Assembly: GCA_963971285.1 (NCBI GenBank)
Contig: OZ020248.1
Span: 3,844,001-3,908,000 of the forward strand
DNA length: 64,000 bases
DNA from: Astropecten irregularis
Taxonomy: Eukaryota > Echinodermata > Asteroidea > Paxillosida > Astropectinidae
Reading direction: 5' to 3'
A program made the position numbers and the translations under genes. Positions 1 to 64,000 of the stretch are shown one piece after another. Every line of letters begins with the position of its first letter. The first letter of the stretch is position 1. The notes beneath the pieces were generated by a model, which saw only the letters and a list, made by a program, of their open reading frames with translations, did not search any database and had not been told where the DNA came from.

Positions 1-135
1 ATTGTTTCAGGAATGTAATAATTGTAGCCCAATGACCAGGGATAATAGTAATACGCGCATAGAGACGTCATACGTTGATTGTGATATGCGCTATATAAAA
101 ACGGTTTATTATTATTATTATTATTATCAGTTAAT
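1..135 (+). mobile_element. 3' part of tRNA-derived SINE (family S1)
   Basis: The sequence from the GTTTCAGGAATGTAA-like block through the CCCAATGACCAGGGATAATA block matches the 3' halves of the copies at 51265-51590 and 62909-63055. It then runs into a TATAAAAACGGTTTATTATT-type tail with ATT repeats. The tRNA-like head lies outside the window. The A/T-rich simple tail fits a SINE 3' end. Confidence 0.7.
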
Positions 136-602
136 TTCCAACACGATCCAGTATTATGACTTGAATTTAGTGTGAGCACTGCAGACCTGCCGGGCAATTG
201 GACGGCAGCGGTATTGCTTTGGGGTGGCATTTTGTTCGTAGAGGGCGGCCTCTTCAATGAACTATCGAAGTGGCAAGTTTAGCACAGCCCCAGGCTGTTA
301 AACACAATTAAAACCCAACTACACCCTCAAAAGAGGGATGAAAAACACACAATTTGCAGAGGGTAATGTAATGAAGAACACGAGAGGGCTTGCTCAGCAT
401 CGAAAGCGATCAAACTGGCGATTTTAATTTCGCCCAACTCCTCGTAATTACATCAGTGTAGACTGAAATTATTTTCACAACTTTCCCCCAAGTAAACTAG
501 GAGCATAAAAGCTGTTTGTTCAGAATAACAGCCAAGATGTTCGCTTTTTTATATAATATATTATTTTGTGTTCAGGAAATGTTCTGGAAAATTATTTTAA
601 AT
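136..602. other. Unassigned intergenic sequence
   Basis: No supported gene, no repeat shared with the rest of the window and no long open frame. The composition is AT-rich. Confidence 0.6.
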
Positions 603-976
603 GTATAATAGTTAATACATGATTGGTAAAGGTAACAGAACAGTTTTCACACTGTCTGATCCAGCATATACATGATTTAATTTGATTCACACATGTGAAC
701 ATTTGAGCCCAATCGTACATCCGAGTCACGAAAAAATAGCGAAAAACGACTCAATTTTTCTTATTAAACATAATGAATGGTTTTGATCTTACCCCGAGAT
801 CAAAACTGTTTTCGGTCTTTGTTTCACTAATATCTGGGTAAATACACCATTTCAGGCAGAAATATTTTAACGGTATACTTCTACCAGCACCATCTTCATA
901 CCATGAAAGTATAGGTAAATCTGACAACATTTATGTTTGGGTATGTTTATACCGATCCTTCACTGTACCTTTAATA
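603..976 (+). mobile_element. TTAA-type MITE, family B
   Basis: Starts near TACATGATTGGTAAAGGTA and ends near CACTGTACCTTTAATA. The interior has the family B blocks: GAGTCACGAAAAAATAG, the hairpin GATC...ACCCCGAGATC and TCTACCAGCACCATCTTC. The same order occurs at 4186-4519 (inverted), 7779-8137, 23270-23645, 30503-30830 (inverted) and 54098-54560 (inverted). There is no coding capacity, so it would be a non-autonomous element. Confidence 0.8.
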
Positions 977-1825
977 CCCAGTTGTATATCAAGGAACTAC
1001 GATTTTGCTTTATAGGCACCCAGCCTGCATTTAGCACATTTTAATTGAATAGTAATTTCACGTCGTCAGATTTAAGGTCATATATCGTTTATTTTCGTCA
1101 CTGTAACTCGCCAATGAAAATAGGTCAGGTAGCCTTAATTATGTGATATCAGCCCAGAAATTTAAGAAAATCGGTCACGAAATTTTTCTGCTGCTCTCGA
1201 TTTTTTTGGGAAGGTTGATTAAGTTCGGGAATATCAGCCCCAAATAATCATCCTAACTCAATATAAGAAGGGTAGCGAAGTGGTAAACAATTCGGCACAC
1301 GAATTCCCTAGTTTAGTCGTGCCGCGTGGTCTAGATCTAACACACAAGCTTGTTCTATATAATTTCAACCATGGTAGATCGACACATTCAATATGCACAC
1401 ACCCCCCTGTAACGTGTCCTCCCCACCCCCTCGGGATCAACAAATACAACTTGGTATATAAGGTTGCCATTATTCGAACTTCCCAAAGTGCTGCGCACTC
1501 GGAACAAGTGCAGAGGCCTTTTAAAAGAAAAAAACCGCGGACGGTATTTGTAGAGGAAAACAAAAAAATACAAAAAGAGTGAAACATCTAGAATCTTTAA
1601 CCTAGATAATTATAAAGCAAGGGGATATTAGGTTTGTTGCCTTGGTGGCTTAATAGAAGAAATTGATGGTTAGTACCGCCATGACACTTGGACTGGTGCC
1701 AAGATATTGGGGGCAATTTTGAATTTCAATTTTGAATTTCATCATGCAAAATCACCATAGCGTGGGGCTATAAGTTCAGTACGTGTATTTTACAAACAGC
1801 CGCTCGAGGTTAGCATTGTCAGCCT
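977..1825. other. Unassigned intergenic sequence
   Basis: A frame of about 100 codons at 1280-1582 opens with GTG rather than ATG, is also open on the opposite strand and matches no family I recognise, so I do not call it a gene. A short tandem TTTTGAATTTCAA repeat lies near 1716-1740. Confidence 0.5.
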
Positions 1826-1979
1826 GGGTTGATTTCACGAAGCACTACGATGATTGTAACTCGAGTTACGAAGGATCATAAACCATCGTAGGGGGGGGGG
1901 GGGGGGGCTATCCTACGTTGGACTGCAATGCATCATAAGGCCTACGATAAGTTACGACGAGTTTGGTGAAATCGACCCC
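1826..1979. mobile_element. Palindromic MITE, family D, with internal G-run
   Basis: The ends GGGTTGATTTCAC and GTGAAATCGACCC are inverted copies. The interior has paired TAACTCGAGTTACGA and TAAGTTACGACGAG blocks and the marker GCAATGCATCATA. The same layout occurs at 14819-14953, 23838-23983 and 29763-29908. This copy carries an internal run of about 18 G, absent from the others, which is likely slippage. Confidence 0.8.
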
Positions 1980-3032
1980 TGGTGCTGTAAGATCTGTACC
2001 ATATTAAAACAGAGTGACATGACGATGTTTTGATCCTTATTTTGCAGCCGAAATGGATACGAGGTTAAACGTGACGTTCCCATCGGCCTCCATCTTTAAT
2101 ATCAGACGCAGTGACGTCATAATGACGTTGCAAACTGTGTATGACCAGCAAAACAAAATGATGCTGAACGTGTACGGACACAACACTGTGTCTGTACATG
2201 CACACTATATCGCCGGAAGCCACCCACACTCTGCCACGGATCCTCAAAAGGCCGTAACGGCCAGGAAAATCTCGCAATTTCCAGAGGATTTGGTCCGGCG
2301 ACGAATCCCCACTACACCATTGATTGAAATTCCAAGGACGATGTGCAGGCATAAAAGCTAACGCACAATATCGGAAACCGCCTAATTGGCGGTTCGTATA
2401 TAATGCGCCTCGTTCGTCACGTATATCCTCAAGCCTAGAGCTAGGTATAGACAGTCATGTATACATGTATTCCGAAATTAATTGTAGTACTTGTATTGCC
2501 TTGAAGAAAATCACGTGTGTGTGGTATCATACACAGATGGACATTATAACACGAACAATACAGATAGTTATACCAATAGACAGTATACAATGCTAGTATG
2601 TGTGAATCTTCACATCTGCTAAATTTATACATCAACCATTTTGTTTTATTACTTATCTGAGTAAATATGCATTGTTTTCATCTTATTCGTATACCGAGAA
2701 AAGACAGATATTGTTTTCATTAAAAGTTAAACTGGCTGAAGATGGGTCATTTTCTAACATCTTCTATATTCACCGTCTGAAAAGGTTTTGTTCTTTTCAG
2801 TGAACAGTCTTTTCAGTCTAAAGATGTTCATCATATAAGCCGCGGCCTGTAGGCTGAATATTCTACTCTTCCGCGGTCACGGAAAAAAAAATTCCGCTAA
2901 AAATAAGCAGCAAAACACAGAGCTATCCAACTACACGTGATATCAATGAAACTGAAAAAAGGACTTCTTTTTTGTTACATATTAAACTCAACCAAGAAGA
3001 AGAAAAATATTCTGCATGGTTCTTAAAAATAA
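1980..3032. other. Unassigned intergenic sequence
   Basis: Frames at 2053-2361 (plus) and 2065-2352 (minus) overlap each other and resemble no known protein. No repeats are shared with other regions. Confidence 0.5.
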
Positions 3033-3371
3033 TGTACTATCATACTTTGGTAGTTTGGTAGCATATCCGCACAGAAATCTTCATAGATTTACCTATAACT
3101 TTAACCTACATGTATATAGGGTATAAAGATGATGATGGTAGACAATTTTTTTTTGCCTGAAATGCTGTTTTTATCAAGAAAAAGAGTAAAACCAATGACC
3201 AAAAAACCCCAACAATTTTGATCTTTTAAAGATCCGAAAAATAACGGTGAAAATATTTTTGTAAATATATACCGTGGGCGTTTTTCACAGTTTTCTCAAA
3301 AAGTGGGCACCGAATGGGACTGGGAATTTCACAGATGACAAAAACCAAAGTATCAGTGATGTTACCTTTAA
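3033..3371 (-). mobile_element. TTAA-type MITE, family A (inverted)
   Basis: Begins TACTATCATACTTTGG and ends ACCAAAGTATCAGTGATGTTACCTTTAA. In between, in reverse order, are the family A blocks: AGGGTATAAAGATGATGATGG, the hairpin around GATCTTTTAAAGATC and TTTTCTCAAAAAGTGGGCAC. The left end has diverged from AAAGGTAGTATC. Confidence 0.8.
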
Positions 3372-4185
3372 CCGTGATTGTAGGGACAATTCCACTGCCA
3401 ATCACAGCCGTTACGGGGTTAAATTTGCCGCAGGGACAGATATAATTACTTGTGTCCCCAGAAATTTTCCCCTTTTACCAAAGTGCATTATGCCATCGCT
3501 CACTAGCAGGAAGCACTGTGCTTAATATACACAACCCAAGACAAACACGATTGGGAATGGTCCCCAAAATCCCCTTATTTGAATTGCTCTATCGACGCAA
3601 TGCAAAGACCATTTGAATGAAGATTCTGATTGAAGAGATAAAGCAAGCCACTCTATTTCAGGATGTTAAAGCCTTTTGCCTTCCCAGGGATTCAAGAAAG
3701 ACAGGAAGTAGATTGAATTGATAAAGTGCAAAAATCTTCGTGATTTCAAACTAAGATATTGGTAAGGAAATAGGTCAACCAACAGAATGGTGTGTTTTTT
3801 TTACCGAGTAACTAAAAACAACTTTCATGTATTTTGGTCAAAATCATATTTTTCTGAATCCTAGAAAATCGCAATTTATCAGTTATTTTATCTGCTATTC
3901 GAGAAGAAAGAGACAAAAATCGGGACTGGCGTTCGTGTAACTTACAAAAGTGCATTTTGTTTATAAAGACGTCGAGCCAATCAGGTAGCTTGAACTGCCA
4001 GGAGAGTGCCACGTGATTCGGAGCGCCGCGTTTCATTAGTCAATTATCCAGTGGGTTGTCTTTTGGAATCACTGAACAATGAAGTTTCCCCTTTTCTTTC
4101 ATTAGACATACTGTATCATATTTTGGCAAACGTGCACCCATGTATCTGACCCAACATGTATACGTCACGAGAAAATATTTGTTTA
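3372..4185. other. Unassigned intergenic sequence
   Basis: No gene or shared repeat recognised. Short frames on the minus strand at 3812-4036 resemble no family. Confidence 0.5.
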
Positions 4186-4519
4186 TGAAGGTACAGTACA
4201 GGATTGGTAACATACCCAAACAGAAATGATTACAGATTTACGTATAACTTTTGGAATGTGTAGATGGTACTGGTAGAAACATACTGTTAAAATATTTCCG
4301 CCTAAAACGGTGTATTTATCCAGAAATTATCAAAACAGTTCAAAACCATTCATTATGTATTATTAGAACAATTGAATTGGTTTTGCGCTATTTTCTCGTG
4401 ACTCAGATGTCGGAATGAGCTCAAATGTTCACAGGTTTATCATTTCATGTACATTTGGGATTAGACAAAGTATGAGTGCTGTTCTTTGACTTTTACCAAT
4501 CATGTATTATACCTTTAAA
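4186..4519 (-). mobile_element. TTAA-type MITE, family B (inverted)
   Basis: Starts GAAGGTACAGTACAGGATTGG and ends ACCAATCATGTATTATACCTTTAA. The interior is the reverse complement of the 603-976 copy, including the GAGTCACGAGAAAATAG block in reverse. The final TTAA is intact; the left end has diverged. Confidence 0.82.
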
Positions 4520-4974
4520 AGACACTCAAAATGTTTACGTGCAGCCTGCTCACCCATCAGACATCACGCCTTTATAGGGCACAGTACGGCGCAGTAAATT
4601 AACACAAGCCATCAACTTTACCTTGTCTAGCCTTGGGGCAGGGAACTTCATTTCAATAATCGTGACTATCGAGCATGTACTGACTGTGTGCACTGTAACT
4701 AAATTAGGCGTAAGTCGGTTGGTTTCCTGACCAAAAAAAAGTAAAAAGTCTTGCATCGCTCCGTCTTAATTGGAGGCCGCGCCGGAGAAACGAATCAATA
4801 TATATCTCAGGGTTCATTAGCAAAATTGATTTGTTTCCTTGTTTTTCTGTGTTTGTTTGTTTGTTTGTTCTCCTCGAACATTGACACCAAGGTTCGAGGG
4901 AGTTGGGTATCGACAATACAGAATAGATATCACTCCGGAAGTTGAGATCGACTGAAACAGAAGCAGCGTCTATA
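4520..4974. other. Unassigned sequence upstream of the GGCTCA element
   Basis: No gene recognised. Frames entering from the downstream GGCTCA repeat are by-products of that microsatellite. A short TTTG run lies at 4850-4866. Confidence 0.5.
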
Positions 4975-5522
<548 letters not shown>

Positions 5523-7778
5523 TGTAAGTGACATCAAGGATTGCAATATAGTCAATATCTGGCGGTTTTGATTGGTCTGTCCTTGGGTAATTTACTATGA
5601 CGACGTCCTTAATTCGTTGGTGGTTCGTTTCCAGGGAAGCCATGTTTTCGATCACAATTTGCGTCCCGTGCAAATTATGTGAGAGTGGCTTCATACCTAA
5701 AATGGAAGAATTCTGACGTCAGGGTTCGTAAATGTTTTTTCCGCTCTCAGAAATTTAGCCACGCATGCCCAAATTCTCGAAATGATAAAAGAAAATTAGG
5801 GTATCACTTAAAGACTAACTAGGAGAAAAACTACATACGCTTACGTAGTAACAACTACTTCATCACAATTTTCTCAAAATTCTCGAAGCAAGGGATGGTG
5901 AAAACAGTTTTCTTGAAGAATAAAACGTTTCAGACTCTTAGCATAGTAGGCCTAGCTTCTAAGCAAAACGAAATTCAAGTTTGGAACAATAAAAAGCAAC
6001 CTCTTGGCAATGTGTTATAATCTGTATCAGAGCAGCGTACTTCAGTGCTAACCACAATGGATCGGAGATGCTGTTGCAACGAATCTTGGAATCGTCGGAT
6101 TTACAAATCCGGTGGGCCGAAACTAGGAATCCCAGTTTCGTTGACGGATTTACAAATCCGTTCAGAGATATTTGCGGTCAGGTTAAAAGGCAGTTTTTCC
6201 AGTCTTTTGGTTTATTTTGGTTGTTGTTTGTTAAATCTGTGACAAAAAACAACAACAACTTGGATTTAATCATTTGAAGTTGGACGGTACGGTGAGGTTA
6301 GTAAAAGTCAAAAAAAAAAAAATACATCGACCGCGTTCACGTTCATTCTGTTAGTGCCATAAACAATAGACTGGTTCCCTGCAGCATTGGCTAAACTTTT
6401 CGCTCCCACTGGGCATGCTGAAGTCGATGCTGGCTATAGTTTTTTCAACTTGATCATTGACAATGTGGGGACTGGCAGCGAGTCTACTTAACAGATTTGC
6501 AAATTCAGTATACCGAAAATAGGATTCGAATGATAGAGGGCGTTTATGATATAGTTTCGTCGAATTTGTAGATTCGTTGGAACAATGTCATGTGGTCATT
6601 AAGCAGAAGCACAATCATTTCGTTTGGTGTCAACTAACACAGAGCACCAGCGAGATCAACCTCATAAATTGTATACTGCTTGTGTCTCGGAATATTCTGA
6701 CTTTGACAGCATTTTGTTTTGTGCCCGACGCACGAACGGCTTCTCGTACTTAGACCTATATCGTTTGTGTTCTCCGCACAGCATGTCAAGATTGATCAAG
6801 GCCCTCAACGATCGTCAGAGAAACAAATCCAGGGTCCTTGAATATCCCTGATATAATAATCCCTAGAGTGACAACCGCTCCATCGGAATGAGTCCAAACT
6901 CCGTGCCGATCGAGGTTGTCGAGATCGCCGCCCATTAATACAGAGGACTTAGTAAACGAGCGACTACAAAATGCACCAGTATGATGTATCCAGCTGTAAG
7001 CTATTCACGTGTACTTGATGCCTACCGTGCATAATTGAAAGCAAATAAACGAATATGCAGAATCCGGTTGCAGAATGTATAATAAGCCTTGCGATAATCA
7101 AACATACGGACGCCTCAAGCCAAACTGTTTCGACCGGTGCCGAGGGAGACACGGCACTTAGACTACACAGGGCACGCATCATGACATAGGCCTAAATAGC
7201 GCGCGTTCATGCGCGCATAAAATGGTCCCTTACTTCATCCATCAACTCACTCATAGCGGAAACGAACACAAAATCAAAGCTTTTAAGCCAGACGAAAATA
7301 TGACCAGCAACTTGCTCTTATACGGACTCCGAGCCGAGCGGGGCCGACCAGGCAGTCAGGGCAGCAGTGGGCCCCAGGCGGATGCCGACCTTGCACTCCC
7401 TCCAAAAAAACTAATGACGAATGGCGCGGAGTCTGAACATTAAACTGCTGGTCACGCATTCATCGTGCGTGCACAGACAATCGTGTTTGCATCGACTATG
7501 GTGCAGTGATATTGATCAGGAGCCCAAGCTCTCTGTCATTTTACCTCTTGCTGCAGCCGGAGAGAGAAAAAACATTATGATGTTGGGATGGAACTACCTG
7601 TCATAGGCATGTTGTCGCATACATCAAACTCTTCACTGAATTGATCCACCATCTAGCCTTTTGAGAATACGATTCCCTCTTTTGTTTTGCACATGGGGAC
7701 ATGAAATCATAACAACTGACAATAATATAGATACATGTATTTGTTTTCAACATTCTTTCACAAGGGTAAGCCTTATTG
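5523..7778. other. Unassigned intergenic sequence
   Basis: No supported gene. A 16-bp near-palindrome CGGATTTACAAATCCG occurs twice, near 6096 and 6144, and a related degenerate stretch lies at 6490-6580. Other open frames here are under 80 codons and resemble nothing known. Confidence 0.5.
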
Positions 7779-8137
7779 AAAGGTATAATACAAAGTTGGT
7801 AAAGGTCACAGAACAGCACTCACTTTGTCTGATCAAACATGTACATGAAAATAAAATGATAAACCTGTGAAAATTTGAGGTCAATCGGACTTCTGAGTCA
7901 CGAGAAATAGTGGAAAATGATTTTTTTCTTTTAAAATATAAAGAATGGTTTGATCTTACCCTGAGATCAAAACTGTCTTAAAATGGCCTTTGTTTTGCTA
8001 ATTTCTGGATAAATACACCATTTCAGGTGGGAATATTTCTACCAGCGCAGCACTATCTTCATACCCTGAAAGTTAAAGGTAAATCTGTGAATATTTCTGT
8101 TTGGGTATGTTACCAATCCTGCATTGTATACGTTTAA
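7779..8137 (+). mobile_element. TTAA-type MITE, family B
   Basis: Starts AAAGGTATAATACAAAGTTGG and ends GTTACCAATCCTGCATTGTATACGTTTAA. It holds the ordered family B blocks, including GAGTCACGAGAAATAG and CTGGATAAATACACCATTTC. The stretch between the CACCATTTCAGG and ACCAGC blocks is shortened. Confidence 0.82.
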
Positions 8138-8462
8138 ACAACACTGACGATTGCAGTGCAAATAAAATAGAAAAACGAACAAACAAAAGTCCACTGGTGA
8201 TATTGTGATATGGTTTTGATTTCGTGCATGCGAACATTCTCCTTGTACAATAATTAATGACATACGTGGGCGAAGCCATATGTGCTTCATCATTAATACA
8301 ATCTAACATAGCGGGGGGAATGCATGTCATCGGGGCAAATTTGATAAATTGGACCGTTGCAACTTCCCCAGGGAGTATGTTATAATCGTCGCGATGTCGC
8401 CATTAAAGCGCATAAGGGTGGATTCCGTATACACGTCAGGCTACGGGAACCAGTTTCATTAT

Positions 8463-8706
8463 GGGCGTGTACGAAGCGGAGGCTCAGGCTCCGTCTCAAG
8501 CCGCTCCGGATACATTTGGTGAATCCATTCTGAAATAACGGGTATCAAAATAGAGGCTTTTGGCTGCGGTTCGGAAGTAGATTCTCTAGTTTAAAAAAGA
8601 AAACAGAGCTTCAGCTTCAATGGAAAACCACAACCTATATTTTCAGCATAGGCCTAATGGATGTCAGAGCTGGAGCCTGAGCCTGAGCCTGAGTCTGAGC
8701 CTCCGT
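8463..8706 (-). mobile_element. Family F foldback MITE (short hexamer ends)
   Basis: Ends GTACGAAGCGGAGGCTCAGG and GAGCCTGAGTCTGAGCCTCC. The core is in the opposite orientation to 4975-5522 (GGTATCAAAATAGAGGCTTT, then ACAGAGCTTCAGCTTCAATG). Only one to four hexamers remain at each end, which shows how much the 4975 copy has expanded. Confidence 0.8.
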
Positions 8707-9395
8707 GTCTCTGCTGATAACGCTGAGAATGCTGCACTTCTGATTCTCGCTCTTGGCTTAATACAGGGTTAGAGCCGAATTTCCAATCTATCAGCATGTC
8801 TAAGCACTTTTTTGGGGGGTTAGCCCTCTAGCGCCACCTCGTGTTGGCATTGCTATTATCTCCATCTTGAAAATAATATTTATTGAGTACGTATTTCTGT
8901 TTAACTCAACGTCTCCTGATGATGTCTAGAGCAGGCTAGTTGAAACGTTGAGACCTTACGAGAAGTGCGAACGATATAGAAGTGCGAAAGTACGAACGAT
9001 TCTTACATGGTGTTTCCGCAAACCGATCCACATACCAATTGTCACCATGCAAAGCCTCAAAATAATCTTTCTTCAACGTCCCTATACCAAATAATGTACT
9101 TCGTTTGCCTAAGGCTGTTGTCGAAAGTCCTTCAAGCAAGATTTTACACTTTACGATGATGTGTCTTTATCATATCAAGTACCAATATACAAAATGGCGC
9201 CATCATAGCCAAAATATGCATAATTACAGACCCGAGTAGGCCTACATCTTGCTATGCGGACACAGCACTGACCTATAGTCACAGGGTACATAGATCGACT
9301 TTGTGAACACACTGTATGGATTTTTCTACCTATTGATCGTGAGCTGTCCGTGTTTTTGTGTATAATGGCCGTCCGTCCAGCAGGCACGACAGGCT
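8707..9395. other. Unassigned intergenic sequence
   Basis: A locally repeated phrase, AGAAGTGCGAACGATATAGAAGTGCGAAAGTACGAACGAT in content, spans about 8960-9000. No gene recognised. Confidence 0.5.
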
Positions 9396-9738
9396 ACAAG
9401 AAATACAGATTCATGGGCACAAATATCACGACAGATACAGTAATGGTCATCTGTGAAAATTTCAGTTCAATACGGTGCCCACTTTTTGAGAAAACAGTGA
9501 AAAACAGCAACAGTATTTCTGAAGTCTTTTCTCTTTTATTTTTGATCTTTTAAAAGATCAAAAAGATTGTCGGTCGTTGTTTTACTAATTTCTGGATAAA
9601 TACACCATTTCAGGCGCGGCGGAACAATTTTAACGGTATGTTTCTACCACCACCATCTTAATTCATACCATGTAAGTTATACGTAAATCTGTGAACATTT
9701 CTGTTTTGGTTTCTTACCAAAGTATGATATATCCTTTA
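9396..9738 (+). mobile_element. TTAA-type MITE, family A (left end missing)
   Basis: Starts inside the element at AAATACAGATTCATGGGCAC and runs through CCACTTTTTGAGAAAACAGTG, the GATCTTTTAAAAGATC hairpin, CACCATTTCAGG, and CTTACCAAAGTATGATATATCCTTTAA. The left terminal repeat is absent. Confidence 0.8.
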
Positions 9739-10415
9739 ATACAGATTCAGGACCGTGGTACCAAACGACAATGATGTTTTCGCGCCATTTTTCTGCACAC
9801 TGCCCAAACCACCCACACCGAAAAGCTAGCATAATATCCGGACACATGCAATATATTCTCGTTTGTTTATTGTATAGAATTATTACTCCTATGAGAAATT
9901 ACTCAATTTTTACAGCCAATTTTGTTTTGCCCTCGATCAAAATGTCCATACGTGACACGTCACGACGCACTAAATCATATGGTTAGTACTATATCTATTT
10001 GCTTTGTTGAAAGCAAGGCGCACGCGCACTCTGTACCATTTATGAGACACACACCAAACGACACGAATTGAACTGTATAGAGGAGGTCTTGTATTGATAT
10101 ATAACATTATGTTGTGTATATCGGACAAGTAAAATAAAATACTGAATGAAAATTAACAAAAATATATAGGCCTATACAAAAAACAGTTGAATTTTGTGTA
10201 GGCGTTGACTGATTTCAGAATGCAATTAGTATTAACTTTTTAGTGGTACATGTCGTATATAAAATAGGAATACACCTGTGGCGTTTATGACATTATTCTT
10301 TCAAAATTATGGTTAGGTGACATTCAATGACGTCATCGCACCGCCATCTTATGAGCAGGATGAACAACAAAAACAACATTAACAAAAACAACAACAGCTA
10401 CAGCATCATCATCAT

Positions 10416-10447
<32 letters not shown>

Positions 10448-11570
10448 AAACAACGAAACACAATTAGACAGTGGGTTTCATGTCAGTACCATTTAGTCTT
10501 TTTATATACGGCCGTTGATTTATCGGTCAGAATATAGAGCGATGTACTTCGATATAGGGACACATTGATTCATCTGACTCAACAGCACTAAGGGAGTAAC
10601 ACGAATACACCATGGAACCATCATTATATACACTGCAGGGGGAATGGTCTAGTTACAGGTATATCGGCATGATGCTATCCTTGCATCAGATTACCAAAGT
10701 CTGAGTAAGTGATACGTTTTCAAGCTTTTCTGCTTCGCTATAAATCATGACTCATCTTTTTTTTTCTCCTCCTCCACTAAAGTACAAAGCCAGACATAAT
10801 GCAGTACCATTACGGCGCGGCCGGTCCATTTCCCGCCAAAAACGACCTTGCATAATTACTCCCATTCAGCGAGATAACGCGATCCCGCTCTTCTGTGGAA
10901 AGAGGCACTGTGGCACGGCAGGGTTGAATTAATTGGCTAGATATTTAGTGAATATCACGTTGCCATGGCAACAAGAGGATGGGACAGAACACGCTCACCC
11001 TTTCGTGGCAATCAGACCTTATGTGACAGGACGTTATACAGACTACCCAAAGCCACAACGAGGTACGTCGTGGCGTCTCGAAACGAGACAAGCAACTCGC
11101 CAGACGTTTTAACATTCACCAATATAACACTAACAGACGAAATGAAACACGTATACCTAAAACTGATGAATAAGCGATGAGCGTTTTTGGCGCCAAAACA
11201 CTGGCAAACCTCTCGTTCCTTCTTTGTAGTATCTCCTATTATAACTTTTGCTAAACCCGTCGGTGATTGAAAGTGATAAATCCTCAGAGCTCATATCTAC
11301 GATTTCAACCATAAAATTGCACTCAGCTCTGTTAAAAAGGACATGCTGAAATGGAGAGCTTTGTGGCAGCGTCTACAGTAATAAGCCCATAGGTTCATGC
11401 GTGAAACAACCACTTGCAAGACACAATATGATGCACAATGTACCGTAATGCAGTAGGTTTCACCGATTTGCGTGGCTCGTCTCAAAATCAAAGCAAGTTT
11501 GAACGTAATGCTTTTAAATAAATAGAACTAATTGAAAATTTAGTTGTAAAATGTAAAGGTTCTTTATATG
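9739..11570. other. Unassigned sequence with AAC-rich tract
   Basis: Contains an AAC/ATC trinucleotide tract at 10363-10460. A CCGCCATCTT word (AAGATGGCGG on minus) lies at 10341-10350. Frames at 10747-10932 and 10965-11180 are open but unlike any protein I recognise. Confidence 0.5.
10363..10460. repeat. AAC/ATC trinucleotide repeat tract
   Basis: Imperfect AAC units with an internal (ATC)5 block and a longer (AAC) run after it. Simple-sequence DNA. Confidence 0.85.
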
Positions 11571-11676
11571 TATTTCTTGATATAGATTATATTGTTTTTA
11601 TTTTTTATGCTTAGAGATAGAAGTATTTCTTGATATAGATTATATTGTTTTTATTTTTTATGCTTAGAGATAGAAG
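11571..11676. repeat. Exact tandem duplication of 53 bp
   Basis: Positions 11571-11623 and 11624-11676 are identical. The unit starts TATTTCTTGATATAG and ends GAGATAGAAG. Complete identity suggests a very recent duplication, or a collapse or expansion in the assembly. Its right edge runs into the family G repeat. Confidence 0.9.
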
Positions 11677-11800
11677 GGCCTGACGCATTTCGATCCTAGC
11701 AGGATATTTCTCAAATACTAAATGACAAGAGGGCAAGAACGTGCAAGTCATGATGCATATAAATGGATGAGAGGATCAGAACAAATGTGTCTGGGTTAGA
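11660..11800 (+). repeat. Dispersed repeat, family G
   Basis: Contains GGCCTGACGCATTTCGATCC, TAGCAGGAT, then AAATGACAAGAGGGCAAGAAC and ATGATGCATATAAATGGATG-type blocks. The same order occurs at 59390-59500, and the leading block also at 12045-12080. Confidence 0.65.
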
Positions 11801-12040
11801 CAAAATTCATTCATTTTCTCTTGTCATATTTTTCTCCTGTCGAAAACGGTTCATGCATGTTTTAAAAGCACATGATTCGTTTGCGGGTTGAGCATGTGAG
11901 AGAAAAATCATCAAAAAGACTCTCTTTCTGTGTTCAGTGTGAGATAAATATGTTTTTCTCATGTCAAGTAATTTATTGATTATAGTTCTAACAAATAAAG
12001 CGAGGTTTGGTGACTGTTGAACATCCTCTTTAAACAAGTT

Positions 12041-12165
12041 GCTTAGAGTTGGGAAGGCCTGACGCGTTTCGATCCTAGCAGGATCTTTATCGAAGCCTAT
12101 TATAGCCTTCGATATTAGATCATAGGATCAATACGCGTCAGGCCCACCTAGCTCCAAGCATTTGA
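12041..12165. repeat. Family G foldback
   Basis: The left arm GGCCTGACGCGTTTCGATCC is matched in inverse by GGATCAATACGCGTCAGGCC at the right, with a loop around CTTTATCGAAGCCTATTATAG. It shares the arm with 11660-11800. Element class unknown. Confidence 0.7.
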
Positions 12166-12170
12166 TATAT

Positions 12171-14818
12171 TTCAGGTCATTTTGGCTGATGAGCAGTTTG
12201 CAGCAGTTTGTTACTTGTATTAAACAAGTTGATTAGTTGCATTTCTCGCAGATATTTTGTACTTGGAATCCCGCACAAATTCAGATAGATTGATCAAAAA
12301 AGATTGCTCACTATAAACGTTGGGAGATACGCGTTTAATAATTTTGTTGTCAGTGGGGAGGATGCACACCCCCCTCGATAAGTTGGCTCTCTGCCAAGTA
12401 TTAACTCGTCACCCTAATGACTCCACTTAATCCACTCACGATTTTTGTTCCCTTGTTTGACTTTTGCAAAATTAATCAACAGATGGAGAAGTGTATAAGT
12501 CGATGTAGGCCCTACAACTAAATTAATTAGTTTGCAAATAATCAATAACAACAGCTGCGTGATTCCATTCCTGTGTTTGCCTTTATACCCACCCCTCCCC
12601 TCATTTTTGTACCCACTTCTAGTTCCACCTCAACACCTGGTAGTCAAATCCAGGCCGTGAAATCTGTTTTCATTGTGCGGGGATTTGCATAACGAAAATT
12701 AACATTTCGAGATCAGTATTATGCCTATTGATCGAAGTGGAGCCCATTTTGTTCTCTTTGATCATAGCAGCCTTCCATTTTATTTGGATTTTATGGATGC
12801 TTTGAGTGCAACCACGTCGAGATATTATAATGTGCTATGAGCTAGCAGGAGGTGATTTTTTTTCCAAACGGCTTTTGCAAAGTTTGCTTAAAACAGAACC
12901 TCCAAAATCTCGAATTCACAGAAAAAATACAAACATTTCAAAATAAACTTTACATTTGAAAAAAAAAAAACACAACACAAAACGACGTCCATATAATTAT
13001 AGACCTATAAGAATGTACAGTCGTGTGGTATCTCAACTCAGTACGCCAACAAAATCAACTCGACCAACAAAACATATCTTCGTATTTCTAAGTTCAGAAT
13101 TAGGAATATTAATGCATGAGCACTGGTAAACAAACTAGACCTATAGTACACTGTATCAAAATAACAACCACAACAAACAGCAGGACCAGTGATTCAGTGA
13201 AAATGAATGACTCTTTGGAGAGAGATTTTAAATGCAAGTCACTCGAGTTGACGTTACTGTTGGTCTAGAAGGCCTATAAAGACGACCGTGGCAAATTGGT
13301 ATTAAGCTAAGTGGTCCAGTTTCCGGACATGCTGCCAGAAACTGCCCAGACGACCGTACGAACGGCACGTAATCCAACCTGAAAAGCCGGAGCTTCGAGT
13401 TAACAACAATCAGAAAGCTTTTAGGAACTTTACCGTCAATGGCGACTCCCTGTCAATTGGGCCCATCATTTAATAGGTCACGAACAGCCTGGTCCTAGTA
13501 GGCTGTGACGAGCACCACATGGACTATGTGCGTCACACATTTCGTTACAGATTTCTATTTTGCAACGTCGCAGCCCGCGTTTTTTTTTGCCAAACAAGAT
13601 GGCGGAAACTACGAAGAGCCACCAATGCCACGCACAAAAATGTAACAGACAATTTTTCATATAATGTTTCATTGTTGAATGCAATGGAATGAAATCAAGA
13701 AAATAATGGGATGTATATCTTACAGCTATATAGCTAGGGGCCTATATATATATTATTCTACCAAAATATCGAATTGGGTCACATTGTCTGTCAAGAAGAT
13801 GAAAATCTTGCAACATTTGGCCGCCCATGCTGGCACGAGCAGCCATACAGCAATTTGCATTTAAACGAAAGGTCTATTCTCGTCTCCTGGTGGCAGCAGA
13901 CCAGAATACGCCCTCTATTGGCCAAAAATAACAAGGAATCATAATAATAAGAAGAATGTAAATTATGGGAGTAGTATAGATGTCGACTAGGCAAAGCCTA
14001 TTTTTAATGTGGTCAAGCTACCCAGAATGTAATATAAAAACACATTTTGCTTATACAGCCAGTCCTGCATCATGCCACTGACCGAAGCAGCCTTCCCGAA
14101 ACCAGACTAAAATTGGTTGCAAGTCAACACATTTCGACGATGCATCAAGGGAATCGATGGTACTGGTTCCGGCCGAAATCATCGAGGCGATGTGACACGC
14201 ATAGTCCATCCCCCGTACTTCGGTCAATATACTTTCGGCTGTGTCCTTAGCTGCATGCCAGTGGGAACATATTCCACTTTGCCATAATTGATTTTGACAT
14301 CTGTCGCTCTGTGTCTGACAGACAATGGCGCAAGCTCAGCAATTTTGCAAAACAAACAAAATAATACTTAATAAATTAATAAAAAGAGCAATCAATATCC
14401 AGGGGGTATATTATGCAGATTATAGTCTGGGGACTTCATGCATAAATCCCCCTTGTCTATTCCGATTCGATTTGATGCCGAGATATGAAATAAAGTCTTC
14501 TTTTTTCAACTGCATAGATTTACACCACAAGTGGGATGTATGTATTTAATATATCCCACTTTGGTGTACATCTATGTAATACATACAACAACAGATCAAG
14601 TTGCTCAAATTTGCGAGACCATTACCTTTGTTTCTTTTCAGGCTAGGCCTGATAGAATTCTCATTTGCTCGTACATTAAACATTCTAGGCGAAAGCAGAT
14701 TTTACACAAACACAACTTAGACATTGAGCGGGAAACCTTCACGGATATAAATATACTGAAAAGTGTGTGGAAAGAACCGCGTACTTTATCACAATCAGAT
14801 GACATTTTGCATGTCACC
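12171..14818. other. Unassigned intergenic sequence
   Basis: No gene supported. An AAGATGGCGG word lies at 13597-13606. The remaining open frames are short and unlike known proteins. Confidence 0.5.
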
Positions 14819-14953
14819 AGGGGTCACATTCACAAAGCTCTACGATTGATCGTAACTCGAAGTATGAAGGAGAACCATAAGTATCCTACGTTAGGGCTGC
14901 AATGCAACATAACAAGTCCTACGATTGAAAGTAAGTTACGATGAGTTTTGAAA
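14819..14953. mobile_element. Palindromic MITE, family D (decayed)
   Basis: Shares ACGATTGATCGTAACTCGA, TACGTTAGGGCTGCAATGCA and AAGTTACGATGAGTTT with the other D copies. The outermost GGTCGATTTCAC and GTGAAATCGACC ends are degraded. Confidence 0.75.
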
Positions 14954-16190
14954 CTTTTTCATCTACATAAGAAGACGTGGATTGACGGATATTATCACTA
15001 CCAATGGGACAATATGACATGTGACCTAATAATGGACCTACTTTAATACGAACAAATATTACAGCATATACCATTCACAATTACATCGATACTGTGTTTT
15101 ATGCATCTCGTCATTACTATACAGAATATACCACAAATTGAATTTATTGTAGCAGACAAGTACAATCATTATGCAGATGATGCTCCGTCGTCTGCACGCA
15201 AGCAAAACCGCTTGTTACTATGGGCGTTCAGTCTCTCAAACCCTTTCGTGGAAACATAGCCAGCCTATGGGATTTTGTGTACATTTCTTGTTTTTAGTGA
15301 AAACTGCCCCAGAGTGCTTTTCCCATTATACGTTCACTGTGAAAGATTTGCCATTTTAAACGGCAATATTTAGTTAAAGAGGCTACAAACGGCTGGTATG
15401 CTAAGTAATCATCGAACTTTCGGCAAGCGGGGTGACGCAGAATGTCGTTTTTCCTCGAAATGTTGTGGTTCAATTAATACAAAAATGAGACTGCATAAGC
15501 ATAACGGATGTATGAGGATTAGGGAAAAAATAATTCAGGGGAATTCACGGTCTAGGAGTCGAGGGAGGTGCTGCAATGATTCACTAAAATTTCACTTATC
15601 AATATTTTATTGTTGTTTTCAAAACCGATAGCGTTACGGCACCCCAAAAAGTGAGAGTGCTATAGAAGGCTCACAGGCGCCTTTTAGTTCTAAAACTGGC
15701 AGTTTGTGGCGGTTATAAGCAGCAAACAACAACACAAATAGTAAACAAAAACACAAACAACAAAAACAATGTATACCATCAATGGCAGTCAAAACGGTAG
15801 GCCAAACAGAATTTCGTAAATTGCAACTACACAAAGTACAACAAAGTGTTTTGAGAATCTCTCGAACAAATGTGTTTATCAATTTTTCCCGTTTAGCATC
15901 TTATTTATTAATCTCCTATTATTATTAATTATTTTAATTATTAATACCTGTATCAAATTGCTCAATAGGTTACAAAGATGCATCATCAGTGATAGAAAAA
16001 AAGAACCCATAGAAAAAAAATTGATAAAGCTATGTTTTCATATCGTTTTTTTAAAATTCAATTCGAACGGCATGGGTATTTGACATTTTCGCCAGTTGAA
16101 AATAGAATTAATATCAGTCATAGGAGATGTATTAACTCATTCGGATTCGAGAAATTATGGATACGCCATCTTCACAAGCTACAAAACCCT
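14954..16190. other. Unassigned intergenic sequence
   Basis: AT-rich, with no shared repeats or recognisable coding sequence. Confidence 0.5.
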
Positions 16191-16552
16191 TTAAAGGTAG
16201 TATTATACTTTGGTAAAGTTGATAGAACAGCTGCAGTCTGTTCATAACAAAATTTGATTTTTCATGAACAAACCTGTAAAATTTTCAGCTCAATTGATCA
16301 TTGGAAACATTAAAAACCGGCAAAAACCGTTTCAATTGTTAAACGAAATTGTGAGGTTTTGATCCCGGAGATCCAAAACTGTTGTCGGTCTTTTGTTTTT
16401 AATAATTTCTGAATAAATACAGCATTTCAGGCGAAAACATTTTTACGGTATATGTTTGTACCAAGTCCACCTTTATACTATGTAAGTTATACATAAATCT
16501 GTGAGCATTTCTGTTTTGGTTTCTTACCAAAGTATGATCATGTATATCTTTA
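16191..16552 (+). mobile_element. TTAA-type MITE, family A (GATAGAACAGCTGC subtype)
   Basis: Starts TTTAAAGGTAGTATTATACT and ends CTTACCAAAGTATGATCATG. The left interior (TTGATAGAACAGCTGCAGTC, then GGTCAATTGATTATTGG-like) differs from other family A copies and matches only 46037-46384. The right third is the common A/B block. A mosaic subtype. Confidence 0.8.
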
Positions 16553-17043
16553 TAGCAAAGCGTCAATTTGTTCATGCATTTTTTATGATTGTATAAATAT
16601 CCCCACAGGCGCCAAGGAATTGAATGTTAGGTCTACATTATAAAAAGACACATTTATTAGTTTATGTTTTATTCATTTCTCGTCACAGATTTCAAGACTT
16701 CGCGACAACATGCATTTTTTTTTAAATAAGCATGCAATTCAATTTATATATTGACATGTTATTCCAAGTATAATGTAATAGATTTCTTGTAATAAAAGCG
16801 ACAGGTATTTTTTAACGATCAACTGACTGGAGTTAAAATGTCAACAATTTTGTGGAAATATCAAGAATCGGTCGACATCATATTACAAACTTTGGAACGA
16901 TCATTGACCAACCTATTATGGTCGACAGGGGAAGATTTCGAGAGGCAATCACTCTTTTTTTCCGGTAATTTTTGTTTTCCATTTCTCAACTCTGTTCAAG
17001 CAGCTTGTATGCGGCATGCAAAGTCGCGATAACAATACGCTGC

Positions 17044-17098
17044 AATTCCGAAGGGCGCGCCACCAAGAGATGGCAACGCGTTGGCCAATCACAATGCA
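17044..17098. repeat. Half copy of the CCAAT foldback
   Basis: The sequence from AATTCCGAAGGGCGCGCCA to GTTGGCCAATCACAATGCA resembles one arm of the foldback at 43641-43770. The second arm is missing here. Confidence 0.65.
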
Positions 17099-17829
17099 CG
17101 GGCACGTTCTAGAAAGGGTCGACAGATTCTATAGGGTTCAACCAAACGTTTTAAAATAAAATCGTTTGAGGGGATGCAAACGGTTTATGAGCTCCGCGGA
17201 CTGATTTGGGCCCTTTTGATTGGTCTGTGCCCTTAAGTGTAGGTTTATAGGCATACACAGTTGGTAGCATTGCACCCAGTTCATATCACGCCTGCGGGAT
17301 CTCATAATGTGCTCGTATCTCGTTCCCTGATTAACTTCTGTGTGTACAAAAAGACTGCAAAAGATGTAGGCCTACCGTTCTCCTTTCGACACAAGCCCAC
17401 GGAAATTCCCATCAAGCTGTTGGCGGCATGTTCGTTAGTTTCCGTGTTCGTGATGCGAAACAAGGCCACATATCGTATATAAACCGTCTTGAGACAGCGC
17501 GCGAGGAAGTTCAGCAGGAAATCAAATTACACGCAATGCGTTTTTCTTGTATCTCGGCTGCTAATGCGAGCCAGTAATTCGATTGGTCGCTGATATTGGT
17601 CTCTGTAAAATGTAAAACACAAGGTTAAGCCGCCATCTTGACTGCCGTAGGCTCGTTCACCGACCTTCAATTTTGCATATTGATGCTTCGATCGTTATAT
17701 TAAGTAATGTTATATAAACATTGGAACGACTTCAACCTGTCATTGTGTTCTGATTTTGTTTTTGCTTTGATTAAGTTTGTTTTTTGTTTTGCTTTGCTTT
17801 CCCCAATAAAGAAATTAGACAACTATAGG

Positions 17830-18020
17830 ATATCATTAATTTTAACAGGCACTGATAATATTCAAAATAATAAAGAAAAATTTAATTCATTTCATAAGTC
17901 TTTTTGCTTTTCCAACATGAACAAACTTGAAAAATATAAGATGTAATTAATTAATTTTAACAGGCACTGATAATATTCAAAATAGAAAAAAAAAATTAAT
18001 TCATTTTTCATAAGTCCCAA
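17830..18020. repeat. Imperfect tandem duplication, period about 115 bp
   Basis: The block TTTTAACAGGCACTGATAAT followed by TTCAAAATA, an A-rich stretch and TTCATAAGTC appears twice, with starts near 17841 and 17956. Small indels separate the copies. Confidence 0.8.
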
Positions 18021-18560
18021 AGTATGTACGTCTTATCGAGGTGAATATTTTAGCCTGTGAATGAAGGCAAATAACAATTTTCAGTATCATTCCATAATTT
18101 AATAACTTTGCTTATTAAATTTTCACAGAATAATCTGATTTCTGCAAGGCCCAAAACGAGGTCAAGTTATTATTATTATTAGACTTTTTCAAAACTGTAT
18201 GAAAGGGAACTATGAACCACAGTTCAATATCATTGGTTCCCGCTCTTTTTACCTTGCCCTTCGCTGAGGTTTCAGGGGTAAAAAAAACTCACCACGAGCC
18301 CTAATAATATAATGCACGTTCGATGGTAGACCTAAGGGCGTGTAAAATAATTATTCACTTGGGGTAGGACTTTACAGGCATATACACCATGTATACCATT
18401 GCCACAGCCCACAGCCATCAGCAAGTTTTCATTTGTACGCCGGTTGTGTCGTGTGTGGTTTTGTTCCATCCTGGCGGCTGTTTACAAATTAGAAATTAGT
18501 AATCTTGTTTGTGTTGGGTTCAGTTTGTTATTGAATTCACTCGTTCACTGATTAAGGAAC

Positions 18561-18806
18561 CAGTGGCCAATTTCATGGAGCTGTTAAGCACAAAAGAAAT
18601 TGCTTAGCACAAAATGTTTTGCTCAATAAAACAAACCATCATTACAAATGTGATCTCCGTGGTCAGCGAATAACAGCCAAAGAACAATCATAAGTGATAC
18701 AAAACACATACAAAGTTGGCGTCTAATTCTGTTTTTATTGATTAAGACAGAAATTTCATGATTAGCAAATATTTTGTGCTAAGCAGGGCCGTGAAATTGG
18801 CCCCAG
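18561..18806 (-). mobile_element. Palindromic MITE, family E
   Basis: The ends GGCCAATTTCATGGAGCTG and GTGAAATTGGCCCCAGG are inverted copies. Inner subterminal GTTAAGCACAAAAG and TTTTGTGCTAAGCA pair. The central TTCTTTGGCTGTTATTCGCT (on minus) is shared with 24825-25070 and 58488-58731. Confidence 0.85.
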
Positions 18807-19013
18807 GATGTAGGCCTATATAATGAAACTGGGTCGCTAGTGAGGTTCACACCTCGTAGTCCGTAATAACAACATATGCTGACTAGATGTACAAGATACA
18901 CATAGTGTGTGGTTATTCCGGATATGAGATTCCATATCAGTGGTTGGTTTATACAGTCGCGTGGAGGCCTGCTGGCACTATATACTGATGTAATACCAAG
19001 CACAGAAGCCAAG

Positions 19014-19036
19014 TGGCGTTCACGAAACGGAGGCTT

Positions 19037-19072
<36 letters not shown>

Positions 19073-19260
19073 CAGTTCTGACATCCATATGCTGAAAATA
19101 AAGGTTGTGGTTTTTCCCTGAGGCTGAAGCTCTGTTTTCCTTTTCAAACCAGAGAATCTACATCAGAACCGCGGCCCAAATCCTCTGTTTTGATTCCAGT
19201 TATTTCAGAATGGATTCACGAAATAGAGCCGGAGCCTGAGACGCTGAGCCATAGTCTCAG
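19014..19260 (+). mobile_element. Family F foldback MITE
   Basis: The left end GTTCACGAAACGGAGGCTTA is followed by about seven hexamers. The core is in the same orientation as at 4975-5522 (GAAGCTCTGTTTTCCTTTTC). The right end GAGCCGGAGCCTGAGACGCT is rearranged. Confidence 0.78.
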
Positions 19261-19753
19261 TGATATCGTAAAATCATGTTCACCACCAAAGTGAATCACC
19301 ACTTTAACTCACCATATATTGTTTCACGCTCTCGCATATCGCAATTAACCACCACAGACTAACATACGTTTTTCACCACTACTCCAGCCCCCCTCCCCCC
19401 ACTTATACATAATTGCGTTTCAGTTTGCATAATAATTGTTTCCAAACATAGAATGGCATCACGCACTTCATTCTTGGACAGAATGCAAATATTGGAGGTC
19501 CTATTAAAAAAAGACGATCCTGAGACATCTCGATCCGTATACCTAGAACGTGCCAGCACGTCGAAGCTGGGAATCTGTAATCTAATCAGCGATCACATTG
19601 CCATGGATACGTGCACAAGACAATGAATTAACTTGTCTCATCCTGAAGCGTACTACATCACGTAGAATCTATATATACCGCATTCGTTACAGTGTGTCAT
19701 TCTCTAAACTCAGGCAACTGAATATTAAACATCATCAAAAATTAACATCGTGA
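19261..19753. other. Unassigned intergenic sequence
   Basis: A run of irregular CACCACTTTAACTCACCA-type phrases lies at 19280-19380. No gene recognised. Confidence 0.5.
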
Positions 19754-19992
19754 CCAGGGGAAAATTTCATAGAGCTACTTAAGCACCAAAATTTGCTTAA
19801 GCACCTGACACCTTGGTAAATAAAATCATTATGCCAGCCAAAAATTCCATGAGAATGTTATGCTCAGCAAACAATGGTCGTATACAAGTCAAAAGCAGTA
19901 AACATCACATGAACATTTTGTTAGCAATTCTGTTTGATCAAAGAAGACTTAAGCAAAATGTGTGCTTAAGCAGCTCCATGAAATTGGCCCCA
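19754..19992 (+). mobile_element. Palindromic MITE, family E (TTAAGC subtype)
   Basis: The ends CCAGGGGAAAATTTCATAG and CATGAAATTGGCCCCAG are inverted. The subterminal CTTAAGCACC and GTGCTTAAGCAG pair. The centre, with CATCACATGAACATTTTGTT, is shared with the truncated copy at 33906-34112 and differs from the other E copies. Confidence 0.85.
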
Positions 19993-20258
19993 GAGTTCAA
20001 ATTCCAACTCACGGAATCATAATTATCTGTGGGCTCACGAGAAAATTGGAAACAGTCATCCACGGCCCAACGTGCATAGGCTAATCAACCGCGCCTTATA
20101 AATTTTCCAGCTACAACAGCAATCGACAATAGTAGTCTCGTCTTTTGATGGAAGGTAAATTCATACTTTTGAGTTTTGCCAAAGACTTTTTGAGTAAACA
20201 GAGAAAGACACTTATATGGTATAGGCTTATATTTTTAAATTTAAAAGTAAACATTTGG

Positions 20259-20405
20259 GAGACATCGGAAATTACGAAATGTCTCACTAAGGTATCTGCT
20301 TTACCTTTTAAAGACACATTTTTAACGTCCATATTTCCATAGAAGACATGCTCTAAAAAATAACATGTCAATCTGAAGTTCATTGGTTTGGGTGATGTTC
20401 AGAAA
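20259..20405 (+). repeat. Dispersed repeat, family H
   Basis: Shares GGGAGACATCGGAA-type and CTTTTAAAGACACATTTTTA blocks, then TAGAAGACA and AAGTTCATTGGTTTGG, with 51770-51910. About 75 to 80 percent alike by eye. Class unknown. Confidence 0.65.
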
Positions 20406-20928
20406 AGGGTAAGTAATGTTTCATGTACAAATCCATGGGAATATATTAATATCATTATAAGTAGTAGTAGTAGTAGGCTTATGCATCACGATAAGACAAA
20501 TGCCACAAAATGAACATCCTATTGCACAACTGAGGTATTGCACCTGGTAAAAAAAAAGCAGCCTATGAAAATATTTTACATTTTGAAATAGCTATGCATT
20601 GTGTTTATACGCTGTGAGATATTCCCATCGGTTTGTATGGTAGACAAAACTAGCTCACGACTGTTTCATGTTTAATGTTTGTTGTGACATAATGCGCAAT
20701 ATATAAGAATATCTTTTACAAAAATGAACCGAGGTAGATTTACGTGGACACGAATTTAATTACACGCGGTATGACCGGATCAGGTAAAACGAAGTCTTCA
20801 ATGTTTGTTGTTACCCACACACCACTCCAGTATGACAATGGAATTTCTTGCATGGTTAAGATTGTGCGAAACGTAAGGGAGACGAAGGGTCGCTTCACAA
20901 TTAGAAAGATAGGACAACAAATTACATT
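20406..20928. other. RASD intron sequence, no feature recognised
   Basis: Lies just distal to the junction-derived array within the presumed RASD intron (minus strand). A (TAG)n run lies near 20462-20475. A plus-strand frame at 20744-20938 contains a Walker-A-like word but has no other support. Confidence 0.5.
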
Positions 20929-21300
20929 CACCTGTTAAAATCGACAATTTTTAAATAACACATCGACACTCACAATTTAACATCGACAACTTCATTATAA
21001 TGCATCGACACCCATCTGTTAAAATAGACAACTTCTTAACAGATCGACACTCACAATTTAACATCGACAACTTCATTATAATGCATCGACACCCATCTGT
21101 TAAAATAGACAACTTCTTAACAGATCGTCACTCACAATTTAACATCGACAACTTCATTATAATGCATCGACACCCATCTGTTGATATCGACAACTTCATT
21201 ATAATGCATCGACACCCTTCTGTTAAAATAGACAACTTCTTAACAGATCGACACTCACAATTTAACATCTACAACTTCATTATAATGCATCAACACCCAC
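20929..21300 (-). repeat. Tandem array derived from the RASD exon/intron junction
   Basis: The basic unit is 81 bp, made of two related half-units of about 39 and 42 bp. On the minus strand, half-unit A reads like TTAACAGATGGGTGTCGATG and half-unit B like TTAAATTGTGAGTGTCGATC. The true RASD boundary reads TTAACAG|GTGGGTGTTGATG. There are four A copies (three CAGAT, one CAGAA), four B copies (all GTGAGT) and one unit reduced to 42 bp. Homology continues 22 bp into the exon (21301-21322, 19 of 22 bases identical to an A copy). The distal edge at 20930-20935 carries ACAG|GTGAAT. The length is a multiple of 3, which leaves a meaningless open frame on plus. Confidence 0.92.
21295..21300 (-). promoter_or_regulatory. 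Splice donor of RASD coding exon 1
   Basis: On the minus strand the boundary is ACAG|GTGGGT, an intron of phase 1 splitting the Gly98 codon. Without splicing the frame stops three codons past the boundary (GGT GGG TGT TGA). The vertebrate RASD1 gene, as I recall it, has its intron at the same LTG codon. Confidence 0.85.
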
Positions 21301-21592
21301 CTGTTAATATCGACAGCTTCTTGATGGCCGGGAAAGGATTGTTGCCCGACGTGTCCAAAATGTCCAGCTGGTACACATGTCCTTTGATTTTGTAGATTTT
21401 CCTGTGAAAGTCCTCGATCGTTGGCGTGTACTGATCGTCAAATTTCCCGTTGAGGAACCGGCTCACGATGGCCGTCTTGCCCACTTTCGGTGAGCCGACC
21501 ACCACCAGGCGATAGCAGTTTTCTTGAGGGGCAGATACCTCGGAATCCGGGGTGGAAGCCTTTGATGAGGTGGCCATGGCGTTGGCTGGCAT
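21301..21592 (-). CDS. RASD-type Ras GTPase, coding exon 1 (partial gene)
   Basis: First coding exon of a RASD1/RASD2 (Dexras1/Rhes) family small GTPase, a membrane-associated Ras-like protein. Residues 33-40 are the P-loop GSPKVGKT, 55-62 the effector region YTPTIEDF, and 80-84 DTSGN where classical Ras has DTAGQ. The following PFPAIKKLSILTG is typical of RASD. There are 97 full codons plus one base, then a donor. The G4 NKxD, G5, cationic tail and CaaX box must be on the next exon, not seen here. Met1 at 21592 directly follows an in-frame TAG, has T at -3 and is a weak start. Met6 at 21577 has GCCATGG context and may be the real start. The symbol is left empty because RASD1 and RASD2 cannot be told apart. 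Identification by family knowledge; gene structure by inspection. Confidence 0.93.
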
Positions 21593-21602
21593 CTAGCTCG
21601 AC

Positions 21603-21608
21603 TCTGGG
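21603..21608 (-). promoter_or_regulatory. Candidate splice acceptor in RASD 5'UTR
   Basis: On the minus strand, GCCGTTTGTTTCCCAG|AG lies 11 bases before the first ATG. The pyrimidine-rich tract and CAG suit an acceptor. Paired with the donor-like site at 22305-22310 it would define a 707-bp 5'UTR intron. Inference only. Confidence 0.4.
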
Positions 21609-22304
21609 AAACAAACGGCACCGGGATATAAAAAAGGAGACAACCTAGTCGTGCACTGACGGTGCGACTGCGTCAAATTCTATCCCAAACCTCAAGGCAG
21701 CCACGAGACATCCGAAACTTCACAGCACCCTGTGTTTATATTAAATGACGAGCTGTACGCATCCAAAAATATTGTCTGGATGAGAACGATTTTGGGCTCT
21801 GATCCAAATTGAAATTGAGATGCTGGAAGGGATGGAGAAAGCCAGAGCAAGAACCAGAGAGCGTTGAGCCTGCTGTCAGCGATATGGATTTAGACAAACA
21901 CACAACTTTGTGAAGAAAGATCAGCTCCGAAGAGAAGGGCCTTAAAGCCACCAGCAAACAGAACTTGGAGAAAAGTATATCAGTTCAGACGTATAGGTGT
22001 TACTGCAATGGCATTCTTGGTAGAATTGATGAAACACACACCAAAGCAACCGAACACACTATACTCGTGGACTTACGTCGTGCGATGATGTTCCCGGTTT
22101 AAATTCGAGGTGTAAAATGCAGAACAAATTTCACCCACGGAGGATGATATTCAGATTTCACTGTTTCACTGAAAAAACTCTCCGAGAAAAAATTCTGCAG
22201 CCGTCGGCAAGACGAATTAACAAGGTAATGATGTATACCGTGCTGAACCGTGTAGCTTTCAAAGAAAAGAAAAACCAAACAAATGTTTTGTGTGTAGAGT
22301 CGTG
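21609..22304 (-). other. Possible RASD 5'UTR intron or proximal upstream region
   Basis: No coding frame of interest. A GATATAAAAAAGG word on plus lies at 21625-21637 and could instead be a TATA-type element. No shared repeats, which is unusual in this window and suits a constrained gene-proximal region. Confidence 0.4.
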
Positions 22305-22450
22305 ACTCACCCTTTGCATTAGAATAAGCGACTGCGGTAACTGGATCCCGCCAAGCAGTGATGAACCGCCTGTCCGTACAATGAACCAATCACATTGGTC
22401 CGTTGCTGGATGGAGAATAAAAAAATAATAATATGCGATCACGTCGACCG
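22305..22450 (-). promoter_or_regulatory. Candidate RASD 5'UTR exon donor and CCAAT promoter pair
   Basis: On the minus strand, AATGCAAAGG|GTGAGT matches a strong donor at 22305-22311. About 75 bases upstream (22385-22400) is an inverted CCAAT pair, CCAATCACATTGG, recognisable as NF-Y-type boxes on either strand. Together they suggest a short noncoding first exon. No transcript evidence is available here. Confidence 0.35.
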
Positions 22451-23269
22451 ATGGGGGCGCCCTTCAACCCGATAGCAGATCGTTTGGATGAACTACGCGC
22501 GACGAATGCATGCATGTTTGCGTGCATGCGACCTGAAATACACTGTAATTTACACGACCACTTTATTTCTGCATGTTGTCGAAGCACGTAGGTCTATACG
22601 TACGGAGAGCTGTTTTTCAATTAAGGTCCCCACCGCCTCCATGTTAAATGAAAATCTTGGCATTATTCCTCACTAGTGTGGGCAGCGGTGTAATGGCTTT
22701 GGTGTAGAGAGTGACCCGAGACCAATGTCCACAGCTAACAGTTCTACGAAGCTTGCAATTCATTACTACGGACCTATACACACATTCCTGAGCGTTTCAC
22801 TGCAATCGCGAGGTCCATCCGTGGCATTCCCTTGACCGTGCTTTTAGGCACACGGCAAGATTAATCCGTGTCTGTCTTCGTGCATTCCCCAAATTGCATC
22901 AGACGTGGCCTTGTTCAGGCACGAATCCCCTCCCCCTCCTCTCCTCCTCCCCCTCCCTCTCCCCGTGGTCGGGACTAGACAGGCTTTATACTTTGATAGA
23001 TGATAGCCTAAATGCTGCTGCGACTAGGCCCTCATTAATAAACTTGGGATTCAGGCATTCGCCTTGAAATTACCCGAAATGCTAATATTATGCAACGCGG
23101 GGGAATATCGTGAGTCTGCCAGGAACAAACTTGCATCATTTGGGCAAAACTCACCGCGATGCAGGTAGGCTGGGCTGGGTCCGGGGATTGACTTATCGTA
23201 CCAAAAAATGAATACGTTGAACGCATAAATGCATTCTGCAATCAAAAGCGCGGGCGAAGATTATACTTT
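22451..23269. other. Upstream region of RASD, unassigned
   Basis: Contains a CpG-bearing stretch at 22440-22530 and a pyrimidine tract of CTCC units at 22926-22968. Short frames have no family resemblance. Confidence 0.45.
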
Positions 23270-23645
23270 AAGTTATAATATAATTATGATTGGTTAAGGT
23301 TGTGAGCAGCACTCACATTTTGTCTAATCCAGCATGTACATGAAATAATAAACCTGTGAAAATTTGAGCTCAATCAAACATCTGAGTCACGAGAAAACGA
23401 GCGAAAACCCGACTCAGTTTTATAAAAACGTTCTTATAAAACGTAAAGAATGGCTTTGATCTTGCCCCGAGATCAAAACTGTTTTCGGTCTTTGTTTCTG
23501 ACTAATTTCTGGATAAGTACACCATTTTATGCGGAACTATTTTAACTGTATTTTTCTACCAGCACCATCTTCATATCCTGAAAGTTATACGTAAATCTGT
23601 GAACATTTCTGTTTGGGTATGTTACCAATCCTGTACAGTACCTAA
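23270..23645 (+). mobile_element. TTAA-type MITE, family B
   Basis: Runs from ATAATATAATTATGATTGG to GTTACCAATCCTGTACAGTACC with the ordered family B interior: CCAGCATGTACATGAAATAA, GAGTCACGAGAAAACGAG, ACCAGCACCATCTTCATA. Terminal TTAA sites are degraded. Confidence 0.82.
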
Positions 23646-23837
23646 TGTTGAAGTAAAATGCATACGTAGCTTACATTATTTTCCCGCCTTTTATAGCTCG
23701 TCGAACATCATGCGGTATGTCTTACAAATTGCTATACAAGTAGTAGACAGGATTTACCCAGCTATATGGATCTACCACAGAGGTATAACAAGTGAGACCC
23801 CCCCCCCAATTCACACGCCCTCAACGGAATGTGAACA

Positions 23838-23983
23838 GGGATCGATTTTACGAAGCCCTATATGATCAATCGTAACTCGAGTTATGAAGAATAAACCCAT
23901 CGTATCCTACATAGGGCTGCAATGCATCATACGTCCTAAAGGATTAATAGTAAGTTACGATGAGTTTGGTGAAATCGATCCCT
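23838..23983. mobile_element. Palindromic MITE, family D
   Basis: Perfect-looking outer ends GGGATCGATTTTACGAAG and GTGAAATCGATCCC. The interior has CGTAACTCGAGTTATGA, AGGGCTGCAATGCATCATA and AGTAAGTTACGATGAG. Confidence 0.85.
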
Positions 23984-24824
23984 GACCGGTTATCATGCAG
24001 AGTTCCATCGCATGAGTGGGCTGGTATTAGAAAAGAACCACACACAAAACACACAGGAATTGGCAACAGCAGCGATTCTACAAAGTCTGTGACAACTTTC
24101 ACCGACGCTAAAAACGCCCTTTAAAAATGAAAGGTGATGACGTTTGAATGATGTTGGCCAATGAACTCGCAGTCATTAATGTTTAACAACATTGCCGTGC
24201 ACGCATGCACCACACACGGAGATAACTGCGCACGGTCTCATAAGCGCGGGGAATACCTACATCAGCACGGAAAAAGACGGAACTCCCTCAGTCAAAACAA
24301 CAAGTTTGGGACTTTGGGGACACCATAATGAATGATTATTACGCTTGGGGGAGCGTTATTACTTATGCGTCATTCTGTCGATCCAAGGCATTCATTTATA
24401 ATGCGTCTGAATAATGGACGAAGGTCGGGAACCGAGAAAAGTGCAACATCCGGTTTGGTTTGATTTGAACCACTCGATCATTAGTAGGCCTATACCAGGT
24501 TGACACATTAGCCGACAGATGACGAAGGTTGGGCGGCTTTTGGTTTTTCATACTTGTCTGTTCCCGCCAGACCTGCGCATATGCTGTGCGTGTCGCGCAT
24601 GGACCCTAGCCCAATAGACGGACCGGAAGTGTGTAGTGAAGGTACAAGACAAATGCATTATGGGACAGTCTGCGACCTGCGTTAAAAAAGATGTGTTTCT
24701 AATTGCTCACGAAGTCAAATATAGGCCCCTACCGGTTATATCCACGAAAGGGTGTATTACGGTGAAGGCTGTAACACCCCCCCCCCACCCCCCCCCCCCC
24801 CCATACCAAAAATTCACAGCAGTG
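23984..24824. other. Unassigned sequence with poly-C tract
   Basis: No gene recognised. A C-rich run with a single A lies at 24775-24802, directly before the family E element. Confidence 0.5.
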
Positions 24825-25070
24825 TGGGGCCAATTTCATAAAACTGTTAAGCACAAAAAATTGCTAAGCATGACATTTCTGTCTTAATAAAAACAAGGGT
24901 TAACAACCAAATGTCCACGTGTTGTGTACCACTTGTGATTGTTCTTTGGCTGCTGTTCGCTGACCATGAATATCAAATGAAATTTTCAATGGTGGTTTGT
25001 TTTATTGGGCGAGACATTTTTGTGCTAAGCCAATTTTTGTGCTTAACAGTTTTATGAAATTGGCCCCTGG
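24825..25070 (+). mobile_element. Palindromic MITE, family E
   Basis: Ends GGGGCCAATTTCATAAAACT and TTTTATGAAATTGGCCCC are near-perfect inverted copies. The subterminal GTTAAGCACAAAAAATTGC and TTTTTGTGCTTAACAG pair. The centre has GATTGTTCTTTGGCTGCTGT. Confidence 0.88.
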
Positions 25071-25730
25071 CCTTACAATAACATTCAAGTCAAGCTACTC
25101 CACTTCAGTCGGTCGGAGCGGAAGTGTAACAAGGGGGTACGGAGGGGGCTATAGGAATGACTGAAAATGAATTTTCATCGCAGAATATTACCAAGTGTAT
25201 TAATAAGTCATTTATAATGACCTTGGGCCGACTTTGCCAGGAGTGAAAATTTATAATTTGGTCAGCTCCGCCTGGTCACAGAGACTATAAGGAGAAATCC
25301 CATCCGGGAACTTTTGACATTATGACATCACCAAAAGGGTATTGAAAAAAAACCGACATGGTTGGAAATGAAATTCTCATAATATATTTTCATGCATAAG
25401 TCTGCGTGTGTTTGCAGAACGTAATTGGGATGAATACAAAAATCTCATGCATACTTGTCGATGCATGATACCCAAGTGGACATGTGGCGTGACAGTAGTG
25501 GGTATGCATGGGACAGAACTGACCGGTATAAAGCACGAGACGGAAGGCATTTCGGAAGAAGCCGATAAGAAACATAATTAAGACACTTTCTTCACAACAG
25601 GAAATGGGCGATTCCACAGGAAGGAAGTTGGGCAATGGACGTCAATATTGATTTCTGTCTGTCTAGAGAACAAGACTTTAGTCAATAAATAAGAGAGAAA
25701 TGTGATATAAGAATGAATTAGTATTAAATG
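25071..25730. other. Unassigned intergenic sequence
   Basis: No supported gene. The minus frame at 25390-25635 does not resemble a known family. Confidence 0.5.
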
Positions 25731-26320
25731 TACGGAGCTCTAGAGCTGCCAAGTTGAGAACCTGAGATAAATTATCTCGGGAAGACCACATTCTTACGGA
25801 GCTCTAGAGGTGCCATCCGACTTGTTGTGATCCTGAGGTAATTTATCACGGGATGACGACATCTTAAATTCAAGATGTCGACATTCTGAGATAATTTATC
25901 ACGGGATGACGACATCTTAAATTCAAGATGTCGACATTCTGAGGTAATCAATCACGGGATGACGACATCTTAAATTCAATTTGTCGACATCCTGAGATAA
26001 TTTATCACGGGATGGCGACATCCTAAAATCAAGATGTCGACATCCTGATATTATTTAGCGCGAGATGACGACATCATAAATTAAACATGTCGACATCCTG
26101 AGATAATCTATCACGGGATGACGACATCCTAAATTCAATATGTCGACATCCTGAGATAATCTATCACGGGATGACGACATCCTAAATTCAGTATGTCGAC
26201 ATCCTGAGATATCTATCACGGGATGACGACATCCTTAAATCAAGATGTCGATATCCTGCCCGTAATTTGTCGTCATCCCAAGATAAATTATCACAGGATG
26301 TCGACACCTTGAATTGCATC
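25731..26320. repeat. 53-bp palindromic satellite
   Basis: About nine monomers with a constant 53-bp period (the A of GGGATGACGAC falls at 25853, 25906, 25959, 26012, 26065, 26118, 26171; the last step is 52). Each monomer alternates a GATAATTTATC palindrome with an imperfect hairpin of GATGACGACATC and GATGTCGACATC. The left edge has two GGAGCTCTAGAG copies 65 bp apart. The last monomer is partly inverted (GTCGTCATCCCAAGATAAAT). Confidence 0.92.
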
Positions 26321-27106
26321 GAAGAAGGAAACAGATAAACAGCCGAGCAATTAATTTTGAACCCTATACCATGACAGAAAAAAACCACTATTTTAAAAAA
26401 GGGCCAAAATTGCCAAAGTATCACTTCAAAAGAAAACTTCTTTTTTGAATTTTATAGAAGGTTCATCAAATCCAAACCATTTTATGAAAAATACTTACGA
26501 CCGACCCCTTTTTTGTGAACTGTAGTTGTTGTTGATGACTTTGTTGTTGCAATCTATTCATGGCTTGAATGAAGTCATTATCTTCATTTCATAATATCTT
26601 CATTTTGAGTAAAACTAATTATATTGAACAAAGCCGTCGATGACGAAAATGCCATTCAGACAGCCGGAGGGGATATCTCTATGGCAACGCCATGGAGACA
26701 GATGAGATGAAATGATTATAAAACAGACTAAACAACTGAATTATCCCGGAGCGTCGTTAGGCGTTGCCTAGAAGATAATTGTGATGACTTATCTTTCTAC
26801 AGCTCGTTTCGTTCGGAATTTGAAATACGTAAGAAATCTGACCGAAAAGTCTTTTTGTGTTTTCACATCCGCTGTTCGAGTGTGTGTCTTTCAGGCTGTA
26901 TACAAAAAAACAAATTGCCTACAAAGAGGGTAACTGTACGGGAGCAGACAATGACGATGTGGGAAGGACAGAATGAACGTGATAGCGAGTAAGGGGAGGA
27001 ATTTCGTGGAGGAACCCCGGCTCTCACCCCGCCCACCCCTTGAAAGAGTTGGCGTATTACGACAATGCAATGATGAATCTACCATTGTACTAATAGCAAG
27101 ACAACT
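26321..27106. other. Unassigned intergenic sequence
   Basis: No gene or shared repeat recognised. Two GATGAC-type words remain from the neighbouring satellite. Confidence 0.5.
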
Positions 27107-27295
27107 TTAAAGGTAGTATCATACTTTGGTAAGAGACCAAGAAATACTGTGGCCGTTTTCGCTGTTTTCTCAAAAAGTGGACAACGTATGGGACTGAAAT
27201 TTTCACAGATTATACTGTTACTGTATCTGTCTTGATATTTTTGGCCACGAATCTGTATTTCTTTGACAAAAACCAAACTATGATACTACCTTTAA
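27107..27295 (-). mobile_element. Short complete TTAA-type MITE, family A
   Basis: TTAA followed by AGGTAGTATCATACTTTGGT at the left and ACCAAACTATGATACTACCT then TTAA at the right. Only the CTCAAAAAGTGG to TCTTTGACAAA half of the interior is present, so this is an internal-deletion derivative. The shortest copy with both ends intact. Confidence 0.88.
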
Positions 27296-27355
27296 AAGTA
27301 CATCTGTGAACATTTCTGTTTCGGTTTCTTACCAAATTAAAGTATGATACACATG
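27296..27355 (+). mobile_element. Family A right-end remnant
   Basis: ACATCTGTGAACATTTCTGT then TTTCTTACCAAATTAAAGTATGAT, abutting the previous element. A small scar of a second copy. Confidence 0.65.
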
Positions 27356-28049
27356 ATTGTCTCCATGCATGACTGCGAGAAAAGAATATCAGTCTTGCCG
27401 TCTTGAGTTGTGGTTGTTGGTTTTTCACATTTTAAGCCGTCTGGGCCTTGCCTTCCAAAATTGTTGGTTTTCCTACAGGCGGTATACGAAAATTAATGAA
27501 TAAACAAACAAATCACTGCTGAGAAGGCAAAGCGAAATGAAGATGACATGTCAATTTCACAGCCTCAATCGTGGGTTTTGTTTATGCATAAACCTTAAAG
27601 TATACTCACAGTGGTCTATACCCATCATGACAAGTAATAATTTACGTTCTCACTTTTCCATTTTGAGAGACAGAGGGTTTATAGCTGTCAGAAGTTGGGA
27701 AACCTTTTCCAAAAACAGCAAGGTACTATATTACCCGAGACCTGATCGCTTTATGCTTCCAGTTTCCTTATATACCGTCCTTCAGCCAGGGATAAGTGTG
27801 GATGAATCCTCGATCATCTCGCGGTGCAGTCCCCGAGGGGTTTGGGACTGTAAATGATCGTAGTTGGGAGTCCGGGTTTCGACGAAAATAAAATGTCAGA
27901 GCTTTTGGCCTATACATATCGTGGGCGTGCACATAGGTGCTTGGTGTGTTTATGTGATTTTCCTTCGACCCCAATTCGGATTTGGTGATTTAGGAGTGCG
28001 GTGTGAGATCTTTGCTTCTGTAACTCAGTGTTTTGGAGCTGTTAAAAAT
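27356..28049. other. Unassigned intergenic sequence
   Basis: A frame of 106 codons at 27537-27857 is open but has no recognisable domain and overlaps an opposite frame. I do not call it. Confidence 0.45.
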
Positions 28050-28520
28050 ATACTGCTGATGCTGATGCTGTGTTGTGTTGTGTTGTTTGGTGTCGTTTAG
28101 ATATATGTTGATGTTACTGCTGTTGCTGCTGCTGCTGCGAGTGCTGCAGTCGCGGTTGTTGTTATTAAGGTAGTTTTGTTCCTGATGTTACTGTTGCTGC
28201 TGCTAGTGTCGCTGATGTTAATTGTCTATGCTCAGCTGTAGTTGCCACAATGTTGTTACGTGAAGCTGTTGCTGCTGTCTTTTAATGTTGTTGTTGGTGT
28301 TGCTTCTCAGTTGTTGATGCTATAGTGTTGTCTTTGCTGCTGCTGCTACTACGGCTGTTGTTGTTGTTGCTGCTTGTGCTCTTGCCGCTGTTACTGCTAT
28401 TGCTGATGCTGTTGCTGATGTTAATGTTGTTGTTCATGCTGCTGCTGGCCTGCAGCTGCCAGCGTCGTTATGGTCGTGTTTTATCGTTGTCATTGTTGCT
28501 GCTCTTGTTTTTGTGTTCCT
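28050..28520. repeat. Degenerate CTG/TGT trinucleotide tract
   Basis: A long imperfect run of GCTGCT, GTTGCT and GTTGTT triplets. The open frame at 28325-28534 is almost all leucine and is explained by the triplet repeat. Confidence 0.85.
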
Positions 28521-28863
28521 ATTTTATGACTTGATTTGGCTTTTGATTATTCTTAACCGTTCTTCGTGCTGATTGGTTACCTGGTTAATTTTGAATACAA
28601 GCTTCCACACTCGTGCGCGCATGCTCGGGGGCATGCTCATTTCCACGAAGGATCAACCTGTCCACTGCTTAAGCCTCGCTTTGCGAAAAGGCTTTAGATT
28701 TATGATTGCTTCCCTACGGCCGGATCAACCTCTTCCACTCAGGTAAGATGGACACAGGCGTACCATCATCATCGCACAGTGCCTATAGGGGCATGAACGA
28801 GAGGATTATCTTCGTTGGTGGTTCCCTGACGGTTCTTTAATGAAATGTGCAAATCGTCAATGC
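28521..28863. other. Unassigned intergenic sequence
   Basis: Nothing recognised. Confidence 0.5.
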
Positions 28864-29199
28864 AATTTGGTTTTTGTCAAAGAAATGCAGATTCATGGGC
28901 AAAAATATCAAGAAAGAAAAAACAGTCATCTGTGAAATTTCCAGTTCCATACGGCCACCACTTTTTGAGAAAACGGTGAAAATTCTTTTCTTTCTTTTTT
29001 TAATCTTTTCACCGCCGTATTTTTGATCTTCCGAAGATCAAAATTGTTTTTGGTCATTGCTTTTCTGGATAAATACAGCATTTCAGGCAGAAACATTTTA
29101 ACGGTATGTGTCTACCATCGCCATCTTCATACCCTGTAAGTTATAGGTAAATCCGTGAAGATTCCTGTATCGGTATCCAAAGAATGATAGCACCTTTAA
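28864..29199 (+). mobile_element. TTAA-type MITE, family A (left tip lost)
   Basis: Starts TTTGGTTTTTGTCAAAGAAA and ends AAAGAATGATAGCACCTTTAA. It belongs to the GATCTTCCGAAGATC hairpin subtype seen also at 41366-41695. Confidence 0.8.
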
Positions 29200-29762
29200 G
29201 AATGGGACGTATATCCTTCACAGACAGAGTATCTCATTGAAGAACCTTCCCTGTCTTGAAACGTCATTTCTAGTTCTTCAAAGAACAAATCGAATCACAA
29301 TTAATCATGTGAACTAATTGTTCCTAAAGAATCGTCTAGATATTTCGAAATGATGCTCGTCAGATCTTGAATTGGATCGAATGACAGCCATGAGTTTATA
29401 GCTACATGACAGTACATCACATGCAGGCCTTATGCACACTATTATAATTATGAAGGGCCCTGCGTTCACAATCTTTTCAAGATTCGGTATAAAACGAATA
29501 AGAGAGTGTTTTTTTTTCAAGAAGACAAAAGGGGACTAACTGTACAGGTTGCAAATAACAAACAAGACTAATTGTAAATGGAAAACGTGTGCATTAACTG
29601 CCTTAAATGACTGTAAATTGTCAAGCAACTTGTTGCAAATGGTTTATACTGCGAAAATTAACGTCGCATTTCGCTTGGATCTGCATGAATTGGCACAGTA
29701 TAGTAAAATGTACCCAACTCCCCATACATTCGCAGCGAATACTGAATCTAAATTTTAGCCTG
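29200..29762. other. Unassigned intergenic sequence
   Basis: Nothing recognised. Confidence 0.5.
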
Positions 29763-29908
29763 GGGTCGATTTCGCCAAACTCATCGTAACTTACGATAAA
29801 TCGTAGGACTTATGATGCATTGCCAGCCCCACGGCCATGTATGATACAATGGATGATTCTTCGTAACTCGAGTTACGATCGATCGTAGGGCTTCGTAAAA
29901 TCGACCCT
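29763..29908 (-). mobile_element. Palindromic MITE, family D
   Basis: Ends GGGTCGATTTCGCCAAACTC and GGCTTCGTAAAATCGACCC. Interior in reverse order to 23838-23983: CATCGTAACTTACGAT first, GTAACTCGAGTTACGATCGA last. Confidence 0.87.
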
Positions 29909-30502
29909 AGGTTCATATTTCACTCATGGAAAGCGAAGCTGCCCTTACGACTGTGGATAATACGCAACTAACGAATGTTCGCAAGATGTCCACAGCACTA
30001 TTGAACTCGTGCGAATTGTTCGTTCACGAGTCAGTTATGACGTCATCTTAGTTTAGTTTCGCAATTCGTATCAAAAAAGGAACTCGGCTCATACAGTCGC
30101 AACAATTCGCATTTGTTTGCGAAAATTCGTTACCATCAATAACCCCCATAACGACGTCATATGTCGCTTCGCAACGCCCTTTTCTTTGCAAAAAGAACAT
30201 CCGAACTAGCTGTGTATTAATAAGTTCACTTAAAGACGTCATGGTGTAGCTTTTCAGTGCGGGTCTTGGTATTACTGTAATTCTATAGAGCACTTACAAT
30301 CTACACAAGTAAGGAACGTATTTGCAATTAAACTAAAACTGGTACTAATAATCCCTTAAACATCTGTCAGTGCAATTGAGTGACTGAATGATAGGTGTAG
30401 GAGTTTACCACAGCCAGGGAAACCCTGCGTTGAATATCAGGTGGAATACTTTAATGATGTTAATGAGGTTTGTGCAGGTTAGTACCAATCAATATACCAA
30501 GA
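29909..30502. other. Unassigned intergenic sequence
   Basis: No supported gene. Confidence 0.5.
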
Positions 30503-30830
30503 TACAGTACATGATTGGTAACATACCCGAACAGAGATGTTACACAGAATTACGTATAACTTTCAGGGTATGAAGATGGTGCTGGTAGAAACATACCGTT
30601 AAAATATTTTCGCCTGAAATGGTGTATATTTATCCAGAAATTAGTAAAAACACAGACAGAAAACAGATTTTTTTCTCTGGGTAAGATCAAATCCATTCTT
30701 TATGTTTTATAGGGAAAATGGAGCTAAAAGTTTCACAGGCTTATTATTTCATGTACATGCTGGATTACAGAAAGCGTGAGCGCTGCTTTCCTGTGACCTT
30801 TAACAATCATGTATTATACCTTTAACATAA
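30503..30830 (-). mobile_element. TTAA-type MITE, family B (inverted)
   Basis: Starts CAGTACATGATTGGTAACAT and ends ACAATCATGTATTATACCTTTAA. The GAGTCACGAGAAAA block is deleted, leaving GGGAAAATGGAGCTAAAAG. Confidence 0.82.
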
Positions 30831-31759
30831 AGAAACGTGATTGATAATTATATAGGGCCTATCCCTTGCATATAATCCTTATGTACATGTATAATGTGGA
30901 AAGATAATAATAATACAATAATTCAACATTTATAATGTGCTCTTTACATAATAATGATCAAAGCGGAAGGAAGATGTCATAATATATCATTTATCACCAT
31001 CAGGGTGTTACCAAGGAAATCACCATAAAAGCAACATGATATAAACCACCATAAAACTATGGCAACCACCTTGCTGGTCAGCTTTGCGCAAAAAAAACCC
31101 AAAACATACATTCTTGACAAGGTAAGTCTACAGTTGACGAAAAAAAGGCCATTTAAGAAACGTTTATTATTTTTCCTTGCATTAATGTACAGTTTGCTAA
31201 ATGGCAAAACCATTCAAATGGATTTTTCTGGCAGGTAGCCTGATTTCATTTAACTAGGGATTTTCTTTTTCACTTCTTTTGCACTTGCACATTATTTTGT
31301 TGGAAAGCTTTCACTCCTCTATTAAATTGATGCACGGCTATTAAGGAACACTCCATAAATTTACAACAGTTAATGTTCGTGTTTGCATTTTCAAGCCAGT
31401 TAGTTCCAAAGTGCTTCTCAAAAACGGGTATCTCCTATCAAGAGCTAAGTGTCTCAATTCAAGCCACGAAAAAGATAAGTCTGGTTCAATGATTATAATA
31501 AATTGTGTCCCACTTTTTATAAATTATAATTTCACGACTGGATTGCAAGGCTATAGTAACATATTGAGCAGTTTTCTAATATGCGAAAGCGGTCAGACCT
31601 TTGCCCATCGACAAACAGACCGTGTATTTTGGGCCTTTCAACCCCCGGGGCAACGATCAACTTGACTTAGGGACACCCTTGGACAAGGCCGGCTCTCGAT
31701 TGTTTAATTCGTCGGCAGTGAACAGCAAGGCGATTTGACTGACAACATCAAGCCCGTGC
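30831..31759. other. Unassigned AT-rich sequence
   Basis: No gene or shared repeat recognised. Confidence 0.5.
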
Positions 31760-31859
31760 TGGACTATAAAGCTTCAAGGATCGTAGTACCGAACAGGATC
31801 AAGACCACCATCATCATCAACCACGGGGGGAAAAGCCAGAGCACTCTCAACTTGTAGTT

Positions 31860-32183
31860 ATGACTCTAGGTCTGACAAGAGATGGCCTGTCGCTGGAAGG
31901 GACCCGTCGGCTTAGCGCGGTTCACGGTAGGTCACTCACGGTCGAACGGCGCGAGGGAGCCGGGGAAAAAACCGATCGCGAAGTGGTCGCCCCGGTCGTC
32001 TTCTCTTCTAGCTCCCCTCGTCTCGGGCGCCGGGTCGAGCGGGGTAGAAGACGGGATAAAATGGTAAAAGGCAGACCAGCACGATCTAACCTTTCGCTGG
32101 GGATAAATCTGAAACCGATCGAGACGACAGATTTCCATAAACAGCCCTGGGTTGGGACAGCTGATAACGTTTGGCCGGTTTAA
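31860..32183 (+). CDS. Uncertain GC-rich open frame, 107 codons
   Basis: An ATG frame of 107 codons in an island rich in CpG, clearly unlike the AT-rich flanks. It encodes a basic peptide rich in Arg, Gly and Ser (VERREGAGEKTDREVV, then RRVERGRRRDKMVKG) with no domain I recognise. A CTATAAAG word lies about 97 bases upstream (31763-31770). A CACG|GTAGGT donor-like site lies inside at 31924-31933. It might be a lineage-specific gene, a 5' exon with promoter, or a chance frame in a CpG-rich segment. The opposite strand is also open at 31932-32138, which lowers confidence. Confidence 0.2.
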   Translation: MTLGLTRDGLSLEGTRRLSAVHGRSLTVERREGAGEKTDREVVAPVVFSSSSPRLGRRVERGRRRDKMVKGRPARSNLSLGINLKPIETTDFHKQPWVGTADNVWPV

Positions 32184-32599
32184 GTTAATTCATGAGGGCT
32201 ATTTTTCAACCATTGGTGATGCTGTTTTCTCAGTATATTGTAGGTCATTTATTTCGGCTGCATCCGTAGTCTGGATGTTTTGAGGCTTTTTGTCCGTTGG
32301 TCTGTTTGTTCGTCTGTCTGTGTAGACTCTTTAAATTCTTGTAGCGACAATAATGGATTTGGCCTTATGCAAATTCCCTGCCAAGGTAGTCAAATAAGGT
32401 ATAGCACTGGGCACTGCATAGTGCGCATACGTTTAACCAATCAACCAGCCATCCACCAATTATGAACTATCAACCAATCAAATTCAACCCTTGGTATTCG
32501 TCAGCCATTCAGCAACTTAGCCAGCCAATCGACAAGCCATCCACCGATCTACTTTAGACAAACCTGAAAATCCTGTGTCAATGCAAAATACAATGTTGT
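32184..32599. other. Edge of CCAG/CCAA satellite
   Basis: Scattered CAACCAATCAACCAGCCATCC phrases at 32435-32545 appear to be an older, decayed outlier of the satellite at 32600-33087. Confidence 0.5.
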
Positions 32600-33087
32600 G
32601 CTGAAAATCAAGGTTTCGGCGATCAAAGGGTCAACCAACCAGCCAACCAGACAACCAACCATGCAACCAAGCAACCGAGAGCCAGCCAACCAGCCGGGGA
32701 GTAATCTAACCAGCCAACCAGCCAACCATAACGAACAAACGAGCCAGCCAACCAGCCGGGGAGTATTCTAACCAGCCAACCAGCCAACCAGCCAACCATA
32801 ACGAACCAACGAGCCAGCCAACCAACCAACCGGGGAGCCAGCCAACCAGACAGCCATCCAACCAGCCATCCAGCCATCCACCCAGCCACCCAGGCAACCA
32901 GTCAACCAGGCAACCAGCCAAACACTCAACCAGCCAGCCAGCCAACCAACCAACCTACCAGCCAACCAGCCGTCCAACCCGGGGAGCCAGCCAACCAGCC
33001 AAGCAGCCAACCAGCCAGCCAGCCAACCAGCCAGCCAACCAGCCAACCAGTCAACCAGTCAACCATGCCGACAACCAACCAGCCAAG
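32600..33087. repeat. CCAG/CCAA tetranucleotide satellite
   Basis: Built from CCAACCAG and CCAGCCAA octamers with higher-order segments of about 60 bp carrying CCGGGGAGTA-type words (32696, 32757 and, diverged, 32832). The minus-strand frames (Gly-Trp-Leu-Ala repeats) follow from the octamer. A right-hand edge abuts a family I repeat. Confidence 0.93.
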
Positions 33088-33325
33088 CTTTTGCATAGCG
33101 CAATACTCATCTCTGGAATGGACTGGTTCCTAAGTTTAATTGTGCCATTCTTATCAATCCTGAACAGTGCATTTTGTGCAAGACGTTTGTTATGAAAGCT
33201 TGCCCTGAATCATGTGATATAGCAACAGTGTCGTAGTCTGGGGAAATTTAAACTGGGGTGTTTATGCAATGAAAGAAGTCTGTGTACCATATATTAGTCA
33301 GATTTAACTAGCAATGGCTTATTGC
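33088..33325 (+). repeat. Family I foldback: centre and right arm
   Basis: Shares AAGCTTTTGCATAG, TCTGGAATGGACTGGTTCC, AATCATGTGATATAGCAA and CTGGGGTGTTTATGCAATGA with 46583-46920. The centre (33102-33197) is in the opposite orientation relative to the right arm. The left arm is lost to the satellite. Confidence 0.75.
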
Positions 33326-33905
33326 AGAAAACAAGCTTAACCTCTGTCTCCCTTACACAACTCCAAATAGCCTTGGACAGGGTCAGTAGGCTCTATTGAT
33401 CTTCCATTCCCCAGGCCAGCCATTAATTAAAAAACCCACAGTCATAGGTTTGCATTATTACACACGACGTCATTAAAGGCACAAACACACAACAAAATGC
33501 AATTACCAATTAGCTGAGAGCCATACCAAGAAAACATGTCAACAATAGAGTTCCGTAAATCTCTTCTGTCTACAACCAGCCTGTCTTATTATATTCTTAG
33601 TATGAAAACTTTCACCTTCTATCCGCTAATTAAGATTCCGTAAATTTAATAAAAAGCTGATTGAATTATTCAAATAGCGCATGGTGATCTAGGTAATCTT
33701 TGTCACCAACTCGTCCTACGTGTGCAATCCGCGATTTATGCAATCATTCAAAGTCGCCCTTGGCGAAATAATTAGGCCTACCTGATGTGCCATGTTTCTT
33801 TCCGTAACGTCTGGAAAAACTGCAAACATTTTGTGCATTTTGTGCGGTCTTCGAACGCAGTTTTCTTGAAGTTGGGGGTATTCCTGGGAATAGTAGTTTG
33901 GGGAC
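33326..33905. other. Unassigned intergenic sequence
   Basis: Nothing recognised. Confidence 0.5.
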
Positions 33906-34112
33906 CTGGGGCCAATTTCATAAAGCTGCTTAAGCACCAAGATGTGCTTATAAGCACTAAAAACCTTGGTAAATAAAATCAGTATGCCAGCCAAAATTCC
34001 TTGTGAATGTTATGCTCAGCAGACAATGGCCGAATACAAGTCTAAAGCAGTAAACATCACATGAACATTTGGTTGGTGATCCTGTTTAATCAAGGAAGAA
34101 TTTTCATTATGC
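33906..34112 (+). mobile_element. Family E MITE, truncated right half
   Basis: GGGGCCAATTTCATAAAGCT through the CATCACATGAACATTTGGTT centre, matching 19754-19992. It stops at TGCTTAA, where a family A element begins. The right end does not resume after it. Confidence 0.82.
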
Positions 34113-34372
34113 TTAAAGGTAGTATCATACTTTGTTTTTTTGTCAAAGAAATACAGATTCATGAGAAAAAATAGCAAGACAGATACAGTCACAGTCATCT
34201 GTGAAAATTTCAGTCCTATACGGTGCTCACCGTTGAGAAAACAGTGAAAAACTGCCACAGTATTTCTTACGTCTTTTCTCTTTTATTTTTGATCTTTTAA
34301 AAGATCAAATTTTAACAGTATGTTTCTACCATCACCATCTTTATACCCTGTAAGTTATAGGTAAATCTGTGG
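34109..34372 (+). mobile_element. Family A MITE inserted at TTAA in a family E copy
   Basis: TTAAAGGTAGTATCATACTT, then the common blocks to GTAAGTTATAGGTAAATCTGTG. The expected right terminus is missing. The left boundary falls at the TTAA of CTTAAGCAG in the host element. Confidence 0.82.
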
Positions 34373-34486
34373 GCGACAATCAGTCAATCACTGCATGCAG
34401 GAAACGAATTAATTTAGGTTAATTTTGGCTGAGTGTTATCATAAATATTTAATGTATTAAATAATTTCACAGAATATAAGACCGTC
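34373..34486. other. Unassigned sequence
   Basis: Short gap with nothing recognised. Confidence 0.4.
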
Positions 34487-34604
34487 TCCCAAATCTCTGG
34501 CTGCGGCTGCAAATTACACACGCACCTATGGCAGCCACTAGCCAGTGACTGCAGCCGTTTCCATAGACTTGTGTGTTATTTGCAGCCGCAGCCAGAGATT
34601 TGGG
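34487..34604. repeat. Foldback repeat with TCCCAAATCTCTGG arms
   Basis: The left arm TCCCAAATCTCTGGCTGCGG at 34487-34506 pairs with CCGCAGCCAGAGATTTGGGA at 34585-34604, extending inward through GCAAAT and CACAC. The loop contains a smaller CAGCCACTAGCCAGTGACTG element. Confidence 0.88.
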
Positions 34605-34833
34605 ACACAGCCTAACCTCTTGTCAAGAGATATCCTTGTTTAGTGCCAATAGAGGGCGGTGTTGATCAGCATTCCTGTGGGTGTGTTCGTTTAGCTATAT
34701 CACAGGACGGCACTGACCTGGGAAGGTCTCGTCTCAAAACAAGACAGAGGAGGTTTACTGGTGTCGACTCGTGGTTAAGTTAAACGAACGCGCCCTAAAT
34801 GCTTAGGCATTATTTCCACACAAAAGAGGTTTT

Positions 34834-34946
34834 AAAATGATAAAAAAAAAAAAAAAAATTAATCATTAAAGGTGAACAAAGAAATATTGACTGAAGTGGG
34901 AATCAAACCTTTGACCCCCGAAATACTGTCAACAGTGTCCTGTAAA
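34834..34946 (-). mobile_element. tRNA-derived SINE fragment, family S2
   Basis: GGTGAACAAAGAAA (34871-34884), then GGGAATCAAACCTTTGACCC. On minus this reads as a B-box-like GGTTTGATTCCC followed by the TTTCTTTGTTCACC tail, the family S2 order. An A-rich run at 34843-34858 lies on the tail side. Confidence 0.6.
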
Positions 34947-35210
34947 TTTGAGTTAAAAATTAATCCAGTCTGATTCTTGTGGGTTATTTGATGATTACAA
35001 ATACGCTGGGTCGCGTGCAATTAACTCCATGTAAGTTAACATGTTAATTAATATGTCTGTCCAATTAATTGTAATTGAAACAGGCTGTCCCCTCCATTAT
35101 GTCTGAAATCCGAGTACTAAGACGATAATTATCTCGCTAATTTCAGTGCTTTTGAGTGGAAATTCATACCTACCCACCTACTCTGTGAAACTAGACTATG
35201 GACCAAACGT
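34947..35210. other. Unassigned sequence
   Basis: Nothing recognised. The TTAATTAATATG neighbourhood is AT-rich. Confidence 0.4.
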
Positions 35211-35573
35211 TTAAAGGTAATATCATACATTGATGTTTGTCAAAGAAATACAGATTCATGGGCAAAAATATCAAGAAAGATACAGTCACAGTCATCTGTG
35301 AAAATTTAAGTCCCATACGGTGCCAAATATTTGAAAATAGTGAAAAACGGCCACAGTATTTCTTAAGTCTTTCTCTTTTATTTTTGATCGTTTCAAAGAT
35401 CAAAAATATTTTTTGGTCGTTGTTTTATTAATTTCTGGATAATTACACCATTTCAAGCGGAAATATTTTAACGGTAGGTTTCTACCAGCATCACCTTCAT
35501 ACCCTGAAAGTTATATGTAAATCTGTGAACATTTCTGTTTTGGGCTCATACCAAAGTATGATACCACCTTTAA
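35211..35573 (+). mobile_element. TTAA-type MITE, family A (full length)
   Basis: TTAAAGGTAATATCATACAT at the left and CCAAAGTATGATACCACCTT then TTAA at the right. The interior is complete, with a GATCGTTTCAAAGATC hairpin. A good reference copy at about 360 bp. Confidence 0.9.
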
Positions 35574-35741
35574 GAAATACTGAATCGACATTGATAGTCG
35601 AATGGGTTGAAATCGGACAATTCTCGCTCGAATTTCAGTCACTGGATTGAGTTTTCAAAGATGTCATCCAAAATTCAGAGTGATTTTCATCGATATCGTC
35701 AATCCATTTGGTTTCACTCTCAAAAACATGACCCGGGCCCT

Positions 35742-36042
35742 TTAAAGGTATTACATCATTCTTTGGTATACCGAATGAAAAAGACATCTTCACAGATTTG
35801 CCTATAGCTTACAGGGTATGAAGATGGTGATGGTAGAAACGTACCGTTAAAAAAAACAATGGCCAAAAACAATGTTGATCTTTTAAAGATAATAAATAAC
35901 AGTGCAAAGGGATTTTTAAAATACTGTGGGCGTTTTTCAATGTTTTCTAAAAAAGTGGGCTCTGTGTCTGTGTGTATCTTGCTATTTTTGCCCATGAATC
36001 TGCATTTCTTGGACAAAAACCAAAGCATGATAAAACCTTTAA
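35742..36042 (-). mobile_element. TTAA-type MITE, family A (inverted)
   Basis: Starts TTAAAGGTATTACATCATTC and ends CCAAAGCATGATAAAACCTT then TTAA. Lacks the CCATTTCAGG segment. Confidence 0.87.
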
Positions 36043-37869
36043 ACTCAAGCAAATGTGTATAAAGACGTACTGTAGCATCAACAGGCTTTAAAACATGCAA
36101 AGCTTTACTAACTGGCGGTCATGGGCGCATCCGATATCCAAACCCAGGGGCATGCAGCGTTTCCTCTCGGTAAATTGATACCAAGGGTACGATAACAATA
36201 ATAATGTATGACGAGAGGATTCGCTTTAGCCGGAAAAACCTGGCACACGGCCGGCCCATTTCAAGGAAAAGCACGAGTCCTTATTAATTACCGTACGGGA
36301 TTGGGTCGATTGGGTTGCATAGCAGGAACGAGAGCTTTATGCAAAGAATTAGCTTCAAGGGGGCATATCAGGCATCGATGGCCGAGTTTGTCAACAGAAG
36401 TAATTGGGGAGTCGATATACACCAAGGTGGAATGCTTCTATGTAGCATACACACTATGGACCTCATGACAAAGGACGTCCACATAATGCAGGATCCCAAG
36501 ACGTTATGTGGACTCGCACACGTCCACATAATGTTTCCATGCTAACGAAAATGCCAAATGGAGACATTTTCAATGTGTCTTTATTTATCGAAAATTGAAG
36601 TTTATCATTCAAGGGATATTCGGTTCAAATTTCATCATTAAAACAATGAGGTTTGGTGCATTTGGTGCAATTGGTACATTAATTGGTACAGTTTAAATAC
36701 CAATGATTTGAAGATGTCCATCATTTAGATCAGTACAAGAGAACGAAGGAAAGCCCATATAAGGTATGTACAACAAACATAGGTGTGACTGATGTGTACA
36801 GGGGAGTTTGAAGCGATACTCAACCGAGGACTTAAAACACGAAAGGGACAATGGGAATAATGGTTGGGGAAAAGGTTCAAAGTTAGAACTTGCATAGAAT
36901 CAATGGAGCTGCTACCGAAAGGTTGATTCCAAACAAAAGAGGAACAATATGGAGTCCACAATTGTACGCATTTACACACTTGGGTGAAGGGGAGGGGAGA
37001 GACAAACGTTCCTATAACTTTTTACGAAAAGTCTATCCAAAGGATGGATTTCATCCAAACAGCTCAAAGTTGAAAGTCCAAACTCTGGTGACCGAGTTCC
37101 ATCCATTTTCAAGCGCTACAAGACTTCCCATGTAGGGCCCAGCAAATGATTTTATAAAAAATATTGACCTATTTACTGGGGTGCATACTGAGGGGTCAAT
37201 TTACCTTTTGGGATTAAAATCAAATGCATTTAATACAACTGTGAAGACAATAATTAAGACCTTTAAAATACTCTCAAATGACACCTCATAGTATCTTCGG
37301 AGTAGTAAAAACAAATAAACAAAAGCAGAATATTTTAATTTAAAGAATAAAGCAAATAGTCTACAGCCGCGACCAAAATAAATATCGAACTCTATATACT
37401 GCCGTCATAACATCAACACAATACACTGTATTTCTCATTCTGTTTTTGCATGGCTTTGTTTCTTTGTTTGCATTCAACACAAAAACACTGACATTGAAAC
37501 CGCGTAGACTGGGCAAAATTTGAAGAAAAATAACTCAACGCGAACTTTTGAACTTTATCTTCGTGGAAAGGTAAAGGCCACTTCTATAGTCCGACAGAGG
37601 TTATTCTGAAACTGTATCGCTCGTGGTGATATTTTAGCCACGACAATGTGTCACATTAAAGGTTGAAAGGCGAAACCCGGCCACACATGAAAGGAAAGCT
37701 TTCTGTATCCGATAGGAATTCGAGGGAAGCTAGTGGCAAAGGGACTTAGGACGGCATTCTACACAAGGGGTTACAGGTTTGTTCGCTTTATCGTTTTAGA
37801 GTGAAATACTTCTGAATAAAAATGTCTGAAGCATACCCGATATATCAGTCAGTATTAATGCCCGACAAA
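36043..37869. other. Unassigned intergenic sequence
   Basis: Overlapping plus frames at 36208-36468 and 36315-36545 lack any recognised domain. The word ACGTCCACATAATG occurs at 36475 and 36524 with an inverted CGTTATGTGGA between. No gene called. Confidence 0.45.
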
Positions 37870-38110
37870 CATGCATTGACCAAATTAGACAAAGGAAAAG
37901 GAAACACAAAGGCAGATACAAAGACAAAAACAGAGAAAGACAAAGACAAAGACAGACAATGGAAAAAACAGAAAAAATACAAAGGTAAAGACAAAGGCAG
38001 AGACAGAAAAAGACAAAGGCATAGACGAAGACAAAGACGAAGGCAAAGGCAAAGGCAAAGGCAAAGGCAAAGGCAAAGACAATGGCAAACAATTAAAAGG
38101 TTCCAGGAAA
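37870..38110. repeat. Purine-rich AAGGCA/AAAGAC hexamer tract
   Basis: Imperfect hexamers (AAAGAC, AAGGCA) become a clean AAGGCA run at 38038-38086. The resulting Lys/Arg/Gln frame on plus is repeat-derived. Confidence 0.88.
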
Positions 38111-38189
38111 TCGTGCGACTAAGGCGAGGGCAAAGACAAAGACAAAGTTCGCGGAAAATGGTGCGGCCGGCTATAGGGTGAGGGCAAAT

Positions 38190-38400
38190 TTAGGTAAGGA
38201 GATCGGGGTTAAGCTATTGGGACAAGGGAAGGGGTAGACTAGACGGGGAAGGGGGCAGGGGCAGGGGCAGTTGAAGGGGAATGAACAATTAGGGAAGGGG
38301 TATGCATGGGGACAGGGGACGGGGTATTGGGACAGGGAAAAGATTAGGGGGATAGGGGAAGGGATGTAGGGGGAAGGGGGAGAAAGAGGTAGGGCGTGCT
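38190..38400 (+). repeat. G-rich minisatellite with G-quadruplex potential
   Basis: Many GGGG runs separated by 1 to 6 bases, for example GGGGAAGGGGGCAGGGGCAG at 38248-38267 and GGGATGTAGGGGGAAGGGGG at 38361-38380. The strand asymmetry continues that of the preceding purine tract. Confidence 0.85.
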
Positions 38401-39534
38401 TAGACAAGTCTGATTTGAAAACGCATTGTTCTATCACGTCCATCATAAGATGAAATGTAACAATCATAATGGTGAGTTTGTGCACGTAAGCTTGACACAT
38501 CTTGCTTTAAAAGTCATTACGTTTTCGTCGAGGCGAAGAACATTCAAACAAAGGGCTTGCCCATAACCGCGGTCTTAGAAGTAGGAGGTGGTCGTGGGTT
38601 CGAATCCCGATACGTAATATAATTTATCATGGTCATTCAAAAGCCCTGATGAATGCAGTGTTGATAATCATACACGCTTCGGTGAGGGGCACGCCTCGAC
38701 ATTCTATCAAATTGTCTTCGTAGGAATGCATGAAATCAGCTCCTTAATGTCTCTCTCTAAATGGAAGCCAGACCCACAGGCAGGGTATATCAGTCCGTGA
38801 CGGTAGGGTTCACGGGGAAAAAACTTCTAATGTTCTTCACCCTGTACGCTGCCATGCCTCGAGACAAGCTCAGTTTTGAGGAGTTTCCATCATAACGTGT
38901 ATGCATCTTACATTATCCCTTCCACTCGTTGGCCTCGGTAATGGATATGGCCTATACATTACACACGAGGGACTTTCAGGTATATTATATCCCGCACGTT
39001 CAACACATTAATAATCTGGAATTACATTCAAAGGAGGTGAGCGTGCACGTATAACTTTACAGAAAATCCTTGAAATCTGAAAAGGGTCTTTCGAAAAGGG
39101 GTCACGAATCTTCTAGATAATGTTCTGTTGATTTTTGTCTTGGATTTGAGTGGTTCTGTTATCACGAGTTGTTGATTTGGCAGCACTTCTTGCTGCCTCA
39201 TTTTGTTTTTTAGGCTTCTGTACTATTTCCGATATCCAATAATTTGTTTGAATAGCTCTACAAACCATCATAGAATGCTTCTTTTTGGTATCAAATTCAA
39301 TAATTGCCAAGTAGGGTTTGAAGTTTTACATGGTGGAAAGACAAGAATAAGTAAGACTTGCGGTGACACCATGTATAACACTCTTTCAGAAAGATGTGTG
39401 GCGGAAAAGGACCGATAAGAGTGTGTGAGAACACACGTTTTTTTGTCAATTATCTTCATAGTCGTTTGCCAACCCGAAGCTTCAGACTGGCAAACGAACA
39501 TAGATACTTGACTATTGGGGTCACCACCAACGTA
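38401..39534. other. Unassigned sequence with a B-box-like remnant
   Basis: GTGGGTTCGAATCCCGATAC at 38596-38615 looks like a tRNA T-arm, but no matching A box or acceptor stem precedes it; perhaps a decayed SINE head. No gene recognised. Confidence 0.4.
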
Positions 39535-39713
39535 GGGCTGGATGGCTCAGTTGGTAGAGCGCATGTACTGCAGGAGGTCGCCGGTTCGAATCTCGTCTAT
39601 GTGATAGACGCACTCGCCGTACAGCGAGTTCGTACGTAGTGACATAGAGTAAAATGGGTGATACTCAGACTAGTTAGAATCCCGCTCCAGTCATTTTTTC
39701 TTTGTTCACCTTT
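39535..39713 (+). mobile_element. tRNA-derived SINE, family S2
   Basis: The head GGGCTGGATGGCTCAGTTGG and TAGAGC form a D-arm-like A box; CCGGTTCGAATCTCG is the B box. The acceptor 3' strand cannot pair, so it is not a working tRNA gene. A unique middle and the TTTCTTTGTTCACC tail follow. Related pieces: 34834-34946, 55548-55642. Confidence 0.75.
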
Positions 39714-41044
39714 CAAAGACTTAAATATTCAGTCAGCTTCCCTTGTGGTTATTAATGATATTATTATCATAATTGTATTACAGTCGTGAATTTTATATGA
39801 GTTATGAACATTTTGTATACTTGACCATCATGGAGTCTGGTAATGAGTTGTCTTACTGACCCTTTAAAGAAAATACAGAGTCAGAAAGTATGGGCCTTGG
39901 ATTCCAAAGATGTACAGGGACATAAATTTGAACTTGGAAAGGCCGGTTGTTGGTGCTGGTTGGCATAGGCGGCCAAATGTTGCAAATCGGTTCATCTTCG
40001 TGACAGACGGCGCGACCAAAATAATTCAACATTTTTGCAAACTTTCCATAGCAGCTGCAAAATGCATATACCATCAATGCGTGTGTTGTTTCCTTTATAA
40101 TCAGCAATACCTTTCAATGTTTATGAAACGTTGAGTACAAATTGAGTACGTGATGGTTATTTTTACGCCATAGCTTCCGCCATCTTAGTTGGCAAAACGT
40201 TGCAAAAGAAAGATACGTACCAAGAATGTTTGAGAATAATAGGAAACTTGTTCCAAAATGTCTCTTTCATTAAACAGGAAATGTGTTCACCCCTCCCCGG
40301 CACAACACACAAAAAAACTTCACTAACCAAGAACAAATAACAAACTGTCAGTTTTAAAATAGCCATTCCTTGAAGGATAATATAAGATTCTTAAAACAAC
40401 ATCACGGTAGGCGCGGTAAAACCTGATACATCCGTCGAGAAGAAGTATCTAAGAATTACCTTACAGCTAGACTATGTCATACTTGACACGAACAGACCTG
40501 GGTATTTCTATTTCAATTCCCTTTACTTGTGTCAACATGTCTTCGACGGTAGGCCTACGCTACGGTGAACATTTTCCCGCCTTCGAAAGAAAAAAGTAAT
40601 CTTCTAATGGATACAAATTCGTGTGGACTTGGCCAAACATTGAAATTGCCAAGGGCAGCCGTAATGCCACACTGTGTGGACATTTGAAAAGTTCATGTAT
40701 CTGCTGACATTTAGGTGGTTTTCTGGTTTGTTTGTGTAGGACTGGAGGTTTCACTTTTTTGGCTCTGCAGACCAATTTGATAAAGGAGTCATCTGTTGAA
40801 TTAAACGATCCCCAAATGTACTCAGAGAGAAAGTCTTAAACGTTCGAAAAGAAAATCTTCACGTCTTCTATTTCTGGCTAGTCGCCAGATCATTAAAATT
40901 CCAGATTACTAGACTTCGTGCAGTTTTGTTTTAATCTTGGGGGCTATAATATTCATATTTTCATGTCCTGTATTTGACTTTTATTTTACCTGTGCTATTT
41001 ATAGACGACTACTAATTAAACGTAATTTCATACTTTGGGTTTTG
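39714..41044. other. Unassigned intergenic sequence
   Basis: No gene supported. A CCGCCATCTTAG word is at 40178-40189. Confidence 0.5.
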
Positions 41045-41365
41045 TTAAAGGTAGTATCATTCTTTGGTTTTTATCAAAGAAATACAGATTCATGGGCAAA
41101 AATATCAAGACAGATACAGTAACAGTCATCTGTCAGTCCCATACGGTGCCTATATTTTGAGAAAACAGTGAAAAACGGCCACAGTATTTCTTAAGTCTTT
41201 TCTCCTTTACTTAAAAGATTTTCGGTCGTTGTTTTACTAATTTCTGGATAAATACACCATTTCAGGCGGGAAATATTAATTACCACCACCATCTTCATAC
41301 CCTGTCAGTTATACGTAAATCTGTGAACATTTCTATTTTGGTATCTTACCAAAGTATACCTTTAA
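41045..41365 (+). mobile_element. TTAA-type MITE, family A
   Basis: TTAAAGGTAGTATCATTCTT to CTTACCAAAGTATACCTTTAA. The GATCTTTTAAAAGATC hairpin is mostly deleted. It touches the next copy with no spacer. Confidence 0.88.
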
Positions 41366-41695
41366 AGACATGCAGATTCCATTGAAAAAAATATCAAGAA
41401 AGATACAGTAGCAGTCATCTGTGAAATTCCCAGTCCCAAACGGTGCCCACCTTTTGAGAGAACAGTGAAAAAACGCCACGGTATTTTAAAATCTTTTCAT
41501 CGTTTCATCTTCCGAAGATCAAACTTTGGTCAAGTGGTTTTACTCTTTTCTGGATAATTACAGCATTTCAGACAGAAAAATCGCAACGGTATGTTTCTAT
41601 ACCATCACCATCTTTATACCCTGTAACTTATAGGTAGGCCTAAATCTGTGGAGATATCTGTTTCGGTATACCAAAGTATGATCATAGTACCTTTC
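41366..41695 (+). mobile_element. TTAA-type MITE, family A (CCGAAGATC subtype)
   Basis: Runs from ATGCAGATTCCATTG to CCAAAGTATGATCATAGTACCTTT. The left end is missing because it starts at the TTAA shared with the previous copy. Confidence 0.82.
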
Positions 41696-41709
41696 ACTGC
41701 CTCCAGTTC

Positions 41710-42442
41710 TTAAAGGTAGTATCATATTTTGGCAGTATACCGAAATAAATCTTTAATTTACCTATAACTTACAGGGTATAAAGATGGTGCTAGTAGAAAC
41801 ATACTGTTACAATTGTTCTGCCTGAAATGCTGTATTCATCCAGAAAAGAGTAAAACCAGTGACCGTAATTATTTTTTTTCTTTTAAAGATAAAAAAAGGG
41901 GGAAAGACTTAAAGGGATGGTACAGAACAGGTTTTTGCGACAAAACCGTTGCTGACAGTGAAAACAAATTATGTAATCCATCATATACCTTAACTGACAA
42001 ACCTGTAGAAGTTTGAGGTCAATCATCCATCTGGGTCACGAGAAAATAGTGAAAAACCGTTTACACGTTTCAACTAATGAATAAAACGCTTCGAAGCGTT
42101 TCAACTAATGAATAAAACGCTTCGAAGCGATTTATTCCAATCGGAAAATAGATTTCTCAACGAATATGGCATTTCAGACAAAAACATTTCATGGGATGTT
42201 TTCTCCTATCATCACCATTATACTGTGTAAGTTTTATGTGAATCTGTGATCTTGAAGTGTATTTTGTCTTACCAATTCCATACCATCCCTTTAAGAAATA
42301 CTGCGGCCGTTTTTCACGGTTTTCTCAAAAAGTGGGCACCGTATGGGACTGAAATTTTCACAGATGACGGTATCTTCCTTGATATTTTTGCCCATGGATC
42401 TGTATTTCTTTGACAAACTCCAAAGTATGACATTACCTTTAA
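41710..42442 (-). mobile_element. Family A MITE split by a nested family C element
   Basis: The left part (41710-41912) begins TTAAAGGTAGTATCATATTT and carries the inverted A interior up to GAAAGACTTAA. The right part (42291-42442) resumes GAAATACTGCGGCCGTTTTT and ends GACATTACCTTTAA. The gap is filled exactly by the family C copy. Confidence 0.92.
41913..42290 (-). mobile_element. Family C MITE nested at TTAA
   Basis: The left end AGGGATGGTACAGAACAGG and right end ACCAATTCCATACCATCCCT are flanked by TTAA on both sides (41909-41912, 42291-42294). Contains CAGCAACGGTTTTGTC in reverse, two copies of an AATGAATAAAACGCTTCGAA unit and ATCACCATTATACTG. 378 bp between target copies. Confidence 0.93.
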
Positions 42443-43074
42443 TAATTATTCACAATTTAATAAATCAACAACATCCAAGAAAGAAATGCATATCTTCATA
42501 CCTTCATAATTATCTTCATGAGTGGTGATCAAAACATATTTAATCATATCAAATTAAGATGATAATTACCTCGGATTAGGAATGTTGGTCCGTCAAGGTT
42601 TGTAATTACATACTCTACGGCCATGGTCTATGTTACCTTGTACAAGTAGTTTGTGATCGCTTCGTTGAAGTTTAAGCTCACGTTGAAACTCACGTTCGTT
42701 AGACTTCAAATTCACGTGTTGTGCACGTGCACATTTTTTATGTTTAATTAAAATGCCGTTGAACACAACTGAACATTATTTTGTGCGTTATAATACCATT
42801 ACCTTGATCAAATTTGAAGTTAGCCTTGGCATGTAGTTCACGAACTCTCTCATCATCTGAAAAATTTGGCGAATTTCACAGCAGGAATGCATTGTTTAAA
42901 ATCATGCAATGAGATTTCAGCCAGGGAATACAAATTAAAGCGGGCATCGTGCACGTACGGGCGGGAAGTGCAAAGAACCGACAAAATGGGGCGAGTTGAT
43001 AAGGGGCGAGTCGGTCATGGGGCGAGATGACAAGGGGGCGAGTTGGCCAGGGGGCGAGTTCATCTGTAATCGAC
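42443..43074. other. Unassigned sequence with GGGCGAGT minisatellite
   Basis: At 42975-43062 the phrase GGGGCGAGTTGATAAGG recurs about four times with variants (GTCGGTCATG, GATGACAAGG, GTTGGCCAGG). Confidence 0.6.
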
Positions 43075-43178
43075 AATACACGGGTTTACACTTCTAAAAG
43101 TGCGCATGCGTGGAAGTGCCTCGTTTCGAAGTTACGATCAAAATCTAAGATGGCCGCCAAGGTGTAAACCCGTGTATT
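43075..43178. mobile_element. Small MITE-like element with 17-bp perfect inverted ends
   Basis: AATACACGGGTTTACAC at the left and GTGTAAACCCGTGTATT at the right, 104 bp in total. An inner CTAAGATGGCCGCCAAG word resembles a YY1 site. No coding capacity. Confidence 0.8.
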
Positions 43179-43640
43179 AAAATAGTCAATACTTCTTATG
43201 AAGTCATTTGTTTTACAGAAAACCACACAGAAAAAGAATCACGTTTCGAACTCGCAGAACAACCTTGACAAAAATGTATTGCCTCCGGCCTGTTATCTTC
43301 CAAAAGTGTAGGCCTACCCGAATGTAGCAAAACAGATATCACCGGTACATCAAAGCCTCTTAATACATGGGAAGATCAGCGGCACTGCGCTTCAAAAGAT
43401 TACACGTTAATTCTTGCCAAAGGCTGCACAACTATAATCTGCTTCAAATTACATCTTACGGAATGGTTTATTCTGACAAAAAATATTTGAAAAAGGTATA
43501 GTCACTTCAGAATTAAATACTATTAACTTTATCTCTTAGTACTCTCCGATATTTAGATACTGAACAGAATCTATCCTGCAGAGCTGACAATGAATTATTA
43601 GTCATCTAATAAACATCAGCACACTGATCCAATGGCGGCG
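43179..43640. other. Unassigned sequence
   Basis: Nothing recognised. Confidence 0.5.
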
Positions 43641-43770
43641 ATTCCAAATAGCGCGCCTCCAAGAGTTTGCAATGCATTGGCCAATCACAATGCACAGAAT
43701 CGGTCTACATATTACATGCATTGTGATTGGCCAACGCATTGCAAACTCTTGGGGGCGCAATATTTGGAAT
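43641..43770. repeat. Foldback with CCAAT-bearing 54-bp arms
   Basis: The left arm (43641-43694) starts ATTCCAAATAGCGCGCCTCC and ends CCAATCACAATGCA. The right arm (43717-43770) is its near-perfect inverse. The loop is 22 bp. A half copy is at 17044-17098. Confidence 0.92.
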
Positions 43771-44050
43771 AGGCTGAATGAATGAGATTTGAACAGATTT
43801 TGTGAGAAATTTCAATCAACGATTACATCAAGTAATGACTGCAAAAAGAAACTGCAGTGGTAAAAAAAATAACAAATGTGTAAATAACAAAACAAAAATA
43901 CTCATTATATAATTATACTCATCAGAGAATAAATCATTATTCTTCTCTGAATGCATAATAAACGTTTGGTTACGGCTATTAAGTACTGATAGTTAAAATA
44001 TTACAGAAACAAGCCAAAAGATTTAACCTAGAATACCTCAATTTGTGGCC
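43771..44050. other. Unassigned sequence
   Basis: Nothing recognised. Confidence 0.4.
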
Positions 44051-44160
44051 TGTTTCTTTAACGCACAGGATCCCAAAATTGCGGATCCACGTCATATGCA
44101 GGATACGCTAAAATGGGATCCGGATTAGAAGAATCCGAGATCATGTGCGTTAAACAAACC
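44051..44160. mobile_element. MITE-like foldback with GTTTCTTTAACGCACA ends
   Basis: GTTTCTTTAACGCACAGGAT against the inverse of ATCATGTGCGTTAAACAAAC, 18 of 20 bases pairing. The inner GGATCC words also pair. Confidence 0.75.
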
Positions 44161-44864
44161 TTCCCTAAAATTATATGGGGGTTAGGTACGTGCATCAATT
44201 TTTCAGGGGGACAAATGACGTAAACATCACAATGCCAAAATGTTCAAATGAAGGGGGGTTTGGTCACCAGTGTCAACTAGGGGGGAGGGGGAGGGGGCAT
44301 AGACATCCGATACGTCACGGGTACCCATTCCCAGGTTTACAAAACATTTGTATTTTACGCATCAAATACGGCTGTTCATCCATTTTTTTCTGGCGTGTAT
44401 ATGAAGATCACCGGATTCATCAATGCATTGCCATTTGAACTACACGTTCTAATTTGTCTGGTTAAAATCATGAAAACATTCCTTGAATGTTAGACTCCAA
44501 CTGCAGCCTGATTCAAAACCAAAACAGCAAGAATTCCCATCCTTTGGGCAACATTCTGATTGATCTAGTTCTAATGTATTAAAAATCTCGATGATCTGCA
44601 GGTTATTTAAAAAGAAAATGATAAAAAATACATTATTAGTGGACTTCTTGGTTTTAAAACAAACTTTTGAAGGAAAACAAAAGAATATCAACAACAACAA
44701 AACTAAAAACCAAATTGTAAACACTCATATAAATAAATATGATTCCTACAATGCAAGTCTACTGATTCAGACCTACACGCAAAAATCTTTCCTTTTCTGT
44801 TCACTTTCGATAAATTATTGAGTGTACTTTGATACACTGGTGACAAATGGACATTTGTTAGATG
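44161..44864. other. Unassigned sequence
   Basis: A G-rich stretch lies at 44279-44298. Short frames resemble no protein. Confidence 0.45.
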
Positions 44865-45157
44865 TTAAAGGAATGGTACAGAATTGGTAAGACAAAATAC
44901 ACTTCAAGATCACAGATTCACATAAAACTTACACAGTATAATGGTGATGATAGGAGAAAACATCCCATGAAATGTTTTTGTCTTAAATGCCATATTCGTT
45001 GAGAAATAAATGAAACTATTTTCCGATTGCTGATTGACCTCAAACTTCTTCAGGTTTGTCAGTTAAGGTAGGGCCTATATTATGATGGATTACATAATGT
45101 GCTTTCACTGTCAGCAACGGTTTTGTCGCAAAAACAAGTTCTGTACCATCCCTTTAA
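44865..45157 (+). mobile_element. Family C MITE with internal deletion
   Basis: TTAAAGGAATGGTACAGAAT to AGTTCTGTACCATCCCTTTAA. Compared with 49802-50176 it lacks about 85 bp around the CGCTTCGAAGCG hairpin and GTGACCCAGATG. Confidence 0.9.
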
Positions 45158-46036
45158 GACAAACATTAACATTAACATGACTCATATCTATATAAATAAA
45201 TAAATTGAAGTGAAGTAACAAAAATTCTGGGAAAAATGACGTTTCAAGTAAAATGCATTTTCTAAAAAAATAATTCTTTTAGAACATTTGTTTCGGGAGC
45301 CAAGCAGTATTCAAATAATACATTGCATGTTTTTGTATCTTAAAATCAAAATCATCCTTAATCAAAAACTTAATCAATTAATTTTGGTCATGTTGCGAGG
45401 ACATTTACATCTACATTGTTTATTCTATTTTCCCAACACCACAGTGTTAAGTTTTTGTGGTGATTAAAACAAATTATTTATGAAAATAAGTACAAAAGAA
45501 TTTCCATGTCCAAATTAAAATTTGAATAGGGACATTATCCTAATTTATATCAAAAGTTTACTCATTTAGTTTTGCCACTTCATGAAAACAGTTTATTTTA
45601 AACAGATTCTCACTTAACATTTTTAATTAATAATTTTAAATGTCTAAAAAGTAAAACAAATAAAAACAGGGTGCAAGTGATGTGCCCATATGATATTTTT
45701 TGTTTAGAGTGGCTTAAGTACAAAGTGCGATTTACAAAAGAATACATATTTTTTTTCGTCAAATTAATATAAATTAGTCCAATTAATGGAGCCTCCGTGA
45801 ACCAACATATAAATTTCAGCCCGTAATCAGTTAATAAATATTCTCTTCATAAATATGTAAATACAATCAGAAAAAAAACAACATCTTGGTGAGGTTGGAC
45901 CCTTTCATTACAATTGTTGTTAGTTGAATTTATAAATATAATTATTTGTTCTACTTTTAGTACATTTGTGTGTGTGCTATGTTGAATACAACCTTAAAAT
46001 ATTTTGTGTATACACGATATTAAGTCTGGATATAAC
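45158..46036. other. Unassigned AT-rich sequence
   Basis: No gene or shared repeat recognised. Confidence 0.5.
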
Positions 46037-46384
46037 AGGTAGTATCATACTTTGGTAAAGTTGATAGAACAGCTGCGGTCTGTTCATAATTTGATTTGTT
46101 ATGTAATAAAAACAAATTTTGAGGTCAATTGATTATTGGAAACAACAGAAAATAGTGAAAAACCCTTGCAATTGTTAAGCGAAATATTGTGAGGTAATTG
46201 AGGTTTTGATTTCGGAGATCAAAACTGTTTTCAGTCTTTTGTTTGACTCATTTCTGGATGAATACAGGAGGAAATATTTCAACGGTATGTTTCTACCACC
46301 ACCATCTTCATACCTTGAAAGTTATATGTAAATCTGTGGACATTTCTGTTTTGGTTTCCTACCAAAGTATGATACTACCTTTAA
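46037..46384 (+). mobile_element. TTAA-type MITE, family A (GATAGAACAGCTGC subtype)
   Basis: AGGTAGTATCATACTTTGGT to CCAAAGTATGATACTACCTT then TTAA. The right terminal repeat is intact. Same left-half subtype as 16191-16552. Confidence 0.88.
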
Positions 46385-46582
46385 TGTCTAAAGGTAGAGG
46401 TAGCAGGCTTACTGTAAGCTGTTTATGTAAGGATTATGGAAGACAGGTTTAAAAGGAGAAATCCTGAAATTTGAATACAGAATCGATGTATATTCCTGCA
46501 GAGTTTGAATAATGACGCCTCTGTGGTTGAGGACGGAGTCATGCCCTACTCGGTACACATAGTGTCTCGATAAGCCTTTCAC
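46385..46582. other. Unassigned sequence
   Basis: Nothing recognised. Confidence 0.4.
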
Positions 46583-46920
46583 AAGTTCAAATTAAACAAT
46601 ATCTGGTACACTGAATTATTTCACTGTACGTTAACATTAAAACCTGAATTCTACAGACTAAAGACACTGTTGCTATATCACATGATTAGGGGCAAGCTTT
46701 TGCATAGTTACATAACAGACATCTTACACCAATGCACTGTTCATGATAAGAATGGCACAAAGGAACCAGTCCATTCCAGAGATGGGTATCGCTATGCAAA
46801 AACTTAATTGCCCCAAATCATGTGATATAGCAATAGTCTTTAGTCTAGGAAATTCAAACTGGGGTGTTTATGTGCAATGAAAGAAGTCTGTGTGCCAGAT
46901 ACTATTTAGATTTAACTCGC
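46583..46920. repeat. Family I long foldback, both arms
   Basis: The left arm (46583-46706) holds ATATCTGGTACACTG, CAGACTAAAGACACTGTTGC, TATATCACATGATTAGGGGC. The right arm (46795-46920) holds the same blocks inverted. The centre, with GGAACCAGTCCATTCCAGAG, is inverted relative to the copy at 33088-33325. Confidence 0.85.
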
Positions 46921-47095
46921 AAATGGCTTATTGACTTAAAAACGTCTTTTTGTAGAGCAAAATGGTAGACATTTACGAAGAGCAAGATGACAGGTGTGAA
47001 GTTTCGTGGCCCTATCCCTGCAGTATCCTGTAGTGCTATTGGCCTTTATGGCCAATGCTTGGTGCATTGTTTGGTCTTGACGTTGACACTGTCAT
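46921..47095. other. Unassigned sequence
   Basis: Nothing recognised. Confidence 0.4.
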
Positions 47096-47672
47096 GATGG
47101 AATGTGGAGGGTTTTGGCAGACTCCCAAATCTGAAGCTGGAGTTAAGTGGTTTTTTTTTGACAGACTGTGCCAACGTCTAGAATCCTGGGAAGCTGGGGA
47201 CATAGGAGGGAATGACCTTTCTACTCTCAATGAAGGTTCCTGGCAGACTCCCAAACCTTCAAGGAGGAGTGCAATGGAGGGTCTAGCCTCCTTCCTTCTT
47301 CAGGGAAGGTTACTAGCAGACTCTGTCAAATTCTGAAACCTTGTGCATTGTAGGAAATGACTCCCCTACTATAAGTGTTTTGGAAGGAATTACCCTCCTA
47401 CTCTCAGTGAAAGTTACTGGTAGAGCTATGTCAAACTCTCAAATCTTCAAGGAGGAGTGCATTGGAGGGACTATAGCCTTCTTCCTTCTTCGGTGAAGGT
47501 TACTAGCAGACTCTGCCAAATTCTGAAACCTTCTACCAAAGTGCATCGTAGAAAATGACCTCCCTACTCCCAATGAAGGTTACTTGTAGAGCTTTGTCAA
47601 ACTCTCAAACCTCAAGCTGGAGTGCATTGGAGGGAATGACGCTCATACTCCCAGTGAAGGTACTGGCAGACT
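47096..47672. repeat. Degenerate minisatellite, about 70-150 bp units
   Basis: Recurring phrases: GGCAGACTCCCAAA or AGCAGACTCTGCCAAATTCT, CAAGGAGGAGTGCATTGGAGGG, CCTACTCTCAATGAAGGTT. At least six phrase copies, each 10 to 20 percent diverged, with alternation suggesting a two-part higher-order unit of about 150 bp. Confidence 0.8.
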
Positions 47673-47755
47673 GAGTGGCAGAGTTAGTTGGTCGTAGAAT
47701 GTACTGCAGTTGATCTGAAGAATAACGATTATGAATCCCATGGGAAAAATTGAAT
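47673..47755 (+). mobile_element. tRNA-like SINE head, decayed
   Basis: GAGTGGCAGAGTTAGTTGGT then TATGAATCCCATGG. The placement of A-box and B-box-like words resembles family S2 at 39535. Confidence 0.45.
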
Positions 47756-48109
47756 ACATGTAGTTGGAAGGACATGCCTGTAGTACCATAACACATTGCT
47801 CTTATCATGACTAGCAGGTCTAGGAGTGCCTTGCCTACCATTTCACTCAAGGAAGTTAAGCTGTCTTTCACCAACATACCGGGTACAAAGTTCCATGGAT
47901 CTAAAATTCCGATGTTACCTTTGATGGTATGTGACACTCTGGGTGCGATCTTCCCTAGTTGGTAGGAAATCTTCAAGCTACTCTGGAGATTCTGAATGGT
48001 TTCATCAACTAGAACGTTGCCTTCCAACAGGCTGGTGATGACTGATGACTCATTTTCATAACAACCAGTAGACAAATTGTAGACTCTTGGAGGGTCTGGT
48101 TAAGAGGAT
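47700..48109 (-). CDS. Uncertain open region, unknown product
   Basis: A minus-strand frame is open from just after a TAA at about 48107-48109 down to the minisatellite. No ATG opens it (its first candidate is TTG), so it would have to be an internal exon; TTAACCAG at the upstream edge could be an acceptor. The middle peptide (VITSLLEGNVLVDETIQN, then GKIAPRVSHTIKGNIGILD, then SLTSLSEMVGKALLDLL) looks protein-like, with amphipathic spacing, but I do not recognise it. Below about 47760 the frame crosses the SINE head and is not meaningful. It may be a piece of a decayed transposon or a lineage-specific exon. Confidence 0.22.
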
Positions 48110-49689
48110 TTTCGACAGGAATGTTGCATTTGAATGAGCCAGGTACAGACAGATGACCACTGGCGATGTTCAAGTCATTTTGCACAAATCAGACATTCTC
48201 GGATGAACTCCCGTTAAGAGGATTCTCATGAGGTATTCAAGCATGACTGAATTCAATTGGAGGAACGAGCTCTGATCCAATGGCAGCCAGTGTTTCATAG
48301 CACGAAGGAGTTCCATGCTTTGTATCCGTTGCGTGATTGGTCAGACAAACCATGTGGTCCTTCCAAACCCCAGAGCGATGCTAGACAATATCGTTTTGCT
48401 CTAGAACAAAAAAATAAAATCATAAAACGGAATCAAAATAAATGAATATCGAAGACGCTTAAACAATTTTCGTAGGCGTATGATTCTCACAAAAATATCA
48501 GAATTTTATGGAAATCATTGTAAAGTAGACAATGAATAGATCATTTGAAGGATATAAAGTTGAAATTAAAATAATTTTTGTGGAGATTCATTACGTCAAA
48601 TTCAGTGTAAAGACGTTTCACTGATAAGCTATCTAGTGAAACGTCACTAAATAGTGAGTACCATATTCCATATTTACACTGGTTTTGACATAATGAATCT
48701 TCAAAAAATATCTGTGTCAATCTACAATACCAGATGAATCTGTTCAAAGAAAATAATACGTAAGAATGAAATATCTTGTTTTTCAAGAAAATGAGCATCA
48801 CTTGAGAATTGCTTGCCATTTCAGTGATGCAATTGGTCATTGTGGTCGGACAAAATGCTGGTTTTTGTTTGGAAAGAAACACGCCATTTGACTGCTTGAG
48901 CTGATTATCTAGAGGATTCCACAAGGGAATTCGCTGCTTCGGGTACAAATCCCAGATAATACTGCGTATAGAACTGAAAGTCTTTCAAACCATTCTGGAG
49001 TTGTTTTTTCTTCTTGCAAATGAGATGTCTTGCTTACAGCAAAAAAAACACACACATGGCATTGTATGTTTATAGAAAACAGCCAATGGTGATTGGGGGG
49101 GGGGGGGGCGTTGTGCGTGAAGGGGGGGGGGGTGTCTTTCAGTCATGGACGGGACAGTAAATTGGCAGATTTACACAAATGAACACCTGATTTTTTTTCC
49201 CAGGGACTGGATCCAGGTAAAGTCTTAGTTTAAGCCATGGTAGGATCAAATCTGGATATATCTTGAATGCCGGCAAAAACAACCCAAAAATCCGAAAGAC
49301 TTAAATCTTCCTTGAAGAGGTCAGTTCAATTCATTTGCTTCCCAAAAAAACATCTGCAAGGATTTACAAGAATTGTGGATGGCATATCCCTCCGCAACAA
49401 AAATAATAACAATGTTTTCAGGCGAAAACACATACAAGGCAAACAAAATGAAAAAAAAATACAAAGGGATCTGGAGCCTATAGGCAAGACAACAACAGGC
49501 GGACAACAACAAGGCATGAATATGTATGAGGCTGGGGGAATAATTATTAAAATACCGAAATGCTCTCTTCCCAGAAAACATTATGACCAATGATAATTAT
49601 ATACTTTATCTTGACGGTTACGATTCATCTTATTTGCAATTTCTTCCTTTTTTTTCTTATTCTTAATTTTTTGAGGTCCAAAATGTGTT
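48110..49689. other. Unassigned sequence with G-runs
   Basis: G-runs lie at 49096-49110 and 49122-49132. A minus frame at 48541-48948 has no ATG-led support or domain. Plus and minus frames at 49267-49593 are shadows of each other. Confidence 0.45.
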
Positions 49690-49770
49690 TGTTGATTTAC
49701 TTATATATTTATTTATTTATCTATTTATTTATTTATTTATTTATCTATTTATTTATCTACTTATTTAATA
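49690..49770. repeat. (ATTT)n microsatellite
   Basis: ATTT units with occasional ATCT. The hydrophobic frame across it is repeat-derived. Confidence 0.92.
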
Positions 49771-49801
49771 ACCAAAATGTGGGTGTGTCAAGAGCCGACT
49801 G

Positions 49802-50176
49802 TTAAAGGGATGGTACAGAATTGGTAACACAAAATACACTTCATGATCACCGATTCACATAAAACTTAAACAGTATAATGGTGATGATAGGAGAAAACAT
49901 CCCATGAAATGTTTTTGTCTGAAATGCCATTTTCGTTGAGAAATAAATGAAAATATTTTCCGATTGGAATAAATCGCTTCGAAGCGTTTTATTCATTCGT
50001 TGAGGTGTGTACAGTTCTCTGTACACGGGTTTTTACTATTTTCTCGTGACCCAGATGGCTGATTGACCTCAAACTTCTACAGGTTTGTCAGTTAAGGTAT
50101 ATGATGGATCACATAATGTGCTTTCACTGTCAGCAACGGTTTTGTCACAAAAACCAGTTCTGTACCATCCCTTTAA
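49802..50176 (+). mobile_element. Family C MITE, full length
   Basis: TTAAAGGGATGGTACAGAAT at the left and AGTTCTGTACCATCCCTTTAA at the right, terminal inverted repeats of about 20 bp. An internal perfect CGCTTCGAAGCG palindrome lies at 49975-49986. Reference copy for the family. Confidence 0.93.
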
Positions 50177-51264
50177 TTATCATAATTTTCCCTCGGCTTG
50201 CAGGTGCCTTGATGCAGTTCATGTCCGTTAATACAACACATTTTGAGAGGGCGGAAAAAAAATAAAGATTCAGATGAAAGCTTTGCTCTGCTTAGCCTGC
50301 CACCTAGGCCTCGGGCATCTTCTTTTATAAAGAAAAGAGAGATTGCAAATTTATGGCAGAACTGGGTATTAACCGCAAAAGAAGCCCGCTGCGCAAACAA
50401 CCAGGCAACCTCCCTGTCCCAATTGACCTGATAAACAGGCAGAGAACAGTTTCCCAAAATGCGAAATTCTGTATCCGTGTCATCCTCCGCACTACATGTT
50501 TGCCTACTTAAAGATGCTGCGGAGCTTGTAAGAGACAGAATCTTCGGGGAGGGTCACTGGGGCTATAGGGAGCGGAATCTCGCAAAGTAATTGTTGCACA
50601 GCGTGACTCCTCGTACTCCGTATTAGAGGAGCGTGCCATTAGACGCCAATGAAGGGTGACCATAGACGGTCACTCAGCAATTCAGCCGGGGATGACCATC
50701 ATTTGCATCGTCGGTCATCTCCAGTCAAGTAATCCCTAGTTCTCATGTCATCTTTGCGGTCAACAACAAGAAAATTCTGCACTAATTCCCAGACTGCATC
50801 ATCACAATGCAAATTTCCAGGCTTTATGCCATTTTCCCTTTTTTTTGAGGGAGGGGGAGGGGCATTCCCTCAGGAATGAAACAAGAGCGCGCTCGTCACA
50901 CTTTTGCATTTTTATTACCGATCATTGAAATGAAGCAAGCAGTTTGCAGTAGCTAATTCGTATTCCCAGAATCATACGATTATACACACAGTGAGCTTCG
51001 ACATGTTTTTTTTTTTTTTGGTTTTCCCAAGTTGTGTGCCCAGTGCAGTCTGCAGATTACAGGTTTCTTCTATGAAGCGAGCTTTAGGCAAAATCCGCAT
51101 GGGAATCCATCCACTGCATATTAAAGCTGGGGATAAGCTAGGGATCACTCCCAAGAAAAGCTGGACATGTTTGTAAGAGGAGATATTTCAGAGATTTATC
51201 GGTAAAACAAAAAGCAAGACAAGACTACAACATTGTCTGTAAATGGTCATCTGAGCAAATTTGT
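50177..51264. other. Unassigned intergenic sequence
   Basis: No gene supported; the frames present are under 95 codons and mirrored on both strands. Confidence 0.5.
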
Positions 51265-51590
51265 GGGGTGCTGTGGTCTAGTGGTCTGGCATGTCAAACT
51301 TAAGGTCTTGTGCGTAATCTACATATTGTGGGTTCAAATCCAGCCATGGGCCAATGGTGCCTGCATCCTTGGGCAAGACACTTTGTCAAATATTGCTCTT
51401 CTTCACCCAGGTGTAAATGGATACCTGTGATGGTAGAGATGGCTTTGTGGTTTGATTAGCCTCTGTGCACCTTATGGTATCCATGGTGCTGTATACTCCT
51501 CAGGGAGTTGTGATGGTTTCAGAATTGTAAATTATGGCCCGATGACCAGAGATAATATTCATTTTGTAATGTGCAGTACAGTATATTCAT
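51265..51590 (+). mobile_element. tRNA-derived SINE, family S1, near full length
   Basis: The head GGGTGCTGTGGTCTAGTGGT is an A-box-like tRNA 5' region, and GTGGGTTCAAATCCAGCC is the B box. The spacing suggests a class II (long variable arm) tRNA ancestor such as Leu or Ser. The body CATCCTTGGGCAAGACACTT, TGGTAGAGATGGCTTTGTGG and TACTCCTCAGGGAGTTG matches 62089-63055. Confidence 0.85.
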
Positions 51591-51769
51591 ATAGTAGCTG
51601 CACAACACAAAATGTCCATGCTCACAATTGCGTGCGCGTGCGTTGTTGACATGAAGACCGATTCTCAAAAGTCTCCCATTACAATCTCGCATTATGAGGT
51701 ATTAGGGAGACACATTAGTGTCTAAAAGTGGACATTAGGGAGACACCGGGACTAAGGGAAACTTTTCGA
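51591..51769. other. Sequence with AGGGAGACAC words
   Basis: ATTAGGGAGACACATTAGTG, ATTAGGGAGACACCGGGAC and an inverted GTCTCCCTTA near 51771 suggest an extension of family H. Confidence 0.45.
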
Positions 51770-51910
51770 TGTCTCCCTTAGGTACCAGCTACCTTTTAAA
51801 GACATATTTTTATTGTCCATGTTTTAATAGAAGACAGAGAATTCTCTCAATATGAACATATGTCAATTTCAAGTTCATTGGTTTGGAGGATGTTTAGAAA
51901 CACGACCCTA
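51770..51910 (+). repeat. Dispersed repeat, family H
   Basis: ACCTTTTAAAGACATATTTT, TAGAAGACAGAGAATTCTCT and TCAAGTTCATTGGTTTGGAG match 20259-20405 in order. Confidence 0.65.
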
Positions 51911-52640
51911 TGGGAATGTCTTCCTAAGGTCCCATCCTCGGTTGTTATTATTATCATAAATTGAAATAATTATCTACCCTTGGACTTGGACACAAATGGC
52001 TCGTCATTGAAAATTATCCAGCCCTGTCAACAGATCTACAGAGTTGACGACGGCTGGACATGAAGAGGGGTAATCATCATCGGTCATCAGCATGGCTGTT
52101 TACATATTGACCAGTCCACCCACAGATGACCGACTGAAACTAATGATTACTGGGCATCAGGTTACCACATAAAACCCTGACCATGCACACAGCTATAAAA
52201 AAATCACGTGTATACATTTCTATCATTCATTTTTTTGTGGGGCAGAAGTGATGAAAGACAGCTTTCAAAACAAACAAAAAAACCGTCAAAATCAAGCACA
52301 TCGGGGTCATTGTCACTGTTGACTTTCTGGTAATGTACAGTTTTCCAATCTTGGAAGGAGTTGTAGGTGGGGGTGGGGGTCGTATATATATTCCCGGGTT
52401 TAATCAGGGCACTTCTTAATAACGAGGGACGAGAAGCATTGACCGCAAAATGTAACGAGCGACGGTCATTTTTTGACATGGATTTTCTGGATCAATCATC
52501 AGCCGCGAGGCCAGTGGATGGATGGGTTGCAATCGGGCAAATATTAACGGGCTGCAGTCATCGGGACAAGCACATCATGCAACATCTCAAGATGTGAACT
52601 AGCCACCTAGGTCATGTACAAATCACAAAGGTTGATCCTT
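51911..52640. other. Unassigned intergenic sequence
   Basis: No gene supported. Confidence 0.5.
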
Positions 52641-52724
52641 TAAAGGTACTATCATACTTTGGTACATGTGTAGCTTACCAAAACAAAAATCTTCACAGAT
52701 TTGCATAATTATAACAAACAGGGT
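52641..52724 (-). mobile_element. Family A end fragment
   Basis: TTTAAAGGTACTATCATACT, CAAAAATCTTCACAGATTTG and CAAACAGGGT. The first 80 bases of an inverted copy, cut by the next element. Confidence 0.75.
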
Positions 52725-53085
52725 TTTAAAGGTTGTGTCATACTTTGGTAAGAAACCCAAACAGAAATGTTCACAGATTTACGTATAACTTACAGGGTAT
52801 GAAAAGGGTGGTGGTAGAAACATACCGTTAAATTTTTTTCTTTTGAAATAGTGTATTTATCTAGAAATTAGTAAAACAACGACCGAAAATCTTTTTGATC
52901 TTTTAAAAGATAAAAAAAGAGAGAAAAGACTTAAGAAATACTGTGGCTGTCTTTCACTGTTTTCTCAAAAAGTGGGCACCGTATTGGACTGGAAATTTCA
53001 CAGATGACTGTTGCTGTATCTGTCTTGATATTTTTGCTCAAGAATCTGCATTTCTTTGGCAAAACCCAAAGTGTGAAGTTATCTC
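52725..53085 (-). mobile_element. Family A MITE (inverted) with empty TTAA site
   Basis: TTTAAAGGTTGTGTCATACT to CCCAAAGTGTGAAGTTATCT. At 52925-52940 it reads AAAGACTTAAGAAATACT, the undisturbed version of the site that carries family C at 41909-42294. Confidence 0.88.
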
Positions 53086-53453
53086 TAAAGGTAATATCAT
53101 ACTTTAATTTTTATTAAAGAAATACAGATTTCAGGGCAAAAATATCAAAAAAGATACAGTAGCAGTCTTCTGTGAAAATTTCAGTCCCATACGTTGCCCA
53201 CTTTTTGAGAAAACAGTGAAAACGGCCACCGTATTTCTTAAGTCTTTTCTCTTTTATTTGTGATCTTTTAAAAGATCAAAAAGATTTCCGGTCGTTGTTT
53301 TACTTAAATTTCTGGATAAATACACCATATCAGGTGGAACAATTTTAATGGTATCTTTCTACTATCATCATCTTTATACCCTGTAAGTTATACGTAAATC
53401 TGTGAACATTTCTGTTTTGATTTCTTACCAAAGTATGATACTATACCTTTAAA
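53086..53453 (+). mobile_element. Family A MITE
   Basis: AAAGGTAATATCATACTTTA to ACCAAAGTATGATACTATACC then TTTAA. Full interior with the GATCTTTTAAAAGATC hairpin. It adjoins the previous copy head to tail. Confidence 0.88.
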
Positions 53454-53930
53454 ACTGAACAAATAATCTAAAACCACTCTTGGTGCTTTCCAGCAAAAAA
53501 AAACCAGCAAGGAGAGAAACCAATCTTAGTGATGCAAAAACCATCACACGCCTCTTGTCATTGCCACGATGCAAGGACAACCATTGCTTCACTACACAAT
53601 TCCTTGTTGAGTACAAACCCGACTCCCAACAGATCACATCTCAAATATTCTGCAGCTTTTCGTTTTCAATCTTGGTGGAAACTTAAGTTCCTGAGTAGAT
53701 TGCATATCTCAGAAGAAGAAAAACCCAAAGTACGTGCATTTTTTATTCAAGAAGAATGTCCTGGTTGGTATCTGCAATGACAATCTTATGGCAATATTCG
53801 CTTTAAATCCCTTGAATAATCCAGGATTTTCTTTGCTATAAGAGTTGAAACCTCAAGACGCAAGAATTTTGTTTTTGGTTTTTATTTTGGGGTGTTTTTT
53901 TTACCGGAATACATTCCTTAATTTTCCTTT
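53454..53930. other. Unassigned sequence
   Basis: The overlapping plus frames 53480-53686 and 53529-53780 lack recognised domains. Confidence 0.45.
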
Positions 53931-54097
53931 TTTTTTTCTTTTTTAAAAATTAACTTAATTAATTAATTTTTTCTTTTCTTTCTGTCTTTATTATTATTAT
54001 TATTATTATTATTTTTTTTTTTTTTTTGGGGGGGGGGATCTTTTGTGAGATCAGAGATATCATATGCATGTTCTTGTGGGGGGGGGGGGGGTTAAAA
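53931..54097. repeat. T, ATT and G low-complexity tract
   Basis: (ATT)n at about 53985-54013, poly-T to 54028, then G-runs at 54029-54037 and 54077-54090. Confidence 0.85.
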
Positions 54098-54560
54098 AGG
54101 TAGAGTAAAGGATTGGTAACATACCCAAACAGAAATGTTCACAGATTTACGTAAAACTTTCAGGGTATGAAGATGGTGCCGGTAGAAACATACCGTTAAA
54201 ATATTTCCACCTGAAATGCTATATTTATCCAGAAATTAGTAAAAACAAAGACCAAAAATCATTTTGATCTCTGGGTAAGATCCAGTAGTGTAGACACGTC
54301 CTCAGACCTGGGGGGGTTGATCGTGTAGCTGGGTCGTTCTTCCATATACGTTTGTGCACAAAAACATTTTTTATATATATAAAAAGTGAAAACCTGGGGG
54401 GGGGGGGTTGCAACCCCCCCTAGCCCCCCCGGGATCTACGCCCATGGTAAGATCAATACTCCTGTGAATAGATTGAAAATATTGTTAATGCTTTCACTGT
54501 TTTCTACAGTGTCTAATGTAGATACGAGCTGAAAATTGCACAGGTTTGTTTTTATTCCAT
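54098..54560 (-). mobile_element. Family B MITE interrupted by a 163-bp insertion
   Basis: The left part GGTAGAGTAAAGGATTGG to TCTCTGGGTAAGATC is the inverted family B. After the insertion it resumes GGTAAGATCAATACTCC and fades out by about 54560. Confidence 0.8.
54283..54445. mobile_element. 163-bp insertion with 9-bp target duplication
   Basis: GGTAAGATC is present on both sides (54274-54282 and 54446-54454). The insert begins CAGTAGTGTAGACACG and ends GGGATCTACGCCCATG; the ends form an imperfect inverted repeat (GTAGA/TCTAC). It contains long G and C runs that could pair. A 9-bp duplication would suit a Mutator-type element; class is inference. Confidence 0.8.
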
Positions 54561-54893
54561 GACAAATCAAATTATGAACAGTAAGGGAAAATGATACGAC
54601 GTTTAGCATTTTACGGAAAAGACTTGTAAAATACAAATGAAACGAAACTTCATCATTGTCATCTTGGGTCTGAACCGCAATATCAAGACTGTCTATGACA
54701 CTACATGGAGGCTATTACAAAAATTGCTCTGCTCCAATAACCTATTTCGTTACTATGCAAATTTTGGCGGGAAAAAGGTATACGCATTCATCATACTGTT
54801 GCTCATTGACGGCTGAAATATGTGATGCCAATTTGGGAGGAGGGCGGGAATAGAAGGTGGGTGGATGTTGGACAGACAGCCAGCACGGCTAGA
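54561..54893. other. Unassigned sequence
   Basis: Nothing recognised. Confidence 0.45.
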
Positions 54894-55244
54894 TTAAAGG
54901 TAATATCATACTTTGCTTTTTATCAAAGAAATACAGATTCATGGGCAAAAATATCAAGACAGATACAGTAACAGTCATCTGTGAAAATTTCAGTCCCATA
55001 TACGGTGCCCACTTTTTGAGAAAACAGTGAAAAACGGCCACAGTATTTCTTAAGTCTTTTTTTTTTTTGGGATCTTTTTAAAGATCAAAAAGATTTTCGG
55101 TCGTTGTTGATAAATACACCATTTCAGGCGGAAAAATGTTAATGGTATGTTTCTACCACCACCATCTCCATACCCTGTAAGTTATACGTAAATCTGTGAA
55201 CATTTCTGTTTTGGTTTCTTACCAAAGTACGATTCTACCTTTAA
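54894..55244 (+). mobile_element. Family A MITE, full length
   Basis: TTAAAGGTAATATCATACTT to ACCAAAGTACGATTCTACCT then TTAA. Both TTAA sites are intact. Confidence 0.9.
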
Positions 55245-55547
55245 GAAGATTTATTATGAAAATGTCTGACGATTCTGAGAACTGCACCGAGGGTCGTGTT
55301 AATTGTCAGACTAGACGGTTCAATCTCCGTATACCAATCAATGACAATTTCATTTTGATGGTAGACAGGAAAGGACGGATGTATCATGGGATAAGAAATT
55401 TGTTTTTATTAATTTCATTATCAAGCTATAGGCGGAATAAGAATCTCCAATAGTACAATCCTACTGCAAGTGTTTCCCATATTTTATAAAATCAGAAGAT
55501 TGCTACAAGATCAGGTATGTGAATGACCACCAAAAAAGAAAAGTGAA
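55245..55547. other. Unassigned sequence
   Basis: The plus frame running out of the family A element to 55453 is not a supported gene. Confidence 0.45.
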
Positions 55548-55642
55548 GGTGAACAAAGAAAATGTACTGTAGCGGGTTTCGAACTTGCAATAACCCCCAG
55601 AATACCATACTTGCATTCTACCAACTAAACTATCCAGCCCTA
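55548..55642 (-). mobile_element. tRNA-derived SINE, family S2
   Basis: On minus: GGGCTGGATAGTTTAGTTGG, then GCAAGTTCGAAACCCGC, then TTTCTTTGTTCACC. The order is as in 39535-39713 but without the unique middle. A second B-box-like GGGATTCGAACTTCC (plus) at 55742-55756 suggests another fragment. Confidence 0.75.
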
Positions 55643-57707
55643 TGTTGGCGGTGTCCCAAAAAAATTGGTATCTTTTGCCTAAATTGCTAATAGGTGAACT
55701 ATTGTCATTTGAAGTTGACCACAAAATTCAATTAATAAAATGGGATTCGAACTTCCAACCTCTGGAATACCACATTTTTTAATACCACACAGGGCTTAAT
55801 TCACCTTTAAAATGTTTCAAATTTATCTCCTCAATTTTCCTGAAGATTTAATTTATCTGCTGTTGTAGCCATGTACAGTTGTCCGGAGGGACACATTTAC
55901 CCAGTTGTGGCCATGTACATGTACAGTTGTCCGGGGGGACACTTTAGCCGGGGTAATTCTCTCCCCGAACACATTTAAAGGGGGGACAGATTAAACCTTT
56001 ACACCAGCAGTATGGACCGAACACACATCCCAGCAACTGAAATTAATCTTTGCACACACGTGCCAGACTCAAACGGCCATGAGAATTTGTCACTCCTATG
56101 CAAACACGCTCTCATTTTCCAGGTAAAATTCACTTTGCTTAATATAAATGGAAAAACGCTCGTTTATACTGGGTCCAGGGGGATCATTCCAGCCAAAATT
56201 GGTTTCTTAGTCTGTTTATAGGGCACTTAGTCAATTTCTCTGAAATGAGCCTTTCATTTTTCCTGCATGCCATTACCACCGATGAATCAATCATATAGGA
56301 ACGTGCTGCGGATGTAATGTTCATTGTGTCATATTATCTCTTGTATGTGTCAAGGACCTTACTCTAGCACGAACAGCCCTGTTAATTATTAAACAAATCA
56401 TTAAACACTTCCTGGAACATAATAAGGACTTTTTTCTCTCTACGCGAGCATAACGAGAAAGCCATGTTTACCTTCATGAGCGGATGGAACGTGTGTATAC
56501 GTGTTTGTAATATAGATAAAATGTTGAGTGACTAATAATTGGCTGTCATTTCTTTTTAAGAAGCTTTTCTGAGAAATTAGTCATTAACTATACAGACTAA
56601 AAATAATGTTCTACTTCTTACCTCTGGTACAAGTTGATTATTTGATTTTATATATGTACAATATTAAACAGCCAAGCCCCACGAAAAAACAAAACAAACA
56701 AACAAACAAACACCCCAACAAAACAAAAATAAGAGGAATCTCAAACAGTTTCTACATAAATCCATAATTACATGAACTACATCAAAAGCCTTAGTCTTAG
56801 CCTTAAGCCGTGTCGCACAACTCCGCCCGGGGCAGTTTTACAGCCAATCACTTCCAGGCGATCTCCAAGAAGAAATAACATTCAATGTTCACATTTTTAA
56901 ATACAATTTTATTGCAAAAGTTTTTAGCGAAACTGCCAGAGCAGTGACTTTTGTACTAACCAATTTTTTTTCTTTTTGTATGCCGTGTAGTTGATTGCCT
57001 ACAAGTTGCCTATGAAAACAAATACCAAATGATATGGCCTACAGAATTTTGAGATCCCCCCCCCAAAAAAAAAAAATGTTATCAAAATTTCAAATAAAAT
57101 GTGATATGGCTTACAGAACTTTCAGACCCTCTCAAAAAAACAAAAATAAAAAACAAATTTAAAATTTAAAACAAAATAAAATGCTTGAATAGTAACAACA
57201 GGAAACACAGCTCATTCAGCCAAATATCCACCATAGAAAAAAACTACTTCAAATAGATAAACTGATATTTTAGGAATCTTAACATCATAAAAGTAGACTG
57301 CCCAAATTTCCGTAATTACCGTCAGCGGACTATAAATACAACAAGTCAATTTGAAACTTCCACCACTTCAATCGAATCTTTAATGGATTTCTTGGAGTGA
57401 AATATCTGATTGAAATGTCATCCATATATGGCATTCTCTCAAGATATCAAGGTACTTGATCAAGGCATCTTTTTTTTCAGCCCAAAGAAATACTAAAAAA
57501 AACTGAGTGGCAAACACAGTCCTTTAAGTAATTCACCGGAAATTGATGAAAATTGTTAATCATAGACAACAATATTGAATGCAATTGCAAAACCTCTGTG
57601 TAGCTTCTCTACAGGCAATCTACATGGGCATTTTCTATTACATGTGCCTTCTCTACAATCTACATACGCCTTTTCTAAAAAAAAAAAAACAGGCAAGTAA
57701 GTAAGCA
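55643..57707. other. Unassigned sequence with a short duplication
   Basis: An imperfect duplication of a CCATGTACAGTTGTCCGG block followed by GGGACAC occurs at 55869-55942. The rest is AT-rich, with A-runs near 57066-57078. No gene supported. Confidence 0.5.
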
Positions 57708-58255
57708 TTAAAGGTAACTTCATATTTTGGGTTTTTGTCAAAGAAATACAGATTCATGGGCAAAAATGTCAACAAAGATACAGTAACAGTCGTCTGTAAA
57801 ATTCCCAGTTCCATACGGTGCCCAATTTTTGAGAAAAAAAAAACCTCACGGTATTTTTCAAATCTTGTCAAAAGAATTTGGATCTTCCTGAGGTCAAAAT
57901 TGTTTTTGGTCAATAGCGCTCCGCACTTGCGCTACTGAAAATAGCACACTGGATCTCAGACAAACATTGCAACAAACGTGTGGTGGGTGTGCTTGTGTAC
58001 ATGCATGTGTATGCATGAAAAGTTTGTCTGACATCCGGGGATTTTGTACATGCGCGCGCTGGCCAAATCACTCGTGTGACGTCATGAGTGCGGAGCGCTA
58101 TTGGTTTTACTCTTTTCTGGATAAAATACAACATTTCAGGCAGTGAAAATTAACAGAATGCTTCTACCATCACCATCTTCATACCTTGTAAGTTATAGGT
58201 AAATCTGTGACGATTTCTGTTTCGATGGGATACCAAAGTATGATAGTACCTTTAA
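57708..58255 (+). mobile_element. Family A MITE split by a nested element
   Basis: TTAAAGGTAACTTCATATTT to CCAAAGTATGATAGTACCTT then TTAA. The interior breaks at TTTTTGGTC (57911) and resumes ATTGGTTTTACTCTTTTCTG. Confidence 0.9.
57912..58102. mobile_element. 191-bp foldback element nested in family A
   Basis: 16-bp perfect inverted ends, AATAGCGCTCCGCACT and AGTGCGGAGCGCTATT. An inner CAGACAAAC/GTTTGTCTG pair makes a second stem. Target duplication not resolved. Confidence 0.88.
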
Positions 58256-58487
58256 CAGTTCATGAGGCGATACAAAAATAACACAAACATGAGATGAGAT
58301 TGCAAGTGCATTCATGGAACCACACAATTATGACTGTTTTTACACCCGACATAAATGGTTTAAACATTTTATGACTGTCTGGGAAAGATCATTTGACACC
58401 TAGTCATACTTTTTTTGTTTAATTTCGGGGGAACTGGCAATGATACTAAAGCAGTTCTTGGAGGAATAATATGCAGACCTAGGAACC
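58256..58487. other. Unassigned sequence
   Basis: Nothing recognised. Confidence 0.4.
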
Positions 58488-58731
58488 TGGGGCCAATTTC
58501 ACGGTGCTGCTTAGCACAAAAATTTGCTAAGCATGACATTTCACTCTTAATAAAAACAGGGTTAACAACCAAATATCCATGTGTTGTGTATCGCTTGTGA
58601 TTGTTCTTTGGCTGTTGTTGACTGACCATGAACATCAAATGGAATTTTTAAATGTGGTTTGTTTTATTGGGCGAGACATTTTTGTGCTAAGCAAATTTTT
58701 GTGCTAAGCAGCGCCGTGAAATTGGCCCCTG
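58488..58731 (+). mobile_element. Palindromic MITE, family E
   Basis: Ends GGGGCCAATTTCACGGTGCT and GCGCCGTGAAATTGGCCCC. Subterminal TTAGCACAAAAATTTGCTAA and TTTTTGTGCTAAGCA. Centre GATTGTTCTTTGGCTGTTGT. Confidence 0.88.
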
Positions 58732-59110
58732 GTCAATGGCTTGCCATTTACAGGTAGCTTTATTACCAACAGAGGAATTTCTTACTACCCCGAAGGGAAA
58801 TGGAGGAAAAGGCAGATCAATTTTCAATTTCATGGAACTCGTTCTGAAAAAAAAATTATTACTCGGACATTTTTGTCTTGCTAAGCCCCCCCCCCCGCCG
58901 CCCCGGAAACTTAAAGACTTTTATACTACTCCCTTGAGTCTGGAAAGAACATGATACATTTACATGATTGCTCAAACTCAATTCACATCCATGTAGACTG
59001 GTTCCCGTCCCAATGCATGTAAAAACACTTGCGAGTGATGTAGTCATCAGGAAACAACGGAAAGGAACCTGAACCAGTCTAACATCCATGATCACTCAAA
59101 ACCACGTACA
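58732..59110. other. Unassigned sequence with C-run
   Basis: A C-run lies at 58886-58896 beside GCCGCCCCGG. A near-inverse pair, GACTGGTTCCCGTCC (58998) and GAACCAGTC (59070), brackets 58995-59080. Confidence 0.45.
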
Positions 59111-59330
59111 GGGGCCTTTCTCAAAGCTCGGCTCCGGCTCCGCCTCCATTTCGTGAATCCATTTCAAAATTAAAGGTATCAAAATAGAGGCTTTTGGCTG
59201 CAGTTAGGAAGTAGATTCTCTGGTTTGAATAGGACAACAGAGCTTCAACTTCAATGAAAAACCACAACCTATATTTTATATGGAAACAGAGACGAAGCCA
59301 GAGCCGGAACCGAGCTTTGAGAAAAGCCCC
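59111..59330 (-). mobile_element. Family F foldback MITE with unexpanded ends
   Basis: The left end GGGGCCTTTCTCAAAGCTCG is matched by the inverse of CGAGCTTTGAGAAAAGCCCC at the right. The hexamer region is GGCTCCGGCTCCGCCTCC only. The core is in the same orientation as 8463-8706. Confidence 0.85.
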
Positions 59331-59389
59331 AGCACTCTCTCTTCTGTTGTCTAAATCTATTAAACTGTACTGCAGAGATGCTTGAAGTT
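59331..59389. other. Unassigned spacer
   Basis: Short spacer. Confidence 0.3.
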
Positions 59390-59500
59390 AAGAAGGCCTG
59401 ACATTTTAATCCTAACAGGATCTTACTCAAAGGCCAAATGACAAGAGGACAAGAACACTACAAGTAAAGATACACATCATAAATGTATAAGGTGATACAA
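59390..59500 (+). repeat. Dispersed repeat, family G
   Basis: AGGCCTGACATTTTAATCCT, AACAGGATC, CAAATGACAAGAGGACAAGA and ACATCATAAATGTATAAGG match 11660-11800 in order. Confidence 0.65.
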
Positions 59501-59929
59501 CAGAACTAAACAAAAAAAAACAACATGAAAACAACTTAGAGGAGAGTATGACTTTGCAAACATCTACAAAATAAACAGGGTAAACAAAAACAACACACAA
59601 AAACAAAACAACACCCTAACCCCGAAAAACATATTTAGAATTTTACCAGAATGGCAAAACTGCATATTGTATATGTAAGGTTTTACAGAAGAGGATGCAC
59701 ACAACGATGGAAAATCTGCACCATGTCAACGATTCATTAAAAATACCAATTAGGAAAAAATTACAGTGACCTTGCAATTATTTTCAAGTCGTGCCAGACT
59801 ACATTTTCTTCACTTAGGTACCGAAATTAATTCCTAGGGATAACAATGCTAGCATCCTTGAGCAAGGACACTTTTATAATGGTCCCGCCTTGCATCTCTC
59901 CTTCCTGGAGGGGTTAGAATGAGACGCTG
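59501..59929. other. Unassigned sequence, AAC/AAA-rich
   Basis: ACAAAAACAACACAC-type phrases lie at 59575-59615. No gene supported. Confidence 0.45.
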
Positions 59930-60095
59930 CCAAGAGTTTGTAGTGGTTGTTTCTATAGCAACTGGGACCGCATCCCTGCGAAGTTATGTCATGGTTTTGA
60001 GAGTAAAGAGAATGGGAACATGTCCAAGGGTTTGTGTTGGCTGTTTCTATAGCAACTGGGACCGCATCCCTGCACAGAGTTGCCATGGTTTTGAT
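59930..60095. repeat. Tandem duplication, period 94 bp
   Basis: TTTCTATAGCAACTGGGACC starts at 59950 and 60044. Flanking AAGAGTTTGTAGTGG / AAGGGTTTGTGTTGG and CATGGTTTTGA also repeat. The copies differ by several substitutions. Confidence 0.88.
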
Positions 60096-62088
60096 GGGTG
60101 AGTGATACATTTTCCCCCGGTGATCAGGGAGCGTCCTGTGGGGTCCCTTACATTGAGATACCCTCCAAGTTTGAAATTATTTCAACTACATGTATTCACA
60201 ATTAATGCTTCTGACCCCCAAAACAAAATGGCTGATAAAGGTTGGCCGACCCCTCAAAACAGGCACGGCATGTTTCTGCAGAATTTGTTTTCTTTTAATC
60301 CTGGTTGAGTCGCAGACCTCTGCTGTGTTTGTGTTGGGGTGTGAGTTGACAGTATCAATCCTTCTCACTTCGCAAACAAAATATTGACTTTGCTTCATAT
60401 GCCATGGCCTGCCAAATCGAGAAACGTGAGGATTTGTCAGCCCAGAGCCGAGGAAACAACGTTTCCTAAAGCAGAGCCTCACAGGGAGACAAAATGTTGC
60501 CAACTAAATCTCCTGGAGCCTTAAAGGTTTACATGACACCATTTATCATGTTGCTCTCATTTGATGATGTTTTGTTTTATTGTATTCATTTCAATCACCT
60601 TGTTTTTTTTTCAAAACGCACGACGTGAGATTGAACCAGTGAGAATTTAATTCAAATCAGTTTTCACGGTAAAAAAAAAAAAAAAAACCAACAGAAAACA
60701 TGGAGTTTAATTATTCATGATCTAAATCTAGAAAAAAATACATGCTTGGGAAAATATTCATGTTTAAAGTACCAGCCACAAGCCAGTTATGCCTGAGTTT
60801 GACATTCGAAATGCTCAGGCAATACAGCTTTTCAACGATCAACAGAGTTGCCAGGCCCAGATCAGAATGACCCTCAGAAAAGTCTCCCAAAGTCTTTTCG
60901 AGAGGTGGAGAGGGAGAGAGCAGGGGGGACAAAAACTAACATCAGGAGTGAGCTGTCCAAATTAAGCTGTGCTTTTTTTTTTAAATCACGTTCAAGTTTG
61001 CAATTCAAATCAAGTCCCACCTCCCCGGGGCTGTATACGATGTTTAAAAAAAATATGAAAAAAGAGAATTCCCAATGTTTTGTGTGGTAGTAAGGAAGAA
61101 GACCTTTCAGATTCAATGGCAAATCTCCTTATACTCCTGCAATAATCTGACAAATTTGAGCTGATTTTCTTGGAGGGAATTTCACTGAAGCATGCGATAA
61201 AACATTTGGACAACGGAAATTAAATGACAGACAGGGAATAGCAGGCCTACGGAAGAAGACAAGATCGAGTATTACGCAGAAGAAAAAAGAAAATTGTAAA
61301 AACAAAATATGAGACATAATATTTACATAGCCATGGATACTTTCTGAAGAAAATTGACGATTCTAAGCAATGCTGAATTGGAGGAGCTCTCTGAAAGGCC
61401 GAGGTAGAATTATTCCTAGAATGATCACGAGGAACAGGATCTCAATATTTGGATTCCTTGAAATTGAAATGAGCTGGGGGGTTTTCAAATTATGGTCTAT
61501 TAAAAGTTCCCCAATGGAAGATTTTCATACTGAGCAATTTCTGTGGGTCTGAACAGGCACTTCTAACCCATGGCTGGATTTGTACCCACAATCCGTAGAT
61601 TGACCACAAGATCCGTTGAGTACGACAGGTACCGCTCAATAGAACTTCCATGGTACTATTCCAATGGTAGGTGGCGCTCGCATCAGTAAAATGAATCTGT
61701 AAAATGGCGGGATTTAATCAGCAAGGACAGTGCTAACAGAAGAATGAAATATCAGATACCGTATTGATTTATGCGGATATTGATAGGCCTATAAAACAAA
61801 ATTGTTTCACATTCGTGGAATTCGACTCGTGGATTGCAACATTCAATCTATCATCTCATGAAATTATTCTTCCTATTCCACTCATAAACATTCACTATTT
61901 GTATATAATAAAGCTTATATCAATAGCTACAACAGCTGGATACAAATTAAAACTAATCAACATCTCATAAAAATATTGGAGTCTGAAACTTGATAAACCT
62001 GTTTACACCAAGGAAATTTGTTTGTGCTTAGCAGTTTTTTAGCACTTGAAGTACTGAGTTCCTTGACAGTGACTCAGTGTGGGGTTGT
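60096..62088. other. Unassigned intergenic sequence
   Basis: No gene supported. The minus frame at 60186-60503 (105 codons) has an opposite-strand shadow and no recognised domain. Poly-A runs are near 60671-60687. Confidence 0.5.
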
Positions 62089-63055
62089 GGGGTGTTGTGG
62101 CCTAGTGGTCTGGTGTGTCATACTCAAGGTCTTGTGGTCAATCTACAGAATGTGGGTTCAAATCCAGCCATGGGCTAGTGATGCTTGCATCCTTGGGCAA
62201 GACGCTTTATCACACATTGCTCCTCTTCACCCAGGTGTATGTATTGTATCTGTTAACATTATAGGAGAGCCTCTTGACAGTGATTTGGTTCGCTTTTAGG
62301 CAATCCGCAGGGGTGTTTTCAGTTTGTTCCTGTTGTTAATGTCTTGAATGTAATATCATGTTGTCTGTACTGCTGTTATCCTGAGATATAATAAATGGCC
62401 GATTTAAACAAAGCTACAAGAAGTTGCTGTTGTCTCAGTATGTAATTTAGTTTGTGTCTTCTATTCTTTTCTCGCTGTTAAACGAGCTTCCTCAATTACG
62501 CATTGTTTATTTGTTTATATTCAGTCATTATTATAATGATTTATTTTATTCATCTGTCGTGCTCTCTCTTGTTTAATTTAACCATGATAATGTACCGTTT
62601 AAAAGTTTTGTTTAGCTTGTATATTATTTGTTTATTTATTCGTTTGTTTGTGTTTGTTTTTGTTATCTTGCTGTTCTCTTGTGTCTGTCTGTTCCAGTGT
62701 TCCAGTCTATTATGTGTCTTCATTACTTGTTAGTGTTTCCTGTATTGTATTGTATCATTATGTTAATAGGCATGTATTTATAAGCTTCGGCTTTTTATCA
62801 CCATGCCTCCATCTATAAATTCATTTTCTTTACTGTTATACTGCTCATTGTATTGACTATAAATGGAAATAAATGTCATTGAATTGAAATGAAAATGAAA
62901 AAGGTGTAATATGTGTATACCTGCGAGGGTAGAGATGGCTTTGTGATTTGATTAGCTCCTGTGCACTGAATACGGGAGCCAGGGCTGTATACTCCCCAGG
63001 GAGTTGAGATGGTTTCAGGAATGTAAATTATGACCCAATGCCCAGGGATAAAAAT
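62089..63055 (+). mobile_element. tRNA-derived SINE, family S1, split by a LINE fragment
   Basis: The head GGGGTGTTGTGGCCTAGTGG and B box GTGGGTTCAAATCCAGCC are at 62089-62239. The body resumes TATACCTGCGAGGGTAGAGA to CCCAATGCCCAGGGATAAAA at 62909-63055. Confidence 0.85.
62240..62901 (+). mobile_element. 5'-truncated LINE-like 3' end, inserted in SINE
   Basis: A 662-bp insert flanked by AGGTGTA on both sides (62233-62239, 62902-62908). It ends in AAATAAATGTCATTGAATTG and a GAAATGAAAATGAAAA tail, as expected for target-primed retrotransposition of a non-LTR element. No reverse transcriptase motif remains. Clade unknown. Confidence 0.75.
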
Positions 63056-63943
63056 TGATCTGGCCCCAGAACTTTTTCTGTCAGTTAGTCGTTGAAGTTT
63101 TGAGAGAAAAGAAATGGTGTGATATGCCTACTGAAAAAAACTGACATGCTTCCATAGTTCCATTCACAATGCACGTGAAAAAATTGCATAAATATGAACA
63201 CAAATCAGTAATGGTACGAAGGGTTAAAAAAATCACTATTTGGGCCTAGTCTGATGCCTTTCTTTGGAACCAAAAAGAGAAAATTATTCCATTTTTCTTT
63301 TTTAAATGAAAAGGAAAGCAGACCAAACCTCTTTCGTTCATTATGGGAATAATTTCAATAAACAAAAAATAATAATAAAATAAATAATAAAATTATTTTT
63401 ATGGACAGCAGATGATAAGTATTATAAAACTGTATTTATTGGCCCAATCTAAGCAAACAAAGAAAAAGAAAGAAAAAAAGGTGAAAACAGCCAACCAAAG
63501 AAACAAACAAACTCGACGTTGAAAAATTTACACCATCTCTACATCACAGAATGATTTATGTACATTGATTATATCAAGGAACAATAAACCTTTCAAAAAA
63601 CGAGAAAAGAAAAGAAGATTGGATTTTTATACCTTTATATGCCACACCTATTAAAACCAAAGATTTATTTTTGCTGGTGTGTGCCATATCTCATTTTGCT
63701 AAGGCAATGACATTTTCAGGGAGACGGGGGTGCAGCCCGTCGCTGCATTATTCAAACGGGAAATTTTCACCTCCAATTTTCAACCGTAGGAGGACTCGAG
63801 ATGGATAGAATTTTCATTGAAGTACGGACAGGGTGATCAATATTGACCAAGGACTGTCTCTCTGTGTCAAACTGTGATATCAACCAAAACTTGATAGGAT
63901 CAGCAAATTGTTCATGCTGCATGAGCCCACCCCACCCCCTATT
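63056..63943. other. Unassigned AT-rich sequence
   Basis: No gene or shared repeat recognised. A AAAGAAAAAGAAAG-type tract lies near 63458-63482. Confidence 0.5.
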
Positions 63944-64000
63944 AAAGGAATAATACGTGATTGGTAAAGGTAAAGGTGACAGAACAGGCACACTTTGTCT
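63944..64000 (+). mobile_element. TTAA-type MITE, family B (cut by window end)
   Basis: TTAAAGGAATAATACGTGAT, GGTAAAGGTGACAGAACAGG, CACTTTGTCT. The left 55 bases of a copy in the orientation of 7779-8137. Confidence 0.82.

Follow-up and report, generated by a model that had tools for sequence, protein, structure and literature searches.

A tandem array at the RASD exon 1 donor of a starfish fits the exon-boundary minisatellites known as mirages

The RASD gene (Dexras/Rhes type) of the starfish Astropecten irregularis carries a tandem array at 20932-21300 on the minus strand of the window (the whole 64,000-nucleotide stretch of DNA analyzed here), and this array continues in register into the coding end of exon 1. 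We assign a probability of about 87% to the reading that it is a junction-spanning minisatellite, or “mirage”, seeded by the RASD exon 1/intron 1 boundary and then amplified and partly homogenized, with the exon-joined donor (A0) in use and the outermost donor (C) a relic.

The coding part of exon 1 is 98% identical to P0001 (from an ENA contig) and 96% identical to the Patiria miniata protein P0123. Exon 2 lies beyond the 64-kb window at C11:3842871-3843433, 21.9 kb downstream of exon 1, which by subtraction gives an intron 1 of 21,867 nt. Joining the authentic donor to the exon 2 acceptor (TTTTTTTAG/GAG) produces the frame ILTGDVFILVF across the junction and an uninterrupted product of 285 aa plus stop. 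The spliced protein shares 95.5% identity with its P. miniata counterpart and 75% with a protein of the sea urchin Diadema; identity to an Asterias protein, possibly a paralogue, is 58%. By best match, the host would be a starfish close to Patiria. At the sequence level, the RASD gene is intact. Splicing from relic donor C instead of A0 would lengthen the message by 369 nt that contain four in-frame stops; since the RASD frame is open only with splicing at A0, this supports derivation of the array from the exon. A search for relatives in genome contigs with P0123 returned one 22% identical Rickettsiales match, which was set aside.

Cut at the exon-like motif, the array resolves into ten in-register units (A0 B1 A1 A′ B2 A2 B3 A3 B4 C), with nine half-units lying beyond the authentic junction A0. 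Half-units measure 42 or 39 bp and an A+B pair 81 bp, in agreement with the sequence-only reading of this DNA, which had described an 81-bp repeat of two half-units aligned with the RASD boundary on the minus strand. The array that it delimited is borne out, except that it missed the last unit, whose exon-like part at 20953-20932 forms a second intact KLSILTG/GT junction at the far edge. Tandem Repeats Finder reports three rows for the array, with 81-bp periods plus one 123-bp period that fits the extra A′ unit, and two of the three rows reach 20 bases into the coding exon, to 21320. The chimeric A′ unit is a possible sign of unequal exchange between half-units, the sequence after relic donor C looks like native intron, and the actual copy number may differ from that assembled, in which one haplotype is read.

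Table 1 Features of the RASD array and of two arrays at other GTPase loci. Slashes mark exon/intron junctions or their equivalents.
Feature	Position	Strand	Donor site	U1 duplex (kcal/mol)	Remarks
RASD (Dexras/Rhes type) exon 1, coding part	21301..21592	(-)			97 codons + first base of Gly codon; Pfam Ras 1.9e-17; 96% to Patiria miniata Rhes-like P0123
A0, authentic junction	21281..21322	(-)	CAG/GTGGGT at 21301/21300	-10.9	22 nt exon + 20 nt intron; in-frame join to exon 2
B1 half-unit (39 bp)	21242..21280	(-)	ATT/GTGAGT	-5.0	
A1 half-unit (42 bp)	21200..21241	(-)	CAG/AAGGGT	-3.5	Dead donor
A′ half-unit (42 bp)	21158..21199	(-)	CAG/ATGGGT	-4.2	5′ part B-like, 3′ part A-like; dead donor
B2 half-unit (39 bp)	21119..21157	(-)	ATT/GTGAGT	-5.0	
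A2 half-unit (42 bp)	21077..21118	(-)	CAG/ATGGGT	-4.2	
B3 half-unit (39 bp)	21038..21076	(-)	ATT/GTGAGT	-5.0	
A3 half-unit (42 bp)	20996..21037	(-)	CAG/ATGGGT	-4.2	
B4 half-unit (42 bp)	20954..20995	(-)	ATT/GTGAGT	-5.0	Other B units 3 bases shorter
C, outermost unit	20912..20953	(-)	CAG/GTGAAT at 20932/20931	-8.4	Exon-like 20953-20932 reads *KLSILT(G); intact relic donor
L069, second mirage	G000:C23:1742584-1744387; array 968-1156 of locus				Other contig than RASD; flank score 36
L023, 82-bp x 3 array	G000:C1:38273850-38277077, 1744-1992				Just inside intron after Rab-like donor

Several other repeats occur in the window. An array of eight 53-bp units upstream of RASD (25830-26258) has an inverted repeat in its unit (GACATCTT...AAGATGTC), and an 81-bp x 3.3 array (47394-47661) adjoins a 164-residue minus-strand frame (47605-48099) with no Pfam match. 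Hexamer (AGGCTC)n arrays lie at 4992-5314, 8673-8702, and 19031-19072, one of them with 54 copies, and a translated (I)RC-(L/Y)FEKTVKN-type fragment, which probably marks a dispersed repeat, recurs at approximately 3226-3474, 9272-9553, and 41108-41209.

The sequence AG/GT is kept at two of the ten junctions, both outermost (A0 and C). The interior units of A type lack the GT, and those of B type lack the AG. Because the units are homogenized, these interior losses may go back to only some three events, which gives no grounds for invoking selection against decoys. The GTGAGT in four B units, the strong outer donors, and the location of the array at the donor would suit a kept regulatory element, in which U1 binding at decoy donors slows or tunes the removal of the 21.9-kb intron. 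We consider this unlikely, as the B units are without the exonic AG and have weak predicted U1 pairing, conservation evidence is lacking, and losses among homogenized units amount to few events.

The exon end at 21322-21301 (AAGAAGCTGTCGATATTAACAG) matches the nine downstream half-units, from B1 to C, at 15, 19, 19, 16, 19, 16, 19, 16, and 17 of 22 positions. The figures given previously, 19 for type A and 16 for type B, are right, with one B unit at 15. The 33-mer spanning the junction matches the units at 23-28 of 33 positions. First-order Markov simulations of the array (n = 5000) reached 17 of 22 at best, with none at 19 and 13 at 16, and the best of 5000 shuffled exon ends likewise scored 17. 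No match to the exon end of at least 16 of 22 is present outside the array on either strand of the 64-kb window, and of all 271 possible 22-mers in exon 1, the last one has the highest score against the array. Units A and B resemble each other more closely than in any of 5000 shuffles. The similarity is therefore far above chance in the kind of shuffled-sequence comparison that the sequence-only reading had proposed, and the register, the scores, and the intact gene together sustain its claim that a splice junction, exon end included, was amplified into the intron. Its other proposed check concerned copies of the satellite elsewhere: a 394-base query of the array against 475.7 Mb of genome matched a single place, the array itself (the DNA search skips very common words, and repeat counts are lower bounds), which is not the pattern of a dispersed satellite. 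A plus-strand reading frame of the array found no homologue at E 0.1 among 973 candidates, and an exact-pattern scan of viral contigs gave 0 matches.

The intronic side had been said to match equally well. This holds for type A (GGGTGTCGATG, 10 of 11) but not for type B (GAGTGTCGATC, 8 of 11). Between the intronic part of B and the sequence following relic donor C, 13 of 17 positions match with one gap. This likeness is modest: anchored at the junction, it is equalled by 159 of 20,000 shuffled tails and by 3 of 509 GTGA sites in the background; unanchored, its p is 0.022. The intronic part of A0 has no resemblance to the sequence after C (p 0.69); only the B units appear to resemble, modestly, the start of the native intron. 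An origin of all units from the exon end alone by way of quarter-units of ~20 bp was set aside, as the p-values are too weak to claim it (0.018 and 0.016 for the exon against the two intronic quarters; 0.007, 0.088, and 0.56 for the other pairs).

All half-unit lengths (42, 39, 42) are divisible by 3, and the exon frame stays open through the commonest A and B units. These features would fit a former coding repeat, whose in-frame copies once belonged to an exon 1 with its donor at C and were left in the intron after A0 gained its GT; the GTGA start of C, as deduced for P0001, P0002, and P0034, would fit as well. Such a history is nevertheless quite improbable. It would place 27-residue repeats inside the small GTPase core, four in-frame stops are present today, the B units are intron-like from the GT onwards, and the coincidences of frame and length rest on few independent events.

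The derivation of the array from the exon junction, and not the reverse, is well supported by comparison with related sequences. The KKLSILTG at the exon end is identical at 8 of 8 residues to Patiria miniata, and the motif is common to other echinoderms and vertebrates, which upholds the earlier argument that a conserved peptide speaks against donation from satellite to exon. The exon end and the commonest A unit differ at three positions, all synonymous (~1.2% expected for three random changes); this pattern is restricted to the commonest A, since the B, A′, and C units have coding changes. The CTG of the exon is replaced by TTG in all nine copies. In P0001, KKLSILTG leads straight into an intron reading E (GTGAR), and the array is absent over 37 codons; the absence of the array in relatives is read from translated tails, chiefly this one. 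The shared peptide end, the synonymous A differences, the array-free P0001, and the intact gene frame all agree with the exon-to-array direction previously proposed. A pre-existing satellite that overwrote or donated the exon end is very improbable: judged by its sequence the exon end is indeed part of the array, and gene conversion could act in either direction, but the conserved peptide, the single genomic location, and the array-free exon of P0001 all point against it.

The tails of related proteins also bear on the age of the intron. We surveyed 166 proteins (the best 120 of each of two protein searches) using a simple text rule applied after the Gly of LSxLTG. In 118 of these listed proteins, some of them vertebrate, a tail other than exon 2 directly follows the same Gly, which we read as run-on into the intron at the same position. 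Since vertebrates are included, the RASD intron is probably old, and the comparison supports the view that the peptide end and the intron position both predate the array. As in P0001, the residue after the Gly is E in P0002 and P0034; it is N in P0003 and K in P0004. Relic donor C (GTGAAT) would read E at this position and A0 (GTGGGT) reads G. Among the 118 tails, E follows the junction 43 times and G 6 times, a ratio that only leans towards C as the ancestral donor.

In the mirage reading that we prefer, a seed of ~39 bp, made up of the terminal 22 bases of RASD exon 1 plus ~17 intron bases, would have been tandemly duplicated; the alignment of the B intronic part with the sequence after C is what would place those ~17 intron bases in the seed. 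The copies would have become distinct as A (42) and B (39) half-units before the 81-bp A+B pair was amplified and partly homogenized, probably via unequal exchange. The exon-joined copy A0 would serve as the working donor in living animals, and the outermost C would be a relic of the ancestral donor, 369 bp downstream. With GT lost from the A-type and AG from the B-type interior units, the pre-mRNA would carry weak decoy-like sites and be spliced at A0. The array itself presumably has no function of its own.

A comparison across other GTPase genes of the same genome revealed a second array at an exon edge. From a Pfam Ras search (150 matches listed of 271 candidates), we compared 70 loci (30 + 40, both RASD exons included; one of the 70 contains N), scoring each match against 600 bp on each side (140 flanks) with 280 control scores, the maximum of which was 18. 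Two flanks score above all controls, L069 at 36 and RASD at 30, and the next reaches 16. L069 is a Rab32/38-type exon (best PDB match Rab-32, 2.8e-28) with three 62-bp units that are 59 to 61 of 62 alike. Each unit would consist of ~30 intron bases, a putative acceptor, and ~32 exon bases; the middle copy keeps CAG/G and the outer copy reads CAAG. The array at L023 is not counted as a mirage, because it starts 16 bp past the end of the match and its similarity to the exon is not above controls. With the index case RASD left out, the rate among the compared GTPase matches is 1 of 69, a rough figure since matches do not always end where exons do, and an array that starts past the end of a match can be missed. 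An assembly or sequencing artefact at RASD is hardly credible, given the substitutions that distinguish the half-units, the presence of a chimeric unit, the location of the array on a 27-Mb contig, and the same kind of structure in a second gene, although tandem arrays are error-prone and an amphioxus draft misassembled one (PMC3087553).

A more general proposal, which we advance tentatively and rate at somewhat less than even odds, is that mirages reflect a widespread, ongoing turnover of splice sites in starfish, perhaps in deuterostomes at large. Junctions would be amplified, the exon-proximal copy would take over as donor, and the interior sites would be silenced, so that the ancestral donor persists as a strong relic, hundreds of bases inside the intron. 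If so, approximately 1 in 70 GTPase matches would bear a mirage, and many would be predicted genome-wide.

Mirages are already known as a kind. In amphioxus, the name is given to tandem repeats across exon-intron boundaries, at both 5′ and 3′ boundaries, which are unstable in length and, according to the authors' RT-PCR, do not disturb regular splicing (PMC3087553; PMC3902484). Examples are Adh3 and the globins BflGb6 and BflGb9 (PMC3087553). Mirages, described from lancelets, have been proposed as a source from which new introns and exons could arise. Like these, the RASD array is minisatellite-like, has a unit spanning the exon/intron boundary, and adjoins the authentic boundary, here of an apparently intact gene. 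Its 42/39-bp half-units and 81-bp pair fall within the ~10 to 160 bp of mirage units, and the unit combines exonic sequence (22 bases) with intronic sequence, the latter being weaker and found in B units only. On the features compared, the RASD and L069 arrays both fit mirages. The RASD array differs in its host, a starfish, and in its organization as an 81-bp dimer of 42/39-bp half-units. Moreover, AG/GT is kept in many, not all, units of the amphioxus mirages, whereas the interior donors of the starfish array are all dead.

Other boundary repeats can also be compared. The 60- and 108-bp repeats of lancelet PGBD5 are likewise imperfect and include splice sites, and their copy number differs between assemblies; they overlap exons and are partly annotated as coding, whereas the starfish array is intronic (PMC3902484). 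Human genes in segmental duplications also have minisatellites at exon-intron boundaries, with 27 intron modifications counted after manual inspection (PMC2812944). Those repeats vary between paralogs and form new introns or lengthen existing ones, and the likeness to the starfish array rests on boundary position. Intron gain by tandem genomic duplication of AGGT shares the multiplication of a splice-site sequence by tandem duplication, but in RASD the donor of an old intron was copied and no new intron bounded by duplicated AGGT arose (PMC3443670). We reject intron gain for RASD because the proteins of relatives, vertebrates included, break at the same Gly and the intron looks old.

A search of open-licence papers, at the level of their listings, found no echinoderm mirage, and mirages are, as far as searched, new for this phylum. 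The two unlinked starfish cases, one at a donor and one at a putative acceptor, show that the process extends beyond lancelets. Starfish provide another invertebrate lineage, with an assembly in large contigs, for gauging how frequently splice junctions undergo amplification, how decoys come to be silenced, and whether new introns are ever created.
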